A stretch of DNA of 64,000 nucleotides from Lutibacter oricola (lineage in GTDB: Bacteria; Bacteroidota; Bacteroidia; Flavobacteriales; Flavobacteriaceae), in NCBI RefSeq assembly GCF_900106565.1, contig NZ_FNNJ01000001.1, positions 372,001 to 436,000 of the forward strand. Reading direction: 5' to 3'. The position numbers were made by a program, and so were the translations under genes. The notes under the pieces were generated by a model. The model was not told where the DNA came from, made no database searches, and worked only from the letters and a program-made list of their open reading frames with translations. Shown here piece by piece: positions 1-64,000 of the stretch (positions are counted from its first letter, which is position 1; every line of letters starts with the position of its first letter).

Positions 1-1831
1 ACGGTGGTTTTATAGTTGTATTTACTGTAAAATGAAGACTTGTATCTTTTCTAACTTCAAACTTTTCTGCTGGAATTTTAAAGTTGGTAATTTTAAAAGA
101 ATCGAAGAATTTTTTAGGTGTAACTTTTGTATTACTTAAGCATCCAATTAGATAGTATTTACCTCCGTTTAAAACTGTTTTTAAGTGAAGAAATTGTGAG
201 TTGTTAAATTTAGTATTTGAAATAAATGTTTTGGTAGTAGAGTTTTGAAATTTACCGCCGTTGTATTTTAAATCTATATTTTTATAAAAACGTTCGTGAA
301 TTCGTTCTAATTCAAAATCATCTTCTTCAATATAATTTATGTCATTTAAAATAACCTCTTTTACAAAATAATAATTGTTTGTACCCATAGCTTCAATTAA
401 ACGCTCTCCAACGCTATTTTTGTTAGAAAATTTATTAAACTTTGGTACTTCAACAGTAAAACCTCCAAGTTTTGGAGCAACAGAAACAAACTCGTTTCCA
501 ATATTGTTAAATTTTATAGTGCTAAATAGTTTTTCACCTTCTTTTTTAACAAAATCTTTTTTACCTCCCATTTTAAAAATAATAACCTCTATTGGAGTAA
601 CAAAAATTTGGTAGCGTTGATAATTGCCTGTTTTGGTTTTGTTTACAATATTAAAGCCTTCAAATCCACTTTTAGAAATTTTAGTTTTTTCAATAATTTT
701 TCCAGGTATGTTTTCGAATAATAATTTATCAATTTCGTTTAAGGTTAGTTTTTCTTTGTTTAAGGCGTTAAATGTGCTAATTCTAGAAATGTTTATGTAT
801 GAGCCGTTAGTTAAATCTGGACATAAATAAACTTGGCTATTCATAAAATTAAGCTCAAATAATTTGTGAGGTAAATTAACCGTAAAAAACCCGTCAGAAC
901 TTGTTTGAGGTTGGTAAGGTGTATTTATAAATTTTTCATCAATTTTATTTTTAATGCTTTCCCCTTTTTTAGTTTTTTTAGATAATAAAGGAGTTAAGGT
1001 ATAGCCTTTTTCTTTTAATAAATTTAAAACACCTTCGTCTCCAGCTAAATGTGCAGCACCTATACCAGCAAACAAGCTACCTTTTTTCATAATCGTATCC
1101 ATATTGGCAGCCATTTCTTCGTTACGTAAGTACAGCATATATTTCATATGGTGTTTTGTAAACATACCTTTATTTATAGAGTCTAAAAGCGAAATATTTT
1201 TTTCTCTATATGTATTGTTTAAAAGATTCATATAGTAATCGTCTTTTAATTTTTTCTGAAGCCAAACATCAGGTTTTTCTTTATTTGCATTTATAGAGGC
1301 TCTTTCAACAAGGTAAGTAGAGCGCTCAACATCTTCTAAGCTAAATATTTTTTTGTTGAATTTTTTACCAGCTTGGTAAATAAACATATCCAAATAAGTA
1401 TCTTCTTGAAAATCTTGCATAGCTGTATTTGTTCTATACAAAACATTGTTTATTAACTGATTTTCTTGCGAAATAAAGAATACTAATTGTTCTTTTTTAG
1501 GTTGTTTTAATTCAAAAGCTTTATTGTAAAAACTACTGTTACCATAAAGGTTGTTGTACGAAAGTGCTAGTGTCATTTCACGCATGTTAAAAGCGTATTC
1601 TAGCCATTCATTAGGGTCAGATTCTAATGCAACAAAATCAGCTTTTTGAAGCGATTCAAAAAATATGTCATCTAAATTAAATGCAATTTTCTGACTAACA
1701 TGCATGGTTCCAAATAGATATGATTCTTTTTCTAATCCATTACCAGAAATTTTCCAAAGTAAGCTATTTTCTTTTTGAGCTTGAGCTATAATTGCGCAAA
1801 AAAGAAGAAGGAATAAAAATATTTTTTTCAT
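1..1831 (-). CDS. TraB/GumN family protein, C-terminus cut by window edge
   Basis: My own translation of the minus strand from the ATG at 1831 stays open to base 1, giving about 610 residues without a stop. It starts with a signal peptide (MKKIFLFLLLFCAIIAQAQ). The family hallmark follows: SLLWKISGNG, then SYLFGTMH, with later motifs AGIGAAHLAGDEGVL near residue 250. The family (PF01963) is related to TIKI-type metalloproteases; GTMH and GAAH are the presumed metal-binding positions. Usual family length is about 300 residues, so the remaining 320 or more are an extra C-terminal region I do not recognise. The signal peptide implies export, probably to the periplasm or cell surface. Substrate is unknown. 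It is divergent from the histidine kinase that starts at 1976. Confidence 0.82.
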   Translation of the reverse strand, partial: MKKIFLFLLLFCAIIAQAQKENSLLWKISGNGLEKESYLFGTMHVSQKIAFNLDDIFFESLQKADFVALESDPNEWLEYAFNMREMTLALSYNNLYGNSSFYNKAFELKQPKKEQLVFFISQENQLINNVLYRTNTAMQDFQEDTYLDMFIYQAGKKFNKKIFSLEDVERSTYLVERASINANKEKPDVWLQKKLKDDYYMNLLNNTYREKNISLLDSINKGMFTKHHMKYMLYLRNEEMAANMDTIMKKGSLFAGIGAAHLAGDEGVLNLLKEKGYTLTPLLSKKTKKGESIKNKIDEKFINTPYQPQTSSDGFFTVNLPHKLFELNFMNSQVYLCPDLTNGSYINISRISTFNALNKEKLTLNEIDKLLFENIPGKIIEKTKISKSGFEGFNIVNKTKTGNYQRYQIFVTPIEVIIFKMGGKKDFVKKEGEKLFSTIKFNNIGNEFVSVAPKLGGFTVEVPKFNKFSNKNSVGERLIEAMGTNNYYFVKEVILNDINYIEEDDFELERIHERFYKNIDLKYNGGKFQNSTTKTFISNTKFNNSQFLHLKTVLNGGKYYLIGCLSNTKVTPKKFFDSFKITNFKIPAEKFEVRKDTSLHFTVNTTIKPP

Positions 1832-1975
1832 AGAGTTTTCTTATAAGAGGGTAAACTTTAAAATTAACTAAAACATTCACAAACAGCAAACTTTAAAGGT
1901 GTAAATAATTTGTATATTTACTTTTTTAAGGAAGCAAAAGTTGTAAGTCTTCAATCAAAAAACAACTTATAATTA

Positions 1976-3433
1976 ATGAAAATTAAACAACTCTCATTAA
2001 GAATTAGAATATTTTTAGCTATGATATTGTTAATATTATTAGCTTCTGTTTTAATTGCTGCGGTAACTATTTATCAATACAAAGAACAAACTAACGAGTA
2101 TAATACTGGTAGGTTAGAGCGTAAAGAAGAATCGGTTAAAGCAGCTGTAAATTATTGGTTAAACTCTTACCAAAACACGTATGCTCTTACTGAAACTAAT
2201 TTAGCATCGATATTTAGAGATAAAATTTATGAAATTTCGAATATAGAAAAGTTAGAAATTAATATTTATAATTTAAGTGGCCAATTAGTAAAAAGTTCAC
2301 ATTCTGGGTTTATAAAAAACGATGCAATAAAACTTTTAGATGAAGGAATTATAAAAAGTGTGGCAAATAATGCCAATCATAGGTTTATTGATGCTCGTCA
2401 AATAAAAGAAAACAGTTTACAATCGTCTTATTCATACATAACTGACAATAAATTTAAACCAATAGGTATTCTAAATTTGCAGTATGTGCAAGATAATACA
2501 GCTCAAGATAAAGATCTGGAAGAGTTTTTAGTTAGAATGGCTTATGTATACTTGTTAATGTTTCTTTTAGCAATTGGTTTGGCTTATTTTATTTCTAGTT
2601 ACATTACTCGGTCAATTAAGGCGGTTACAGAAAAAATGAACATTACTCGTTTAAATAAAAGAAACGAGAAAATTATATTAAAAAATGCGAGTGATGAAAT
2701 TTTTACATTAGTTAATGCCTACAACGGTATGGTTGATGAATTAGAGGAAAGTGCAGTAAAATTAGCTAAAGGAGAACGAGAACAGGCGTGGAGAGAAATG
2801 GCAAAGCAAGTTGCTCATGAAATTAAAAACCCATTAACTCCTATGCGATTAACAGTTCAAAGTTTTCAAAGAAGGTTTGATCCTGAAGACCCAAGAATTC
2901 ATGAAAAAGTAAATGAGTTTAGTACAACTTTGGTTCAGCAAATAGATACAATGAGTTCTATAGCTTCTGCATTTTCAAATTTTGCAAAAATGCCAAGTAA
3001 AAAAACTGAAACACTTAATGTGGTAGAAATTGTAAAACATGCACTAGATATTTTTACAGAAGACTATATATCTTACCATCCTAAAGAAAAAGAATTAATT
3101 GCAGAGTTAGATAAAACACAATTGATAAGGGTTGTAACTAATTTAGTGAAGAATGCAACACAAGCTCTTGGAGATATTGAAAATAAAAAGATTGAAGTTA
3201 GCGTTTCTGAAGTTAATGAAAACATTGAAATTATAGTTGCGGATAACGGAAAAGGAATTAGCGAAGAAGATAAAGGGCGTGTTTTTGAACCAAAATTTAC
3301 AACTAAAACCAGTGGTATGGGATTAGGTTTACCTATGGTAAAAAACATTGTTGAAACCTATAATGGAACCATAAGTTTTACATCTCAACTTGAAAAAGGA
3401 ACTGTTTTTAAAATAGAACTACCAAAAAAATAA
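1976..3433 (+). CDS. Sensor histidine kinase, NtrY-like
   Basis: A 485-residue membrane sensor kinase. It has one membrane segment at about residues 11-31, an extracytoplasmic sensor region to about 185, a second segment at about 190-210, and then a HAMP-like linker. The dimerisation domain carries the phospho-acceptor His281 in QVAHEIKNPLTPMRL. The ATPase domain follows, with an N box (NLVKNATQAL), G1 (DNGKGI) and G2 (GMGLGLPMV). This layout and the KNPLTPM stretch resemble NtrY-type kinases. No response regulator lies next to it, so its partner is elsewhere. The next gene starts 5 bases after the stop, so the two are probably co-transcribed although unrelated in function. Confidence 0.88.
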   Translation: MKIKQLSLRIRIFLAMILLILLASVLIAAVTIYQYKEQTNEYNTGRLERKEESVKAAVNYWLNSYQNTYALTETNLASIFRDKIYEISNIEKLEINIYNLSGQLVKSSHSGFIKNDAIKLLDEGIIKSVANNANHRFIDARQIKENSLQSSYSYITDNKFKPIGILNLQYVQDNTAQDKDLEEFLVRMAYVYLLMFLLAIGLAYFISSYITRSIKAVTEKMNITRLNKRNEKIILKNASDEIFTLVNAYNGMVDELEESAVKLAKGEREQAWREMAKQVAHEIKNPLTPMRLTVQSFQRRFDPEDPRIHEKVNEFSTTLVQQIDTMSSIASAFSNFAKMPSKKTETLNVVEIVKHALDIFTEDYISYHPKEKELIAELDKTQLIRVVTNLVKNATQALGDIENKKIEVSVSEVNENIEIIVADNGKGISEEDKGRVFEPKFTTKTSGMGLGLPMVKNIVETYNGTISFTSQLEKGTVFKIELPKK

Positions 3434-3437
3434 CAAT

Positions 3438-4214
3438 ATGGAATTTGAAAATATTTTAATAGATATAAAAGAAAATATAGCAACACTAACTATTAATAGA
3501 CCATCTAAATTAAATGCTTTAAATAAGCAAACTATTAAAGATCTTCATAACGGTTTTAAAATGTTAAATGAAGATGCAAATGTGAAGGTTATTATTGTAA
3601 CTGGTAGCGGAGAAAAAGCATTTGTTGCAGGTGCAGATATAAAAGAGTTTGCCGATTTTAGTATTGAAAAAGGAACAGAATTAGCACGTATAGGACACGA
3701 AACTTTATTCGATTTTGTTCAAAATTTAGAAACGCCAGTAATTGCAGCAGTAAACGGTTTTGCTTTAGGTGGAGGTTTAGAATTGGCAATGGCGGCACAT
3801 TTTAGAGTTGCAAGTTTAAATGCAAAAATGGGATTGCCAGAAGTAACTTTAGGTGTAATACCAGGTTATGGAGGTACACAACGTTTACCTCAATTAGTTG
3901 GTAAAGGAAAAGCAATGGAAATGATTTTAACTGCTCAAATGATTTCTGCTGAAGAAGCTAAGGATTACGGATTGGTTAATTATGTGGTAGATCAAGCTGA
4001 ATTACTTCCGTTGTGTGAAAAATTAGCGAATAAAATTTGTAGAAATTCTTCTGTAGCTATATCGGCAGCAATAAAATCAGTTAATGCAAATTATACAAAC
4101 TGTGTAAATGGTTATGCTGTTGAAATTGAAAATTTTGGATTAAGTTTTGGAACCGATGACTTTAAAGAAGGTACAACTGCATTTTTAGAAAAACGTAAAC
4201 CTAATTTTGAATAA
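3438..4214 (+). CDS. Enoyl-CoA hydratase/isomerase (crotonase family)
   Basis: This 258-residue protein has the full length of a single-domain crotonase. The oxyanion-hole segments are visible as AFVAGADIKEF (about 61-71) and ALGGGLELAMA (109-119). Both catalytic glutamates of true hydratases appear conserved: Glu115 in GGLELA and Glu135 in MGLPEVTLGVIPG. It should therefore hydrate trans-2-enoyl-CoA in fatty acid or amino acid degradation in the cytoplasm. Exact chain-length preference cannot be read from sequence. It sits 5 bases after the histidine kinase and ends 3 bases from the convergent GNAT gene, with no visible terminator between them. Confidence 0.9.
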   Translation: MEFENILIDIKENIATLTINRPSKLNALNKQTIKDLHNGFKMLNEDANVKVIIVTGSGEKAFVAGADIKEFADFSIEKGTELARIGHETLFDFVQNLETPVIAAVNGFALGGGLELAMAAHFRVASLNAKMGLPEVTLGVIPGYGGTQRLPQLVGKGKAMEMILTAQMISAEEAKDYGLVNYVVDQAELLPLCEKLANKICRNSSVAISAAIKSVNANYTNCVNGYAVEIENFGLSFGTDDFKEGTTAFLEKRKPNFE

Positions 4215-4216
4215 AG

Positions 4217-4684
4217 TTAAAGTTGCTTTTCAAACACAATTTTTGTTTGGTTTGTGGAGTTAGTATAAATAGAAACAATATCAAAACCGTTTTTTAAGTT
4301 TAAAATCATCATAGGTTTAAACTGGTTCATAGATTTTGTTCTAATATTTAAATAATTATTCTTCTTAGCCCATTGCTCTTGCAATTGGGCTAATTTTTTG
4401 GCTACACCATTTCTTCTGTATTTAGGTAAAATGCCTCCAACCCAACTGTAAAAAGTTTTTTCGTTATAATTATACCCAATTTTAAAGCCAATTGGAGTGT
4501 TGTTTTCAAATGCTATCAAAGAGCAAACATCATCTTTTTCGGTTAGTCTTTTAGAAAAAAAATCTAATCTAGCATCTTCAAAAGTTTCAGCATATAAGCT
4601 TTCAAGAATATTTAATTCTGAAGTGGAAGGAATGCCTTTTATTATTTTAAAACATAAACTATTTTCGTCCATTCCATTCATCAT
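4217..4684 (-). CDS. GNAT family N-acetyltransferase
   Basis: A small acetyltransferase of the GNAT fold. The acetyl-CoA binding motif is YRRNGVAKKLAQL, preceded by a beta strand (SWVGGILPKYR); the C-terminal half has NYLNIRTKSMNQFKPMMILNLKNGF. The longest frame opens at 4732, deep inside the preceding HD gene. ATG codons at 4684, 4681 or 4672 overlap that gene by only 14 to 26 bases and are more plausible, so I use 4684; 4672 (MDENSLCF) is equally possible. The acceptor substrate cannot be predicted. The overlap with the HD gene upstream on the same strand suggests translational coupling. Confidence 0.8.
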   Translation of the reverse strand: MMNGMDENSLCFKIIKGIPSTSELNILESLYAETFEDARLDFFSKRLTEKDDVCSLIAFENNTPIGFKIGYNYNEKTFYSWVGGILPKYRRNGVAKKLAQLQEQWAKKNNYLNIRTKSMNQFKPMMILNLKNGFDIVSIYTNSTNQTKIVFEKQL

Positions 4685-5312
4685 AAAACTGTTGTAAAAA
4701 AGTTTCCATATAATTATGCCTATCAGTGGCAATTCGCCTTCCGGTTTTAGTATTCATTCTATCTTTAAGTAATAATAATTTTTCGTAAAAATGATTAATA
4801 GTTGGCGCTTCGGATTTTTTATATTCCTCTTTACTCATATTTAAGTTTGGAGCAATTTTGGGGTCGTATAAAGTTCTATCTTTAAAACCACCATAATTAA
4901 AACAACGTGCAATTCCAATAGCTCCAATAGCATCTAATCTATCAGCATCTTGAATAACATCTAATTCTATAGATTTAAATGTTTGATTAAAATTTCCACC
5001 CTTAAAGGAAATGTTAGTAATAATGTTTTCAATATGAAGTATTATTTTTTCTGAAACACCTTCGTTTTGTAAAAATTTACGAGCAACTTTTGGTCCAACA
5101 GATTCATCTCCATTGTGAAATTTAGAATCGGCAATATCATGTAGCAATGCCCCAAGTTCTACAATAAAACTATCAACTGTTTCAGTTTCCGCTATTAATT
5201 TTGCATTGTTCCAAACACGTAAAATATGAAACCAATCGTGTCCGCCTTCAGCATTTTTCAATGTTTCTTTTACAAAAGTTTCAGTGTTTGCAATTATTTG
5301 TGATTTGTTCAT
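4659..5312 (-). CDS. HD-domain phosphohydrolase
   Basis: A 217-residue metal-dependent phosphohydrolase of the HD superfamily. The metal-binding pattern is visible: His25 in GGHDWFH, His58-Asp59 in LLHDIAD, and a later Asp in IQDADRLDAIGAIG. It resembles the YedJ-like stand-alone HD proteins, whose substrates are phosphorylated small molecules that are poorly defined. It is cytoplasmic, with no signal peptide. Its last bases overlap the start of the GNAT gene, and it follows the bacilliredoxin gene on the same strand but is separated from it by a terminator hairpin near 5340. Its physiological role is not known. Confidence 0.87.
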   Translation of the reverse strand: MNKSQIIANTETFVKETLKNAEGGHDWFHILRVWNNAKLIAETETVDSFIVELGALLHDIADSKFHNGDESVGPKVARKFLQNEGVSEKIILHIENIITNISFKGGNFNQTFKSIELDVIQDADRLDAIGAIGIARCFNYGGFKDRTLYDPKIAPNLNMSKEEYKKSEAPTINHFYEKLLLLKDRMNTKTGRRIATDRHNYMETFLQQFYDEWNGRK

Positions 5313-5320
5313 AGCATAAA

Positions 5321-5357
5321 AATAAAAAATCCACTTAATTATAAGTGGATTTTTTTA
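5321..5357 (-). terminator. Hairpin terminator after the bacilliredoxin gene
   Basis: Arms ATCCACTTA (5329-5337) and TAAGTGGAT (5342-5350) are perfect complements with a 4-base loop. An A-rich run at 5321-5328 gives a T tract on the minus strand, which would end the bacilliredoxin transcript. Confidence 0.8.
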
Positions 5358-5377
5358 TAAACTTAGTTTTAAATTTT

Positions 5378-5788
5378 TTAACAAAATTCATCGTAAGCAC
5401 CAGCTAAATTAGAAGCTATAACTTCTGCTGGTCTTCCTTCAATATGATGGCGTTCTAACATATGCACTAAAGCACCGTCTTTAAATAGTGCAATTGCTGG
5501 AGATGAAGGAGGAAAAGGAATCATATATTCTCTTGCCTTATCTGTTGCTTCTTTATCTACTCCTGCAAATACAGTTATTAAATTATTTGGTACTTTGTCA
5601 AATTCTAATGAAGCAATAGCTCCAGGTCTACAAGTTCCGGCTGCACAACCACAAACAGAGTTTACAACAACTAAAGTTGTTCCTTCTTTTGAAATTGCTG
5701 TGTCTACTTCTTCAGCTGTGTGTAATGATACAAATCCTGAATCTTCTAATTCAGCCTGCATTGGTTTTACTAATTCTGGTGGATACAT
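5378..5788 (-). CDS. BrxA/BrxB family bacilliredoxin
   Basis: A 136-residue protein matching the YphP/YqiW (DUF1094) family over its whole length. The active site is the CGC motif Cys46-Gly47-Cys48 in NSVCGCAAG, followed by a further Cys53 in TCRPG. The C-terminal part has FPPSSPAIALFKDG and the MLERHHIEGR segment typical of the family. In Bacillus these proteins remove bacillithiol from oxidised protein thiols; in Bacteroidota they probably act as cytoplasmic disulfide reductases in oxidative stress. It is transcribed alone, with a terminator directly behind it. Confidence 0.93.
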   Translation of the reverse strand: MYPPELVKPMQAELEDSGFVSLHTAEEVDTAISKEGTTLVVVNSVCGCAAGTCRPGAIASLEFDKVPNNLITVFAGVDKEATDKAREYMIPFPPSSPAIALFKDGALVHMLERHHIEGRPAEVIASNLAGAYDEFC

Positions 5789-5952
5789 ATTTTTTGATTT
5801 TTTTTATTAGACGTAATTAAGGCTACAAACCTACATAATTTTTTTGTTTTTAGTTTTTTTACTTTAAAATATGTAAATAACATAACTATAAGTTTATAAT
5901 TTATTTAACAACTGTAACATTTAACCAGATGCATGATACTAATAAAACAGTG

Positions 5953-5960
5953 TATATTTG
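5953..5960 (+). promoter_or_regulatory. TAnnTTTG -7 box before the TerB-DnaJ gene
   Basis: TATATTTG matches the Bacteroidota -7 consensus exactly and lies 15 bases before the ATG at 5976. No clear TTG -33 element is seen at the usual spacing. Confidence 0.55.
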
Positions 5961-5975
5961 AATTTTTAAAATAAT

Positions 5976-6716
5976 ATGGGAAATTTTGTAAAATGGTTAG
6001 GTGCAGGATTAGGATTTGCATTTGGCGGATATATTGGTAGCATTTTAGGTTATGTTGCAGGGAGTTTTATAGATGGTTTTACGCGAGAAGATGTGCAAAG
6101 AGCCGAAACTTACAGAGGTTCGAGTAGAAGTACACAATCTGGTGATTTTGAAATTAGCTTGTTGTTGCTTTCTGCAACCGTAATAAAAGCAGATGGTAAA
6201 ATTGATCAGCGAGAATTAAATTATGTTAGAAATCATTTTAAAAGTATGTATGGCGAAGAAAGAGCAAGCCACGCTTTTAAATTATTTAATGGTTTTATAA
6301 AAAACAACAATGTTTCTACAAGGCAAGTTTGTATGCAAATTCGTCAAAATATGACACACGCATCTCGTTTGCAATTAATTCATTTTTTATTTGGAATTGC
6401 TAAAGCAGATGGTATTGTTACAGAATCTGAAGTGAGTGCTATAAAAACTATTGCGGGTTATTTATATATAAGTCAACACGATTTCGAATCTATTAAAGCA
6501 ATGTTTTACGATAGTTCTGATAGCTCGTATAAAATTTTAGAAATTGAAAAATCTGCTACAAATGATGAGGTTAAAAAGGCTTATAGAAAAATGGTAAAAA
6601 AGTATCACCCAGATAAATTACGTCATTTAGGTGAAGAACATTTAAAAGGTGCTGAAGAAAAATTTAGGCAAGTACAAAAGGCTTATGAGCATATTCAGAA
6701 AGAAAGAAAAATATAA
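5976..6716 (+). CDS. TerB/DnaJ-domain protein (DjlA-like)
   Basis: A 246-residue protein with three parts. Residues 8-34 form a Gly-rich hydrophobic stretch (LGAGLGFAFGGYIG...) that looks like a glycine-zipper membrane segment. Residues about 57-170 form a TerB-like helical domain with the paired acidic motif ATVIKADGKID and its repeat IAKADGIVTESE. The C-terminus is a J domain (about 180-246) with the key HPD tripeptide at 211-213 in KKYHPDKLRHLG. DjlA proteins have the same order: membrane anchor, TerB, J domain. It probably recruits DnaK at the inner membrane. It is a single-gene unit followed by the module-containing gap at 6717-7035. Confidence 0.88.
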   Translation: MGNFVKWLGAGLGFAFGGYIGSILGYVAGSFIDGFTREDVQRAETYRGSSRSTQSGDFEISLLLLSATVIKADGKIDQRELNYVRNHFKSMYGEERASHAFKLFNGFIKNNNVSTRQVCMQIRQNMTHASRLQLIHFLFGIAKADGIVTESEVSAIKTIAGYLYISQHDFESIKAMFYDSSDSSYKILEIEKSATNDEVKKAYRKMVKKYHPDKLRHLGEEHLKGAEEKFRQVQKAYEHIQKERKI

Positions 6717-6760
6717 TTTGCTGTAAATGTGACTATCAAAAAAAAAGAGTGTCATATAAT

Positions 6761-6864
6761 AGTAAATAAAAATTAATTAAGGGAAACTAAAATAATTTTT
6801 ACCCCAAATAAGAATTATCAGCCCGAAGATTAGTTGAGCGTCTCATTTTTGAGACGCTTTTTTT
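6761..6864 (+). ncRNA. Putative small RNA, module 1
   Basis: Inferred from a promoter-like box at 6729-6760 and a factor-independent terminator at 6837-6864. The transcript would be roughly 95-100 bases. The exact start is a guess. It could instead be only an untranslated tail of the DnaJ gene. Confidence 0.35.
6837..6864 (+). terminator. Strong hairpin terminator, module 1
   Basis: AGCGTCTCA (6837-6845) pairs perfectly with TGAGACGCT (6850-6858) across a TTTT loop, then a run of seven T. It can end both the TerB-DnaJ transcript and the putative small RNA. Confidence 0.88.
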
Positions 6865-6926
6865 ATGGGTTAATTTGTTAAAATTTAAACAATTGTGACC
6901 AATTAAAAAAATTAGTGTCATATAAT

Positions 6927-7037
6927 TGGTTAGTAAATTAGAATTAAGTTAAGTAAGAAAGTTTAATGTTTAAATTGGTGGAATGCCAATGAGAATGTTG
7001 ATTACAATTAAAGCGCCCTTTTTAGGGTGCTTTTTTT
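6927..7037 (+). ncRNA. Putative small RNA, module 2
   Basis: Inferred from the second GTGAC-21-TATAAT box (6895-6926) and the terminator ending at 7037. Because terminator 1 already stops upstream transcription, a second plus-strand terminator here implies a separate plus-strand transcript. An internal hairpin, ATTGG/CCAAT, is visible near 6974-6990. No family was recognised. Confidence 0.38.
7012..7037 (+). terminator. Hairpin terminator, module 2
   Basis: AGCGCCCT (7012-7019) pairs with AGGGTGCT (7024-7031, one G-T pair) and is followed by seven T. The T run is only on the plus strand, so it does not primarily serve the minus-strand gene ending at 7036. Confidence 0.82.
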
Positions 7038-7953
7038 ATTTTAAATAGTTTGCTACATCTTGAGGTCCTTCAAGTATGGTTTTAACTATTTGTAATGTGC
7101 CATCTTTTGTAGAGATAGTGTGCCATTTTATTAAAGAAATTTGCATATCTACAATTTCAATACCTGTTATAGACCTTGGGTGTACGCAACTACCATCGTT
7201 AAAATAAGGTAGATCGTTTGGTTCGGGAAAACGAGGTCTGTGTGTATGGCCTGCAATAACCATTTGATTGTTATTGTTTTCAATCCATTTTTTTAATCTG
7301 CGTTCAACCTTAATTAATTCTTTGTAATTTTTAGCAGGACTAGTTGGGTCTTTTATACCCATAATTTGTAAAGGTTTCCAAAGTGCTCTAACTAAAAAAC
7401 GACTAAATTTCCAAAGCACATAATTAAAAAAGTCTGCTTGATGTCCGTGAATTAGTAATATGTTTTTATCATATCCCTCAACATCTAAAATAATTCCTTC
7501 ATCAAATTTTAATCCTTTTAATAAGTCTTTGTCAGTTGCAGTTACAGCATCAAAATAAGAGCCTAGTAATTTGTCAACCCTTTTTTCTTTACTTAAAACC
7601 ATATCATGGTTTCCCCAAATCATATGAAGCTTATCTTTTAAATGAAAATCGCGTAGCAATAAAAAAATGTTTTTATGCGCTTCAAAAATTTCACTAAAAT
7701 CTCTGTTTTCCCAAAGCTCTATTCCATCTCCTAATTCTACATATGTAAAATCATTTTCATAATAACTTCTTAAGGCGTGAAAGTAAATGTTTCTGTTATG
7801 TACAAAATCGTCGGCATAACTATTATCACCTCTATGGCAATCACTAAAAAAAACAAATTTAGAGTCGCAATTCAGCTTAATTTTTTTAGCATTTTTATAT
7901 GAATTTGATATAATTTGTTGAATCATTGTGTCACAGATATTTGTTTCAACCAT
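7036..7953 (-). CDS. Calcineurin-like metallophosphoesterase
   Basis: A 305-residue cytoplasmic phosphoesterase with the five family blocks in order: FFSDCHRGDN, ELGDGIELWEN, WGNHDMV, LIHGHQADF and AGHTHRPRF. These supply the Asp, His and Asn ligands of a two-metal centre. The overall shape resembles UDP-2,3-diacylglucosamine hydrolases (LpxH/LpxG type), but nothing in the context ties it to lipid A, so the substrate is left open. The start at 7953 gives MVETNICD; an internal ATG nine codons later (MIQQII) is an alternative. It is divergent from ileS, with 118 bases between them. Confidence 0.85.
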   Translation of the reverse strand: MVETNICDTMIQQIISNSYKNAKKIKLNCDSKFVFFSDCHRGDNSYADDFVHNRNIYFHALRSYYENDFTYVELGDGIELWENRDFSEIFEAHKNIFLLLRDFHLKDKLHMIWGNHDMVLSKEKRVDKLLGSYFDAVTATDKDLLKGLKFDEGIILDVEGYDKNILLIHGHQADFFNYVLWKFSRFLVRALWKPLQIMGIKDPTSPAKNYKELIKVERRLKKWIENNNNQMVIAGHTHRPRFPEPNDLPYFNDGSCVHPRSITGIEIVDMQISLIKWHTISTKDGTLQIVKTILEGPQDVANYLK

Positions 7954-8071
7954 AAACTTAAAATAAAACTTCTAGAAACAACTATTTTTAGCTGTATATT
8001 TTGCTATTTTCAGCACTATTATTTTATCAAAAATGCTTAATTTCGCAAACTAATTGATTTAAGGGTAAAAA

Positions 8072-11000
8072 ATGAGTAAAAAATTTAGAGAATATAAGGG
8101 GTTGAACCTCACTAAAGTAGCAGATGAGACTTTAGCATTTTGGGAAGCAGAAAATATTTTCGATAAAAGTATAGCTACTAGAGATGAAAATAAGCCATAT
8201 GTATTTTTTGAAGGACCACCTTCGGCAAATGGTTTACCAGGTATTCATCACGTTATGGCACGTGCTATTAAAGACATCTTTTGTCGTTACAAAACCTTAC
8301 AAGGCTTTCAAGTAAAACGTAAAGCTGGTTGGGATACTCACGGATTACCTATTGAATTAGGTGTTGAAAAAGAATTAGGAATTACCAAAGAAGATATTGG
8401 TAAAAAAATTACGGTTGAAGAATACAACCAAGCTTGTAGAACTGCAGTAATGCGCTATACGGATGTTTGGAACGATCTTACCAGAAAAGTTGGTTATTGG
8501 GTAGATATGGAAGATCCGTATGTGACTTATAAACCAAAATATATGGAGACTGTTTGGTATTTGTTAAGTCAGTTGTATAAAAAAGGATTGATTTACAAAG
8601 GGTATACAATTCAACCATATTCGCCAAAAGCAGGTACAGGTTTAAGTTCTCATGAGTTAAATCAACCAGGAACTTATCAAGATGTAACTGATACAACAGT
8701 TGTTGCGCAGTTTAAGGCGTTAAAAGAAACATTACCGGAGTTTTTGCAAAAAGTTGAAGGTGATGTACACTTTTTAGCTTGGACAACAACTCCTTGGACA
8801 CTTCCTTCTAATACAGCATTAACTGTTGGGAAAAAGATAGATTATGTATTAGTAAAATCTTTTAATCAATATACTTTTGAACCAATTAGTGTTATTCTTG
8901 CTAAAAATTTAGTTGGAAAACAGTTTGGTAAAAAATTCTTTACTGTTGAAAGTGAAGCAGAATTAGCTAGTTATAAAGCAGAAGATAAAAAGATTCCTTT
9001 TATTGTTGTAAAAGAATTTAAAGGAGCAGATATTTTAGAAGCAAAATACGAACAGTTAATGCCGTATGCATTGCCTTGCGAAAATCCAGAAAATGCATTT
9101 AGAGTAATTGCTGGAGATTTTGTTACTACAGAAGATGGTACCGGAATTGTACATACAGCTCCAACATTTGGTGCGGATGATGCAATGGTAGCTAAACAAG
9201 CAACACCAGAAGTACCACCAATGTTAGTTTTTGATGATAATGGAAACCAAGTTCCTTTAGTAGATTTACAAGGGAAATTTACCAAACATATGGGTGAAGA
9301 ATTTGGAGGTAAATATGTGAAGAACGAATACTACAATGAGGGAGAAGAACCTGCACGTCCTATGGATGTTGAGTTAGCTATTCGTTTAAAAGAAGAAAAT
9401 AAAGCATTTCACGTAGAAAAATACCGTCACAGTTACCCACATTGTTGGAGAACTGATAAACCAATTTTATACTATCCGTTAGATTCTTGGTTTGTAAAAG
9501 TGACTGATAAGCGTGATAAAATGTTCGAATTGAACGATACTATTAACTGGAAACCAAAATCTACTGGAGAAGGTCGTTTTGGAAACTGGTTAAAAAATGC
9601 GAACGACTGGAACTTATCTCGTTCACGTTATTGGGGAATTCCATTACCAATTTGGAGAACAGAAGATGGTACCGAAGAAATTATGATTGGTTCTGTTGAA
9701 GAATTAAAAGCTGAAATGGCAAAAGCTGTTGATGCTGGAGTATTAGAAGCTGATATTTTTGCTGATTTTGAAGTTGGAAATATGAGTAACGAAAACTACG
9801 ATAAAATTGACTTACATAAAAATGTAGTTGATGGTATTACGTTAGTTTCACCTTCAGGAAAACCAATGAAACGTGAAAGCGATTTAATTGATGTTTGGTT
9901 CGATTCTGGTTCTATGCCTTATGCACAATGGCATTACCCGTTTGAAAATAAAGAATTAATAGACGAGAAAAAATTCTATCCAGCAGACTTTATTGCTGAA
10001 GGGGTAGATCAAACTCGTGGGTGGTTTTATACATTACATGCAATTGGAACAATGGTTTTCGATTCTGTAGCTTATAAAAATGTTGTGTCTAACGGTTTAG
10101 TGCTAGATAAGGAAGGAAAGAAAATGTCGAAGCGTTTAGGAAATGCTGTTGATCCGTTTGAAACAATGGATAAATACGGAGCAGATGCTACACGTTGGTA
10201 TATGATTTCGAATGCAAATCCTTGGGATAACTTAAAGTTTGATGTTGAAGGAATTGATGAGGTTCGTAGAAAATTCTTTGGAACACTATATAACACGTAT
10301 TCATTCTTCTCTTTATATGCAAACTTAGATGGGTTTACATATGCTGAAGATGAAATTGCAATACAAGACAGGCCAGAAATTGACCGCTGGGTATTGTCTG
10401 AATTAAATTCATTAGTAAAAAATGTAGAGAAATTTTACGAAGAATATGAGCCAACAAAAGCAGCTCGTGCTATTCAAGAATTTGTTGGTGAAAATTTAAG
10501 TAACTGGTTTGTTCGTTTAAGTAGAAGACGTTTTTGGAAAGGCGACTACGGTCAAGATAAAATTTCCGCGTACCAAACATTATATACGTGTATGTTAACA
10601 GTTGCTAAATTAGGTTCGCCAATTGCACCTTTCTTTATGGATAATCTTTATAAAGATTTAATAGCAGTTTCAGGTAAAGAAAACTTTGAATCTATACATT
10701 TAGGTGAATTTCCAACAAGTAATGATAGTTTAATTGATAGTAAGTTAGAGCACAAAATGCAACAAGCTCAAAAAATATCATCAATGGTGTTATCACTACG
10801 TAAAAAGGAAATGATAAAAGTACGTCAACCTTTACAACGTGTTATGATTCCTGTTTTGAACGAAGCAGATAGAGAAGAAATTTTAGCAGTTGAAAACTTA
10901 ATAAAATCGGAAGTAAATGTAAAGGAAATTGAGTTAATTGACGATGCTTCAGGTATATTAGTTAAAACTATAAAACCTAATTTTAAAGTATTAGGACCTA

Positions 11001-11482
11001 AGTTTGGAAAAGATATGCGTTTTGTTGGGCAAGCTATCCAAAAATTAGATCAAGATGACATTGCAGCTATTGAAAAAGATGGAGAAATTTCTTTAACAAT
11101 AAACGAAAAAGTTGTAAATTTAACTATAGCAGAAGTTGAAATAGTATCGCAAGATATTGAAGGTTGGTTGGTAGCAAATCAAGGTGGTTTAACAGTTGCC
11201 TTAGATGTTACAATTACTGAAGAATTAAGAAATGAAGGAAATGCAAGGGAGTTAATAAACAGGGTTCAAAACTTGCGAAAAGAATCTGGTTTAGAAGTGA
11301 ATGATAAAATTCAACTTATTATTCAAAAAAATGATATATTAGAGCGCTCAATAAAAGAGAACGAAGATTATATAAAGACAGAAACATTAACTAACAAATT
11401 AGTATTTGAAGACGAAATAGAAAAAGGCACGGAAATTGCTTTTGACGATGTAAGCACTAAAATATTAATTAAAAAAATGTAA
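8072..11482 (+). CDS. ileS: Isoleucyl-tRNA synthetase, eukaryote-like type 2
   Basis: Charges tRNA-Ile with isoleucine in the cytoplasm. The 1136 residues exceed the roughly 930 of type-1 bacterial IleRS and fit the type-2 form common in Bacteroidota. The class I signature region is FFEGPPSANGLPGIHH (45-60), where the usual HxGH reads GIHH (57-60). The second signature is intact as KKMSKRLGN near 683-691. An editing domain lies between them, and the C-terminal quarter holds anticodon-binding and extra domains. GxHH in place of HxGH has been reported in a subset of type-2 enzymes and linked there to very high mupirocin resistance. The gene is followed after 4 bases by the DksA-like gene, a linkage often seen in this phylum together with lspA. 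Confidence 0.96.
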   Translation: MSKKFREYKGLNLTKVADETLAFWEAENIFDKSIATRDENKPYVFFEGPPSANGLPGIHHVMARAIKDIFCRYKTLQGFQVKRKAGWDTHGLPIELGVEKELGITKEDIGKKITVEEYNQACRTAVMRYTDVWNDLTRKVGYWVDMEDPYVTYKPKYMETVWYLLSQLYKKGLIYKGYTIQPYSPKAGTGLSSHELNQPGTYQDVTDTTVVAQFKALKETLPEFLQKVEGDVHFLAWTTTPWTLPSNTALTVGKKIDYVLVKSFNQYTFEPISVILAKNLVGKQFGKKFFTVESEAELASYKAEDKKIPFIVVKEFKGADILEAKYEQLMPYALPCENPENAFRVIAGDFVTTEDGTGIVHTAPTFGADDAMVAKQATPEVPPMLVFDDNGNQVPLVDLQGKFTKHMGEEFGGKYVKNEYYNEGEEPARPMDVELAIRLKEENKAFHVEKYRHSYPHCWRTDKPILYYPLDSWFVKVTDKRDKMFELNDTINWKPKSTGEGRFGNWLKNANDWNLSRSRYWGIPLPIWRTEDGTEEIMIGSVEELKAEMAKAVDAGVLEADIFADFEVGNMSNENYDKIDLHKNVVDGITLVSPSGKPMKRESDLIDVWFDSGSMPYAQWHYPFENKELIDEKKFYPADFIAEGVDQTRGWFYTLHAIGTMVFDSVAYKNVVSNGLVLDKEGKKMSKRLGNAVDPFETMDKYGADATRWYMISNANPWDNLKFDVEGIDEVRRKFFGTLYNTYSFFSLYANLDGFTYAEDEIAIQDRPEIDRWVLSELNSLVKNVEKFYEEYEPTKAARAIQEFVGENLSNWFVRLSRRRFWKGDYGQDKISAYQTLYTCMLTVAKLGSPIAPFFMDNLYKDLIAVSGKENFESIHLGEFPTSNDSLIDSKLEHKMQQAQKISSMVLSLRKKEMIKVRQPLQRVMIPVLNEADREEILAVENLIKSEVNVKEIELIDDASGILVKTIKPNFKVLGPKFGKDMRFVGQAIQKLDQDDIAAIEKDGEISLTINEKVVNLTIAEVEIVSQDIEGWLVANQGGLTVALDVTITEELRNEGNARELINRVQNLRKESGLEVNDKIQLIIQKNDILERSIKENEDYIKTETLTNKLVFEDEIEKGTEIAFDDVSTKILIKKM

Positions 11483-11486
11483 GCTT

Positions 11487-11861
11487 ATGAACGAACAAAA
11501 TAGATATTCTGATAAGGATTTAGCTGAATTTAAGGAAATAATACTAGCTAAAATAGAACATGCAGAAGAGGATTTAAGATTGCTAGAAAGCTCTTTTAAA
11601 AACGATAGTAACAATGGTACAGATGATACTTCGCCTATATTTAAAGGTTTTGAAGAAGGTTCTGAAACCATGTCTAAAGAAGCAAATGTTCAATTGGCAA
11701 TTCGTCAACAAAAATTTATTAGAGATTTAAAAAACGCAATTTTACGTATTGAGAATAAAACTTACGGTATTTGTAGAGTTACAGGTAAGTTAATTCAAAA
11801 ACAACGTTTAAAATTAGTGCCTCATGCTACTTTAAGTATTGAAGCAAAAAAACAACAATAA
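11487..11861 (+). CDS. TraR/DksA family protein with degenerate zinc finger
   Basis: A 124-residue protein with a DksA-like helical part (about 10-85) and a C-terminal zinc-finger-like block, YGICRVTGKLIQKQRL. Classical DksA has four Cys ligands; here only one Cys remains (YGIC), so a normal zinc site cannot form. Flavobacterial homologues with the same CRVTGKLI block are typical, so this is a family feature, not a mutation in this strain. By analogy it may bind RNA polymerase and modulate transcription in stress. It starts 4 bases after ileS and is followed by a terminator and then lspA. Confidence 0.85.
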   Translation: MNEQNRYSDKDLAEFKEIILAKIEHAEEDLRLLESSFKNDSNNGTDDTSPIFKGFEEGSETMSKEANVQLAIRQQKFIRDLKNAILRIENKTYGICRVTGKLIQKQRLKLVPHATLSIEAKKQQ

Positions 11862-11880
11862 ATAATATTTTATATATGGT

Positions 11881-11910
11881 GAAGCTTCCTTTTTTGGAGG
11901 CTTCATTTTT
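11881..11910 (+). terminator. Hairpin terminator after the ileS-dksA unit
   Basis: GAAGCTTCC (11881-11889) and GGAGGCTTC (11896-11904) pair with one mismatch-like G-T position across a T-rich loop, then ATTTTT follows. Confidence 0.8.
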
Positions 11911-11912
11911 AA

Positions 11913-11927
11913 TATAGGTTACCTATA
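11913..11927 (+). promoter_or_regulatory. Perfect inverted repeat just before lspA
   Basis: TATAGGT-T-ACCTATA has seven-base perfect arms around one base, 13 bases upstream of the lspA start. It may be an operator or a chance palindrome in AT-rich DNA. Confidence 0.35.
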
Positions 11928-11939
11928 AAACTGTGCAAT

Positions 11940-12554
11940 TTGAAAAAAGCTGTAGCAATAATAATACTTGTCTTATTAATTGATCAAATTAGTAAAATTT
12001 ACATAAAAACAAACTTTCTGTACGGAGAGGAAGTTGTAGTTTTTGATTGGTTTAGAATTCATTTTATTGAAAACAACGGAATGGCTTGGGGAGCTGAGTT
12101 TGGAGGTAGAACAGGTAAACTTTTTTTGACTGTTTTTAGATTATTTGCAATTGGTGGAATTGGTTATTGGCTGTATACATCAGTTAAAAAAAATGCACAC
12201 AACGCTTTAATAATTGCAATATCTTTAATATTTGCTGGAGCACTAGGTAATATAATAGATTCAGTTTTTTATGGTGTTATTTTTAATACACCTTATAACG
12301 AAACTGCAACACTTTTTGCTGAAGAACCTTATGGTGAATTATTATATGGTAAAGTAGTAGATATGCTGTATTTTCCAATGTGGAAAGGAACATTACCAGA
12401 ATGGTTTCCTTATAAAGGTGGTGAACCTTTTACATTTTTTAATGCAATTTTTAATGTTGCAGATGCAGCAATTTCTATAGCTGTAGCTATTTTAATAATT
12501 TTCAACAAAAAAGCGTTTCCTAAGGAAGAAGAAATAACAGAGATTACGGATTAA
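11940..12554 (+). CDS. lspA: Lipoprotein signal peptidase (signal peptidase II)
   Basis: Inner-membrane aspartic protease that cleaves prolipoprotein signal peptides before the lipidated Cys. At 204 residues it is slightly longer than the roughly 165 of E. coli. Family blocks are visible: FIENNGMAWG (43-51), GALGNIIDSVFYG (100-112) with catalytic Asp107, and FNVADAAIS with the second Asp near 175. Four hydrophobic segments fit the known topology. The only reasonable start is a TTG at 11940 giving KKAVAIIIL. Many genes in this window encode its substrates. Its last 11 bases overlap the end of the convergent sulfatase gene. Confidence 0.94.
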   Translation: MKKAVAIIILVLLIDQISKIYIKTNFLYGEEVVVFDWFRIHFIENNGMAWGAEFGGRTGKLFLTVFRLFAIGGIGYWLYTSVKKNAHNALIIAISLIFAGALGNIIDSVFYGVIFNTPYNETATLFAEEPYGELLYGKVVDMLYFPMWKGTLPEWFPYKGGEPFTFFNAIFNVADAAISIAVAILIIFNKKAFPKEEEITEITD

Positions 12555-13866
12555 TTTCTGCTAATTTTTTAACTAATTCATCCTTTATTTTACTATCACT
12601 TTCACTTAGTGGAAGGTTATTAGCTTTTAATAAATTTTTAGTTTCTAAAGAATCTATACTTAGGTTATATAAACTTTCAGAACCGTTGTTAAATAGCATG
12701 TATTTATGTGTGTTGTTTCTAATAGTTTTATTAAATTCATCTTCAGCATAAGCATATTCTCTTACTTGAGTTGTTGAATTAGAAAACGATTCATAAAAAC
12801 TATTACTATCGTTAATTTTGCTGACATTTACACCTGCAATATTTGCTAACGTTGCAAATAAATCTGTAGTATTTATTAATGCGTTTTCAGACTCGTTAAT
12901 TCTAGTTACATTTTTACCCGCAATTACCATTGGTACATTAATTCCGCCTTGATATAGTGATCCTTTTACTCTTTTATTATTGTATTCTTGCGCTACTTGA
13001 TTTGGAGTACCATTATCTCCAATAAAAATAATTACAGTGTTTTCTTTTTCTTCTGAAGTCATACTGTTTAATAGTCTTCCAAATTCACTATCCATAGCTT
13101 CAAGCATTGCTAAATAGTAAGGTAATGGATTTGCATCAATACTTGCTTGATCGGTGGGTAAACTACCTTGAAAATGTAAATCTGTTGGAGGTAAATGAAA
13201 AGGTGTATGAGGAGCATTATATGCTAACCATAAAAACCAAGGCTTTGTTTGTTCTGCAATCCAATCAATAGCTTTGTTTGTATATTCAGTGGTATTATAC
13301 GTTGTAGCTATTGTTTGAACACCATTTTCAGTAGATTTCCAATTCCAATAATCAGTTAATGTACCAGATAAAGATCCAGAGTAATACTCAATCCCCATAT
13401 TTTCTGGATGATTTTTACTATTTGATAAGTGCCATTTACCTATTACTGCTGAAGCATATTCACCATTTAAATTTGTATCTATATATTTTTGAATGGATAT
13501 TTCAGAAGTGCTTAAAGTATTGTTTACAGCTAAAACACCATTATTAACACCATATTTACCTGTTAATATAGTTGCTCTTGTTGGGGAACACGTTGGGTTA
13601 GACCAAACATTATTGTATGTAATACCTGTATTTATTAAGTTTTGAAGCTGTGGCATATTTGGTTTCTCTGTTCCAACGGAATAACCTGGTGAAGCATCTA
13701 AACCTATATCATCAGCAATTACCATTAAAATATTAGGTTTCGTATTTACTATTTCGGTTTTAGGAGTTGTTTCATTCTCAATTTCTAGATCTATAAAATC
13801 ATCATTTTTTTCTGAACAAGAAACGAGAGTACTTAAAACTAGTAGGTATAGTATATTTTTCTTCAT
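12544..13866 (-). CDS. Sulfatase, lipoprotein
   Basis: A 440-residue type I sulfatase exported as a lipoprotein (lipobox LVSC, Cys17). The formylglycine signature is Cys93-Ser-Pro-Thr-Arg97 in NPTCSPTRATILTGKYG, where the Cys is converted to formylglycine by a maturase not seen in this window. Metal-binding blocks MVIADDIG (48-55) and FIGDNGTP are present, as is GKWHLSN. It should remove sulfate esters from a sulfated sugar, fitting growth on algal polysaccharides, but the substrate class cannot be read by eye. It lies 23 bases after the DUF1566 lipoprotein gene on the same strand, so both are probably one operon. Confidence 0.92.
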   Translation of the reverse strand: MKKNILYLLVLSTLVSCSEKNDDFIDLEIENETTPKTEIVNTKPNILMVIADDIGLDASPGYSVGTEKPNMPQLQNLINTGITYNNVWSNPTCSPTRATILTGKYGVNNGVLAVNNTLSTSEISIQKYIDTNLNGEYASAVIGKWHLSNSKNHPENMGIEYYSGSLSGTLTDYWNWKSTENGVQTIATTYNTTEYTNKAIDWIAEQTKPWFLWLAYNAPHTPFHLPPTDLHFQGSLPTDQASIDANPLPYYLAMLEAMDSEFGRLLNSMTSEEKENTVIIFIGDNGTPNQVAQEYNNKRVKGSLYQGGINVPMVIAGKNVTRINESENALINTTDLFATLANIAGVNVSKINDSNSFYESFSNSTTQVREYAYAEDEFNKTIRNNTHKYMLFNNGSESLYNLSIDSLETKNLLKANNLPLSESDSKIKDELVKKLAEINP

Positions 13867-13889
13867 TTTAAATGTTTAAATACGTTTTG

Positions 13890-15137
13890 TTATTCAATAT
13901 TTCTTACACAGCGCACATAATTATATACATATCTAACATCTCCTTGAGGCCCGAAGAATTGAGGATAATCATCTATGTTTCCACTTTTAGGATCACTACG
14001 TTGACAACCTGCTCCGTGAACATCCATTAATGTTCCGTTCATTTCTCCTTGTCCTTCTCCAAATGCAATATAAACACCGCTTGAATATGGATTAGCTCCA
14101 TCTAAATGGCTAGTTCCTGTCCAATAAAATGGATATTGACCTGTGTTTCCATCTGGATCTGTTATTTCAGTACAATCAAAAATAGGGTCAATAGCTGGTG
14201 AATTTGTAGTTTTTGGAGATCTAGTATAATCTACAATACTTTGTAATTCTTTAGCATTTGGTAAACGCCAATCCGAATAATTTGCAAAGTCTAAGTTTTC
14301 TGAATATTCCAATGCTTCTTGCCAATCTCTTGAAATTTCATCATCTTTTTGTTCCCACATTAAGCCAGTTGCTAAATCGCTAATTGTTCCGTCTCCATTG
14401 TCTACAAAATTATTTTTACCGTAATATGTATTTCCTCTAACCATTCTAAAATACATAGTATTTGCAGCTCCTGAACCTTGCTTATATTTTGGATATCCTT
14501 TTATACGGCCATCTACAAAATTTACCCCAAAAACAGTTTCGTCCGAATTCATTGTAGTACTAACATATTCGGTTGAAGACCAAGTTTGAGCATCAATTTC
14601 ACGTTCTCCAATGGATGTATCACCTAATTCTTGATTGAAATAATTGGTGTCTATAAATAAATCAATGGCAACTTCACCTTTTACTTTTCCTGAAAATAGT
14701 ATTAGTGAGTATAATTCTTTTAAAGTTGGTACTCTCCAATCTGTATGATTTCCTAAGCTTGAATTAGATGCTTTTGTAAAAGCTTCAGTAAATGTTATTT
14801 TAGAACCCATATCTTGTTCCCACATTAATCCGGTAACATTATCTGTAATGGTACCATCTTTGTTATTTGTATATGAAGGTTGGTTTCCTAGATAATTTGA
14901 ATCTTGACCGAAAAAAGAATTGCCTTGACTTGGTTTTGAAATTAGTGCGTCATTACTATAAGAGTCTATAATGCCGGTGTCAACTATAGTATATGGTTTG
15001 TTTGTAGTTGGTAAATCAATAATAACATTTTGCTCTTCTTCGGTTATTTCATCTATTATAATATCATTATCACTGTTTCCACAAGAGATAAGTATTAAGC
15101 AGAATAATCCTAATAGGGTAAGTCGATTTAATTTCAT
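13890..15137 (-). CDS. DUF1566 (Lcl C-terminal domain) lipoprotein, two repeats
   Basis: A 415-residue lipoprotein (lipobox LISC, Cys19) with two copies of the DUF1566/Lcl C-terminal domain. Each copy has the same frame: DGTITDNVTGLMWEQ ... WRVPTLKELYSL in the first half, and DGTISDLATGLMWEQ ... WRLPNAKELQSI in the second. The second copy ends with a Cys-containing tail, VYNYVRCVRNIE. The fold is C-lectin-like and is common in surface proteins of unknown binding target. Being upstream of the sulfatase in the same operon suggests a role at the cell surface with the sulfated ligand, but that is inference. Confidence 0.85.
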   Translation of the reverse strand: MKLNRLTLLGLFCLILISCGNSDNDIIIDEITEEEQNVIIDLPTTNKPYTIVDTGIIDSYSNDALISKPSQGNSFFGQDSNYLGNQPSYTNNKDGTITDNVTGLMWEQDMGSKITFTEAFTKASNSSLGNHTDWRVPTLKELYSLILFSGKVKGEVAIDLFIDTNYFNQELGDTSIGEREIDAQTWSSTEYVSTTMNSDETVFGVNFVDGRIKGYPKYKQGSGAANTMYFRMVRGNTYYGKNNFVDNGDGTISDLATGLMWEQKDDEISRDWQEALEYSENLDFANYSDWRLPNAKELQSIVDYTRSPKTTNSPAIDPIFDCTEITDPDGNTGQYPFYWTGTSHLDGANPYSSGVYIAFGEGQGEMNGTLMDVHGAGCQRSDPKSGNIDDYPQFFGPQGDVRYVYNYVRCVRNIE

Positions 15138-15196
15138 AGTGCGTTGGTTTATTTCCCTATTATGACTTCGAATTATAAAAAAGGTTTAAAATAATT

Positions 15197-15225
15197 TTGC
15201 AATTTAAATTCTTATCGTACATTTG
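15197..15225 (+). promoter_or_regulatory. Bacteroidota promoter of the arsenic operon
   Basis: TTG at 15197-15199 and TACATTTG at 15218-15225, 18 bases apart, match the -33/-7 consensus fully. The -7 box ends 10 bases before the arsR ATG, so the leader would be only a few bases long. Confidence 0.75.
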
Positions 15226-15235
15226 CGATGAACTT

Positions 15236-15568
15236 ATGAAGAGAACAAAAGAAGATATCATTTATCAGGTTGAGACCGAAGAGATTGCAAAATTTGCAAA
15301 GGCTTTGGGTCATCCAACGCGTATTAAAATATTGAATCATTTAGACAATGCAAGTTGTTGTTATACAGGTGATTTGTTAGAGGTTTTGCCTTTAGCACAA
15401 TCTACAATTTCACAACATTTAAAAGAATTAAAAGATGCTGGTTTAATACAAGGAACTGTGAATCCGCCAAAAGTTAAATATTGTATTGATCAAGAAAATT
15501 GGTTGAGAGCTAAAGCTGTTTTTAATGAATTTTTCAATAAGAATATGACTAAAAATACGTGTGACTAA
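15236..15568 (+). CDS. arsR: ArsR-type metalloregulator
   Basis: A 110-residue winged-helix repressor that should bind DNA until arsenite or a related metal releases it. The helix-turn-helix is LPLAQSTISQHLKELKDAGL. A Cys pair lies in NASCCYTGDL, at the place where ArsR proteins carry the CxC As(III) site in the DNA-binding helix region. The longer frame opening with TTG at 15197 runs through the promoter, so the ATG at 15236 (MKRTKEDI) is the real start. It is first in a run of co-directional arsenic genes and probably represses its own promoter. Confidence 0.92.
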   Translation: MKRTKEDIIYQVETEEIAKFAKALGHPTRIKILNHLDNASCCYTGDLLEVLPLAQSTISQHLKELKDAGLIQGTVNPPKVKYCIDQENWLRAKAVFNEFFNKNMTKNTCD

Positions 15569-15616
15569 AAAAATTTAACTACACCAATCGTTTATTTGCG
15601 ATTAAAAATCAAAAAT

Positions 15617-16090
15617 ATGAATATTCAAGAAATTAAAAATCATTTAGGTAAGCTTGAGACTATAGCTTTCCAATTGCCAGATGGCAATTTGGTGCCAAGT
15701 CACTTTCATGTAACAGAAGTTGGAAAAGTTACAAAGCATTTTATTGACTGTGGTGGAACTTTAAGAAATGAGGTTGTTGCAAATTTTCAATTATGGAATG
15801 CTAATGATTACGATCATAGGTTACACCCAGAAAAATTGATAAACATAATAGAATTGTCTGACGAATATTTAAAATTAGGAAATCTAGAAATTGAAGTAGA
15901 ATACCAAGCTTCAACTATTGGTAAATACGGATTAGATTTTGACGGAACAAACTTTTTATTAACCACTAAACAAACAGATTGTTTAGCAAAAGATAATTGC
16001 GGCATTCCACCTGAAAAAACAAAGGTTAAGCTTACTAGTTTAGGTAATGATAATTCTAGTTGTTGCTCTTCAGAATCAAATTGTTGTTAA
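15617..16090 (+). CDS. DUF6428-like protein with Cys-rich tail
   Basis: A 157-residue cytoplasmic protein with no signal peptide. The body (FHVTEVGKVTKHFIDCGG ... LEIEVEYQASTIGKYGL) matches the DUF6428 type found beside arsR in Bacteroidota; its biochemical function is not known. Cys residues recur at ACLAKDNCG-like positions (TDCLAKDNCG) and the protein ends in SSCCSSESNCC. Such paired Cys could bind As(III) or another soft metal, so a buffering or chaperone role is possible. The ATG at 15617 is preferred to an in-frame TTG at 15596. A -7-like TTTATTTG sits just upstream. Confidence 0.8.
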   Translation: MNIQEIKNHLGKLETIAFQLPDGNLVPSHFHVTEVGKVTKHFIDCGGTLRNEVVANFQLWNANDYDHRLHPEKLINIIELSDEYLKLGNLEIEVEYQASTIGKYGLDFDGTNFLLTTKQTDCLAKDNCGIPPEKTKVKLTSLGNDNSSCCSSESNCC

Positions 16091-16127
16091 GAATAAATTA
16101 AATAGAGTATTAAAAAGTATATAAATT

Positions 16128-16448
16128 ATGAAATCAATAAAAGTATTAGGAACAGGTTGTCCAAGTTGTGTAAGCGCTGAAAAAGTAATTGAAGAAGTGG
16201 TAAATGAGTTAAACATTGACGCTAAAATTGAAAGGGTAACGGACATTATGGAAATTATGGCATTTGATGTTATGAAAACTCCTGCAGTTGTTGTTGATGG
16301 AAAAGTAATGATTAAAGGAAAAGTGCCTTCAAAAGATGAAGTAAAAGCAATATTGGTAGATAATTTTGCAAACAATGCGTGTTGTTCAGATGAGAGTTCA
16401 AATGATTCTTGTTGCTCAACGGATGAAAAAGAAACAGGTTGTTGTTAG
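16128..16448 (+). CDS. Thioredoxin-like CxxC protein with three Cys-pair tail
   Basis: A 106-residue protein whose first 80 residues match the small redox-active disulfide/thioredoxin_3 family: KVLGTGCPSCVSAEK has the CPSC active site (Cys11 and Cys14), and TPAVVVDGKVMIKGKVPS has the cis-Pro loop. The last 25 residues are unusual for the family: three Cys pairs (ACCSDES, DSCCSTD, ETGCC). It may reduce the arsenate reductase, act like the ArsE subunit of ArsEFG systems, or hand As(III) to an efflux pump. Which of these applies cannot be decided from sequence. Confidence 0.85.
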   Translation: MKSIKVLGTGCPSCVSAEKVIEEVVNELNIDAKIERVTDIMEIMAFDVMKTPAVVVDGKVMIKGKVPSKDEVKAILVDNFANNACCSDESSNDSCCSTDEKETGCC

Positions 16449-16478
16449 GTAAGGAAGTTTAAAACCCTGTGAATCGCA

Positions 16479-16499
16479 ATTCTAAACTTGATTCAGAAT
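16479..16499. repeat. Short imperfect inverted repeat, REP-like
   Basis: ATTCTAAA-CTTGA-TTCAGAAT folds into an 8-base stem with one mismatch. The TTCAGAAT arm is shared with the repeats at 17165 and its inverse at 18274. Confidence 0.45.
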
Positions 16500-16533
16500 C
16501 TCATCATACGAGTAATAAATATATTTTTTAATT

Positions 16534-17151
16534 ATGGTATTTCAAGAAATAAATAATACAATAGCTGCTGTAAAAAAGCTAGAAATTTCTAACAAACGAA
16601 AGTTAGCATTGCAACCTTTTGTTGATTACGTTCAAGCTAAAGTTTCTGCATGTAAAAACATAAATCTTAATTTTATTTGTACGCATAATTCTCGCCGAAG
16701 TCATTTATCACAGGTTTGGGCGCAGACTGCTGCACACTATTATGATGTTAAAAGTGTGTATTGCTATTCTGGTGGAACTGAAGCCACAGCAATGTTTCCA
16801 ATGGCTGCCCAAGCATTAAGTGCTGCAGGGTTTCAAATTGTAAAATTATCAGAAACAGAAAACCCAGTTTACAGTATAAAATATGCTGAAAATGAGCATC
16901 CTTTAATTGGTTTTTCAAAAACATATGATAATGATTTCAATCCAAAAGGTGAATTTGCAGCATTAATGACTTGTGATCACGCCGATGAAAATTGTCCGTT
17001 TATTGTTGGTTGCGAAGCTAGAATTCCTGTTAGATATAACGATCCAAAAGCATTTGATAATACACCACAACAAGCTGAAAAATATACAGAACGTAGCAAT
17101 CAAATAGCTTCGGAAATGTTGTATGTATTTTCTCAAATTAACATAGAATAA
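16534..17151 (+). CDS. arsC: Arsenate reductase-type low-molecular-weight phosphatase
   Basis: A 205-residue protein of the low-molecular-weight tyrosine phosphatase fold. The P-loop is CTHNSRRS (Cys49, Arg55), a C-x5-R-S signature. Further Cys residues occur at MTCDHADENCPFIVGC, the region where thioredoxin-coupled arsenate reductases hold their relay cysteines. It should reduce arsenate to arsenite for export by the ACR3 pump encoded next. At 205 residues it is longer than Bacillus ArsC (about 139); this longer form is common in Bacteroidota. Electrons may come from the CxxC protein two genes upstream, by inference. Confidence 0.85.
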   Translation: MVFQEINNTIAAVKKLEISNKRKLALQPFVDYVQAKVSACKNINLNFICTHNSRRSHLSQVWAQTAAHYYDVKSVYCYSGGTEATAMFPMAAQALSAAGFQIVKLSETENPVYSIKYAENEHPLIGFSKTYDNDFNPKGEFAALMTCDHADENCPFIVGCEARIPVRYNDPKAFDNTPQQAEKYTERSNQIASEMLYVFSQINIE

Positions 17152-17164
17152 AAAATATAATTTA

Positions 17165-17223
17165 TGTCATTCTGAATGGAGTGAAATGGTAATGAAGAAT
17201 CTTTGCTATTGTTCAGAATAACA
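17165..17223. repeat. REP-like interspersed repeat
   Basis: It begins TGTCATTCTGAA and ends TTCAGAATAACA, an almost perfect inverted pair, with AATGAAGAATCTTTGC between. This form is a common intergenic repeat in flavobacteria. It lies between arsC and acr3 and may form an RNA hairpin. Confidence 0.7.
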
Positions 17224-17239
17224 AGAAAATTAAAAACTA

Positions 17240-18268
17240 ATGAAAACAAGATTAAAATTTTTAGATAGGTTTTTAACCTTATGGATATTTTTAGCAATGG
17301 CACTTGGAGTTACTATTGGTTATTTCTTTCCGCAGGTATCTACAATAACAGAGTCATTATCGGTTGGTACTACAAATATTCCATTGGCAATTGGATTAAT
17401 TTTAATGATGTATCCGCCGTTGGCAAAAGTTGATTATAGCTTAATTCCAACAGTTTTTAAAGACACTAAATTAATGTCAATGTCCTTGTTTTTAAACTGG
17501 ATAGTTGGTCCAATATTAATGTTTGCATTGGCAATTATCTTTTTAAGAGACGAACCAGGATATATGTCTGGATTGATTTTAATTGGATTGGCACGTTGTA
17601 TTGCAATGGTAATTGTTTGGAACGATTTGGCTGGAGCAAGTAGAGAGTACGGAGCCACATTAATTGCATTAAACAGTGTTTTTCAAATAGTAACTTATAG
17701 TTTTTATGCGTGGCTATTTATAACAGTACTACCAGCTTATTTTGGATTGGAAGGTTTTGATGTAAACATTACCATTTTTGAAGTTGCTGAAAGCGTTTTA
17801 ATTTATTTAGGAATTCCGCTAGTAGCAGGGTTTTTAAGTAGAAAATATTTAACAAAATTAAGAGGTGAAGATTGGTATAACCGAAAATTTATTCCGCTAA
17901 TTTCACCAATAACATTAATAGCTCTATTGGCAACAATAGTATTAATGTTCAGCTTAAAAGGAGAGTTAATTGTTGAAATTCCTTTTGATGTATTAAAAAT
18001 TGCAGTTCCGTTAATTATCTATTTTGTGTTAATGTTCTTTGTAAGTTTCTTTACAGGAAAAGCAATGGGAATAGATTATAAGCGTAACGCAGCAGTAGCT
18101 TTTACAGCAACAGGAAACAATTTTGAATTAGCTATTGCAGTTGCCATAGCAGTTTTCGGAATAAATTCACAACAAGCATTTACAGGTGTTATTGGGCCTT
18201 TGGTTGAAGTTCCTGTATTAATTGGTTTGGTGAATGTTTCACTTTGGTTGAAGAAAAAGTATTACTAA
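17240..18268 (+). CDS. acr3: ACR3-type arsenite efflux permease
   Basis: A 342-residue inner-membrane protein with about ten hydrophobic segments, belonging to the ACR3 (bile/arsenite/riboflavin transporter) family. Recognisable blocks are [18 protein letters not shown], containing the Cys needed for transport in characterised ACR3 pumps, and [20 protein letters not shown] with the conserved Asn-Phe-Glu. It exports As(III), driven by membrane potential. Length is normal for the bacterial form. The REP-like repeats before and after it could tune its expression relative to its neighbours. Confidence 0.94.
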
Positions 18269-18273
18269 ATTAT

Positions 18274-18356
18274 TGTCATTCTGAATGAAGTGTAAACGAA
18301 ATAAAGAATCTCAAGAAGAGATTTTTCGACTTCACTATGTTTCGCTCAAAATGACA
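18274..18356. repeat. REP-like interspersed repeat
   Basis: It starts TGTCATTCTGAATGAAGTG and ends with CTCAAAATGACA, giving outer complementary ends, with an inner stem AATCTC/GAGATT. It shares the first 15 bases and the AAAGAATCT core with the repeat at 17165. Confidence 0.7.
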
Positions 18357-18377
18357 ACTTAGATAAAACAAAAAAAA

Positions 18378-19355
18378 ATGTTCGATTGGATAGAAAACCT
18401 TGCCACTTGGTTAGTGTTTTCAATATTAAATTTAGATGAAGGAAGTCATTTAGCAGAAGCTTTGCACTTCTTTATTTACGATACTATTAAAATTTTATTG
18501 CTAGTTTTTGTAGTTATCTTTTTTATGGGAATTGTAAATAGTTATTTTCCTGTTGAAAAAGTGCGAAATTATTTATCGCGTAAAAAATTATATGGCTTTG
18601 AGTATTTAATGGCTTCGTTATTTGGAACCGTTACACCGTTTTGTTCGTGTTCATCAGTTCCATTATTTATTGGTTTTGTAAAAGGAGGAATTCCTTTAGG
18701 TGTTACGTTTTCATTTTTAATTACTTCGCCTTTGGTAAATGAAGTTGCTATTGGTTTGTTTATTGGTCTTTTCGGATTGAAGACAACGGTTATTTATGTT
18801 GTAAGTGGTGTATTGTTAGGAACAATCTCTGGAATGGTACTTCAAAAATTAAAGCTTGAAAAATATTTGTCGCCTTGGGTATTACAAGTATTAGAAAATA
18901 GCCAGAAAGAAACAGAAAAATTTGAAACAGAAAAAACATCATTGAAAGAAAGGTTGCCTTCAATTTGGAGAGAAACAAAAATTATTTTAATGGGAATTTT
19001 ACCTTATGTAATTGTTGGAATTGCAATTGGAGGTTTAATGCACGGCTACATTCCTGAAGGTTTTTTTGAGCAATATATGGGTAAAGATAATTGGTTTGCT
19101 GTTCCAATGGCAACATTATTAGCAGTACCAATGTATTCAAACGCATCAGGAGTTTTACCAATTGCTCAAGTATTGGTTTCAAAAGGAATTCCGTTAGGTA
19201 CGGCAATTGCTTTTATGATGGGAGTTGTAGCGCTTTCGTTACCAGAAGCAATGTTGTTGAAAAAAGTAATGACCTTAAAGTTAATTGCCATTTTCTTTTC
19301 AGTAGTAACTTTGTGTATCATAATATCAGGATACTTATTTAATATCATATTTTAA
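18378..19355 (+). CDS. ArsP-type permease (DUF318 family)
   Basis: A 325-residue inner-membrane permease of the PF03773 family, with roughly eight hydrophobic segments in two halves. The family signature is TPFCSCSSVPLFIGF near 90-105, followed by ITSPLVNEVAIGLF; the second half has AVPMYSNASGVLPIAQ. ArsP members of this family export trivalent organoarsenicals such as methylarsenite. Other family members have no known substrate, so ArsP is suggested mainly by the arsenic context and the CSC motif. A hydrophilic loop at about 175-200 separates the halves. Confidence 0.85.
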   Translation: MFDWIENLATWLVFSILNLDEGSHLAEALHFFIYDTIKILLLVFVVIFFMGIVNSYFPVEKVRNYLSRKKLYGFEYLMASLFGTVTPFCSCSSVPLFIGFVKGGIPLGVTFSFLITSPLVNEVAIGLFIGLFGLKTTVIYVVSGVLLGTISGMVLQKLKLEKYLSPWVLQVLENSQKETEKFETEKTSLKERLPSIWRETKIILMGILPYVIVGIAIGGLMHGYIPEGFFEQYMGKDNWFAVPMATLLAVPMYSNASGVLPIAQVLVSKGIPLGTAIAFMMGVVALSLPEAMLLKKVMTLKLIAIFFSVVTLCIIISGYLFNIIF

Positions 19356-19373
19356 TCATAATAAATTTCAAAA

Positions 19374-19811
19374 ATGAAAAATTTAAAAGTTTTAGTAGTC
19401 GCAATTATTAGTTTAGTAGCAGTTTCTTGTGGAAACAAAAAAGAAAGTAAAGTGGAAGAAGTAATCGCAAAAAACAATGTTATTGAAGTAATAGATTTTC
19501 ACTCTACACATAGGTGTGTTACTTGTAAATCTATAGAATCTAACACAAAACATACGTTAGATACCTATTTTGCAAAAGAATTAAAAGAAGGAAAAATTAC
19601 TTTGCAAGTTATTGATGTTGATGCAAAAGAAAATTACAAAATTGCTGAAAAATTTGAAGCTACAGGAACAGCTTTAATTGTAAATGTTGTAAAAGATGGA
19701 AAAGAAGAAAAGATTGATTTAACAGATTTTGCTTTTTCTAACGGAAGAGACACCAAAGCATTTTCAGACCAACTAAAAGTTAAAATTGAAGAGCAGTTAA
19801 ATAAAATTTAA
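19374..19811 (+). CDS. ArsF-like lipoprotein, thioredoxin-like fold
   Basis: A 145-residue lipoprotein (lipobox AVSC near Cys19). The mature part has VIDFHSTHRCVTCKSIE with a CxxC pair, then a thioredoxin-like body. It resembles the ArsF subunit of the Shewanella ArsEFG system, which reduces nitroaromatic arsenicals before efflux. Its stop overlaps the start of the ArsG-like gene by one base, so the two are translationally coupled. The lipid anchor would place the CxxC outside the inner membrane. Function is by family and context only. Confidence 0.8.
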   Translation: MKNLKVLVVAIISLVAVSCGNKKESKVEEVIAKNNVIEVIDFHSTHRCVTCKSIESNTKHTLDTYFAKELKEGKITLQVIDVDAKENYKIAEKFEATGTALIVNVVKDGKEEKIDLTDFAFSNGRDTKAFSDQLKVKIEEQLNKI

Positions 19812-20521
19812 TGGATGTATTACAATCGTTATTAGATAATTATAACATACCAATATTATCTGCTTTTTTGTTGGGTTTAATGACGGCTATTAGTCCATGT
19901 CCATTAGCAACAAATATTACGGCAACTGCTTTTATTTCAAAAAACATTACCAATAAAAAGAAAGTTTTTTTAAGTGGTATTGTTTACTCTTTGGGTAGAG
20001 CGGTTAGCTATTCATTAATTGGATTGATACTGTTTTTTGGGGCAAGTAAATTTCATATTGCACGTTTTTTTCATCAAAATGGAGAAAAATATTTGGGTCC
20101 GTTGTTAATTATTATTGGTCTTATAATGTTGAATATTATTCGCCTTAACTTTTTAAATAAATCGAATTTTACAGAGAAATTAAGTCAAAAATTTTCTGAT
20201 AAAGGTTTGCTAGGTTCTTTTGTAATTGGAGTGTTATTTGCGTTGGCATTTTGCCCTTATAGTGGAGCTTTATATTTTGGAATGTTAATACCAATGACAA
20301 TTTCGAGTGTAGAAGGTTTATACCTACCAATTGTATTTGCTATTGGAACTGGATTACCGGTAATATTATTTACCTATTTATTGGCATTTGCAGCGGGTAG
20401 TGTTAGTGTGTTTTATAATAAAATAAAAATAATTGAAAAATGGATGCGTTATGTTGCTGGAGTAGTTTTTATTATAACAGGAACGTATTATGTTCTTATA
20501 TTTACAGGAATTATAAAGTAA
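19811..20521 (+). CDS. ArsG-like efflux permease (cytochrome c biogenesis/DsbD-like fold)
   Basis: A 236-residue inner-membrane protein with six hydrophobic segments in the DsbD/CcdA-like fold. Two Cys-Pro motifs face each other in the two halves, AISPCPLATNITATAF and LAFCPYSGALYFGM, as expected for a transmembrane thiol relay. With the ArsF-like partner directly upstream, the best reading is ArsG, reported to export aminobenzyl arsenicals in Shewanella. An alternative is that it carries electrons across the membrane to reduce the CxxC of the ArsF-like lipoprotein, as DsbD-type proteins do. Confidence 0.8.
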   Translation: MDVLQSLLDNYNIPILSAFLLGLMTAISPCPLATNITATAFISKNITNKKKVFLSGIVYSLGRAVSYSLIGLILFFGASKFHIARFFHQNGEKYLGPLLIIIGLIMLNIIRLNFLNKSNFTEKLSQKFSDKGLLGSFVIGVLFALAFCPYSGALYFGMLIPMTISSVEGLYLPIVFAIGTGLPVILFTYLLAFAAGSVSVFYNKIKIIEKWMRYVAGVVFIITGTYYVLIFTGIIK

Positions 20522-20544
20522 ATAAGTAATTATAAAACAACAAA

Positions 20545-20670
20545 ATGAATAACGGAATTAATAAAAAACAGTTGTTAATAGCAGTAGTAGTGTTTTTGGG
20601 GTCATTTGTTTTAGCAAGAGAATTTTTTGCTAATTCGGAGAGTATAAAAACATTTCTGTTTGGAAACTAA
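20545..20670 (+). CDS. 41-residue single-span membrane peptide at end of arsenic operon
   Basis: An ATG at 20545 opens 41 codons to a TAA at 20668: a short basic start (MNNGINKKQ), one hydrophobic segment (LLIAVVVFLGSFVLA) and a polar tail ending in FLFGN. It starts 23 bases after the ArsG-like gene, in the same direction, and a strong terminator follows 5-10 bases after its stop, as expected for the last gene of the operon. I do not recognise a family. It could be a small subunit of the ArsFG complex. Confidence 0.6.
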   Translation: MNNGINKKQLLIAVVVFLGSFVLAREFFANSESIKTFLFGN

Positions 20671-20674
20671 AAGT

Positions 20675-20706
20675 AAAAAAGCTCAAGTTAAAACTTGAGC
20701 TTTTTT
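20675..20706. terminator. Bidirectional terminator closing the arsenic operon
   Basis: GCTCAAGTT (20681-20689) and AACTTGAGC (20692-20700) are perfect complements, flanked by A6 and T6, so it serves the arsenic operon and the convergent decarboxylase gene. Confidence 0.92.
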
Positions 20707-20707
20707 A

Positions 20708-21946
20708 TTAATCTATATTTTTCTTTAGTTCTTTTACAAATTTAAGAAGGTCATCAACTTCTACATGGTCCATAACAATAACTTTATACCAGTTATTATT
20801 GCCATTGTGTGTGTCTGGAACTAAACCAAAGGATTGTGCTAACTCTTTAGTTACATGCTTAGATTTAAGGGTAACAATATTCATAAAAGGATCTCTAAAA
20901 TATTCAATATTTAGTTCTTTTAATTGATCTTCAAACCATTCTGTTCTTAGTAAAAGTGTGCTAATTTTTTCGAACCAACCGTAATAACCATAGCTAAATA
21001 AAATCATCCAAACGGCAATTGCATTAGCTCCAGAGCGGCTACCAGACATAGTTAAGTCCATACCATCTACATATTGAGCTTCTTTTGTTAGTACGTTTTC
21101 AATTAAATTTTTTCTGCATAAAAATACACCCGTTCCGTATGGAGCTTGTAACATTTTATGAGCATCAATTGTAAAAGATGAAATTTTTGGATTCTGAAAA
21201 TTAATCTTAGATTCCTTATTCATTATAGGGTAGATAAATCCACCAAAAGCACCATCAATATGAATTTTATATTCAACTTCATGTTTTTCTAAAATTTGAG
21301 CATACAAATTTGGGTCGTCAACAGAACCAAACATAGTTGTTGCTAAGTTAGAAATTACCATAAAGTATTTTTTACCTTTTGCTTTTTGTTCTTCAACAAT
21401 GCGGTCTAATTCTTCTTTAATAATTTCTCTTGAATTAAATTCAACAGGAATACTTACACCATCAACACTTAATAAATTTGCTCCTTTATGTACCGAGTAA
21501 TGTGTGTCTTCTGAAGAAAGAATTACCATTTCGTCTAAAGTAGCATTGTACTCTTTTTTATACAAGTTTCTGTAAATCCATAATGCTTGCATATTAGCTT
21601 CTGTACCTCCATTTGCAATGTAACCATCATAACTATTTTCTTCAGCCTTAAAAATATCTACGGCTAACACACGAATTACTTCTTTTTCTAATTCTTGCGA
21701 ACCTTTAAAAGCTTCTTCACTTTTTCCTAAAGTATGACAACCAATATTGTTTGGGTTGGCAATATAAGCCTTTAAAAGAGGTGCTTTATCTAAGTCTGCA
21801 CCTCCTAGATTAAAAACGTTTTCATCTATGTGAGAAACGGGATATCCTAGGTAGTGGCTATTTTCAAAATTAACTGTTGATGCTAAAGCATTATCAATTC
21901 GTTCAGTTAGTTTTATTCTTGATAATTTTTTCCAATATTTTTTCAT
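20708..21946 (-). CDS. PLP-dependent group II amino acid decarboxylase
   Basis: A 412-residue pyridoxal-phosphate enzyme. The PLP Lys is in TIDAHKMLQAPYGTG, with the preceding Asp-Gly in IHIDGAFGGF. Further family blocks are NGGTEANMQALW, SSEDTHYSVHKGANLL and SGSRSGANAIAVW. This combination points to the histidine/tyrosine/aspartate decarboxylase group and not to an aminotransferase. Substrate specificity cannot be assigned by eye. It stands alone, convergent with the arsenic operon through a shared terminator, and divergent from uvrC. Nothing suggests a link to arsenic. Confidence 0.85.
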   Translation of the reverse strand: MKKYWKKLSRIKLTERIDNALASTVNFENSHYLGYPVSHIDENVFNLGGADLDKAPLLKAYIANPNNIGCHTLGKSEEAFKGSQELEKEVIRVLAVDIFKAEENSYDGYIANGGTEANMQALWIYRNLYKKEYNATLDEMVILSSEDTHYSVHKGANLLSVDGVSIPVEFNSREIIKEELDRIVEEQKAKGKKYFMVISNLATTMFGSVDDPNLYAQILEKHEVEYKIHIDGAFGGFIYPIMNKESKINFQNPKISSFTIDAHKMLQAPYGTGVFLCRKNLIENVLTKEAQYVDGMDLTMSGSRSGANAIAVWMILFSYGYYGWFEKISTLLLRTEWFEDQLKELNIEYFRDPFMNIVTLKSKHVTKELAQSFGLVPDTHNGNNNWYKVIVMDHVEVDDLLKFVKELKKNID

Positions 21947-22096
21947 AAATCGTATATAAACTGTAAAAAAAGAGGGTTGAAAACGACTCTATTAAATCAG
22001 TCGCAAAAATACCACTTTACCCTATATAAAACATTAAATTAATAGGAAACTATCGGCTACTAAAAAAAGAGTATTTTTATAAGCTAATAAGCATAA

Positions 22097-22104
22097 TAAA
22101 TTTG
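22097..22104 (+). promoter_or_regulatory. TAnnTTTG box overlapping the uvrC TTG start
   Basis: TAAATTTG is a full -7 match, but its last three bases are the presumed TTG start codon. Either the promoter is elsewhere, or translation starts a little downstream. Confidence 0.35.
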
Positions 22105-23892
22105 GATTTAAAACTGCAAATAAAAACATTGCCAAACGAGCCTGGAGTTTATCAGTATTACGATAAAGATGAGGTAATAATATATGTTGGAAAAGCTAAA
22201 AATTTAAAAAAGCGAGTATCATCGTATTTTACAAAAACACACGACTCTGGAAAAACACGAGTGTTGGTTAAAAAAATAGCGAGGATAGAGCATATAGTTG
22301 TTAATACAGAAACAGATGCACTGCTTTTAGAAAACAACCTAATAAAAAAGTATCAGCCACGTTACAATGTATTGTTGAAAGACGATAAAACTTACCCGTA
22401 TATTTGTATAAAAAAGGAACGTTTTCCACGAATATTTTTAACTAGAAATGTAATTAAAGATGGGTCGGATTATTTTGGTCCTTATACCTCGGTAAAAACA
22501 GCTAGAGCTTTATTGGATCTAATAAAAGAGTTATTTCAAATTAGATCTTGTAATTATGATTTAAGTTTAAAAAATATTTCAAATAATAAGTACAAGGTTT
22601 GTTTAGATTACCATATTGGAAACTGTAAAGGACCTTGCGAGGCTTTGCAAAGAGAAGAGGATTACTCGAACAATATTTCAACAATTAGAAATATTATTAA
22701 AGGTAATTTTAAAGAATCGTTAAAACAATTTAACGATTTAATGATGAATTATGCCGCCGAAATGGAGTTTGAAGAAGCTCAAAAAATAAAAGATAAAATA
22801 GGGCTGCTTTCTAATTATCAGGCAAAATCTACCGTTGTAAATCCATCTATAAATAATGTGGATGTATTTTCAATTATTTCTGATGAGAGTTATGGCTACG
22901 TTAACTTTTTTAAAATTGCAAATGGTTCTATAATTCAATCACATACTTCAGAAATTAAAAAGAAATTAAACGAAACAGATAAGCATTTATTAGAGCTTTT
23001 TATTGTTGAAATTAGACAGCGTTTTAACTCGCAGTCTAAAGAAATTTATGTACCTTTTGAAGTTGATTTAGGTGAAAATCTTAAAGTTACAATACCTAAA
23101 TTAGGAGATAAGAAAAGAATTGTTGATTTAAGTTTACGAAACGCCAAATATTTTAGACAAGAGCGTTTTAAGCAAATTAAAATTGTTGATCCAGATAGGC
23201 ATGTAAACCGTTTGATGGCTCAAATGAAAAAAGATTTAGGTTTAAGTGAAGAACCTAGACATATTGAGTGTTTCGATAATTCAAATATACAAGGTACAAA
23301 TCCTGTTGCTGCTTGTGTGGTTTTTAAAAACGGAAAACCAAGCAAAAAAGATTATAGAAATTTTAATATTAAAACTGTTGAAGGCCCAGATGATTTTGCT
23401 TCTATGGAAGAAGTAGTTTTTAGACGTTATAAGCGTTTACAAGAAGAAGGTGAAAGCTTACCTCAGTTAGTTGTAATTGATGGAGGAAAAGGGCAATTAT
23501 CATCGGCAGTTAGAAGTTTAGATGTTTTAGGTTTACGATCAGAAATTGCAATTATTGGTATTGCTAAGCGTTTAGAAGAAATATTTTATCCAGAAGATCC
23601 TATTCCTTTATATCTAGATAAAAAATCGGAGAGTTTAAAAATTATTCAGTTTTTGAGAAACGAGGCGCATAGATTTGGTATTACTCACCATAGAAATAAA
23701 CGAAGCAAAGGAGCTTTAGAAAACGAATTAGAACAAATTAGTGGTATAGGTAAGCAAACTGTTATATCTTTATTAAAGCATTTTAAATCTGCTAAAAGAG
23801 TATCAATTGCCACTTTTGAAGATATAGAGAAAATAGTAGGTACAAGTAGAGCAACAAAAGTTTACAACCATTATAATAAAACAACCCCATAG
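22102..23892 (+). CDS. uvrC: UvrABC excinuclease subunit C
   Basis: A 596-residue nuclease that makes both cuts around a DNA lesion in nucleotide excision repair. Domain order is standard. The GIY-YIG nuclease is at the N-terminus (GVYQYYDKDE, VIYVGKAKNLKKRVSSYF). The UVR motif is near 205-240 (FEEAQKIKDKI). The RNase H-like nuclease has HIECFDNSNIQGTNPVAACVVF, and the C-terminus has helix-hairpin-helix motifs (LEQISGIGKQTVISLLKHF). No ATG fits the expected N-terminus, so a TTG start is used (DLKLQIKTLPNEPG); this start is uncertain because a -7 box overlaps it. The patatin gene begins 4 bases after the stop. Confidence 0.95.
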   Translation: MDLKLQIKTLPNEPGVYQYYDKDEVIIYVGKAKNLKKRVSSYFTKTHDSGKTRVLVKKIARIEHIVVNTETDALLLENNLIKKYQPRYNVLLKDDKTYPYICIKKERFPRIFLTRNVIKDGSDYFGPYTSVKTARALLDLIKELFQIRSCNYDLSLKNISNNKYKVCLDYHIGNCKGPCEALQREEDYSNNISTIRNIIKGNFKESLKQFNDLMMNYAAEMEFEEAQKIKDKIGLLSNYQAKSTVVNPSINNVDVFSIISDESYGYVNFFKIANGSIIQSHTSEIKKKLNETDKHLLELFIVEIRQRFNSQSKEIYVPFEVDLGENLKVTIPKLGDKKRIVDLSLRNAKYFRQERFKQIKIVDPDRHVNRLMAQMKKDLGLSEEPRHIECFDNSNIQGTNPVAACVVFKNGKPSKKDYRNFNIKTVEGPDDFASMEEVVFRRYKRLQEEGESLPQLVVIDGGKGQLSSAVRSLDVLGLRSEIAIIGIAKRLEEIFYPEDPIPLYLDKKSESLKIIQFLRNEAHRFGITHHRNKRSKGALENELEQISGIGKQTVISLLKHFKSAKRVSIATFEDIEKIVGTSRATKVYNHYNKTTP

Positions 23893-23895
23893 CTT

Positions 23896-26103
23896 ATGAA
23901 GAAAGCATTTTTTTTAGTACTGTTATTTACATTCAGTTTACTTCAATCGCAAACTAAAAAAGACGTAAAAGTTGGTGTAGTTTTAAGTGGTGGAGGAGCC
24001 AAAGGTTTTGCTCATGTTGCAGTTTTAAAAGAGTTAGAAGCAGCAAATGTTAGAGTAGATTATATTGGTGGTACAAGTATGGGCGCTATTGTTGGTGCTT
24101 TGTATGCTTCAGGATATAGTGCTAACGAGTTAGATTCTATTATTAAGTCGTTAGATTTTATGAAAATAATTTCTAATGATTTACCAAGAAAGTCAAAACC
24201 ATTTTATGAGAAAGAAACTGGCGAAAAATATGCGCTAACATTACCAGTAAAAAAAGGAAAAGTCGGAATTCCTAAGGCTGTTACCGACGGTCAAAATGTA
24301 ATGAATTTATTAACTAGACTAACGCAACATGTTAATAATATTGAAAATTTTGATCAATTACCAATTCCGTTTTTATGTATTGGTACAGATTTAGAAACAG
24401 GAAAACAAAAAGTGTTTAGAAAAGGTTTTTTGCCAGAAGTAGTAAAAGCAAGTGGTTCTTTTCCAACATTATTAGCTCCGGTAGAAATTGATGGAAAATT
24501 GTATTCAGATGGTGGAATTGTAAATAATTTTCCTGTTGATGAAGTGAAAGCAATGGGTGCTGATATAATTATTGGCGTAGATATACAAGATGGGCTTAAA
24601 AAGAAAGAGGAATTAAATTCTGCACCAACAATTATTAATCAAATTGTTGGGTTTCAAATGTACCAATCTATTGAAGAGAAAAGAAAACATGTAGATGTTT
24701 TAATTCGTCCAGATTTAAGTAAATATAATGTAGTTTCTTTTGATGATGCTGATGCAATTATGAAAATTGGTAAAGATGCTACGGTAGCATTTAGAGATAA
24801 GTTTCAAGAAATAAGCAAGCAACAAACAAAAACAAAGAAAATTGATATAGATTTTAATAATGTAAAAGAATTTCATATTAAAAAAATTAATATTGAAGGA
24901 AATGAGAACTATACAAGAGCTTATGTTTTAGGTAACTTGAACCTTAAAAAAAGAGATACAACAAGTTATGGAAGTTTATTATCTAGTATAAATAATTTGT
25001 ACGCTACAGGTAATTTCGAAAGTATTCAGTACAAAATTAATAGTGAAAAAGATGGAGCTACTGTAGATTTTAAAGTGAAAGAAAATAGAGTATCTAACTA
25101 TTTTCAGATAGGAATACATTATGATGATTTGTATAAAACAGGTATTTTAATTAATGGTTTAACAAAGCACTTGTTATTTAAAAATGACATGCTTTCGGCA
25201 GATTTTGTATTAGGAGATAATATTCGTTATAACATTAATTATTTTATAGATAATGGGTTTTATACCAGTTTTGGAATAAAATCGCGTTACAATAGGTTTA
25301 ATGCAAATATTTTATTTGATTCAGAAAATGTAAATAAAATTAACCTAGAATATGAAGATTTTACAACTCAGGTGTATTTACAAACAGTATTTAATAGAAG
25401 GTTTGCAATTGGAGCAGGAGTAGAGCATAAAAGATTAAAGGTGTATACAGAAACTGTTTCAACAGTAGAAAACAATATAGGGTCTGCTGAAGAAGGAAAG
25501 TTTTATTTTGATAAATCAGATTATTTAAATGGAATTGGTTATATAAAGTTTGACTCGTATGATAAGGAATATTTTCAGAAAAAAGGAGCATATTTAGATG
25601 CCGAATTTAGATGGTATTGGGCGTCATCAGATCATAACAATAATTTCGAGCCATTCTCTCAGTTAAAAGGTAAAATTGGTTTTGCGCATACCGTTTTTGA
25701 TAAGCTAACACTTCAATTTAATTCTGAAGCTGGAGTTACTATTGGAAATAACGATAATGTGGTTTTGCAATATGGTGTTGGAGGTTATGAGGCTAATTAT
25801 ATAAATACTTTAATTCCATTTTATGGTTATGAATTAGGAGAACTTAATGACAACTCCTTTTTAAAATCTGCATTTACTTTAAGATATGAGTTTTTGCCTA
25901 AAAACTATTTTTCAGCTACAGCAAATTATGCTAGAGTTGAAGATGATGTATTTGATAAGGGGAGTTTGTTTGATAATACCAAGTCTGGTTATATGGTAGG
26001 ATATGGTTTAGATACCTTTTTGGGGCCTGTTGAAATAAATTATACTTGGTCACCAGATCATAATGAAAATTACTGGTATTTTAACGTTGGGTATTGGTTT
26101 TAA
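23896..26103 (+). CDS. Patatin-like phospholipase with outer-membrane barrel (type Vd-like)
   Basis: A 735-residue exported protein (signal peptide MKKAFFLVLLFTFSLLQSQ). Residues 25-215 are a patatin domain. It has the Gly-rich oxyanion loop (LSGGGAKGFAH), the nucleophile Ser61 in GGTSMGA (GxSxG) and the dyad Asp205 in SDGGIVNNFP. A POTRA-like segment follows at about 315-385 (FHIKKINIEGNENYTRAYVLG). The remainder is rich in alternating aromatic strands ending in YWYFNVGYWF, as in an outer-membrane beta-barrel of the BamA/surface antigen type. The order patatin-POTRA-barrel is that of PlpD-type Vd autotransporters. It probably displays a phospholipase on the cell surface. Confidence 0.9.
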   Translation: MKKAFFLVLLFTFSLLQSQTKKDVKVGVVLSGGGAKGFAHVAVLKELEAANVRVDYIGGTSMGAIVGALYASGYSANELDSIIKSLDFMKIISNDLPRKSKPFYEKETGEKYALTLPVKKGKVGIPKAVTDGQNVMNLLTRLTQHVNNIENFDQLPIPFLCIGTDLETGKQKVFRKGFLPEVVKASGSFPTLLAPVEIDGKLYSDGGIVNNFPVDEVKAMGADIIIGVDIQDGLKKKEELNSAPTIINQIVGFQMYQSIEEKRKHVDVLIRPDLSKYNVVSFDDADAIMKIGKDATVAFRDKFQEISKQQTKTKKIDIDFNNVKEFHIKKINIEGNENYTRAYVLGNLNLKKRDTTSYGSLLSSINNLYATGNFESIQYKINSEKDGATVDFKVKENRVSNYFQIGIHYDDLYKTGILINGLTKHLLFKNDMLSADFVLGDNIRYNINYFIDNGFYTSFGIKSRYNRFNANILFDSENVNKINLEYEDFTTQVYLQTVFNRRFAIGAGVEHKRLKVYTETVSTVENNIGSAEEGKFYFDKSDYLNGIGYIKFDSYDKEYFQKKGAYLDAEFRWYWASSDHNNNFEPFSQLKGKIGFAHTVFDKLTLQFNSEAGVTIGNNDNVVLQYGVGGYEANYINTLIPFYGYELGELNDNSFLKSAFTLRYEFLPKNYFSATANYARVEDDVFDKGSLFDNTKSGYMVGYGLDTFLGPVEINYTWSPDHNENYWYFNVGYWF

Positions 26104-26107
26104 AAAA

Positions 26108-26140
26108 AGCCCTACAACTCTAAGTTGCAGGACTATTTTT
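26108..26140 (+). terminator. Hairpin terminator after the uvrC-patatin unit
   Basis: AGCCCTACAACT (26108-26119) pairs with AGTTGCAGGACT (26123-26134) with two mismatches, followed by ATTTTT. The preceding A run makes it usable for the convergent RNase G gene too. Confidence 0.8.
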
Positions 26141-26156
26141 GATATTGTGAGTGCCT

Positions 26157-27710
26157 TTATTTAATATATTTACCTTCGTTATCTGTAAAATCGAAACGTA
26201 AATATTGGTATGCATCTCTTGGTAAAATTTTAATCCACTTTTTGTATTTCATAAACCATTTTTGTTGAATGGATGGTACTCCCTTTTTTAAATAAGCCGC
26301 AATAAAAGGATGTGTATTTACTGCTATTTTATTATGTTTTTGAGACAAAATAAGTTTATCTAAATCAGCTTCAATTTTTTCTAATAATACAATTGGAGCT
26401 TCAACTTCACCATTTCCACTTGGATTTGGTTCTTTTGTTTTAATAACCAACTCAGGTCTAACACGTTGGCGTGTAATTTGAACTAATCCAAATTTACTTG
26501 GTGGTAATATTTTGTGTTTTGTTTTATCAAATGCCATTTCTGCTCTTAAGTGCTCATACAATTTTTGTCTGTGCTCTGCAGTATGCATATCAATAAAATC
26601 TACTACAATTATTCCACCCATATCTCTTAACTGTAATTGTCTTGCAATTTCAGAGGCAGCTATTAAATTTACTTCAAGCGCTGTATCTGCTTGTGAGGAA
26701 GCCTTATTAGATCGGTTTCCACTATTTACATCAATTACATGTAAAGCTTCGGTATGTTCAATTACTAAATATGCTCCTTTGCTCATAGAAACTGTTTTAC
26801 CAAATGATGTTTTTATTTGGCGCTCAATTCCATATTTTTCAAAAATAGGAACTTTCGCTGTATGCAGTTTTACTATATTTTCCTTTTCAGGAGCTATTTC
26901 TTGTAAATATTCTTTAATTTCTAAAAACAAAGTATCATCATTTGTTACAATACTTGAAAAAGAATCGTTAAATAGGTCTCTAAGAATTGAAGATGCTCTA
27001 TTTAATTCAGTTAATACTTTGGTAGGTGATTTTTGTTGCGACTTTGTGTTTTTTACTTTTTTACACATGGCAACCCAACGATCTAAAGAGTTTTGTAAGT
27101 CTTTATCTAGTTCAGCTACTTTTTTATTTTCAGCAACTGTTCTAATAATAACACCAAAACCTTTAGGTTTAATGCTTTTTACTAATCTTTTTAAACGTTC
27201 TTTTTCATTTGGATCCATTATTTTTTGTGATACTGAAACCCTGTCTGAAAAAGGAACTAAAACTAAATATCTACCTGCTATTGATAATTCGGAGCACATA
27301 CGTGGTCCTTTTGTAGATATTGGTTCTTTTACAATTTGTACTAATGCGTTTTGACCTGTTTTTAGTACATCAACTATACTTCCGTTTTTATTAATATCGT
27401 TTTCTAGTCGAAAGTTTTTTAAAGTGTAATCTTTAATTTTACCTGTGCTAACACCGTTTATAAATTTATTTAAAGATTTTAATTGCGCACCTAAATCGTG
27501 ATAATGTAAAAATCCGTCTTTCTCATAACCAACATTAACAAATGCTGCATTTAATCCGGATAGTACTTTACCAATTTTAGCTAAAAAAATGTCTCCTACA
27601 GAAAACTTATTTCCGTTAGTTTCATTATTTAATGCAATTAATTTACCGTCTTTTAATAAGGCAAAATCAATATCAGAGGAGTTCGATCTTATAATTAATT
27701 CTGTTTTCAC
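26157..27710 (-). CDS. rng: Ribonuclease E/G family protein
   Basis: A 517-residue endoribonuclease of the RNase G type, acting in rRNA maturation and mRNA decay. The N-terminal S1 domain (about 35-120) contains GDIFLAKIGKVLSGLNAAFVN and GYEKDGFLHYHDLG. The catalytic DNase I-like subdomain has HVIDVNSGNRS and GGIIVVDFIDM with the metal-binding Asp residues. It lacks the long C-terminal scaffold of E. coli RNase E, which fits RNase G. In many Bacteroidota it lies directly downstream of an HU gene, as here, with the 30-residue protein gene between them. Confidence 0.93.
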   Translation of the reverse strand: MKTELIIRSNSSDIDFALLKDGKLIALNNETNGNKFSVGDIFLAKIGKVLSGLNAAFVNVGYEKDGFLHYHDLGAQLKSLNKFINGVSTGKIKDYTLKNFRLENDINKNGSIVDVLKTGQNALVQIVKEPISTKGPRMCSELSIAGRYLVLVPFSDRVSVSQKIMDPNEKERLKRLVKSIKPKGFGVIIRTVAENKKVAELDKDLQNSLDRWVAMCKKVKNTKSQQKSPTKVLTELNRASSILRDLFNDSFSSIVTNDDTLFLEIKEYLQEIAPEKENIVKLHTAKVPIFEKYGIERQIKTSFGKTVSMSKGAYLVIEHTEALHVIDVNSGNRSNKASSQADTALEVNLIAASEIARQLQLRDMGGIIVVDFIDMHTAEHRQKLYEHLRAEMAFDKTKHKILPPSKFGLVQITRQRVRPELVIKTKEPNPSGNGEVEAPIVLLEKIEADLDKLILSQKHNKIAVNTHPFIAAYLKKGVPSIQQKWFMKYKKWIKILPRDAYQYLRFDFTDNEGKYIK

Positions 27711-27729
27711 TCTGAATTGGTTTTATGCT

Positions 27730-27758
27730 TATACCATATATTGTATACATATAGTATA
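27730..27758. promoter_or_regulatory. Imperfect inverted repeat upstream of rng
   Basis: TATACCATAT (27730-27739) and ATATAGTATA (27749-27758) are inverted with one mismatch in ten, 20 bases before the RNase G start. It could be an operator or a 5-prime leader hairpin used in autoregulation; AT richness makes chance possible. Confidence 0.3.
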
Positions 27759-27840
27759 AACGATTTATAATATGTTACAGGTTTTTATACCCAACAATAG
27801 TTGTGCTTTACAACTATTTATTTCAATGAACTTTTATTCT

Positions 27841-27873
27841 AAAGAAAAAGTAAGCTTAGCTTACTTTTTCTTT
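27841..27873 (-). terminator. Terminator overlapping the end of the 30-residue gene
   Basis: AAAGAAAAAGTAAGC (27841-27855) and GCTTACTTTTTCTTT (27859-27873) are perfect 15-base complements. The hairpin includes the last Lys codons and the stop of the small gene and gives a T run on the minus strand. Confidence 0.8.
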
Positions 27874-27953
27874 TTGTGTCTGTTAGCTCTCGCTCTCTTT
27901 TTACGTTTGTGTGTTGAGATCTTCGCTCTTTTTCTTTTTTTACCACTTGGCAT
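27861..27953 (-). CDS. 30-residue AURKAIP1/COX24-domain basic protein, ribosomal type
   Basis: Minus-strand ATG at 27953 to TAA at 27861 encodes 30 residues, nearly all Lys, Arg and His: MPSGKKRKRAK, then ISTHKRKKRARANRHKKKK. This is the small basic protein annotated in Bacteroidota as AURKAIP1/COX24-domain, related to mitochondrial mS38 and bacterial bS22, which sit in the small ribosomal subunit. It lies 38 bases downstream of the HU gene on the same strand and ends inside a terminator hairpin. It is too short for most gene callers and is easily missed. Confidence 0.85.
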   Translation of the reverse strand: MPSGKKRKRAKISTHKRKKRARANRHKKKK

Positions 27954-27990
27954 AATTAAAAAGTATTTTTTGGTTAATAATTTTAGTAAC

Positions 27991-28281
27991 TTATTTTACT
28001 GTTACTTTAGTTTTTACACCCTCTACAAACACTTTTGCAGGTTTAAATGCAGGTATGTTATGTGCTGGGATTTTTATTGTTGTATTTTTAGAAATATTTC
28101 TACCAGTTTTTTCAGCTCTAGTTTTAATTATAAAACTTCCAAAACCTCTTAAGTATACATTATCTCCGTTTTCTAATGATCCTTTAACTTCTTCCATGAA
28201 CGCTTCAACAGCTGCTAATACATCAGCTTTTTCAATTCCAGATTTTTCTGAAATGTTCGATACGATTTCTGCTTTCGTCAT
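27991..28281 (-). CDS. HU/IHF family DNA-binding protein
   Basis: A 96-residue nucleoid protein. The N-terminal helices are MTKAEIVSNISEKSGIEKADV, and the conserved strand block is VYLRGFGSFIIKTRAEKTGRNI, followed by the DNA-gripping arm with the tip Pro (TIKIPAHNIPAFKPAK). It works as a dimer that bends DNA. Length and arm are standard for HU. The gene lies upstream of the 30-residue protein and RNase G on the same strand, and is divergent from mutY. Confidence 0.94.
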   Translation of the reverse strand: MTKAEIVSNISEKSGIEKADVLAAVEAFMEEVKGSLENGDNVYLRGFGSFIIKTRAEKTGRNISKNTTIKIPAHNIPAFKPAKVFVEGVKTKVTVK

Positions 28282-28412
28282 TTTTATTATTGTTATATAT
28301 GTTATTATAAAATTAAGACGGCAAATATATAATTAATATTCAAATCCAAAAAGTTAATTCGCTAAAATTTAATCATTTAAAACTTGTATTATTGCATTTT
28401 TATATAATTAAC

Positions 28413-29453
28413 ATGAAAATATCTAATCTGTTAATACAGTGGTACTTATCTAATAAACGAAATTTACCTTGGCGTAAAACTTTAGATCCTTATAAAATTT
28501 GGCTGTCAGAAATCATTTTACAGCAAACCAGAGTGGATCAAGGAACGGCATATTATCACAAATTTACTGAAAATTTTCCAACTGTTTTCGATTTGGCAAA
28601 CGCAACCGAAGAAGAGGTTCTAAAACTATGGCAAGGTTTAGGTTATTATTCTCGTGCGCGTAACCTTCATTTTTCTGCAAAATATATAGTAAATAACTTA
28701 AATGGTGAGTTTCCATCAACCTATTCTGAAATTATAAAACTTAAAGGTGTTGGTGATTATACTGCTTCTGCCATTGCTTCTATATGTTTTAATGAAGCAA
28801 CTGCAGTGGTAGATGGTAATGTGTATAGAGTTTTAGCTAGATATTTTGGAATTAGTACAGCTATAAATTCAACAAAGGGTATAAAAGAATTTAAAAACAT
28901 AGCCCAAGAGCTTATAGTTGCAGAGCAGCCTGGCACGTTTAACCAAGCTATTATGGAATATGGTGCGCGAGTTTGTAAACCACAAAACCCTATTTGTGAT
29001 ACTTGTGAGTTAAATAATAGTTGTGTTGCTTTTGGTAAAAATGAAATTCAGAATTTACCCTTTAAAGAAAAGAAGATAAAGATTAAAAAACGCTACTTTA
29101 ATTATATAGTGTTTAAAATGCCAAATAAAATAACTGTTATTGAAAAACGGATAAGTGGAATTTGGCAAAATATGTATCAATTTCCGTTAATAGAAACTTC
29201 AAAAGAAATTGATATTGAAGAGTTGTTGAGCAATAAAAAGTTTGATGAGTTGTTTCAACAAAAAAAAATAAATGTAAAGCTATTTAATAATGATTTGATT
29301 GTTCATAAGCTATCTCACCAGCATATTTATACAAAATTTTGGGTTGTTGAAGTAGATAATTGTGAGCTAGATACTATAAAATGGAGTGAAATTGGTAAAT
29401 ATCCTGTTCCTAAGTTGGTTGATAATTTTTTAAGCGAATATAAATTCAACTAA
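28413..29453 (+). CDS. mutY: A/G-specific adenine DNA glycosylase
   Basis: A 346-residue base-excision glycosylase that removes adenine opposite 8-oxoguanine. Catalytic Glu is in WLSEIILQQTRVDQG; the helix-hairpin-helix is LKGVGDYTASAIASICF with the Asp in AVVDGNVYRVLAR. The iron-sulfur cluster loop CKPQNPICDTCELNNSC has the C-x6-C-x2-C-x5-C spacing. The C-terminal NUDIX-like domain (from about 230, ERISGIWQNMYQFPL) recognises 8-oxoG. The ATG at 28413 gives MKISNLLIQWY, the usual start; the TTG at 28392 adds seven unlikely residues. It precedes ssb and the gld genes, as in other flavobacteria. Confidence 0.95.
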   Translation: MKISNLLIQWYLSNKRNLPWRKTLDPYKIWLSEIILQQTRVDQGTAYYHKFTENFPTVFDLANATEEEVLKLWQGLGYYSRARNLHFSAKYIVNNLNGEFPSTYSEIIKLKGVGDYTASAIASICFNEATAVVDGNVYRVLARYFGISTAINSTKGIKEFKNIAQELIVAEQPGTFNQAIMEYGARVCKPQNPICDTCELNNSCVAFGKNEIQNLPFKEKKIKIKKRYFNYIVFKMPNKITVIEKRISGIWQNMYQFPLIETSKEIDIEELLSNKKFDELFQQKKINVKLFNNDLIVHKLSHQHIYTKFWVVEVDNCELDTIKWSEIGKYPVPKLVDNFLSEYKFN

Positions 29454-29463
29454 TTTTTTTTGG

Positions 29464-29471
29464 TACATTTG
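29464..29471 (+). promoter_or_regulatory. TAnnTTTG -7 box before ssb
   Basis: TACATTTG lies 19 bases before the ssb ATG. No TTG is found at the normal -33 distance, so strength is uncertain. Confidence 0.5.
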
Positions 29472-29490
29472 ATTTATAAAATGGTTAGTT

Positions 29491-29928
29491 ATGGCAGGTA
29501 CAATAAACAAAGTGATACTTATTGGGCATCTAGGAGATGAGGTTAAAATGCATTATTTCGATGGTGGAAATTGCTTAGGACGTTTTCCTATTGCGACAAA
29601 CGAAACTTATACAAATAGGCAAACAGGAGAAAAAGTAACTACTACTGAGTGGCATAATTTAGTAGTTAGAAATAAACTTGCCGAAATTTGTGAAAAATAC
29701 CTAACTAAAGGAGATAAAATTTATTGCGAAGGCCGTATAAAAACGCGTCAGTGGGAAGGTGAAGACGGAAATAAAAGATATTCTACAGAAATTCATGTAA
29801 ACGACATGACATTTTTAACTACCAAAAAAGAATTGGTAGCTAAACCTGCAGAAACTCCTCCGGCAACACAACCTAAACCAGCAGAGCCAACAAATACAAA
29901 TGGAGGTGATGATGATTTGCCGTTTTAA
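29491..29928 (+). CDS. ssb: Single-stranded DNA-binding protein
   Basis: A 145-residue SSB. The OB fold covers about 1-110 (NKVILIGHLGDEVKMHYFDGG, TTEWHNLVVRNKLAEICEKYL, KIYCEGRIKTRQWEG). A Pro/Ala-rich linker follows, and the protein ends in the acidic tip DDDLPF that docks repair and replication partners. It coats single-stranded DNA as a tetramer. Length is typical. It lies between mutY and gldE in the same direction; the gldE start is 21 bases downstream. Confidence 0.96.
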   Translation: MAGTINKVILIGHLGDEVKMHYFDGGNCLGRFPIATNETYTNRQTGEKVTTTEWHNLVVRNKLAEICEKYLTKGDKIYCEGRIKTRQWEGEDGNKRYSTEIHVNDMTFLTTKKELVAKPAETPPATQPKPAEPTNTNGGDDDLPF

Positions 29929-29949
29929 GTTTAATTAAATAATAATAAA

Positions 29950-31257
29950 TTGGATCCTGAACCCACGATTTTATATTTAAATTTTTTTGCAAGCTTTAAT
30001 ATTTGGTTTTTATTAAGTGTTATTGTTTTGCTTATTTTATTAATGATGTCGGCATTGATTTCTGGGTCTGAAGTCGCTTTTTTTTCGCTTTCACAAACAG
30101 ATATTGACCAAGCTACAGAATCTAAAAAAGGAAAAGATAAAATTGTAGTTGCACTTTTAGAAAATCCGCAAAAACTATTAGCAACTATACTTATAGCTAA
30201 CAATTTTATTAATATTTTAATAGTACTATTATTTGCTTTTATTGGAGAATTTATTTTTGAAGAAACCATATCAATTCCTGTTAAATTTTTGATTGAAGTT
30301 GTTCTAGTAACATTTTTAATTTTACTTTTTGGTGAAGTTTTACCAAAGGTATACGCTACAAGAAATGGATTAAAGTTTGCTTCGATAATGGCAATGCCAA
30401 TAAATGTGCTAAGCACTATATTATCTATAGTAAGTTTGCCGTTAATGAGTTTAACTAATGTTATTGAAAATAAATTAGGTAAAAAACAATCTAATCTTTC
30501 TGTAGAAAAACTTTCTCAAGCTTTAGAGTTAACGTCTGATGAAGCAACTACTAAAGACGAGCAAAAAATTTTAGAAGGAATTGTAAACTTTGGTAATACA
30601 GAAACGGCGCAAATTATGACGCCAAGAATAGATATTTTTGCCTTGTCTAGAGATGAGGATTACGAAAAAGTAATTTCTAAAATTGTAAAAAAAGGATTTT
30701 CTAGAAACCTTGTTTATGGTGAAAATGTGGACGATGTTGTTGGGGTTTTATATGCTAAAGATTTACTGCCGCATTTAAATAAAAAAGTATTTAATTGGCA
30801 AAAACTAATTAGAAATCCATTTTTTGTTCCTGAGAATAAAAAATTAGACGATTTGCTAAAAGAATTTCAAGAGAAAAAAAATCATTTAGCTGTTGTTGTA
30901 GATGAATATGGCGGAACTAGTGGAATTATTACGTTAGAAGATGTTATAGAGGAAATTGTAGGTGATATTAATGATGAATTTGATGATGATGATATTACTT
31001 ACTCTAAATTAGATGAAAACAATTATTTATTTGAAGGTAAAACAAACCTAAAAGATTTTTATAAAATTTTAGAAATTAATGAAGAAAGTTTTAACAATAA
31101 TAAAGGAGAATCGGAAACTATAGCGGGCTTTATTTTAGAAATTTCAGGAAGATTTCCAAAGAAAAATGAGATTATCAATTTCGAAAATTATGCATTTAAA
31201 ATAGAGTCTATGGATAAAAAAAGAATTAAGAAAGTGAAATTTACAATTCATAACTAG
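29950..31257 (+). CDS. gldE: Gliding motility-associated protein GldE
   Basis: A 435-residue membrane protein of the CNNM/CorC family. The N-terminal DUF21 membrane part has three or four segments (about 12-170, with MMSALISGSEVAFFSLSQ). A CBS pair follows at about 205-330 (TAQIMTPRIDIFALSRDED, VDEYGGTSGIITLEDVIEEIVGD), and the C-terminus has a CorC-type domain. Position directly before gldD and after ssb identifies it as GldE, which supports gliding and the type IX secretion system in Flavobacterium, perhaps by acting with GldD. The start is a TTG at 29950. gldD begins directly after the stop. Confidence 0.9.
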   Translation: MDPEPTILYLNFFASFNIWFLLSVIVLLILLMMSALISGSEVAFFSLSQTDIDQATESKKGKDKIVVALLENPQKLLATILIANNFINILIVLLFAFIGEFIFEETISIPVKFLIEVVLVTFLILLFGEVLPKVYATRNGLKFASIMAMPINVLSTILSIVSLPLMSLTNVIENKLGKKQSNLSVEKLSQALELTSDEATTKDEQKILEGIVNFGNTETAQIMTPRIDIFALSRDEDYEKVISKIVKKGFSRNLVYGENVDDVVGVLYAKDLLPHLNKKVFNWQKLIRNPFFVPENKKLDDLLKEFQEKKNHLAVVVDEYGGTSGIITLEDVIEEIVGDINDEFDDDDITYSKLDENNYLFEGKTNLKDFYKILEINEESFNNNKGESETIAGFILEISGRFPKKNEIINFENYAFKIESMDKKRIKKVKFTIHN

Positions 31258-31827
31258 ATGTTAAAAGTTACTAAAATGAAGCATTTACTAATTTTTGCGT
31301 GTATAGGCTTGTTACTTTTTTCTTGTGGAAATGACCCAATTCCAAAGCCTAAGTCGTATTTAAAATTGGAGTACCCTGTTAATTCATATAAAAAAATGGA
31401 TTTGCAAAAGGCTTATAGTTTTGAAGTTTCAAAATATACCCAAGTAAATACACGAGATAATGGTTGGGCAAAAATTGAATATCCAGAACTAAAAGCAACC
31501 ATACATATTACCTATAGACCTGTAGATAATAACTTAAATGAAATTTTAAAAGAGGTTGAAAAACTAACTTTTGAGCATACTATTAAAGCAGATGCTATAA
31601 ATTCTGTACCGTATGAGAATTTCAAAAAAAAGGTTTATGGTAAATTATATAATGTTGAAGGTGATGTTGCTACTAATCTTCAGTTTAGAGTTACAGATAG
31701 TGTAAATCATGTATTATCTGGAGCTTTGTATTTTTATGTAAAGCCAAATTATGATTCTATACTGCCGGCTATAAACTATATAGAAAAAGATATAAAACAT
31801 TTAGTTGAAACACTAGAGTGGAAATAA
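31258..31827 (+). CDS. gldD: Gliding motility lipoprotein GldD
   Basis: A lipoprotein of about 189 residues (lipobox LLFSC, Cys near 22-23). The mature part begins NDPIPKPKSYLKLEYP and contains NGWAKIEYPELKATIHITY, both typical of GldD. In Flavobacterium johnsoniae GldD is required for gliding and for function of the type IX secretion apparatus. The ATG at 31258 abuts the gldE stop; an ATG at 31276 (MKHLLIF) makes a more standard signal peptide and may be the true start. Its stop overlaps the ctaA start by one base, so the three genes form an operon. Confidence 0.9.
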   Translation: MLKVTKMKHLLIFACIGLLLFSCGNDPIPKPKSYLKLEYPVNSYKKMDLQKAYSFEVSKYTQVNTRDNGWAKIEYPELKATIHITYRPVDNNLNEILKEVEKLTFEHTIKADAINSVPYENFKKKVYGKLYNVEGDVATNLQFRVTDSVNHVLSGALYFYVKPNYDSILPAINYIEKDIKHLVETLEWK

Positions 31828-32879
31828 TGAAAAGTAAAAACTATAAATATTCACAACTTGTTAGGTTTTGGCTGTTAACAGGTTTAATAATGTTAATTGG
31901 CCAAGTAATTTTAGGTGGAATTACTCGTTTAACAGGTTCTGGACTTTCTATAACGCGCTGGGATATTATTACAGGTGTTATTCCGCCATTAAATACTGCG
32001 CAATGGCTTGATGCTTTTGAATTGTATAAGCAAACACCGCAGTTTCATAAAATAAATTCAAGTTTTACGCTAGAACAATTTAAGTTTATTTATTTCTGGG
32101 AGTATTTTCATAGGTTATGGGTACGCTCGTTAGGGTTTATATTCTTAATTCCGTTTATATGGTTTTTGTTGAAGAAAAAGATAGACTTCTATTTGGTAAA
32201 GCGATTATTGTTAGTTGTTTTTTTAACCGTTTTAACAGCTTCTGCTGGTTGGATTATGGTGCAGAGTGGATTGGTAAATAGACCTTGGGTAAACGCATAT
32301 AAACTTACAGTACATTTTGTGTTGGCAATTTTTGTTGTTTGGGCAATGGTAAAAACAATTGCCGATGTTTATTGTTTTTCGAGCTTTAGGTTGGTTTCAA
32401 AAAAAATAGTTGGCTTTACATTGTTAGTAACTATAGTTCAAATGGTATTTGCAGGTTTAATGGCAGGTATGAAAGCTGGTTTATATTACCCAACTTGGCC
32501 AACAATGAATGGTGAAATGGTTCCTGAAGTATTAAAAGAGCATGCTAACTATACTTGGGCAAATATGATAAATTATGATAGTTACTTATTTGCGCCAGCT
32601 CTTATTCAATTTACACATAGGTTGCTAGCGTATATTTTAGTGCTATTAACTATTTATATGTTTTTTAAATTTAGAAATAAAGTAGAGGTAGTTTCTAAAA
32701 TGTGGTTGAATTACACAGTGTTTTTAGTACTGCTGCAAACCGTGTTGGGTGTTTTAACAGTTTTAAATGTAAAGGGAGAAATACCTTTGTTTTTGGGAGT
32801 TGCACATCAATTAGTAGGGTTGCTATATTTTATTAGTTTACTATTTTTTTATTACTCAATGCGCGTTTTTAAAGCATAA
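31827..32879 (+). CDS. ctaA: COX15/CtaA family heme A synthase
   Basis: A 350-residue inner-membrane enzyme that oxidises the C8 methyl of heme O to make heme A for cytochrome aa3-type oxidases. Eight hydrophobic segments are seen. Conserved His residues occur in YFHRLWVRSLGF, LTVHFVLAIFVVW, FTHRLLAYILVLL and AHQLVGLLYF, matching the heme-binding His pairs of the two halves. Other family blocks are QVILGGITRLTGSGLSI and GLMAGMKAGLYYPTWP. The ATG at 31827 overlaps the gldD stop and is preferred to the in-frame start at 31818. Confidence 0.94.
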   Translation: MKSKNYKYSQLVRFWLLTGLIMLIGQVILGGITRLTGSGLSITRWDIITGVIPPLNTAQWLDAFELYKQTPQFHKINSSFTLEQFKFIYFWEYFHRLWVRSLGFIFLIPFIWFLLKKKIDFYLVKRLLLVVFLTVLTASAGWIMVQSGLVNRPWVNAYKLTVHFVLAIFVVWAMVKTIADVYCFSSFRLVSKKIVGFTLLVTIVQMVFAGLMAGMKAGLYYPTWPTMNGEMVPEVLKEHANYTWANMINYDSYLFAPALIQFTHRLLAYILVLLTIYMFFKFRNKVEVVSKMWLNYTVFLVLLQTVLGVLTVLNVKGEIPLFLGVAHQLVGLLYFISLLFFYYSMRVFKA

Positions 32880-32880
32880 A

Positions 32881-32910
32881 AAAAGCTTCAATATGAATTG
32901 AAGCTTTTCT
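32881..32910. terminator. Bidirectional terminator between ctaA and the lipoprotein genes
   Basis: AAAAGCTTCAAT (32881-32892) and ATTGAAGCTTTT (32897-32908) are perfect complements with a 4-base loop and T runs on both strands. Confidence 0.9.
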
Positions 32911-32935
32911 AAAATTTTTGAAATAAAAATTAATG

Positions 32936-33256
32936 TTAGTTTTTTAAATCTTTAACATCTTTTTTTACCTCTTTAACAACTTTTTTCACGTTGTCTCCAG
33001 TTTTTTTAACAACTTCTTTTACATCTGTAGTAACTTCTTTAACTTCAGTTTTTAAGCTGTCTACTGTTTTTTCAACATCTTGTTTAACTTCTTCTACAGT
33101 TTTTGTAACTTCAGTTTTTGTAACTTCAACTTCTTTTTTTGCAGCTTCAACTTCTGTTTTAACTGCATCTTTAAGATCTTTTTTCTCTGTTTCTTTACAA
33201 GAGAATGCGAAAACACTAACAAGTGCAACCGCTACTAACAATTTGATTGATTTCAT
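32936..33256 (-). CDS. Lys/Glu/Val-rich repetitive lipoprotein
   Basis: A 106-residue lipoprotein (lipobox FAFSC near Cys20). The mature part is made of short degenerate units such as EVKTEVTK, EVKQDVEK, EVTTDVKE and EVKKDVKD, an amphipathic pattern that should form one long helix or coiled coil, like LEA-type or apolipoprotein-type stress proteins. The frame can be extended upstream to 33307, but the ATG at 33256 gives a proper signal peptide (MKSIKLLVAVALVSV). It follows the HMA lipoprotein gene on the same strand, 64 bases apart. Its function is not known. Confidence 0.78.
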   Translation of the reverse strand: MKSIKLLVAVALVSVFAFSCKETEKKDLKDAVKTEVEAAKKEVEVTKTEVTKTVEEVKQDVEKTVDSLKTEVKEVTTDVKEVVKKTGDNVKKVVKEVKKDVKDLKN

Positions 33257-33320
33257 AATATTTTGATTGATTTTAAATATACCTACAAAGAAACAATAAA
33301 AAACCAATAATTAATAAGTT

Positions 33321-33701
33321 TTACTTAGATTCTTTAGAGATTAAATCAATGTCGGTAGTTTTTATTACTGAATATAAATCTCCGCCAGCAATTTTTTCAA
33401 TTTCACTTTTAATATCTTCTTTGTTTATTTTGTTAGCATCATAAGTAATTTCGCCTTTTTTGTTTTCAAAAGAAACATTGGCATAAGTAACACCATCAAA
33501 TTTATATAGTTTAGATTGAATTAGTTTGGCGCAACCAATTTCGCATGTCATTCCTTCAATTTCAACTTCTACACTTTCTAATTTCTCAGCAAGCTTTTCA
33601 GTTTTAACTTCTTTTGAAGTTGGAGTGTTATTTTGTTTTTTAGCTTGGTTACAAGAAACTAGTGTTAAAACAGTAACCAGTATTAATAGTAGATTTTTCA
33701 T
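33321..33701 (-). CDS. Heavy-metal-associated (HMA) domain lipoprotein
   Basis: A 126-residue lipoprotein (lipobox LVSC, Cys17). After a polar linker, residues 44-108 form an HMA-type fold: VEVEIEGMTCEIGCAKLIQSKLYKF, then VSFENKKGEITYDANKIN. The metal motif reads C-E-I-G-C, with three residues between the cysteines instead of the usual two, a variant seen in several Bacteroidota periplasmic HMA proteins. It may bind Cu(I) or a similar ion outside the inner membrane. No copper or efflux gene is adjacent, so the role is open. Confidence 0.85.
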   Translation of the reverse strand: MKNLLLILVTVLTLVSCNQAKKQNNTPTSKEVKTEKLAEKLESVEVEIEGMTCEIGCAKLIQSKLYKFDGVTYANVSFENKKGEITYDANKINKEDIKSEIEKIAGGDLYSVIKTTDIDLISKESK

Positions 33702-33788
33702 TTATTATAGTTTTATTTTTCAACGAAATTATAAACTTATTACTTCAATTCCGAATAAAAATTCGATTTTTGCATTTTATTTAACGCC

Positions 33789-34661
33789 ATGGATCATAAA
33801 AAACTACGTTGGGTATTTCTTTTTGTACTAGCAATAATTTGGGGAAGTTCATTTATTTTAATGAAATATGCTTTGCTAAGTTTAAGCCCAATACAAGTTG
33901 GAGCAATTAGAATTTTAATAACAACGCTTTTTTTATTACTAATTGGTTTTAAAAAGTTAATAACTATAAAACGAAGGCATTGGTATTATTTAACGTTGAA
34001 TGGTTTTGTTGGTACCTTTTTTCCTTCATTTTTGTTTGCTTATGCTGTAGATAAAATAGATAGTTCTATAGCTTCTATTTTAAACTCTTTTACACCTTTA
34101 AATACATTAATTTTTGGAGCGTTGTTTTTTGGTTTTGGTTTTAAAAAACGACAATTATTTGGGGTTTTAGTTGGTTTAATTGGTACTGTTTTATTGATTT
34201 TGAAGGGAGCAGAAGTAAACCCTAATCAAGACTATTTTTACGCTAGTTTTATACTTTTTGCAACAGTAGGTTATGCTTTTAATGTAAATATTTTAAAGAA
34301 GTATTTACATGATTTGGATGCGCTAAGTATAACGGTAGGTAATTTTGTTTTAATGATGTTTCCTGCATTGATTGTACTTTGGTATTCTAACTTTTTTGAA
34401 ACCTTTGTGCCTTCCAAAGAAAATTTAAAAGGAATTATGTATTTAGCTGTTTTAGCAGTAATTGGTACTGGATTGGCTAAAATTATGTTTAATAGGTTAA
34501 TTCAAATTTCTACTCCAATATTCTCATCTTCGGTTACCTATTTAATTCCGATTGTAGCAATTTGTTGGGGGCTTTTTGATGGTGAAAAAATTACTTTATT
34601 ACAAGTTGCATCTGGTTTTGTAATTTTATTAGGTGTGTATATGGTTAATAAAGCTAAATAA
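33789..34661 (+). CDS. EamA/DMT family transporter
   Basis: A 290-residue inner-membrane protein with ten hydrophobic segments in two five-helix EamA repeats. The first repeat has IIWGSSFILMKYALL and ASILNSFTPLNTLIFGALFF; the second has FVLMMFPALIVLW and SSSVTYLIPIVAICWGLFDGE. Family members export metabolites or amino acids, and the substrate cannot be assigned. It stands alone, divergent from the HMA lipoprotein and convergent with the M16 pair through a hairpin near 34680. Confidence 0.88.
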   Translation: MDHKKLRWVFLFVLAIIWGSSFILMKYALLSLSPIQVGAIRILITTLFLLLIGFKKLITIKRRHWYYLTLNGFVGTFFPSFLFAYAVDKIDSSIASILNSFTPLNTLIFGALFFGFGFKKRQLFGVLVGLIGTVLLILKGAEVNPNQDYFYASFILFATVGYAFNVNILKKYLHDLDALSITVGNFVLMMFPALIVLWYSNFFETFVPSKENLKGIMYLAVLAVIGTGLAKIMFNRLIQISTPIFSSSVTYLIPIVAICWGLFDGEKITLLQVASGFVILLGVYMVNKAK

Positions 34662-34662
34662 A

Positions 34663-34696
34663 AAAGCGACTTATACATAATTGCATAAGCCGCTTT
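34663..34696. terminator. Hairpin between the DMT transporter and the M16 peptidase
   Basis: AAAGCGACTTAT (34663-34674) and ATAAGCCGCTTT (34685-34696) pair with one mismatch. The T runs are short, so terminator strength is uncertain. Confidence 0.65.
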
Positions 34697-34716
34697 CATA
34701 AATTAACTAGAAAAAT

Positions 34717-36777
34717 CTATTCAAAGTCGCTATTTGTAACGCCTTCGTTAATTTTAGCTTCTTTAACTAAAAATTTAATTTTTTGAGGTCCCATATCCAT
34801 TTCAACGGTATGTGGAATTTTAATTCCGTTCACTTCTTTGTAATCATGAAAACTAAATCCTTGTTTCATTTTTTTACCCATTGCTTCAATTTCTGTAACT
34901 TGTTTTAGTTTTAAGCCAGATTTTACTGCGTAATAAATAGTGGTGTCATCTCCTTTAGAAACTACATAAGCATCTTGTCCATCTACAGGTTCAATATTTA
35001 CAAGTTTAACATTGTGGTTTGTAATAAAACCAACTTCAGGAAAAGGAACTGTAGATGAATTAGATTTTTTAATCTCATCTTCAGTCATTTCTTTTTTCAT
35101 TCCGCGTTGTTCGTTATAACCAGTTTCTCCGTTAAATTTCATTTTAGACATAACCATTCCCATACCAGAAACTACAACAGATTGTTTGTTTGGTGCCATA
35201 GATTTGTTCTCCATAGTTAACACCATTCCTTGCATAGATGCTTCTGCTTTTGTTGAAGAAGTTTTAATATTTTTCACTTTGTTAACACCACCAATAGCAT
35301 TTAAATAGTTGTTAAAAACAGTTTCTTTAGTAACACCTTCTGGAATTGCTTTAGTTAACTCAGGTTTTTCTGTTGAATTACCTTTAGTATCGAAATAATT
35401 TATTTTGTAAGGTAGTTTATCTAAGTTTGGAATAACATCAACAGCTTTACCAACAACAACTATTCTAGCATTATCTTTATTAAAGTACTTTTTAGCAACT
35501 CTTTGAATATCATTAATAGTTACTGCATTAATTTTATCTAGGTATGTTTTATAGAAATTGCTAGGTAAATTATTAGTTCTAGAATTTAACGCGTAACGAG
35601 CAACCGTTTCTGGTTTTTCTATGTTTCTAACAAAGCTACCGATGTATGTTGCTTTAACAGTTTTAAGTTCTTCTTCAGTTACTTTTGTAGTTCTAATAAT
35701 GTTTAGTTCTTTCATTGTTTCCATAACAGTACTATCTGTTACGGCGTTTCGAACTTGAGCACCTGCAGAAAACAAAGCGCGAGTATTTTTGTTAGGTCTT
35801 AAACTAGATCTTGCTCCGTAAGTATACCCGTGAGCTTCTCTTAAATTCATATTTAAATGACTATTAAAATCTCCACCAAATATTTGATTTGCTAAAAGTA
35901 AAGCGTGGTAATCTTCATCGGTCATTTTAAAATCTACTGTGCTTAAAACCGTAACGTCAGATTGAACTGCGTTTGGCATATTTATAAAGTTAATTTCAGT
36001 AGTTGCTACATTGTTAACTTCAGGTAAAGCAGTTGAAGGAATTACCCCTTTTTTCCAACTTTTTAAATTTTTTGAAACTAATTTTTTAATTTCTTTAAAA
36101 TTTACATCACCAACAATAATTAAATAAGCATTGTTTGGTTTGTAATATGTATTGTAAAAATTTTGAACATCGTTTAAAGTAGTGTTTTCAATACTTTCTT
36201 TAGTAAGAAATTCTCCATAAGGATGGTTTTTACCATAGGCTAAAAGATATTTTAATCGGCGAGAAATGCTCTCAACACTTTTTTCTTCACCTTTAATACC
36301 GTCCAATAATATGTTTACTTCTTTATCAAAATCTTCTTGAGTAAATAGTGGGTTTTTAACACCATCAGCCATTAGTTGAAATAACTCTGGAAAATATTTA
36401 GATAAAGAGTTAAGTCTTGCGCTGCTACTGCCAAAAGATAATGAAGCTCCTAAATAATCAACTTTTTCATTAAAAGCATCTTTACTTATGTTAGTTGTTC
36501 CAGATCCTAAAAGACTTCCTAATAAACTAGAAACACCTGCTTTGTCACCTTCAGAAATAGGATTGTTATCTATGGTAAGTGTTGCTGATACACGTGGTAA
36601 TTTATGATTTTCTACTACTAAAACTTTAAGTCCGTTTTTTAGTTCAAAAGTTTTTGGTGTACCTAAATTAATTTTTGGAGCTGGACCTGGTTTAGGTTGT
36701 ATAGATCTATCAATTTGAGCGGTTACTGAAACTGAAAGAAAAAATATTGCTAGTATGTATAAATATTTTGTTTTCAT
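34717..36777 (-). CDS. M16-family peptidase-like protein lacking the zinc motif, with C-terminal extension
   Basis: A 686-residue exported protein (signal peptide ending VSVTAQ). Residues about 35-475 have the two-lobe M16 (insulinase-like) architecture, but the HxxEH motif is missing: the corresponding region reads SSLLGSLLGSGTTN. Such inactive subunits pair with an active partner, here encoded by the gene 4 bases upstream on the same strand. The last 200 residues (from about 480, VFNNYLNAIGGVNKVKNIKT) form a beta-rich domain resembling outer-membrane lipoprotein-sorting (LolA-like) folds. Together the pair probably degrades peptides in the periplasm. Confidence 0.88.
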   Translation of the reverse strand: MKTKYLYILAIFFLSVSVTAQIDRSIQPKPGPAPKINLGTPKTFELKNGLKVLVVENHKLPRVSATLTIDNNPISEGDKAGVSSLLGSLLGSGTTNISKDAFNEKVDYLGASLSFGSSSARLNSLSKYFPELFQLMADGVKNPLFTQEDFDKEVNILLDGIKGEEKSVESISRRLKYLLAYGKNHPYGEFLTKESIENTTLNDVQNFYNTYYKPNNAYLIIVGDVNFKEIKKLVSKNLKSWKKGVIPSTALPEVNNVATTEINFINMPNAVQSDVTVLSTVDFKMTDEDYHALLLANQIFGGDFNSHLNMNLREAHGYTYGARSSLRPNKNTRALFSAGAQVRNAVTDSTVMETMKELNIIRTTKVTEEELKTVKATYIGSFVRNIEKPETVARYALNSRTNNLPSNFYKTYLDKINAVTINDIQRVAKKYFNKDNARIVVVGKAVDVIPNLDKLPYKINYFDTKGNSTEKPELTKAIPEGVTKETVFNNYLNAIGGVNKVKNIKTSSTKAEASMQGMVLTMENKSMAPNKQSVVVSGMGMVMSKMKFNGETGYNEQRGMKKEMTEDEIKKSNSSTVPFPEVGFITNHNVKLVNIEPVDGQDAYVVSKGDDTTIYYAVKSGLKLKQVTEIEAMGKKMKQGFSFHDYKEVNGIKIPHTVEMDMGPQKIKFLVKEAKINEGVTNSDFE

Positions 36778-36781
36778 CTGT

Positions 36782-38098
36782 TTATTCTTTTTCTTTTTTA
36801 GGTAAATAATCTAAAACTAATCGTTGATTTGTGTTTAGGTATTTTTTTGCAACTTCTCTAATTTCTTCTTTTGTAATAGAATTGTAAATTTCAATTTCAG
36901 TATTAATTAAATTTACATCTTTATAAAGCATATGATATTTAGCTAAAGAGTTCGCAATACCTTCAACACTAGAATTAGAATTAACAAATTGATTTTCGAA
37001 TTTGTTTCTTAATTTTTGAAGATCTTTATCGGAGATAAGTTCAGTTTGAATTTTAACAATTTCTTCGTCCATTTCTTTAACTAAATCATCTAGCGTGTTT
37101 TCACCTAAAGGAAGAGCTAAAACTATATAAGCACCATAATCTTCTAAAGAGTAGTTGAAAGCTGCAACTTGCATTGCTTTTTTCTTATCGTCAACAAGTT
37201 TTTTGTATAGTCTAGAGCTTTTACCATCACTTAAAACTGTAGAAATCATATCTAAAACTCTAGCGTCTCTAGTTGTCATTGCAGGTGTACGGTATACAGT
37301 AAATACAGCAGGAATTTGAATATTTGGATCTTCAAAAGTTGCTTTTATTTCTGAGGTAATAGGATCTTCTTTAATAATTGACCTTTTAATATCTTCACCT
37401 CTTGGAATACTTCCAAAATAATCTTCGATGTGTTTTTTAGCAGCTCCTTTTTCAAAATCTCCTGCTACAACTAATACAGCGTTGTTTGGTACGTAGAATT
37501 TTTTGTTAAAGGCTTGAAATTCTTCAAGAGTAGAAGCATCTAAATGGTCCATAGAACCAATTGTGGTCCAGTGGTATGGGTGTTTTTTAAATAAATGTTT
37601 AAAAACTTCAGCATTCCAATGGCCGTAAGGAGCGTTGTCAACTCTTAATCTTTTTTCTTCTTTTACAACCTCATTTTGTGTGTCTACACCAATTTGATTA
37701 ATAATTGGATGTAACATTCTTTCAGACTCCATCCATAAACCTAATTTTAAGTTGTTAGAAGGAAATACCTCATAGTAATAAGTTCTGTCTTGAGTTGTGT
37801 TAGCATTATTTGTACCTCCGTTTCCAGAAACAATTTTAAACCATTCTCCTCTACCAATGTTTTTAGTACCTTCAAATAAAAGGTGTTCGAAAAAGTGGGC
37901 AAATCCAGTTCTTTCTGGATTTTCGTCTTTAGCCCCAACATGGTACATTACAGATGTTGTAACTACTGGAGCTGAGTTGTCTTGATGTAAAATAACGTGC
38001 AATCCGTTATTTAAATCATACTCTTCAAAAGCTACTTGTTGTGCAAATGTAGTTACACTTAATAGCATTAATAGAGCTGTTAAATAAAAGTTTTTCAT
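36782..38098 (-). CDS. M16-family zinc peptidase, catalytic subunit
   Basis: A 438-residue exported metallopeptidase (signal peptide ending TFAQ). The inverted zinc motif HxxEH is present as His68-Phe-Phe-Glu71-His72 in GFAHFFEHLLFEGTKN, and the third ligand Glu lies about 75 residues later in NEVVKEEKRLR. The second half has the inactive M16C lobe (AVLVVAGDFEKGAAKKHIEDYFG). It is the first gene of a two-gene operon with the zinc-less subunit, matching the paired M16 arrangement common in Bacteroidota. Likely substrates are peptides in the periplasm. Confidence 0.92.
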   Translation of the reverse strand: MKNFYLTALLMLLSVTTFAQQVAFEEYDLNNGLHVILHQDNSAPVVTTSVMYHVGAKDENPERTGFAHFFEHLLFEGTKNIGRGEWFKIVSGNGGTNNANTTQDRTYYYEVFPSNNLKLGLWMESERMLHPIINQIGVDTQNEVVKEEKRLRVDNAPYGHWNAEVFKHLFKKHPYHWTTIGSMDHLDASTLEEFQAFNKKFYVPNNAVLVVAGDFEKGAAKKHIEDYFGSIPRGEDIKRSIIKEDPITSEIKATFEDPNIQIPAVFTVYRTPAMTTRDARVLDMISTVLSDGKSSRLYKKLVDDKKKAMQVAAFNYSLEDYGAYIVLALPLGENTLDDLVKEMDEEIVKIQTELISDKDLQKLRNKFENQFVNSNSSVEGIANSLAKYHMLYKDVNLINTEIEIYNSITKEEIREVAKKYLNTNQRLVLDYLPKKEKE

Positions 38099-38405
38099 TT
38101 TAATTTATTTGTTATTTATTAATATTAAAGGCAATGAATGTAGGTCGACCGATTTAATAAATTGTTACATTTTAATTTATAGAAATTTGAGTCGAAGAAT
38201 TTCATAGCTAATTTTCTCAAAAATAATTAACTTTTAAATGGTGGCCTACACTATTATTTTTTTTAACATAAATTTTAAGAAGTTTAATTTTACGTGCTGT
38301 AAATGAGCTTTTTAATATTTAAAATAAGTTTTGTGTAAAAAGAAAAAAGACTTATATTTGCACCCGCCTTAATAGAAGGTGATTAATGAATAAAAAATTA
38401 TACTT
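38099..38405. other. 307-base divergent intergenic region between the M16 pair and rplU
   Basis: No ORF is seen. The right half holds the rplU promoter (38331-38360) and a short leader with the weak hairpin CCTT-AATAG-AAGG. The left half should hold the promoter of the minus-strand M16 operon, but no clear -7 match was found there. A palindrome GGTCGACC is present near 38141. Confidence 0.5.
38331..38360 (+). promoter_or_regulatory. Promoter of rplU-rpmA
   Basis: TTG at 38331-38333 and TATATTTG at 38353-38360, spaced 19 bases, match the Bacteroidota -33/-7 consensus. The ATG is 46 bases after the -7 box, a longer leader than most here. Confidence 0.8.
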
Positions 38406-39065
38406 ATGTATGCAATTGTAGAAATAGCAGGGCAGCAGTTTAAAGTAGCGCAAGACCAAAAGGTTTACGTACACCGTTTACAAGGAGAAGAAGGATCAAA
38501 AGTTTCTTTTGATAAAGTTCTTCTTTTAGATAACGAAGGTGCAGTAACAGTTGGCGCCCCAGCTATCCAAGGAGCCGAAGTAACGGCTAAAATTTTAGGT
38601 CACTTACAAGGTGATAAAGTAATCGTTTTCAAAAAGAAACGTAGAAAAGGATACAAGAAAAAGAATGGTCATCGCCAGGCTTTAACTGAAATCCAAATCG
38701 AAGCTATTGCAGCTACTGGAGCAAAGAAAAAAGCGCCAGCTAAAAAAGCAGCACCTAAAAAAGAAGAAGCAGCTCCAGTAAAAAAGGCAGCAGCAAAAAA
38801 ATCTGCATCTAAAGCAGATGATTTAAAGAAAGTTGAAGGTATTGGACCAAAAATCGCTGAGATTTTTGTTGCAGCTGGTATTGATACTTTTGCTAAATTA
38901 GCAGCAGCAGATGTTGAAGCGTTAAAAGAAATTTTAGCAGCAGCAGGATCTAGATATGCTTCTAAAAACCCAGGTTCTTGGCCAAAACAAGCAAAAATGG
39001 CTGCTGAAGGAAAATGGGATGAATTAAAAGTATGGCAAGATAACACTAAAGGTGGTATTGAATAA
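38406..39065 (+). CDS. rplU: 50S ribosomal protein L21 with helix-hairpin-helix extension
   Basis: Residues 1-103 are a complete L21 (MYAIVEIAGQQFKVA, VTAKILGHLQGDKVIVFKKKRRKGYKKKNGHRQ), which binds 23S rRNA. The protein then continues to 219 residues, about twice the usual length. Residues 104-135 are a Lys/Ala-rich linker; residues 136-219 form a domain with the HhH motif VEGIGPKIAEIFVAAGI and a C-terminal part ending WDELKVWQDNTKGGIE. The same extension occurs in other flavobacterial L21 proteins, so it is not a cloning or assembly artefact. Its function is unknown. The operon continues with rpmA. Confidence 0.95.
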   Translation: MYAIVEIAGQQFKVAQDQKVYVHRLQGEEGSKVSFDKVLLLDNEGAVTVGAPAIQGAEVTAKILGHLQGDKVIVFKKKRRKGYKKKNGHRQALTEIQIEAIAATGAKKKAPAKKAAPKKEEAAPVKKAAAKKSASKADDLKKVEGIGPKIAEIFVAAGIDTFAKLAAADVEALKEILAAAGSRYASKNPGSWPKQAKMAAEGKWDELKVWQDNTKGGIE

Positions 39066-39099
39066 CCAAATTTGTTTAACATTTTAAAACCATAACATC

Positions 39100-39360
39100 A
39101 TGGCACATAAAAAAGGAGTAGGTAGTTCGAAGAATGGTAGAGAATCAGAATCGAAACGACTTGGAGTAAAAATATTTGGTGGACAAGCTGCTTTAGCAGG
39201 TAATATTATTGTACGTCAAAGAGGAACTCAACATCATCCTGGTGATAATGTTTATATGGGTAAAGATCACACATTACACGCAAGAGTTGACGGTGTGGTT
39301 CAATTCATAAAGAAAAAAGATAATAAATCTTATGTTTCTATTGATCCTATTGAGGCTTAG
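39100..39360 (+). CDS. rpmA: 50S ribosomal protein L27
   Basis: An 86-residue L27: [49 protein letters not shown]. Its N-terminal tail reaches the peptidyl transferase centre. It begins directly with MAHKKG, so no N-terminal prepeptide of the Firmicutes type is present. It is second in the rplU-rpmA operon and is followed by a strong terminator. Confidence 0.97.
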
Positions 39361-39384
39361 TAGTTAGATTTATACAAAATTTGA

Positions 39385-39418
39385 AACTCCCAAACTTTTT
39401 TAGTTTGGGAGTTTTTTT
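39385..39418 (+). terminator. Terminator after rpmA
   Basis: AACTCCCAAAC (39385-39395) and GTTTGGGAGTT (39403-39413) are perfect complements, followed by T7. Confidence 0.92.
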
Positions 39419-39439
39419 ATACGCTATTTTGTACATTTG
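39405..39439 (+). promoter_or_regulatory. Promoter of waaA, -7 box abutting the start
   Basis: TACATTTG at 39432-39439 is a full -7 match ending six bases before the ATG at 39446. A TTG at 39405-39407 lies 24 bases upstream, slightly long, and is inside the rpmA terminator. The mRNA would be leaderless or nearly so. Confidence 0.6.
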
Positions 39440-39445
39440 CTAACT

Positions 39446-40681
39446 ATGTACTTTTTATATAATATAATAGTTTTAATAGTTACTGGTTTACTAAAAATAG
39501 TAGCTTTATTCAACAAAAAAATTCAATTATTTGTTGAAGGTCGAAATCAAACATTTAATAGGTTAAAAGAATCTATTTCTAAAAATGATGAGGTAATTTG
39601 GGTGCATTGTGCTTCATTAGGAGAATTTGAACAAGGAAGACCAATTATTGAAAAACTAAAGGTAGAATTTCCTTCAAAAAAAATAGTACTCACTTTTTTT
39701 TCGCCATCGGGCTATGAAGTAAGAAAGGATTATAACGTAGTAGATATAGTTTGTTATTTGCCTTTAGATTCTAAAAGTAATGCTAAAAAGTTTTTAGATA
39801 TCGTTCACCCAGAAAAAGCAATTTTTGTTAAGTACGAGTTTTGGCCAAACTTATTAAGAGAACTTAAGCAAAGAGAGGTAAATACTATATTGGTGTCGGG
39901 AATTTTTAGAGAGAACCAAGCGTTTTTTAAAAGTTATGGAAGTTGGATGCGGAACTCATTAAAAGCATTTTCACACTTTTTTGTGCAAAATAAGGTTTCT
40001 GAAAGCTTATTGAAAAATGTGGGTTTTAACAATGTAACACTTTGTGGAGATACCCGTTTTGATAGGGTTTATGAGATTACACAACAAAACAATAAGTTAA
40101 ATTTTATTGAAGAGTTTACAGCGAATAACCACATTTTGGTTGCTGGTAGTAGTTGGAAAGAAGATGAAGATTTATTGGTTGAGTATATTAATAATAATTC
40201 TAAAGAAGGTGAGAAGTTTATAATTGCACCACATAATATTAAACCTACAGAAATTGAGGAGTTAAAAAACTCAATTACAAAGAAAGTAGTATCGTTTTCA
40301 GAAAAAGAAACTAAAAACTTAAACAATTATCAAGTATTTATAATTGATACAGTAGGTATACTTACAAAAATTTATAGCTACGCACATGTTGCGTATGTTG
40401 GTGGTGGTTATACAAAATCTGGAGTTCATAATGTATTAGAACCAGCTTGCTATGGTGTACCTGTGTTAATTGGGCCTAATTATCAAAAGTTTAATGAAGC
40501 AATAGAACTGGTAGATAATGGTGGATGTTTTGTGGTTGACAGTTCTGAAAAATTATCCTTACATTTAAAAAAGTTTTATAATGATAATGAAGAGCGTAAA
40601 AACGTAGGGCAAAAATCATTAAACTATGTAGCTTCTAAAACTGGAGCTACCTTAAAAATATTAAACTATCTTAAAAAATGA
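39446..40681 (+). CDS. waaA: 3-deoxy-D-manno-octulosonic acid transferase
   Basis: An inner-membrane glycosyltransferase that adds Kdo to lipid IVA in lipopolysaccharide synthesis. It has an N-terminal membrane anchor (MYFLYNIIVLIVTGLLK), then the donor/acceptor blocks WVHCASLGEFEQGRPIIEKL, LTFFSPSGYEVR, FVKYEFWPNLL and, near the C-terminus, YVGGGYTKSGVHNVLEPACYGVPVL. At 411 residues it has normal length. The frame opens with a TTG at 39437 inside the -7 box, so the ATG at 39446 is chosen. It overlaps the next Crp/Fnr gene by 4 bases. Confidence 0.94.
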   Translation: MYFLYNIIVLIVTGLLKIVALFNKKIQLFVEGRNQTFNRLKESISKNDEVIWVHCASLGEFEQGRPIIEKLKVEFPSKKIVLTFFSPSGYEVRKDYNVVDIVCYLPLDSKSNAKKFLDIVHPEKAIFVKYEFWPNLLRELKQREVNTILVSGIFRENQAFFKSYGSWMRNSLKAFSHFFVQNKVSESLLKNVGFNNVTLCGDTRFDRVYEITQQNNKLNFIEEFTANNHILVAGSSWKEDEDLLVEYINNNSKEGEKFIIAPHNIKPTEIEELKNSITKKVVSFSEKETKNLNNYQVFIIDTVGILTKIYSYAHVAYVGGGYTKSGVHNVLEPACYGVPVLIGPNYQKFNEAIELVDNGGCFVVDSSEKLSLHLKKFYNDNEERKNVGQKSLNYVASKTGATLKILNYLKK

Positions 40682-41310
40682 GAGAAAAATTAGAGAGCTT
40701 TTATTCGTTTGTGTTTGAAAAGGAATTGTTAGACGAAATTGAACAAATAGGTGTTTATAAAAAGCTAAGAGAGAACGAACTTTTGGTAGATTTAGGAGAT
40801 CAAATGAAAGGAGTTCCTTTATTATTAGATGGTGCAATTAAAATTGTGCGAGAAGATAAAAAAGGGGAAGAAATTTTACTTTATTTTTTAGAAAGAGGAG
40901 ATACTTGTGCGAGTTCTTTTGCAAGTGCAATCTCTAACGGGAAATGTGGAATTAGAGCTATTGCTGAAAAAGATTCGGAAATTATTTTTCTTCCAAAGGA
41001 AAAATTAGATGAGTGGTTAGTTAAATATAAATCGTGGAGAAATTTTGTAATTGATAGTTACAATATTCGTCTAAACGAAATGATGGAAACAATAGATACG
41101 CTAGCATTTATGAGAATGGATGAGCGTTTGTATAAGTATTTAACCGATAAGGCTCAAATTTTAAGAGAAACAACATTAAATACTACACATCAAGACATAG
41201 CGTATGATTTGCATACGTCAAGAGTTGTGGTTTCTAGATTGTTAAAGCAGCTTGAAAATGAAGGGAAAATTCAGTTGCATAGAAACAGAATTGAGATTTT
41301 AGAATTTTAA
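40678..41310 (+). CDS. Crp/Fnr family regulator with two cysteines
   Basis: A 210-residue regulator with an N-terminal cyclic-nucleotide-binding-like beta-barrel (about 15-125), a long dimer helix and a C-terminal HTH (HQDIAYDLHTSRVVVSRLLKQLENEGKI). It lacks the N-terminal Cys cluster of Fnr. It has two Cys in the effector domain, Cys77 in GDTCASS and Cys90 in NGKCGIR, which could form a disulfide or persulfide switch. The YeeE/YedE-type sulfur transporter genes follow, so it may sense reduced sulfur, by inference. It overlaps waaA by 4 bases. Confidence 0.88.
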   Translation: MREKLESFYSFVFEKELLDEIEQIGVYKKLRENELLVDLGDQMKGVPLLLDGAIKIVREDKKGEEILLYFLERGDTCASSFASAISNGKCGIRAIAEKDSEIIFLPKEKLDEWLVKYKSWRNFVIDSYNIRLNEMMETIDTLAFMRMDERLYKYLTDKAQILRETTLNTTHQDIAYDLHTSRVVVSRLLKQLENEGKIQLHRNRIEILEF

Positions 41311-41359
41311 CTTTAAATTAAGTTTAAATTTTTTTAATACTAACTAAGAGAATTAAATT

Positions 41360-41917
41360 ATGGATTTTATTATGCAGCCTTGGGCTTGGTTCGTTGCCGG
41401 GCCTGTTATTGCCCTGGTTATGTTTTTGATGTATTATTTTGGAGAACGCTTTGGTGTTTCGTCTAATTTAGAAACATTTTGCACTATTGGTGGTGCAGGA
41501 AAATTTACAGATTATTTTAAAGTAGATTGGAAACAAAACTCTTGGAACTTAATTTTTGTTTTGGGGGCAATTGTTGGTGGTTTTATTTCTGCGAATTGGT
41601 TAACTCCAACTAACGAGGTTGTGTTAAACCCACAAACAGTAAAAGATTTAGCAGATATTGGTATACAAAATGCCGGTAGCACTTATTTGCCAAGTGAGAT
41701 ATTTAGTATAGAAACTATGTTATCTTTAAAAGGTTTTATTGTGTTACTTGTAGCGGGTGTTTTAGTTGGTTTTGGAGCACGTTGGGCAGGAGGTTGTACC
41801 TCAGGGCACGCAATTGTTGGTTTAAGTAATTTAGAGTTACCATCATTAATTGCTGTAATTGGATTTTTTATAGGTGGTTTAATAATGACCTGGTTAATTT
41901 TACCCTTAATATTTTAA
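41360..41917 (+). CDS. YeeE/YedE-type sulfur transporter, N-terminal half
   Basis: A 185-residue membrane protein matching the first half of YeeE/YedE (TsuA) transporters, which take up thiosulfate. About four to five hydrophobic segments are seen. The family block is GARWAGGCTSGHAIVGLSNL near 147-166, whose Cys is part of the relay that moves thiosulfate through the pore. The other half is encoded by the next gene, 4 bases downstream, so this is a split transporter typical of Bacteroidota. In many genomes this pair goes with sulfur or persulfide enzymes. Confidence 0.88.
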   Translation: MDFIMQPWAWFVAGPVIALVMFLMYYFGERFGVSSNLETFCTIGGAGKFTDYFKVDWKQNSWNLIFVLGAIVGGFISANWLTPTNEVVLNPQTVKDLADIGIQNAGSTYLPSEIFSIETMLSLKGFIVLLVAGVLVGFGARWAGGCTSGHAIVGLSNLELPSLIAVIGFFIGGLIMTWLILPLIF

Positions 41918-41920
41918 ACA

Positions 41921-42334
41921 ATGAAACATATAAAGTTTTTTTTAATAGGTATTCTGTTTGGAATAGTAATGAGTAAAGGAGAAATAATTTCGTGGTACAG
42001 AATTTACGAAATGTTTAAATTTCAATCGTTTCATATGTACGGAATTATAGGTTCGGCAGTAACAATTGGACTTGTTGTAATGTTTTTATTCAAAAAGAAA
42101 ACATTAAAATCTTTTGAAGGAAATGAAATACGAATTTCTCCAAAAAAGAAAGGTTTATACCGTAATTTATTTGGCGGAATTTTATTTGGTTTAGGTTGGG
42201 CCTTAGCAGGCGCTTGCCCTGGTCCAATGTTTGTGTTGGTTGGTAAAGGTGTATTGGCTATATTAGTAGTAATATTTGGAGCAACTTTGGGAGCGTTCTT
42301 CTACGGTGTTTCAAAAGATAAGCTTCCACATTAA
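41921..42334 (+). CDS. DUF6691/YeeE-YedE partner subunit
   Basis: A 137-residue membrane protein with about four hydrophobic segments, the second half of the split YeeE/YedE transporter. The matching Cys block is GLGWALAGACPGPMFVLVGKG near 90-110. The pair would form one transporter for thiosulfate or a related sulfur anion. It starts 4 bases after its partner gene. The Crp/Fnr paralogue that follows starts about 11 bases after its stop. Confidence 0.86.
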   Translation: MKHIKFFLIGILFGIVMSKGEIISWYRIYEMFKFQSFHMYGIIGSAVTIGLVVMFLFKKKTLKSFEGNEIRISPKKKGLYRNLFGGILFGLGWALAGACPGPMFVLVGKGVLAILVVIFGATLGAFFYGVSKDKLPH

Positions 42335-42344
42335 AACTACTGCC

Positions 42345-42977
42345 ATGAAAATTGATGAAATAGTAAAATCAAGCTTTTCAGAAATTTTTGAAAGTGAATT
42401 ACTTCAAGAAATAATAAAATATGGTGTATTAAAAAAAGTAGACCCAAAAACTATTATTGTTGAAGTTAGACGTGATGTTCAATTTATTCCGTTAATTGTT
42501 TCTGGTATAGCAAAAGTAAAAAGGAGAGACGGTAAGGGAAATGGTATTTTTCTTCATTATTTATCGGCAAAAGAAACGAGCGCTATTGCTATTTCATCAG
42601 CAATTCAACATAAAAAAAGTGAAATTAGAATTAAAGCCGAAAATATTGTTACTTACATTGCTTTACCTATAAAAGTAGTAAGTTTATGGTTTTCAAAATA
42701 TAATAATTGGAGAGCTTATTTTTTTAATTTAAATGAAAAACAAACTTCACTATTAATAGAAAAAATTAACGATATTGCTTTTAATGACTTAGAATTTAGG
42801 TTGGTAAAATATCTTGAAGAAACTAGTTTTGTAAAAAACGACCATATTATTTATAGAAAACATTTTGATATTGCTAGAGATTTAAAAGTATCTAGAGAAT
42901 CAATTTCAAGAGTATTAAAAAAGCTAGAAAAAGAAGAAATTTTAACTTTAGGAAGAAATAAAATTATTCTAAATTAA
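42345..42977 (+). CDS. Crp/Fnr family regulator, Cys-less paralogue
   Basis: A 210-residue regulator, the same length as the one at 40678 and alignable to it without gaps in the effector region. Where the first has DTCASS and GKCGIR, this one has ETSAIA and KKSEIR, so both cysteines are replaced by Ser (79 and 92). The HTH is FDIARDLKVSRESISRVLKKLEKEEIL. The longer frame from 42276 overlaps the transporter gene; the ATG at 42345 is the sensible start. Its stop overlaps the moaA ATG, so it is translationally coupled to Moco synthesis and may regulate it. Confidence 0.86.
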   Translation: MKIDEIVKSSFSEIFESELLQEIIKYGVLKKVDPKTIIVEVRRDVQFIPLIVSGIAKVKRRDGKGNGIFLHYLSAKETSAIAISSAIQHKKSEIRIKAENIVTYIALPIKVVSLWFSKYNNWRAYFFNLNEKQTSLLIEKINDIAFNDLEFRLVKYLEETSFVKNDHIIYRKHFDIARDLKVSRESISRVLKKLEKEEILTLGRNKIILN

Positions 42978-43963
42978 TGCAGTTAACAGATAAATTTGGT
43001 AGAAAAATTAGCTATTTACGCTTAGCAATTACAGATAGGTGTAATTTGCGATGCCAATACTGTATGCCAGCTAAAGGTATTGATATTGTAAGTAGAAAGG
43101 AGTTACTTACTTATAAAGAAATGTACCGTATTACTCGAGTTCTTTCGGAATTAGGTGTTAATAAAGTTCGCTTAACAGGAGGAGAACCATTTGTAAGACG
43201 AGATTTTATTAACTTTTTAGAATCGTTAGCTTTTAATGATAAATTAGAAGAAATAAATATAACTACTAACGGAGCTTTAATTTCTAATTATATAGACAAA
43301 CTAGAAGAACTAAAAATAAATTCGATTAACCTAAGTATAGATAGTCTTAAAAAAGAGAAATTTGCTCAAATAACTCGAAGAGATGTTTTTACAGAAGTTT
43401 ATAAAACTTTTGAATTACTAGAGCAAAGTAATTTAAAACTAAAGTTAAATATAGTTGTACAATCTGGCTTTAATACCGATGAGATAATTGATTTTGTAGA
43501 ACTTTCAAAAAATAAAGAAATTGATGTTCGCTTTATAGAAGAAATGCCTTTTAATGGTAAAGGTCAGCGAAATATGCAAGAAGAATGGAATTACCATAAA
43601 ATAATTGAACATATTAAGGGTAATTATCAAGAAATTGAAACGTTAGTATCAAAAAAATCATCTACATCTGTTAATTACAAAGTACCAAATTATAAGGGTA
43701 CTTTTGGTATTATTCCTGCGTTTACAAGAACTATTTGTAACGATTGTAATAGAATACGAATAACAGCAACAGGTATGTTTAAAAACTGTTTGTTTGATGG
43801 CGGAGTATTTAACGTGCGAGATTTTATAAGAAATGGAGCAAGCGATAATGATTTAAAGGAACTGTTTATAAATACAGTTCAACAAAAACCTGAAAATGGA
43901 TTTATTGCTGAAGCTAATAGAGGTAACGATGTTTCAGAAAGTATGTCAACCATAGGAGGCTAA
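42977..43963 (+). CDS. moaA: GTP 3',8-cyclase MoaA
   Basis: A 328-residue radical SAM enzyme that starts molybdenum cofactor synthesis from GTP. The SAM cluster motif is Cys22-x3-Cys26-x2-Cys29 in DRCNLRCQYCMPA. The second iron-sulfur cluster that binds GTP is in TICNDCNRIRITATGMFKNCLF. The C-terminus ends in Gly-Gly (STIGG), as required in MoaA. GGEPFVRRDF is the SAM-binding GGE block. It overlaps the upstream Crp/Fnr gene by one base. MoaC, its partner in this step, is encoded two genes downstream. Confidence 0.96.
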   Translation: MQLTDKFGRKISYLRLAITDRCNLRCQYCMPAKGIDIVSRKELLTYKEMYRITRVLSELGVNKVRLTGGEPFVRRDFINFLESLAFNDKLEEINITTNGALISNYIDKLEELKINSINLSIDSLKKEKFAQITRRDVFTEVYKTFELLEQSNLKLKLNIVVQSGFNTDEIIDFVELSKNKEIDVRFIEEMPFNGKGQRNMQEEWNYHKIIEHIKGNYQEIETLVSKKSSTSVNYKVPNYKGTFGIIPAFTRTICNDCNRIRITATGMFKNCLFDGGVFNVRDFIRNGASDNDLKELFINTVQQKPENGFIAEANRGNDVSESMSTIGG

Positions 43964-43993
43964 AATTGTTAGAACTACAATAAGTAATTTAAT

Positions 43994-44020
43994 TGTCATT
44001 CCTGCGAAGGCAGGAATCTA
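43994..44020. repeat. REP-like hairpin repeat before moeA
   Basis: TGTCATTCCTGCGAAGGCAGGAATCTA contains the perfect stem ATTCCTGC-GAAG-GCAGGAAT (43999-44018). It is a flavobacterial interspersed repeat related to the copies in the arsenic operon. Confidence 0.75.
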
Positions 44021-44026
44021 TATAAT

Positions 44027-45223
44027 ATGAACTTAACAACAGTACAAAAAGCATTAGAAATAATATTAAACAACACCGTAGATTTTGGTGTTGAAGAAAT
44101 AGATTTTTTAGAAAGCGAAGGCCGTGTTTTAAAAGAAAATATTATTGCCGATAGAGATTTCCCTCCATTTGACAGAGTAAGTATGGATGGAATTTCAATT
44201 GATATAGAAGCTTTTAAAAAAGGGCAAAGATCTTTTAAAATTGAAGGTGTTCAAGCAGCTGGAAGTCCTCAACTAACATTAGACAATTCTGAAAACTGTA
44301 TGGAAACTATGACGGGTGCAATGCTTCCAAAAAATACAAATGCAGTTATTCAATATGAACTATTAGATATTGAAAATGGTATTGCTACTTTAAATGTTGA
44401 AGAACTAAAATATTTTCAAAATATTCATAAAAAAGGATTGGATAGAAAAACTGGAGCTATTTTAATTAAAAAAAATAAGATAATAACTTCAGCAGAAATA
44501 GGTGTGTTGGCAACTGTTGGAAAATCTAAAGTTAAAGTAGCTAAACAACCAAAAGTAATAATTGTTTCAACAGGAAATGAATTGGTTGAAGTAGTTGAAA
44601 CTCCTGCAGAGCATCAAATAAGAAGAAGTAATGTGTATACATTGGTTTCTATATTAAAACAGTTAGGAATTAAAGCTGAAACAGCTCATATTTTAGATGA
44701 TAAAGAGGTTTTAAAAACTAAAATTGAAGACTTTTTAACCAATTTTGACGTGTTATTGTTTAGCGGAGCAGTATCTAAAGGTAAATTCGATTTTATTCCA
44801 GAAGTATTAGAAGAATTAGGCGTTGAAAAACAATTTCATAAAGTAAAACAACGTCCCGGTAAACCGTTTTGGTTTGGTAAAAAACAACAAAAAACTATTT
44901 TTGCATTTCCTGGAAATCCGGTATCAACATTTGTAAGTTGTTTAAAATATTTTACACCTTGGTATAAAAAATCATTGGGAATTAATTTTACAAATAATCA
45001 GACAGCAATTTTGGCTGAAGATTTTACGTTTAAACCTAGTTTAACGTACTTTTTACAAGTAAAAATAACTCAAAAAGAAGGAAAATTAATTGCTACTCCA
45101 ATTTCTGGAAAAGGTTCAGGAGATTTAGCAAATTTAGTAGATGCAGATGCTTTTTTGGAATTACCAGATGATAGAACTAATTTTACCAAAGGAGAGGTTT
45201 TTCCTCTAATTAATTATAGATAA
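44027..45223 (+). CDS. moeA: Molybdopterin molybdotransferase MoeA
   Basis: A 398-residue enzyme that inserts molybdate into adenylated molybdopterin. Family blocks appear in order: DRDFPPFDRVSMDGISI (about 45-61), ETMTGAMLPKNTNAVIQYE (100-118), VIIVSTGNELVEV, VLLFSGAVSKGKFDFIPEVL and FAFPGNPVSTFVSCLKYF. Three domains plus a C-terminal beta-barrel fit the usual length. No ribosome-binding site is evident. The REP-like hairpin sits directly upstream. Confidence 0.95.
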   Translation: MNLTTVQKALEIILNNTVDFGVEEIDFLESEGRVLKENIIADRDFPPFDRVSMDGISIDIEAFKKGQRSFKIEGVQAAGSPQLTLDNSENCMETMTGAMLPKNTNAVIQYELLDIENGIATLNVEELKYFQNIHKKGLDRKTGAILIKKNKIITSAEIGVLATVGKSKVKVAKQPKVIIVSTGNELVEVVETPAEHQIRRSNVYTLVSILKQLGIKAETAHILDDKEVLKTKIEDFLTNFDVLLFSGAVSKGKFDFIPEVLEELGVEKQFHKVKQRPGKPFWFGKKQQKTIFAFPGNPVSTFVSCLKYFTPWYKKSLGINFTNNQTAILAEDFTFKPSLTYFLQVKITQKEGKLIATPISGKGSGDLANLVDADAFLELPDDRTNFTKGEVFPLINYR

Positions 45224-45296
45224 TAAAACACGGTCAACCACCAAAAGCAATTTGTAAAAACCGCCGTTGCTAGTAAAGCAAAGCAACCTCTTAGTT

Positions 45297-45776
45297 ATGA
45301 AAGATAAATTTTCTCATATAAATAAAAATAACCAACCCAAAATGGTAAACGTTGGTGGTAAAAAAGTAACCAAGCGAAATGCAGTTGCAAAAGCTACCAT
45401 GTTTTTAGGTGAAGAAATAATATCACTTTTTAATAATAAAGAGTTGGTTACCAAAAAAGGACCTGTTTTTCAAACTGCAATTATTGCAGGAATACAAGCG
45501 GTTAAAAAAACATCAGAATTAATACCAATGTGTCACCCGTTATTAATTAATGGAGTAAATGTAGATATTAAAATTATAGATGAGGTACATATTGAAATTT
45601 TATGCGATGTTTCTATTGAAGGTAAAACAGGTGTAGAAATGGAGGCTTTAACAGGAGCAAATATTGCCGCATTAACGGTGTATGATATGTGTAAAGCGAT
45701 ATCTCAAAAAATGGTGATTAAAGAAGTGAAATTAATTGAGAAAACTGGAGGTAAAAGCGATATAAAAAATGGGTAA
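45297..45776 (+). CDS. moaC: Cyclic pyranopterin monophosphate synthase MoaC
   Basis: A 159-residue protein that converts the MoaA product to cyclic pyranopterin monophosphate. Family blocks: MVNVGGKKVTKRNAVAKA near the N-terminus, AGIQAVKKTSELIPMCHPLL (the catalytic Lys and His region), and VEMEALTGANIAALTVYDMCKA. The ATG at 45297 gives MKDKFSHINKNNQ; the longer frame from 45267 adds ten unlikely residues. Its stop overlaps the start of the following mobA fusion. Confidence 0.95.
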   Translation: MKDKFSHINKNNQPKMVNVGGKKVTKRNAVAKATMFLGEEIISLFNNKELVTKKGPVFQTAIIAGIQAVKKTSELIPMCHPLLINGVNVDIKIIDEVHIEILCDVSIEGKTGVEMEALTGANIAALTVYDMCKAISQKMVIKEVKLIEKTGGKSDIKNG

Positions 45777-46881
45777 ACATCAAAAACACGCAAAATTAAA
45801 ATTACGAGATAATGATAATTTTGCTCCAAATGAAATAGCAATTTTAGGAACAAATTGTGGTGTTATTTCTAATTTGGTAAATGAAGTTTCAGCAAACTTA
45901 AAAACATATAAATTAGCTTATTTTGATGCTTCGCATAGTAAAGATATTCAAAAAAATAATTTAGAAACGTTTACATTTCATTCATCTGGAAACTTAAATT
46001 CGAATGTGAATTTTGAAGTAAATAAATTCAATCAAAGAATTCAATTTTCGCAATTTGATTATGTGCTTATAAACGGAAACCATTATCAAGGAGCAAAGCA
46101 AATACTTATTTTAGATAAAGATAAAGAGGCCTCTGTTTTAAAGCGATTGGATCAGTTAGATCATATTCAGTTTGTGGTTAAATTAACTGAAGATGCTGAA
46201 TATTTTGATTTTTTGGAAGAACACAATCCACAAATTAAGAATTTACATTGTTATCATATTTCAGAAATTGATAAAATTTCAAAACATATTGAAAATTTAA
46301 TTAAAAAAAAGATAGCTCAAATTCAAGGATTGGTGTTGGCAGGTGGCAAAAGTGAACGAATGGGAACCGATAAAGGTCAGCTTGATTTTTACGGCAAAAA
46401 CCAACGTGATGTTGCTATTGAATTGTTAGAGAAAAATAATATAAAAACATATTTATCTGTTCGCGCAGAGCAAGATGTAGAATTGGAGAAGAAGATAACC
46501 GATAAGTTTATAGGTTTGGGGCCATTTGGAGCAATTTGCTCGGCTTTTCAGCAAGATCCAGATTCTGCTTGGTTAGTGTTGGCTACTGATGTTCCTTTTG
46601 TAAATGATGAGGTTATTCAGTTGTTGTTAAAACATAGAAATTCTTCAAAAGTAGCAACTACAATTAAAGGAAAAGATAAAAAATTCCCAGAGCCTTTAAT
46701 TACTATTTGGGAACCAAAAAGTTATACGCTATTATTAAATTATTTGGCACAAGGTTACTCTTGTCCTCGAAAAATTTTAATAAATTCGGATGTTGAAATT
46801 GTGGAGGTAGATGATGATTTTATAAGAAATATTAATACTCCAGAAGAATATAAATCTGCATATAAAGAAATTAATGAGTAA
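45769..46881 (+). CDS. mobA: MobB-like/MobA fusion, molybdenum cofactor guanylyltransferase
   Basis: A 370-residue two-part protein. Residues 186-370 are MobA: LVLAGGKSERMGTDKGQLDFYG (189-209), LGPFGAICSAF, LVLATDVPFVND. It would attach GMP to molybdopterin. Residues 1-180 resemble a MobB-type GTPase fold, but the P-loop is not a canonical Walker A: the place reads ILGTNCGVISNL with no GK[ST]. So the MobB-like half is probably not a working GTPase and may be a partner-binding domain. It overlaps moaC by 8 bases and DUF1835 by 8 bases. Confidence 0.85.
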   Translation: MGKHQKHAKLKLRDNDNFAPNEIAILGTNCGVISNLVNEVSANLKTYKLAYFDASHSKDIQKNNLETFTFHSSGNLNSNVNFEVNKFNQRIQFSQFDYVLINGNHYQGAKQILILDKDKEASVLKRLDQLDHIQFVVKLTEDAEYFDFLEEHNPQIKNLHCYHISEIDKISKHIENLIKKKIAQIQGLVLAGGKSERMGTDKGQLDFYGKNQRDVAIELLEKNNIKTYLSVRAEQDVELEKKITDKFIGLGPFGAICSAFQQDPDSAWLVLATDVPFVNDEVIQLLLKHRNSSKVATTIKGKDKKFPEPLITIWEPKSYTLLLNYLAQGYSCPRKILINSDVEIVEVDDDFIRNINTPEEYKSAYKEINE

Positions 46882-47701
46882 GATAATTCATGTATTAAAT
46901 GGTGATAGTTCAGTTCAATTATTTAAAGATTCTGGACTAGAAGGTGATATTGTTGTTTGGAGAGAATTATTGTGTGAAGGACCTTTACATACCAAAATTG
47001 CCAGTGATGAGTTTTGGACAAAGCGTTATGCTTATTTTGAAAAAGAACTGAAAGTTAGTAGAATAGAATACTTTGATAAAACAATTAAAGAGGTTTTAAA
47101 ATTAGAAGATCTTTCTTGTTATAATGAAATTGTATTATGGTTTGAATACGATTTATTTTGTCAGGTAAATTTACTTGCAGTTTGTTCGTTATTATTAAAG
47201 GAATTTAGAAAAACCGTAAAGTTTTCTTTGGTTTGTGTAGGTTGGGTTAAAGGAGAAAGTGAACTACAAACACTTTCTGATTTTTCTTCGGAAGAGTTTG
47301 TAGAGTTGTATAAAAACAAGTTGAATTTAAGTAAAACCAATTTAGTGTTTGCTGATGAAAGTTGGAAATTATATGTTGAAAATGATAAAGAAAAACTTCA
47401 GAGTTTTAAGTTTAAAAATGGAAAATTTCAATATTTACAATTAGCTATAGACCAACATTTAAAAAGATTTTCATCTGAAAACGGATTAAATGAAATTGAA
47501 AACAAAATACTTCAAATTATAACTGATAATTCATTTTCAGAAAAAGAAATTGTACGAGAGTTATTGATATGGCAACATACAGAGACGGTTTATGGTTTTG
47601 GAGATTTACAATATGTTAATTACCTTAAAAATATGAATCAGTATGTAAATATTACTGATAATACTTATTATTTAAACGATTTAGGAAAGTCAAAATTGTA
47701 A
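46874..47701 (+). CDS. DUF1835 protein inside the Moco operon
   Basis: A 275-residue cytoplasmic protein. The N-terminal block (IIHVLNGDSSVQLFKDSGLEGDIVVWRELLCEGPL) matches DUF1835; the middle and C-terminal parts (KILQIITDNSFSEKEIVRELLIWQ ... GFGDLQYVNYLKNM) look helical, with a possible winged-helix end. I do not know its function. It overlaps the mobA fusion by 8 bases, and moeB begins 2 bases after its stop, so it is embedded in the operon. Many DUF1835 genes are outside Moco loci, so the placement may be incidental. Confidence 0.8.
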   Translation: MSKIIHVLNGDSSVQLFKDSGLEGDIVVWRELLCEGPLHTKIASDEFWTKRYAYFEKELKVSRIEYFDKTIKEVLKLEDLSCYNEIVLWFEYDLFCQVNLLAVCSLLLKEFRKTVKFSLVCVGWVKGESELQTLSDFSSEEFVELYKNKLNLSKTNLVFADESWKLYVENDKEKLQSFKFKNGKFQYLQLAIDQHLKRFSSENGLNEIENKILQIITDNSFSEKEIVRELLIWQHTETVYGFGDLQYVNYLKNMNQYVNITDNTYYLNDLGKSKL

Positions 47702-47702
47702 C

Positions 47703-48779
47703 ATGAATTTTACCCAACAAGATTATTTTCAGCGTCAAACTACTTTATCAGAAATTGGTAAAGTTGGGCAAGAACGTTTGCAAAAAGCAAAAGTGTTGGT
47801 TGTTGGTTGTGGAGGTTTAGGAAGCCCGATTGCTATTTATTTGGCGGCAAGCGGAATTGGAAATTTACATTTGGTAGATTTTGACACGGTTTCTGTTTCT
47901 AATTTGCACAGACAAGTTTTTTATAAAACGGAGGATGTTGGTAAATCTAAGGCTGAAATATTAGCTTCAGAAATAAAAAAAAGAACACCTTTTACAAATA
48001 TCTCATTTACAAATAAAGCAGTTGATAAAAGTAATATTTTGGAACTAATTTCAAATTATGATATTGTTGTAGATGGCACAGATAATTTACAAATAAAGTA
48101 TTTAATAAACGATGCTTGTGTGCTTGCTAAAAAGCCGTTGGTGTATGGATCGTTGTATAAATTTGATGGTTATGTAGCAACTTTTAATGTTGAAGGTGAA
48201 GAAGGCTTTTCGTGTAATTTAAGAGATGCTTTTCCAAAAATAGCGACTGATATTCCAAATTGTGAAGAAGCTGGTACAATGAATCCTATTGTAGGTATTA
48301 TTGCCCTAATGCAAGCAAATGAAGTACTAAAGTTAATAACTAAAACAGGTAAATTAATTACAAACCAATTATTGATTTATAATGCGCTTGAAAACTCTCA
48401 GTTTAAAATGAAATTGAGAAAAAACACCACTATAAATATTGAAAATATATTTAAAAACTCTAGTTACGTTGATGCTTCATGTGAGACTCAAAATAACGAG
48501 TTGTTAATTTCAGCTTCAGAATTAAAAATGAAATTAAATGATGCTACTATTGAAATTATTAGCGTTATAAATAATAAAGAACTGCAACTTCCTTTTGAAG
48601 TTCATCATAAAAAACCTTTTATATCGTTTGATATAAATTCGTTTACTCCTAATTTTAAAAAACAATATGTAATAGTTTGTAATAAAGGAATTACAAGTTA
48701 TACAGTAACCACTAAATTGAAAGAAATCCATCCAAATTTGGAGATTTTTAGTTTAGTTGGTGGAATAGAAAATTATTAA
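47703..48779 (+). CDS. moeB: MoeB/ThiF family adenylyltransferase with rhodanese-like domain
   Basis: A 358-residue E1-like enzyme that adenylates the C-terminal Gly-Gly of MoaD before sulfur transfer. The nucleotide site is VLVVGCGGLGSPIAIYLAASGIG (34-56), with VDFDTVSVSNLHRQVFY and the Asp in VDGTDNLQIKY. The C-terminal 90 residues resemble a rhodanese, with Cys in IVCNKGITSYTV. The usual CxxC zinc pairs of MoeB/ThiF proteins are not visible, so zinc may be absent. It could serve MoaD or a ThiS-like protein. The MutS-like gene starts directly after its stop. Confidence 0.9.
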   Translation: MNFTQQDYFQRQTTLSEIGKVGQERLQKAKVLVVGCGGLGSPIAIYLAASGIGNLHLVDFDTVSVSNLHRQVFYKTEDVGKSKAEILASEIKKRTPFTNISFTNKAVDKSNILELISNYDIVVDGTDNLQIKYLINDACVLAKKPLVYGSLYKFDGYVATFNVEGEEGFSCNLRDAFPKIATDIPNCEEAGTMNPIVGIIALMQANEVLKLITKTGKLITNQLLIYNALENSQFKMKLRKNTTINIENIFKNSSYVDASCETQNNELLISASELKMKLNDATIEIISVINNKELQLPFEVHHKKPFISFDINSFTPNFKKQYVIVCNKGITSYTVTTKLKEIHPNLEIFSLVGGIENY

Positions 48780-50549
48780 ATGCAAGATCCACAAGAGTTT
48801 TATAAAACGCAAGAGTTCGTATTTCAAAAAGCGGCAGCAACACTTAAAAAACAATCATCAGTTTTTAGTTTGGCTCGTTTTTTTACCTTTTTAGCTATTG
48901 TTTTAGGTGTTTATTTGTTTTTTGGAAATGGATTGGCAATGGTATTAACTGTTGTTGTAGGGTTGGTTTTGTTTATATTTTTAGTGCTAAAACAAAGTGA
49001 AATACAGCAAGAATACGCCTTGAAAAACAAGTTGCTAAGTATTAATAAAACAGAAATAAAAGTTCTAAAGAGAGATTATTTAGCGTTAGATGATGGGAGT
49101 GAGTTTGTAAATCCAAACCATCCATATAGCTATGATATTGATTTGTTTGGAAGAGGTTCTTTTTTTCAATATTGCAATAGAACTGCAACGGTTGAAGGTA
49201 AAAACGAGTTGTTTTCTCAACTAACCTTAAGTAAGATACTTAATGTTGAAGAAAAACAATTAGGGATAAAAGAATTAAGTGAGAAACCAAAATGGAGGCA
49301 ACATTTTTCTGCAGTTGCAAGTTTGGTTAAAGTAGAGCATTCAGCAAAAGAAATTGCAAAGTGGATTCATAATTATACAGCAGTTTTCCCTAAGTTTTTG
49401 AAGCATTTACCAACTGTTTTTTCGATCATATCTTTAGGTTTAATTGTGTTATTAATACTGCAGATTGTTCCTGAAGTTATATTGTTATTTTGGCTTCTTA
49501 CTGGTTTAGTATTTTCTGGAGTTTATTTGAAAAAAGTAAATGAGCTATACAAAAAAACAGGATACGCTAAAGATACTTTTAAACAATATTATAAATTGTT
49601 AAATGAAATAGAAAACGCTACTTTTTCTTCGGAAATATTAAAAAGCAAACAGCAAGAAATTAAAACAGAAACTGAAAAAGCATCCGTTATATTTAAAAAG
49701 TATTCTAGATTGTTAGATGCTTTAGATCAGCGAAATAATGTTATAATTGCCATTTTTGGAAATGGATTGTTTCTAAGAGATTTAAGTCAGGTTTATAAAA
49801 TTGAACAATGGATTGAAAGCTATAAAGGAAATGTTGAAAAATGGTTTAATGTAATTGCTTTTTTTGATGCTCAAAACTCATTAGCAAACTTTGCATTTAA
49901 TCATCCAAAATTTACATATCCAGAAATTAGCACTAAAAACAATGTTATTAAAGCTGAAAAATTAGGACATACATTGTTGAATCCTGTGAATAGAATTGAT
50001 AACGATTTTAATATTGAAAATCAGCAATTTTTTATTGTTACAGGTGCAAATATGGCTGGTAAAAGTACTTTTTTACGTACGGTTTCTTTATCAATTATTA
50101 TGGCAAATATGGGATTGCCAGTTTGCGCAAAAAAGTTTGAATACAGTCCAATTAAGTTAATAACCAGTATGCGAACATCAGATTCGTTGGCTGATGATGA
50201 ATCGTATTTCTTTTCAGAATTAAAAAGGTTAAAATTTATTGTTGATGAAATTAAAACGGATAATTACTTTATAATTTTAGACGAAATATTAAAAGGAACA
50301 AATAGCACAGATAAGGCTAAAGGTTCTAAAAAGTTTGTCCAGAAATTAGTCGCTTCAAATTCAACAGGAATTATTGCAACACACGATTTAAGTTTGTGTG
50401 AAGTTGAAAAAGAATTACCACAAATAAAAAACTATTATTTCGATGCAGAAATAATTAATGATGAATTAAATTTCGATTATCAACTAAAAAATGGTGTTTG
50501 TAAAAATATGAACGCTTCTTTTTTGTTAAAAAAAATGGAAATAATTTAA
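48780..50549 (+). CDS. Membrane-anchored MutS-like ATPase
   Basis: A 589-residue protein combining MutS-family core and ATPase domains with four predicted membrane segments, in pairs at about 32-72 and 210-250. The Walker A is TGANMAGKSTFLRT near 420, followed by the MutS blocks MRTSDSLADDESYFFSELKRL, FIILDEILKGTNSTDKAKG and IIATHDLSL. The mismatch-recognition domain I of MutS is missing. Flavobacteria often carry such proteins annotated as MutS-family mismatch repair, but membrane anchoring argues for another job. It starts one base after the moeB stop. Confidence 0.85.
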   Translation: MQDPQEFYKTQEFVFQKAAATLKKQSSVFSLARFFTFLAIVLGVYLFFGNGLAMVLTVVVGLVLFIFLVLKQSEIQQEYALKNKLLSINKTEIKVLKRDYLALDDGSEFVNPNHPYSYDIDLFGRGSFFQYCNRTATVEGKNELFSQLTLSKILNVEEKQLGIKELSEKPKWRQHFSAVASLVKVEHSAKEIAKWIHNYTAVFPKFLKHLPTVFSIISLGLIVLLILQIVPEVILLFWLLTGLVFSGVYLKKVNELYKKTGYAKDTFKQYYKLLNEIENATFSSEILKSKQQEIKTETEKASVIFKKYSRLLDALDQRNNVIIAIFGNGLFLRDLSQVYKIEQWIESYKGNVEKWFNVIAFFDAQNSLANFAFNHPKFTYPEISTKNNVIKAEKLGHTLLNPVNRIDNDFNIENQQFFIVTGANMAGKSTFLRTVSLSIIMANMGLPVCAKKFEYSPIKLITSMRTSDSLADDESYFFSELKRLKFIVDEIKTDNYFIILDEILKGTNSTDKAKGSKKFVQKLVASNSTGIIATHDLSLCEVEKELPQIKNYYFDAEIINDELNFDYQLKNGVCKNMNASFLLKKMEII

Positions 50550-50656
50550 ACGAGCTTTTCTTGTTTTTATAGTGTATAGATATTGAAGTTTTTAAAAAGC
50601 TCTATAAATCATTGCTTTAGATTTTTTTTGCATAAAAATTGTATCTTTACAAAGTT

Positions 50657-53137
50657 ATGATAGCCCCTACAAAAAAAATAAAATATTTGCGTGTTTTAAA
50701 ACACGTGCTTTCTATTTTTACAATACTCTTTTTCTCGTACTCTTGTATTAATAGCAAAGAGAGCTCTGTAAGTAACACCGATAAGTTTTGGATTAAACAG
50801 CATAGTAATCAAATTGAGGTATTATTTGGTTACGAAGCACCTCCAAATGCTTTTTACAATTCAAAAGGAGAGTATGTAGGTCTTTTAGTCGATTTTTTAA
50901 AAGAAATTGAACTAGAATTAGATGTGAAATTTAAAATTAAAAAATTTAATAATTGGGCTAGCTTAATTGAGTATTCTAAAACATCTAATAATTGCATAAT
51001 AGTTGGTGTGGCAAAAACTGATGAAAGAGATACGTATTTAAACTTTACCACAAATTCGTTAGTCAATATTCCATATGTAATTTTTACTAGAAAAGATTCC
51101 GAAATAAATAATATTGATAAGTTAAAAGATGTAAAAACATGTATAACCAAAAAATATGCGATAAAGAATTATATTGATAATTATTACCCAGAGATTAACG
51201 CTATTGAAGTTGAGAACAACTTAATTGGTTTGAGAGGAGTTTCATCTAGTTTGTATGATGCTATGGTAATTAATCAAATGTATGGTACATACTTAGTAGA
51301 TAAACAAGGTATAACAAATTTAAAAATTGCTGGAGAAAGTGGTTACTACAATGCATTGTCTGTTGGTGTTTCAAAAAACAGTATTCAATTATTTAAAATT
51401 ATAAATAAAGCTGTAAATCAAATATCTTTAGAAAGAAAAAGAGACATTTATAATAAATGGGTATATGCTTCTACAGGAAAACTAACCAATTTTCAAAAAA
51501 ATGTACTAATTAGTTTTATTGGTTTTGTAGTGCTTTTAATAGGTGGTTTATGGTTGTGGTTAGTTAGTTTAAAGAGGGTGGTTTATAAAAAAACTCACTC
51601 TATTAAACAGAGTGAATTAAAATATAGTAGTATTATAGAAAACTCTTACGATGCTATTTTTATTAGGTTTAACAACAAAATTGTTTTGTTCAATAAAAAA
51701 TTTGAAACTTTATTTGGGTATTCAGATAAAGAATTTTTAAGTGAAAGTTTTAATTTTTTAGACTTATTTGCAGAAGAAAGTAAATCTCAAATTCAAACAA
51801 AAATATTTGAAGGTATTAATAATTCTAAAAAACCATTTGTTGCTGAAGTGGTAGGTGTTACTAAAAATGGAGCTACATTATATTTAGAAATATCGGTTAG
51901 TTATTTAGATTATCAGAACGGTGTTGCCGTTCAAGGTATAATCCATAATGTAACCGAAAGAAAAAATAAAGAAATTGAATTGTTAAAAGCCAAAGAGAGA
52001 GCAGAAGAAAGTGATCGTTTAAAAACTGCATTTTTAGCAAATATGAGTCATGAAATTAGAACACCTATGAATGGTATTTTAGGTTTTACAAATTTATTAG
52101 AAATGACAAATATTACCGATGACCAAAGACATGAGTTTATCGAGGTTATTAAACAAAGTGGAAATAGAATGTTGAATACAGTTAATGATTTAATTGATAT
52201 TTCGAAAATAGAAACAAATCAAATGACTCTAAGTTATTCAAAAATTAATATAAATGAAAGATTAGATAATTTATTCAATTTTTTTCAACTCGAAGCTGAA
52301 AAAAAAGGATTAAAATTAACTTATTTTAAACAAATATCTAATGATTTGGCTTTTATAAATGTAGATAAATCTAAGCTAGATTCTATACTTTCAAACTTAT
52401 TAAAAAATGCTATTAAGTTTACAAAAAAAGGCAATATCCATTTTGGATATGAGTTAATAACTAAAGAAGGCATTACATTTTATAAGTTTTTTGTTGAAGA
52501 TACAGGCATAGGAATACCAAACAATAGATTAAAAGCAATATTTAACCGTTTTGAACAAGCTGATATTGAAGATGAAGAAGCCTTTCAGGGTTCTGGGTTA
52601 GGGTTAGCCATATCCAAGTCTTATGTAACAATGCTTAGAGGAAAAATATGGGTGGAGTCAATTAACAACCAAGGATCTAAATTTTATTTTACTATACCAA
52701 AGGAAAAAGAGAAGGTTTTATTGGTAGACAAAGAATTAAAAAAAGATTGTAAAAGTAATGAGCATATGAAAATTAGCAAGGTATTGATTGTAGAAGACGA
52801 TGAAATTTCAGCAATTTATTTAAAACAAATTTTAAATAAAATATGCACAGAAATTATTCATGTAGAATCTGGTGAAGAGGCTGTTGAACTATGTAAAACC
52901 TTTAATAATATCGATATTATATTTATGGATATAAAAATGAAGGGAATTGGAGGTTATGAGGCTACTAAACAAATAAGGTTATTTAACAATAATGTTAAAA
53001 TAATGGCTCAAACTGCTTATACGATGCCTGGAGATCGAGAAAAAGCATTAAAAGCAGGGTGTAATGATTATATTGAGAAGCCTATTAATAAAGAAATTTT
53101 TTATAATAAAATTAAGTTGTTGCTAAATAAAAACTAG
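50657..53137 (+). CDS. Hybrid histidine kinase with periplasmic binding-protein sensor
   Basis: An 826-residue sensor. The start is the ATG at 50657; the earlier TTG at 50639 is less likely. After a hydrophobic lead with a possible lipobox (FSYSC) come a family-3 solute-binding domain (about 50-270; VLFGYEAPPNAFYNSKGEYVG), a membrane segment near 290, a PAS domain (about 320-440), the HisKA with His465 in ANMSHEIRTPMNG, a HATPase (DTGIGI, GSGLGLAISKSY), and a C-terminal receiver with Asp758 in IIFMDIKMKG. Binding of a small ligand such as an amino acid is plausible. It follows the Moco/MutS run in the same direction, with a short AT-rich gap. Confidence 0.9.
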   Translation: MIAPTKKIKYLRVLKHVLSIFTILFFSYSCINSKESSVSNTDKFWIKQHSNQIEVLFGYEAPPNAFYNSKGEYVGLLVDFLKEIELELDVKFKIKKFNNWASLIEYSKTSNNCIIVGVAKTDERDTYLNFTTNSLVNIPYVIFTRKDSEINNIDKLKDVKTCITKKYAIKNYIDNYYPEINAIEVENNLIGLRGVSSSLYDAMVINQMYGTYLVDKQGITNLKIAGESGYYNALSVGVSKNSIQLFKIINKAVNQISLERKRDIYNKWVYASTGKLTNFQKNVLISFIGFVVLLIGGLWLWLVSLKRVVYKKTHSIKQSELKYSSIIENSYDAIFIRFNNKIVLFNKKFETLFGYSDKEFLSESFNFLDLFAEESKSQIQTKIFEGINNSKKPFVAEVVGVTKNGATLYLEISVSYLDYQNGVAVQGIIHNVTERKNKEIELLKAKERAEESDRLKTAFLANMSHEIRTPMNGILGFTNLLEMTNITDDQRHEFIEVIKQSGNRMLNTVNDLIDISKIETNQMTLSYSKININERLDNLFNFFQLEAEKKGLKLTYFKQISNDLAFINVDKSKLDSILSNLLKNAIKFTKKGNIHFGYELITKEGITFYKFFVEDTGIGIPNNRLKAIFNRFEQADIEDEEAFQGSGLGLAISKSYVTMLRGKIWVESINNQGSKFYFTIPKEKEKVLLVDKELKKDCKSNEHMKISKVLIVEDDEISAIYLKQILNKICTEIIHVESGEEAVELCKTFNNIDIIFMDIKMKGIGGYEATKQIRLFNNNVKIMAQTAYTMPGDREKALKAGCNDYIEKPINKEIFYNKIKLLLNKN

Positions 53138-53139
53138 TT

Positions 53140-53565
53140 TTAAGGGTGTGCATTTACCCAAACTTCACCATCCGAAAAATATTCTTTTTTCCAAATAGGA
53201 ACAGTTTCTTTTAACGTATCAATAGCAAATTGACAAGCTTCAAAAGCAGCCTTTCTGTGTGCTGAAGACACTGTAATTATTACAGGAATTTCTCCAATAT
53301 TTAATTTGCCTAAAGCGTGGTGTATTGCAATTTTATGAATGTCAAATTCTTCGATTGCTCTGTCTGCAATTTTTTTCATTTCTTTAATAGCCATTGGCTC
53401 ATAACCACTAAAGTCTAAAAATTTTACTTCTTTACTATTTGTTGAATTTCTAACAGTGCCAACAAAAACAGAAATACCTCCACAAGCTGAACCTTGAACA
53501 AAATCATAACAACTTTGCAGGTCTAGTTTATTGGTGGTAATAAAAATGGAAGTTTTATTTGACAT
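53140..53565 (-). CDS. moaE: Molybdopterin synthase catalytic subunit MoaE
   Basis: A 141-residue subunit that transfers sulfur from the MoaD thiocarboxylate to cyclic pyranopterin. Family blocks: ACGGISVFVGTVRNSTNSKEV, LDFSGYEPMAIKEMKKIADRAIEEF, KIAIHHALGKLNIGEIPVII, SSAHRKAAFEACQFAIDTLKETVPIWKKEYF. The Lys and His residues of the active site are present. It lies on the opposite strand from the rest of the Moco cluster; moaD is the next minus-strand gene, with one plus-strand gene between them. Confidence 0.95.
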   Translation of the reverse strand: MSNKTSIFITTNKLDLQSCYDFVQGSACGGISVFVGTVRNSTNSKEVKFLDFSGYEPMAIKEMKKIADRAIEEFDIHKIAIHHALGKLNIGEIPVIITVSSAHRKAAFEACQFAIDTLKETVPIWKKEYFSDGEVWVNAHP

Positions 53566-53639
53566 ATTTTATTGAAATTGAGTCAAATTTAATAAATCTA
53601 AAATGTATTTTAGCGCGATCTTAAATAATAATATAACTA

Positions 53640-53915
53640 ATGAAAAAAATATTTAGAATTGTAAGTGTTTTAGAAGGAGTGTCTTTTATTTTGTTACTGT
53701 TTATTGCAACACCAATAAAGCACTTTTGGGGCAATGAATTATATGTAAAAATGTTAGGAATGCCTCACGGAATATTATTTTTAGTATACATTGTTATGGC
53801 TATAATGCTTAAGAAAGAATTAAAATGGAGTACCAAAACTTTTGGTTTAGTATTGCTAGCTTCAATAATTCCTTTTGGAACTTTTTATATAGATCAAAAA
53901 TATTTGAAAGATTAA
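53640..53915 (+). CDS. DUF3817 family small membrane protein
   Basis: A 91-residue protein with three hydrophobic segments and the pattern RIVSVLEGVSFILLLFIATPIKHFWG ... GMPHGILFLVYI, typical of DUF3817 proteins, whose function is unknown. Here it lies on the plus strand between the minus-strand moaE and moaD, overlapping the moaD end by 4 bases. The position might be chance. Confidence 0.82.
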   Translation: MKKIFRIVSVLEGVSFILLLFIATPIKHFWGNELYVKMLGMPHGILFLVYIVMAIMLKKELKWSTKTFGLVLLASIIPFGTFYIDQKYLKD

Positions 53916-54157
53916 CCTCCGCTAACTGGTGGAATAACTGCTACCACGTCATTATCTTTTAGTATTAAGTCATTTTCAGCATATTCTTCGTTTACAGCAA
54001 TAGCAAATTCATTTAAATTTTTTAACGAAGGATATTTTTGAATTAATTTACTTTTTAAAATTTTAATAGAAGTATTTGATTCTACAGTTAGGCTTGTTGA
54101 GTTTTCACCAACTATATCTGTAGTAATACCAAAAAAAAGTACTTGAATATGTGTCAT
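53912..54157 (-). CDS. moaD: Molybdopterin synthase sulfur carrier subunit MoaD
   Basis: An 81-residue ubiquitin-like sulfur carrier ending in the required Gly-Gly (VAVIPPVSGG). The beta-grasp fold has IQVLFFGITTDIVG at the N-terminus and FAIAVNEEYAENDLILKDND near the end. The ATG at 54157 gives MTHIQVLFFG; the longer frame to 54178 is not needed. MoeB should adenylate its C-terminus. It lies outside the plus-strand Moco operon. Confidence 0.92.
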   Translation of the reverse strand: MTHIQVLFFGITTDIVGENSTSLTVESNTSIKILKSKLIQKYPSLKNLNEFAIAVNEEYAENDLILKDNDVVAVIPPVSGG

Positions 54158-54189
54158 GTTGTATTTTAAGTTCTTCACAAAAATAAGTA

Positions 54190-54227
54190 TAATTCTAATT
54201 AATAGAATTAGAAATAATTTACATTTG
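54190..54227 (+). promoter_or_regulatory. Operator-like inverted repeat plus -7 box before the CpeT-like gene
   Basis: TAATTCTA (54190-54197) and TAGAATTA (54203-54210) are perfect 8-base inverted arms around 5 bases, placed where a -33 element should be. TACATTTG at 54220-54227 is a full -7 match, 20 bases before the ATG. No TTG is present at -33, so an activator may bind the repeat. Confidence 0.55.
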
Positions 54228-54247
54228 TAACTTAAAAATTAAAAATT

Positions 54248-54868
54248 ATGAAAAACTTATTTGTTATAAGTGTTTTTGTACTTGCATTATTAACAAGTTG
54301 TGAGCAAAAACCAGAAATTACTGTAGAAACATTAGCAAGCTATATGGAAGGTCATTTTTCTTCGGAAAAGCAATCTAAACAAGATTCTTCCTACTTTCAT
54401 ATTACATTAGATATGAAAAAGGTTCCATTAAAAAATGCAAATGGAATTTGGTTGTATGTAGAACAAACAGCTGCTAAAACTCCAGGTAAACCTTACCGTC
54501 AACGTTTTTATCATTTAGAAAAGTTAAACGATTCTACGTTTTCAAGTTCAATATACTCTATGGAAGACCCGAAAAAATATATTGGAGGTCATAATGATGT
54601 ATCAATGTTTAAAGATTTTGCGTTAGAAAAACTAACAAAATTACCGGGTTGTGCATTAAACCTAGTTTATAAAAATGGTTTTTTTGAAGGAGAAACTATA
54701 GAAGGAGCTTGTAAAAACTCTTGGGGTAAAGCAACATATGCAACTAGCGAAGTAAAGGTTGAAAAAGACAAGATGATAAGCTGGGATAGAGGTTGGAATG
54801 ATGCTAAAGAACAAGTTTGGGGAGCAGAAAAAGGTGGTTACATTTTTAATAAAGTATTAGTAGAGTAA
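54248..54868 (+). CDS. CpcT/CpeT-like lipoprotein
   Basis: A 206-residue lipoprotein (lipobox LLTSC, Cys18). The body has the CpcT/CpeT (DUF1001) blocks: LASYMEGHFSS, GIWLYVEQTAAKTPGKPYRQRFYHL, and near the C-terminus KMISWDRGWNDAKEQVWGAEKGGY. In cyanobacteria CpcT/CpeT proteins attach bilins to phycobiliproteins. No phycobiliprotein is expected in this organism, and the exported lipoprotein form points to another ligand, perhaps a lipophilic or tetrapyrrole molecule in a beta-barrel. It is a single-gene unit ended by a strong terminator. Confidence 0.88.
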   Translation: MKNLFVISVFVLALLTSCEQKPEITVETLASYMEGHFSSEKQSKQDSSYFHITLDMKKVPLKNANGIWLYVEQTAAKTPGKPYRQRFYHLEKLNDSTFSSSIYSMEDPKKYIGGHNDVSMFKDFALEKLTKLPGCALNLVYKNGFFEGETIEGACKNSWGKATYATSEVKVEKDKMISWDRGWNDAKEQVWGAEKGGYIFNKVLVE

Positions 54869-54892
54869 TCGATTGAAAATATATAAAATAAG

Positions 54893-54924
54893 AAGGCAGT
54901 ACTATTTTCATAGTACTGCCTTTT
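54893..54924. terminator. Bidirectional terminator between the CpeT-like gene and susD
   Basis: AAGGCAGTACTAT (54893-54905) and ATAGTACTGCCTT (54910-54922) are perfect complements with a TTTC loop and a T run. Confidence 0.92.
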
Positions 54925-54948
54925 TTAGTTTAAATAATTCAAATATAA

Positions 54949-56475
54949 TTAGTAACCTGGGTTTTGATCTTCAGGACTAATTAAACTGTTTCTACTAATT
55001 TCATTAGTAGGTATTGGGTAAAGTTGGTGTTTAGATTGGTAACCATAGCTAGATAATTCAGCATCTGCCATTCCCCATCTTACTAAATCCCAAAAACGTT
55101 GACCTTCAAACGCTAACTCTAATTGTCTTTCTTTAACAATAGCATCAAATAAAGCACTACCTGTAGCTGTAATATCATCTAAACCAGCTCTATCTCTAAC
55201 TTTGTTTAATTCAATTAGAGCTTTTCCATCTTCATTGTTTTTGTGGTAAGCTTCAGCAGCCATTAAAAGAACATCTGCATAACGTAATAGTCTCCAGTTT
55301 ACACCGTAATTCAACTCATTAATAGGTCCATCAGTATCTTGAGTTTTTGTTACATATTTTAAACGTACATAACCTTCGTAATCGTGAATTCCAGAATCTG
55401 GAGGAGTTACAGATCCACCAGCTGCAATTAATTCTTCTTCAGAAATAACAGTTGCACCTTTACGTACAGTATCCCCTTCATCATCATAGGCTAATCCTAT
55501 TTTTGAAGTTGGTAAATTAAATCCCCAACCATTTGCAATACCAATGGCAGCTACATCAAAAATTCCATCTCCTCTTGGTCCCATAAGTTGCGCGTGAATA
55601 TTACTTTCTGGTCTTCCTCCCCAAGGAAAATTACCCCAGTCATATTGCTCTGTACTAACAAAAGAAAGTTCAAATAAAGATTCTATACCGTGTTCTGTAC
55701 TTGTTTCCCAAACATCTGCAAAATTTGGTTCTAAATCAAAAGCATTACTTGATATTACGTTTGCAAATTCTATGGCAGCATCGCCATATTTTTCTTGGAA
55801 TAAATAAACTTTTCCTAAAACGGCTTGCGCTACTTCTTTAGAAACTCTGAATGGTTGGCTTTTTGCTCCATTTACTGGTAAACCATTAATTGCAGCATCT
55901 AAATCACTTTCTATTTGAGCATATACTTCACTTTTTGGAGATCTAGCTAATCCAAACTCATCAATTGTTTGTGGTGTTGTAATACGTAAAGGAACATCAC
56001 CAAATAACGTAACTAATTCAAAATAACTATAAGCTCTTAAAAACTTAGCTTCAGCAATAAATTTATCTTTAGAACTTAAGTCAGAAGCTTCTAATTTTTC
56101 AATTAAAACATTGGCTAACCCAATTGTTTTATAGTAACCTTCCCAAACACCTGTAATTGATGGGTTGTCTGCTACGTGTTCAAAATCATCTATTTGTTGC
56201 AATTGAGATTGGTCACCAGAATTTCCTCCTGCTGCGTTTGCGCAATCACCAGGTAAAACCTTTAAAAAGTAAGCGCTATGCCAAGGTCTGTTATAGTTCC
56301 AAGCCATTATATCATAAATACCATAAATTACAGATTCTGCTTCATCATCGGTAGTTAGAAAATCATCTTCATTAATTAACCCAATTGGGTCAACTTTGGT
56401 AAAATCATCACTACAAGATGTGTACACGAATGAAAGTAGCACACCAAGTATTATTATTTTAATATATTTTTTCAT
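54949..56475 (-). CDS. SusD/RagB family outer-membrane glycan-binding lipoprotein
   Basis: A 508-residue surface lipoprotein (lipobox YTSC, Cys21). The N-terminal SusD-like part has DEAESVIYGIYDIM and AKFLRAYSYFELVTLFGDVPLRIT; the C-terminal RagB part has RYADVLLMAAEAYHKNNEDGKALIELNKVRDRAGL and ERQLELAFEGQRFWDLVRWG. It forms the lid of the SusC transporter and captures oligosaccharides. It lies 17 bases after susC on the same strand. Terms for the sugar cannot be read from it; the adjacent GH3 and GH94 genes suggest beta-glucosides. Confidence 0.94.
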   Translation of the reverse strand: MKKYIKIIILGVLLSFVYTSCSDDFTKVDPIGLINEDDFLTTDDEAESVIYGIYDIMAWNYNRPWHSAYFLKVLPGDCANAAGGNSGDQSQLQQIDDFEHVADNPSITGVWEGYYKTIGLANVLIEKLEASDLSSKDKFIAEAKFLRAYSYFELVTLFGDVPLRITTPQTIDEFGLARSPKSEVYAQIESDLDAAINGLPVNGAKSQPFRVSKEVAQAVLGKVYLFQEKYGDAAIEFANVISSNAFDLEPNFADVWETSTEHGIESLFELSFVSTEQYDWGNFPWGGRPESNIHAQLMGPRGDGIFDVAAIGIANGWGFNLPTSKIGLAYDDEGDTVRKGATVISEEELIAAGGSVTPPDSGIHDYEGYVRLKYVTKTQDTDGPINELNYGVNWRLLRYADVLLMAAEAYHKNNEDGKALIELNKVRDRAGLDDITATGSALFDAIVKERQLELAFEGQRFWDLVRWGMADAELSSYGYQSKHQLYPIPTNEISRNSLISPEDQNPGY

Positions 56476-56492
56476 TGTTTACTTTTTTAAAA

Positions 56493-59400
56493 TTATAAGT
56501 TTACTGATAAGCCAAATATTATTTTTCCAGGAATTGGATAAACTCCTCTGTCAATACCTTGACTTAAGTTATTTGTACTTCCTGCTTCAGGATCTAAACC
56601 TTTATATTTTGTAAATGTGAAATAATCTTCAAGTGATACAAAAAAGCGTAAACGATCTAGTCTCATTTTTTCAGTTAATTCTTTAGGGAAGTTATAACCA
56701 AATTGAATTTGTTTAATTCTCATATAAGAACCATCACCAACCATTAAATCACTTCTATATAATTCATCGCTAGTAACATCAGCTTTTGGGTAACTTGCGT
56801 TATCGCCTGGGGCTGTCCATCTATTGTCAAATAAGAAAGTAGGTTTGTTAGAGTAAATACGATCTGTTCTATTCCACATCATATAGATATCATTTCCGTG
56901 TGTACCTTGGAAATTCATGTTGAAATCAAAGTTTTTGTACCCTAAACTAATTTGTCCACCATATAATAAGTCTGGGTGAGGGTCTCCAATGTTTGTAATA
57001 TCATTAGGTGTAATATCTCCACTTCCATCAACATCAACAACAATTACTTCACCAGTTGCAGTATCTATTCCATTAGTTTTATAACCTCTAAAATACCAAA
57101 TTGGTTCACCTTCTTCGAAACGAGTTGTTCCGTCGAAACCTCTAACAGAAACTCCATCAATTGGAGAGTCAACAGCTAGTTCTGTTACTTCGTTTTTAAG
57201 TGTAGAAAGGTTTAAATTAACACTGTATCTAAAGTCTCCAACATTGTCGTTGTAACCAAGTTCAAATTCCCAACCTTTGTTGGTAACTGTACCACCATTA
57301 AAATTACCATATTCACGACCAACTGAAAGAGGAATTAAACTGTTTCCACTTACAATTAAATCTTTTGTTTTTTTATCGAAATAATCTGTAGAGAATTTTA
57401 ATTTTCCATCAAAAGCTCTTAAGTCTAAACCTAAATCTAATTGTTCTGAAGTTTCCCATGTTAAATCAGGGTTTGGAATCGAACCAGCTTCATAGCCAGG
57501 TAAGAAGCCACCATCTCCGTCAGGGATTTTTATACCTTCACTTACAAAAAATTGTAAATGCTCATTACCTAATAAGTTTTGGTCACTACCAACTTGCCCC
57601 CAAGAAGCTCTTAATTTTAAGTATCCTATTTTAGATTCGTTTTTCCAGAAATCTTCCTTTGAAATAACCCATCCTGTAGAAATAGAAGGGAATAAGCCTG
57701 CATCGTTCTTTGGAGAAAAAGCACTTGATTTATCGTAACGTAAAGTACCTTCTAACAAATATTTATCATTAAAATCATAAGAGAAACGTCCGAATAATGA
57801 AGTTTTTTTACGTTCAATAAAAGTACCACCAACTTGGTCTAAATCATCATTTTGAGTAAAATCGTGATACGCATAATTATCACCTTCTTTAGGCATTGGT
57901 CCAGAGAATAAATACCAGTTTGGAGATTGATATTTTTCGGCAGACATACCAGCTAACAGAGTGTAATTATGTTTGCCATAACTATCTTTATAGGTAGCAA
58001 AATTTTCCCATTGCCAAGATGTGTTTTTTGTAATATCGTCTTGTACAGTAGCTAAAGAATTTTGTCTTTCTGAAGAAACATAATAAACCGGGTTCCAATT
58101 GTTTTGTGTAGCGTAATTTACATCAAAACCAAATCTTGTAGTAATTACTAATTTTTCAATTGGTTTAATATTCGCAAAGAAAGTACCTAATATTTTGTCT
58201 GTTTTTGTATTTCTATTTTGAATAGATAACATAGCAACAGGATTAGCAATTTCACCAGTAACATATGCTGGTAAACCATAATATTGTCCGTTTTTATTGG
58301 TTAAAATAGTTTGTCCTGCATTAACTAAATTAGTAACATTACTTGGAACACCGTCGTATACAACAGGAGTTAAAGGATCCATTAAAATAGCATTATTTAA
58401 AATACCTCTATATTCATCATCTTCATCAATAACACTTCTATCCGTGTTAGAGTATGTTAGGTTGTTTCCAACTTCTAACCATTTTTTAATTTGGTGTTTA
58501 GAGTTTAAACGAGCAGTGTAACGTTTAAAATTGGCTTGACTTCCGCCAACAATACCATCTTGGTTTGTATAAGAAGCAGAAACTAAATAGGTAGATTTTT
58601 CATTTCCACCAGCAAAACTTAAATGATGTTTTTCCATCCAAGCATCTTCAAAAACTTCATCTAACCAATTTGTATTAATACCATTTGAAGCTATATCTTG
58701 AACGCCAGCTTCATTTAAATAAGTTCTGTATTGAGATTCATTCATTAATTCCATTTTGGTGCGCTCACTTTGAACACCAAATTGTGTGTTGTACGATATA
58801 ACAGGGTTTTCGTAATTTCTACCAGATTTAGTAGTTACAATTACAACTCCATTTGCACCTTCAGTACCATAAATTGCAGACGATGCTGCATCTTTTAATA
58901 CTTCAATAGATTCGATATCTCCAGATTCAATATTGTCAATACTATATGTTTTCATACCATCAACAATATAAATAGGATCAGAATTTCCGTTAGAACCAGT
59001 ACCTCTAATTCTAATTTTTGAAGCTGCACCTGGAGAACCCGAATTTGTTAATACAGAAATACCAGAAACTTTACCTTGCATTGCCTGTTCTACTCTGGTT
59101 GCAGCATTGTTTTGAATATCGGCAGATTTTATACTGGAAATAGCACCAGTAACTAAACTCTTCTTTTTAGTTCCGTAACCAACTACAACAACTTCTTCTA
59201 AAGAGTTTGCATCTTCAATAAGAATAATGTTTATAGTTGTTTTTCCATTAAGTGGAACTTCTTTTGAAGCATAGCCAACATAACTAATTTGTAATACAGC
59301 GTCTGACGGAACTCCGCTTAAAATGAAATTACCATCAAAATCTGTAGTGGTTCCATTTGTAGAACTTTTAACTAGAACGTTAGCTCCAGGTAAAGGACCA

Positions 59401-59501
59401 TTAGAATCGGATACAGTACCTTTTATTTCTTGGGCTTGAATGTTTGAGCACAGCAAAAGAAATAATAGTAATGAAATACCTTTTAAAAATTTAATTTTCA
59501 T
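56493..59501 (-). CDS. SusC/RagA family TonB-dependent outer-membrane transporter
   Basis: A 1002-residue outer-membrane transporter with a signal peptide ending NIQAQ. A carboxypeptidase regulatory-like domain comes first (about 26-105; GTVSDSNGPLPGANVLVK). The TonB-box/SusC signature EEVVVVGYGTKKKSLVTGA follows. The plug domain is at about 125-230 (IRIRGTGSNGNSDPIYIVDG, IESIEVLKDAASSAIYG), and then a 22-strand barrel that ends IIFGLSVNL. TonB opens it to import oligosaccharides delivered by SusD. It is the first gene of the susCD operon and divergent from the AraC regulator. Confidence 0.95.
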   Translation of the reverse strand: MKIKFLKGISLLLFLLLCSNIQAQEIKGTVSDSNGPLPGANVLVKSSTNGTTTDFDGNFILSGVPSDAVLQISYVGYASKEVPLNGKTTINIILIEDANSLEEVVVVGYGTKKKSLVTGAISSIKSADIQNNAATRVEQAMQGKVSGISVLTNSGSPGAASKIRIRGTGSNGNSDPIYIVDGMKTYSIDNIESGDIESIEVLKDAASSAIYGTEGANGVVIVTTKSGRNYENPVISYNTQFGVQSERTKMELMNESQYRTYLNEAGVQDIASNGINTNWLDEVFEDAWMEKHHLSFAGGNEKSTYLVSASYTNQDGIVGGSQANFKRYTARLNSKHQIKKWLEVGNNLTYSNTDRSVIDEDDEYRGILNNAILMDPLTPVVYDGVPSNVTNLVNAGQTILTNKNGQYYGLPAYVTGEIANPVAMLSIQNRNTKTDKILGTFFANIKPIEKLVITTRFGFDVNYATQNNWNPVYYVSSERQNSLATVQDDITKNTSWQWENFATYKDSYGKHNYTLLAGMSAEKYQSPNWYLFSGPMPKEGDNYAYHDFTQNDDLDQVGGTFIERKKTSLFGRFSYDFNDKYLLEGTLRYDKSSAFSPKNDAGLFPSISTGWVISKEDFWKNESKIGYLKLRASWGQVGSDQNLLGNEHLQFFVSEGIKIPDGDGGFLPGYEAGSIPNPDLTWETSEQLDLGLDLRAFDGKLKFSTDYFDKKTKDLIVSGNSLIPLSVGREYGNFNGGTVTNKGWEFELGYNDNVGDFRYSVNLNLSTLKNEVTELAVDSPIDGVSVRGFDGTTRFEEGEPIWYFRGYKTNGIDTATGEVIVVDVDGSGDITPNDITNIGDPHPDLLYGGQISLGYKNFDFNMNFQGTHGNDIYMMWNRTDRIYSNKPTFLFDNRWTAPGDNASYPKADVTSDELYRSDLMVGDGSYMRIKQIQFGYNFPKELTEKMRLDRLRFFVSLEDYFTFTKYKGLDPEAGSTNNLSQGIDRGVYPIPGKIIFGLSVNL

Positions 59502-59689
59502 AAAAAATGTTTTAAATTAATTGTTCTTTTTATACGGTTAACTTTAGTTTTGTTATTAATAATATATTATGAATTTAGCTGATTGTTAAATATTTATACT
59601 AATAACCTACACAAATTTAAGAGTTGTGTTAAGAGAATGTTAATTGATTTTTGTCATTTTTTTGTATATTTATTTCAAGTTTAATAATA

Positions 59690-60568
59690 ATGTTTATGAT
59701 AGTTAATGCTCACAGAGAAATTACCAGATTAATACCAGAGGATAGTTTCTTGGTTGAAGAAAGGATAAAAGATGATTTTGATTTTCCAATTCATTTCCAC
59801 CCTGCTTACGAGTTGAACTTTATTTACAAAGGTAAAGGAGTAAAAAGAATTATTGGCGATCATACCGATGTAATTGATGATTTAGAATTAGTTTTAGTTG
59901 GGCCAAGTATTGTACACGGTTGGACATTAAACGAGTGTACTTGTAAAGAAATTTACGAAATAACAATCCATATTCATAATGATTTATTGGGTGATAAAAT
60001 GTTATCACGTAGAATATTTAAACCTATAAAAGATATGTTTAGTAGGTCTAAACATGGAATTTTATTTTCTAGAGAAACTACCAATGCTTTAATGCCAAGG
60101 TTAATGGTACTGCCAAGAATACAGGGTATTAAGTATTATTTAGAATTTATTTCAATATTAAATGACTTGGCTGAATCTGAAGGACAAGTGCTACTTTCTA
60201 AGTCTAGTGTAGAGAAAGAAGATTTTCATGACAGTGATAAAATAAAAAAAGTATACGATTATATTCAGCAAAATTTTTCAAGAACAATAACTTTAGATGA
60301 AATTTCTAGTTTGGTAAATATGAGTCCGGTTTCTTTTAATAGATTTATTAAAAAACGAACAGGACAAACATTTATTCATTATTTAAACGCAACCAGAATT
60401 AGCTTTGCTTCGAGATGGTTATTAGAAACCGATTTAAGTATTGGTGAAATTTGTTTTAAATGTGGTTTTAATAGTGTTGCCAACTTTAATAGGTTGTTTA
60501 AAAAATCTAAAAGTTGTACTCCTAAAGAATTTAAAAACGAATTTGTAGGTATAAAACGAGTTTTATAA
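59690..60568 (+). CDS. AraC family transcriptional regulator
   Basis: A 292-residue regulator. The N-terminal cupin part (about 25-100) has FPIHFHPAYELNFIYKGKGVKRIIGD and LVGPSIVHGW, a sugar-sensing arm-like domain. The C-terminal HTH pair has TLDEISSLVNMSPVSFNRFIKKRTGQTF and IGEICFKCGFNSVANFNRLFKK. It is divergent from susC and next to the GH3 gene, so it most likely controls the locus in response to a sugar, in place of the hybrid two-component regulator common in Bacteroidota. Start codons at 59690 and 59696 are both possible; a TATATTTA -7-like box is just upstream. Confidence 0.9.
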   Translation: MFMIVNAHREITRLIPEDSFLVEERIKDDFDFPIHFHPAYELNFIYKGKGVKRIIGDHTDVIDDLELVLVGPSIVHGWTLNECTCKEIYEITIHIHNDLLGDKMLSRRIFKPIKDMFSRSKHGILFSRETTNALMPRLMVLPRIQGIKYYLEFISILNDLAESEGQVLLSKSSVEKEDFHDSDKIKKVYDYIQQNFSRTITLDEISSLVNMSPVSFNRFIKKRTGQTFIHYLNATRISFASRWLLETDLSIGEICFKCGFNSVANFNRLFKKSKSCTPKEFKNEFVGIKRVL

Positions 60569-60570
60569 AA

Positions 60571-60603
60571 AAAGGTCAATTCTAATTAGAATTGACCTTT
60601 TTT
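60571..60603. terminator. Bidirectional terminator between the AraC and GH3 genes
   Basis: A perfect 30-base palindrome, AAAGGTCAATTCTAA followed by its complement at 60571-60600, with T runs on both sides. Confidence 0.92.
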
Positions 60604-60610
60604 AAAATAC

Positions 60611-62896
60611 TTATCGGTTTAGTGTAAAATTTTCTTTAAGGTTTGTGTTAGAGCTACCACCAATAAATAAGGAGAATTCTCCTGGTTCGGCTTCCCATTT
60701 TTTGTTTGCAGAATAGAATTCTAATGTTTTTTCTGAAATAGTAAAACTAACTGATTTAGATTCGTTAGGTTTTAAATTAACCATTTTAAAATCTTTTAAC
60801 TCTTTAACAGGTCTTGTTGTGCTTGCAAACAAATCTCTAATGTATAATTGTACAATTTCTTTTCCTTCATATTTACCAGTATTTGTTAGTTTAACTGTTA
60901 CTTCAATTTTATTGTTTGAAGAGTTTATTTCTTTTGAAGATAATTTTACATCTGAATATTCAAAAGTTGTATAACTTAATCCGTAACCAAATTCGTATAG
61001 AGGTGTATTAGCTTCGTCTGTATAATGAGACCAAAAAACCAAATCACCATCTGGTTCAGGTCTACCAGTATTTTTATAATTATAGTATATTGGAACTTGA
61101 CCAACACTTCTAGGAAATGTCATTGGTAACTTTCCACTAGGATTATAATCTCCATATAAAACTTGAGCAATAGCATTTCCGCTTTCTGTACCTAAATGCC
61201 AGGCTTCAACAATAGCTGGTAAATTCTCATCTGCCCAATTAATTGTTAATGGTCTACCATTCATTAAAACCAATACAATGTTTTTATTTACTTTATAAAT
61301 TTCTTCTAATAATTCTTGTTGTAAACCAGGTAAATTTAGGTTAGTTCTGCTTCGAGCTTCACCAGATTGAAAACCATGTTCTCCCAAAACCATTATAACA
61401 ACGTCTTTATTTTTTGCTGAAGCAATTGCTTGTGAAAACCCTGTTTTATCGGTGTAATTAATTTTAACTTCATTAATAAAGTTAGGTGTTCCTTCAACTA
61501 GTTTTACACCTTTTGAATGTGTAATTTTATTTCCAGTATACGCATTTAAACCTTCAAGTAAAGAAACGGCAGAGTTATCTTCAGCTTTACCTCTCCAACT
61601 TCCTAAAGGGCTATGCTTGTCATTTGCCAATGGCCCAATAACAGCAATATTTAAGCCTTGTTTTTTTAGGGGAAGTAATTGATTTTCGTTTTTAAGAAGC
61701 ACAATAGACTTTTTTGCCATATCTAATACAGCTTCATGATTTTTTTTGCTACCCACTACACTTTTTTCTCGTTCAGTATCACAATATTTATAAGGATCTT
61801 CGAATAAACCTAATTCATATTTTACAGTTAAAATTCGTTTAACGGCATTATCAATTAATTCTTCTTTAACTTCTCCGTTTTTAACAAGAGTTTCAATATG
61901 ATTTACGTATAAGTAAGATTCCATATCCATATCTGAACCTGCATTTACAGCATATTTTGTAGCGGCCTCACCATCTTTTGCATAACCGTGCGAAACCATT
62001 TCTTTAATTGATGCCCAGTCTGAGATTACAAAACCTTTATAGTTCCATTTACCTTTTAAAATATCTCTTTGCAGCATTTTATTTCCGGTAGCTGGTATTC
62101 CGTTAAAATCGTTAAAAGCATTCATAAAAGTTTTAACATCTGCATCTGCAGCAGCTTTAAATGGAGGTAAAACTAAATTGTGTAAAAATGAATTACTCAT
62201 ATCTACACCATTATATTCTCTACCAGACTCTATAAAACCATAGCCTGCAAAATGTTTTGCACAAGCTGCAATTGAGTTTTTTGCAGATAAGTCTTTACCT
62301 TGAAAACCATTAATTCTTGCCTTTGCAATTAAGCTTCCTAAATACGGATCTTCACCAGCGCCTTCCATAACTCTTCCCCAACGGGCATCTCTAGAAATAT
62401 CTACCATTGGAGCAAATGTCCAATTGATACCAGATGCTGAAGCTTCTGACGCTGCTACTTTTGCTGAATTTTCAATAGCTTTTAGATCCCAACTAGCACT
62501 TTCTGCTAGCGGAATTGGACTTAAAGTTTTATATCCGTGGATTACATCAAAGCCAATTATTAAAGGAATTCCTAAACGTGTTTCTTCAACAACTATTTGC
62601 TGAATTTTTTTATTTTCTTCAGCACCAACAACGTTAAGCATAGAGCCAACCATTCCAGATTTTAAATGCTGATATTTTGCCTCGGCATTTCCTTCTTTTG
62701 GTGTTGGTCCAGTAACATCCCAAAAGCCATTGTACTGGTTCATTTGACCAATTTTTTCTTGCAATGTCATTATGTTTAGTAAAGAATCAACTTTTGTAGA
62801 AATAGTATCCATAGATGTTTCTTTATTGTTTTTTTTTGAACAGCTTACAAATATTGCTAAACAGAGTAGAATGAAGGTGATTTTTTTTAAAAGCAT
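60611..62896 (-). CDS. bglX: Glycoside hydrolase family 3 beta-glucosidase, lipoprotein
   Basis: A 761-residue GH3 enzyme with a lipobox (FVSC, Cys19), so it is anchored at a membrane outside the cytoplasm. The N-terminal TIM barrel has IPLIIGFDVIHGYKT, FAPMVDISRDARWGRVMEGAGEDPYL and CAKHFAGYG; the nucleophile is Asp293 in GFVISDWASI. The alpha/beta sandwich domain has VMVLGEHGFQSGEARSR, and the C-terminal fibronectin-like domain has VTVKLTNTGKYEGKEIVQLYI. It resembles BglX and should cut beta-glucosides from the non-reducing end. It has its own transcription unit, bounded by terminators, between the AraC and GH94 genes. Confidence 0.94.
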   Translation of the reverse strand: MLLKKITFILLCLAIFVSCSKKNNKETSMDTISTKVDSLLNIMTLQEKIGQMNQYNGFWDVTGPTPKEGNAEAKYQHLKSGMVGSMLNVVGAEENKKIQQIVVEETRLGIPLIIGFDVIHGYKTLSPIPLAESASWDLKAIENSAKVAASEASASGINWTFAPMVDISRDARWGRVMEGAGEDPYLGSLIAKARINGFQGKDLSAKNSIAACAKHFAGYGFIESGREYNGVDMSNSFLHNLVLPPFKAAADADVKTFMNAFNDFNGIPATGNKMLQRDILKGKWNYKGFVISDWASIKEMVSHGYAKDGEAATKYAVNAGSDMDMESYLYVNHIETLVKNGEVKEELIDNAVKRILTVKYELGLFEDPYKYCDTEREKSVVGSKKNHEAVLDMAKKSIVLLKNENQLLPLKKQGLNIAVIGPLANDKHSPLGSWRGKAEDNSAVSLLEGLNAYTGNKITHSKGVKLVEGTPNFINEVKINYTDKTGFSQAIASAKNKDVVIMVLGEHGFQSGEARSRTNLNLPGLQQELLEEIYKVNKNIVLVLMNGRPLTINWADENLPAIVEAWHLGTESGNAIAQVLYGDYNPSGKLPMTFPRSVGQVPIYYNYKNTGRPEPDGDLVFWSHYTDEANTPLYEFGYGLSYTTFEYSDVKLSSKEINSSNNKIEVTVKLTNTGKYEGKEIVQLYIRDLFASTTRPVKELKDFKMVNLKPNESKSVSFTISEKTLEFYSANKKWEAEPGEFSLFIGGSSNTNLKENFTLNR

Positions 62897-62969
62897 AATT
62901 GTTAAGTTATTTTAAAATTTGAAGATTGAGCAATTTTTTAGGTTTATTCGGTTTAATAATAATTTTAAA

Positions 62970-63007
62970 AAAAGGAGCTAGTTTTAAAAAAGTTTAGCTC
63001 CTTTTTT
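62970..63007. terminator. Terminator between GH94 and GH3
   Basis: AAAAGGAGCTA (62970-62980) and TAGCTCCTTTT (62995-63005) are complements with a 14-base loop, and the T run on the minus strand would end the GH94 transcript. Confidence 0.8.
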
Positions 63008-63026
63008 ACTTAAAACTTAATTAATA

Positions 63027-64000
63027 CTAACTCATTATTACGGTAATAACGTGTTCTTTATTTTTTGAAAGTATTGGAATTATGTTAGAGTCTATCTTTT
63101 CACCATTTACAATAATTTCTTTAATTCCTTTACTAACTTTATTTGGGTTTTTTACAGTTATATTGTAGGTAGCTCCTCTAAATTCTCTTGTAAATTTAAA
63201 TCCTTCCCAATGAGATGGAATACATGGGTTTATAGATAAACCATTATAATCTGGCTTTACACCTAAAATGTATTGAGTAATTGCATAAAAATTCCAAGAA
63301 GCTGTACCGGATAACCAAGAGTTTTTGGCTTCACCCGGTTTAAAAGCTTCTTTTCCTGCAATCATTTGGCAGTATACGTAGGGTTCTACTTTGTGTAATT
63401 CTGAAATTTCTTCTAAATAACTTGGTGTTATTTTGGAATAATAATCAAAAGCTTGATCGCCTCTTCCTATAATTGTTTCAGCAATCATTATCCAAGGATT
63501 GTTATGGCAAAATATACCACCGTTTTCTTTATAACCTGCGGGATATGTAGAGATTTCTCCATATTCTTCATAATATTTAGTAAAAGCAGGACTGTTTAAA
63601 ACAATACCAAATTCACAATCTAAATGTGTTTTTACTGAATCTAAAGATTTTTTTACCATGCCGTCTTCTAAACCAATTTCAGCTATAGAGCACCAACCTT
63701 GAGACTCAATAAATATTTTACCTTCTTCGTTTTCGTTTGAACCTACTTTTTTGCCATAATAGTCATATGCACGTAAATACCAATCTCCATCCCAGCCATA
63801 TTCTTTTACAGCTTCTATCATATTATCAACGTGAGTTTGAGCTTTTTTTGCTTCATCAGTTTTGCCAATAGTTTTACAAAGCTTTATAAATTCTTTTCCA
63901 TAAACTACAAAGAGCCCTGCAATCATTAAAGATTCTGCTGTTTTTCCTTTTTTGTTTCCTGTAGTTTGAAAAGATTCATTTGGATCGTTAGAGAAGCAAT
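63027..64000 (-). CDS. GH94 cellobiose phosphorylase-like enzyme, N-terminus cut by window edge
   Basis: An open frame from base 64000 to a stop at 63027, about 324 residues, forms the C-terminal part of a family GH94 phosphorylase. It reads [13 protein letters not shown], then [66 protein letters not shown] and [20 protein letters not shown]. These blocks match cellobiose phosphorylases closely. It phosphorolyses beta-1,4- or related glucobiose to glucose 1-phosphate and glucose, usually in the cytoplasm. An ATG at 63926 is internal. Most of the protein lies beyond the window, so exact specificity is open. Confidence 0.88.

Follow-up and report, generated by a model that had tools for sequence, protein, structure and literature searches.

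The short RNAs MicA, RybB and VrrA of enterobacteria and Vibrio are transcribed under the control of sigma-E, end in an intrinsic terminator and depend on Hfq. The locus described here, found in a 64 kb (64,000 nucleotides) stretch of the Lutibacter oricola genome that we call the window, resembles these RNAs in having its own promoters, predicted to be read by an envelope-stress ECF sigma factor, and intrinsic terminators, and the sigma-E response with MicA and RybB may be the nearest known logic. The two cases differ in that the sigma-E RNAs are Hfq-dependent, whereas Hfq was not found in the Lutibacter genome, and the resemblance is one of genetic layout.

The LhrC RNAs of Listeria lie in tandem order and are under the control of LisRK. 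LhrC1-5 are described as multicopy RNAs of about 110 nt with C-rich motifs, which are induced by envelope stress and do not require Hfq (PMC6794450). The units of the window and of its relatives are likewise multicopy and similar in length, and many carry C-rich motifs, but they belong to another phylum and another kind of control, and the C-rich parts of the Lutibacter units lie partly in a predicted stem and are absent from the second unit of the window. Within Bacteroidota, FopS and GibS of Bacteroides thetaiotaomicron are presented as a paralogous small RNA family (PMC11697453); unit 1 of the window, however, scores 28.2 bits with GibS, where the Rfam gathering score is 115, and part of the aligned stretch consists of promoter bases. 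In Flavobacterium psychrophilum, the putative regulatory RNA Rfp11 is reported behind the ECF motif SM6, a motif defined by its CGT box and used by T9SS and Band-7 genes (PMC9723704). As a putative RNA with an ECF-type promoter, Rfp11 is a parallel within the bacterial family, but as characterized in that source it differs by the CGT-box motif and by the lack of any description of tandem units.

For the sensor side, a model may be provided by SigX-CfrX-CmpX of Pseudomonas aeruginosa, where the genes for an ECF sigma factor, a small protein and an MscS homologue are described as neighbours connected with membrane stress, cfrX-cmpX being a SigX target and CfrX and CmpX suspected regulators of SigX (PMC7641640). 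The Lutibacter ECF sigma gene likewise neighbours genes for a small protein and an MscS homologue, but the gene order is different, the match to the SigX model stays below its cut-off, and the likeness of the small proteins is one of size and place. Our literature search, covering few subscription papers, returned nothing on the promoter motif, on a sigma-MscS pair in Bacteroidetes or Flavobacteriaceae, or on paralogous tandem small RNAs, and nothing on topic, judging from the entries listed, for osmotic regulons and Lutibacter small RNAs. ECF-driven small RNAs, tandem small RNAs and one ECF-linked putative RNA in Flavobacterium (Rfp11) are known already, and what is new within the literature searched is the RNA units themselves, the link to a SigX-like sigma factor in Flavobacteriaceae and an array of ten units.

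Two units on the 3' side of djlA

We consider it quite probable that positions 6729-7042 of the window hold two self-promoted and self-terminated ncRNA genes of a SigX-like ECF membrane-stress regulon, whose products probably pair with mRNAs without Hfq. The features of the locus are as follows.

5976..6716, plus strand: djlA, the upstream TerB-DnaJ (DjlA-like) gene, 246 aa (Pfam TerB and DnaJ); syntenic anchor
6729..6756, plus strand: predicted ECF-type promoter of unit 1, exact match; -35 GTGAC at 6729-6733, -10 GTGTC at 6749-6753, then ATA(TAAT)
6760..6866, plus strand: predicted small RNA 1, about 100 nt (fold and z-score; similar units at the equivalent place in relatives)
6836-6859, plus strand: intrinsic terminator hairpin of unit 1, 10 pairs, T run after it (terminator scan)
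6895..6922, plus strand: predicted ECF-type promoter of unit 2, exact match; -35 GTGAC at 6895-6899, -10 GTGTC at 6915-6919
6926..7042, plus strand: predicted small RNA 2, about 110 nt; body divergent and lacking the C-rich motif, with a terminator of its own, fold z = -3.0
7010-7033, plus strand: intrinsic terminator hairpin of unit 2, 10 pairs, T run after it (terminator scan)
7036..7953, minus strand: downstream convergent metallophosphoesterase-like gene, 305 aa (YfcE-type, weak); second syntenic anchor

The start of small RNA 1 is an estimate, placed roughly 10 nt past the last base of GTGTC, and its predicted fold is an interrupted hairpin with a GGG/CCC step, followed by the terminator. 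Both neighbouring proteins remain below the cut-off of their more specific models: 105 bits against 162 for the upstream protein with the DjlA model of NCBIfam, and 22 bits against 56 for the YfcE-type match of the metallophosphoesterase-like protein. Among named genomes, the upstream protein has its best relatives in Lutibacter, in line with the flavobacterial setting assumed in the earlier note. The earlier note on this DNA had singled out, in each of two units, GTGAC, exactly 21 bases, TATAAT and a T-run hairpin of its own, and this is exact for the units starting at 6729 and 6895, with TATAAT, located inside GTGTCATATAAT, at 6755-6760 and 6921-6926. In the terminator scan of 5900-8100, three T-run hairpins were found against 0.8 expected in shuffles, the third being a weak one at 7345. 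Compared with dinucleotide shuffles, the predicted RNA folds have z = -6.0 for unit 1 and -3.0 for unit 2, the range over 18 units from relatives and the window being -1.4 to -6.0. Both window units thus combine what characterizes ECF-driven RNAs, a predicted ECF promoter of their own and an intrinsic terminator. Across the 64 kb window, Rfam yielded no match at the gathering score (20 sub-gathering matches with E up to 10, the best at 0.046), and no tRNA was found.

The core GTGAC-N15-GTGTC-N-TA, allowing at most one mismatch, occurs twice in the 64 kb window, both times exactly, against 0.09 expected, and none of 100 shuffles had two such sites. Genome-wide, four places match the 32-mer pattern when up to two mismatches are allowed (reversed control: 0), and the window's two are the only exact ones. 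The part that recurs in relatives is GTGAC-N15-GTGTC, whose layout (ECF spacing and a GTC-type -10) we take to be an ECF promoter form, whereas TATAAT is not kept. Reading TATAAT as a sigma-70 element was ruled out by the spacing of 21 and by its loss in relatives. Judging from sequence, the window promoters are of the ECF type, GTGAC-N15-GTGTC, and not of the sigma-70 type, with TATAAT being incidental. The proposal of a small RNA pair in the earlier note is hence strengthened by promoter conservation, synteny and terminators, but the promoter behind it is ECF-type and not what TATAAT suggests.

Conservation of the units and of their RNA part

A close relative (E <= 1e-30) of the ECF sigma gene discussed in the next section is present in 15 of 38 Lutibacter genomes. 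We read the 3' side of djlA in these and in 15 sigma-negative genomes (8 were left out; G047 was counted with one mismatch), and a unit with motif and terminator was found in 13 of the 15 sigma-positive genomes and in one of the 15 sigma-negative ones. The loss of box and hairpin in close relatives, which the earlier note had named as speaking against it, is thus not what is seen, both being kept in those 13 genomes. Complete tandem pairs are found in the window and at L101, L112 and L191; at L104/L185, one unit is complete and the other has a decayed promoter. L. flavus (G237) carries the sigma gene together with two units. The sigma gene is present in G200 and G206 with no unit 3' of djlA, the sigma frame of G206 (L182) being interrupted early. 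In G210 (L. oceani) the reverse holds: the motif and its unit are kept, but the nearest sigma match, at 28% identity, is not a close relative. The bodies differ, as the earlier note had stated in arguing for an old duplication or different targets, in the window only; at L101 the two units share most of body and terminator, and the duplication therefore seems to recur.

In four sigma-negative genomes (G239, G214, G249 and G216) there is a similar-looking body without the ECF motif, so the RNA may not be an ECF target only; these bodies score 29 to 45 bits with the model R1 introduced below, which falls within the range of lone terminators. G216 has TATATTTG, which resembles the flavobacterial housekeeping box, described as TAnnTTTG (PMC9723704). 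At L107 (4739-4890; = L193), a similar-looking RNA body lies behind the housekeeping-type TATATTTG with no ECF motif, possibly reflecting a promoter swap. Other details of the djlA side include an extra terminator-like hairpin between djlA and the ECF promoter at L114/L197 and L121, perhaps a djlA terminator or a decayed unit, and, at L115 (2396-2780), a further exact copy of the core motif some 340 nt beyond the first one 3' of djlA.

The alignment of all 18 units with MAFFT (A2) misaligned the body, and pair counts and the model R1 come from ten typical units (A3), the eight left out being L121, L115, L110, both units of L191, the second of L112, L208 and window unit 2. All ten share an interrupted hairpin, the body consisting of an outer helix and the GGG/CCC step, followed by the terminator, and 91.8% of cells are paired in this structure as opposed to 40.9-55.5% when it is slid. 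The covariation that the earlier note had proposed as a check is only partly there: five pairs are changed on both sides, a number reached by 4 of 500 shuffles, three of them belonging to the terminator and two to the outer helix, but the latter come solely from the sister-species pair L188/L189, and further pair types in the ten-unit alignment are not above the level of shuffles (225/500). As far as the aligned sequences indicate, the terminator is well supported and the body helix weakly to moderately so. C-rich stretches occur in many, but not all, units and are partly paired in the predicted folds; window unit 2 has the GGTTAGT start common to many units and lacks the C-rich part.

With model R1, unit 1, itself a member of the training set, scores 81 bits; unit 2 scores 37 bits, within the range of lone terminators elsewhere, so that its kinship rests on promoter and place. 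Across the family, R1 has matches at E <= 0.01 in 50 of 299 genomes. Apart from the match in the window itself, we read 29 R1 loci, among them the already known Lutibacter body of G239 (L222); of the other 28, only L228 is accompanied by the motif (at most two mismatches), the rest being terminator-like and scoring up to 45 bits. As a family-wide detector R1 was rejected, since its score is dominated by the terminator and its matches outside the genus are mostly plain terminators.

The match at L228 led to an array of ten tandem units in G113 (L249, reverse strand, 8380-9960), a sigma-positive genome in which the array is flanked by the same two neighbours as in the window; the metallophosphoesterase-like neighbour also adjoins in G208, G217, G210 and G237. 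Misassembly is less likely here because the G113 genome is a single contig of 3.4 Mb. Nine units have the exact core and one has it with one mismatch. In every unit at least four T follow a hairpin whose energy is -10 to -18 kcal/mol, although the first two units have poor T runs. When the 80 nt that follow each promoter are compared, the similarity is 98% between units 3 and 4 and 83-90% among units 7 to 9. Tandem copies, each with promoter and terminator, therefore number two in the window and ten in G113. Among 30 motif-rich genomes of other genera, the end of djlA was found in 27 (three were not read), and 26 of these 27 loci have no motif within 900 nt, G113 being the exception. Its congener G360 has the sigma gene and no unit 3' of djlA. 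On the djlA side, the units known so far are thus confined to Lutibacter and a single further genus.

The alternative that survives best, if at a low probability, is that only terminators are involved, the hairpins ending the convergent djlA and metallophosphatase genes and the rest being spacer. Such an arrangement would agree with the first hairpin being the nearest terminator 3' of djlA and the second lying at the stop of the minus-strand gene, as well as with the fast evolution of the bodies and the weight of the terminator in R1. However, it needs no promoter, yet GTGAC-N15-GTGTC precedes the units in 13 of the 15 sigma-positive genomes, and it sits badly with successive terminators on the same strand, two here and ten in G113, each behind its own motif.

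The promoter motif and an ECF sigma gene

One of the motif sites in the window's genome precedes an ECF sigma gene (L098), which forms an operon with genes for a 66-aa protein of no known family, possibly an anti-sigma factor, and a 275-aa MscS-type channel. The operon is divergent to an rpoD-like gene (L098 1323-1895, 2048-2911) in the window's genome, G215, G113, G370 and G360. The sigma protein matches Pfam Sigma70_r2 and Sigma70_r4_2 as well as TIGR02937 above cut-off; the Pseudomonas SigX model PRK09640, at 94.1 bits below its cut-off of 194, has the best E-value among the matches listed (25 of 76 families).

All 15 Lutibacter loci have the motif, with at most one mismatch, 54-66 nt before the point where the aligned sigma frames start; it was identified by script at 14 of them and at the fifteenth, G200 (spacer 14), by eye and then confirmed by scan. 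In other genera it is upstream of the sigma gene at 28 of the 30 loci read, L327 and L312 among them and again with at most one mismatch; the exceptions are L338, which comes from a genome picked as motif-free and whose site is degraded, and L323, which has no site. Controls over the 45 sigma loci gave 0 matches for the reversed motif and 0 inside the gene, and one match each on the opposite strand and in a stretch far upstream. For a consensus, we used the 42 sites with an N15 spacer upstream of sigma genes, in which both boxes are fixed by the search and the flanks alone are independent. T precedes GTGAC in 79%, TT follows it (76% and 93%), and TTA follows GTGTC (86%, 79% and 98%), which leaves TATAAT outside the pattern.

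Exact sites of the core GTGAC-N15-GTGTC-N-TA are found in 127 of 397 family genomes, with up to 12 per genome, and the reversed core matches in about 39 of the 397, at most three times per genome, so that a single site means little and several sites mean much. Given these control hits, we put the possible reach of the regulon at about a quarter of Flavobacteriaceae. The 32-mer pattern, allowing one mismatch, is present in 18 of 199 family genomes (reversed control: 2), and its exact form in a viral collection at four loci, three of them alike. Sites reading GTGACCAATT(A/T)AAAAA, much like the unit 2 promoter, open the first unit at L101 and L112 and the second at L191, and a near-identical 32-mer, GTTACAAAWTAACGTTGTAYGCGTCATATAAT, is shared by seven Lutibacter genomes (L057, L071, L079, L080 and others). 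Frames 3' of other motif sites resemble genes for MscS, M48 peptidase, DUF2853, OmpA-like proteins, RpoD and ECF sigma factors, names given by eye except for one DUF2853 (Pfam). At L013 an rpoD-like frame follows the motif at a distance of 109 nt. Another candidate small RNA, with conserved ATGCTATT(T)ATCAATTTAA, then a hairpin of the GGGATGTAA/TTACATCCC type and, after it, a T run, follows the motif at L010, L255 (1501 onward, plus strand) and L274 (1501 onward, reverse strand), in G044, G316 and G258 from two genera.

Sigma gene and motif occur together. In a comparison of two sets of 30 further family genomes, one a selection from those having four or more sites and the other chosen for lacking any, the sigma gene (E <= 1e-30) is present in 30/30 of the motif-rich and 1/30 of the motif-free ones (Fisher p 5e-16, with genomes counted as independent and kinship uncorrected). 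The likely reader of the window promoters, as these sequence comparisons suggest, is the SigX-like ECF sigma factor encoded with the MscS channel. A transcription activator binding the sites in place of a sigma factor is slightly less probable still than the terminator-only case. GTGAC and GTGTC are indeed near-repeats two helical turns apart, and can be seen as a 20-bp direct repeat, but the layout fits the ECF promoter form, and the gene that co-occurs with the sites, and is itself preceded by one, encodes an ECF sigma factor, sigma being the only gene for which co-occurrence was examined.

The proposed regulon

According to the reading that we favour, with two ncRNA genes under the SigX-like sigma factor, membrane tension or envelope stress would release the sigma factor, which would then switch on both RNAs, genes for envelope and stress functions, and the operon that encodes it. 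The RNAs would pair with mRNAs and probably lower some surface or membrane proteins, and they would do so without Hfq, as PF17209 has no match in the window's genome (99.6% complete), the same search having found Hfq, as a control, in 5 of 14 genomes. It is highly improbable that the transcripts are instead mRNAs of very short peptides, for although some other motif sites precede short frames and unit 2 has an 8-codon ATG frame (6966) and a 21-codon frame (6983-7048, which crosses the terminator and passes the predicted RNA end), 6717-7035 has no plus-strand frame of at least 40 aa, and unit 1 has no ATG frame of at least five codons, just TTG starts inside the terminator.

A wider interpretation, on which we are evenly divided, is that in Lutibacter and one related genus the 3' side of djlA serves as a small RNA nursery, where a cassette made up of ECF promoter, RNA and terminator has been duplicated repeatedly and its RNA part has diversified, giving one to ten copies. 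One channel-linked sigma factor would then command various Hfq-independent RNAs, in a regulon present in perhaps a quarter of Flavobacteriaceae and comprising further, unrelated RNAs. The ten-unit array would be a natural series for the divergence of duplicated RNAs. Our favoured reading predicts both a regulon and its signal, membrane tension, and suggests a possible Hfq-free counterpart of the sigma-E/MicA/RybB response, with an undescribed small RNA family tied to a specific regulator in a large marine bacterial family.
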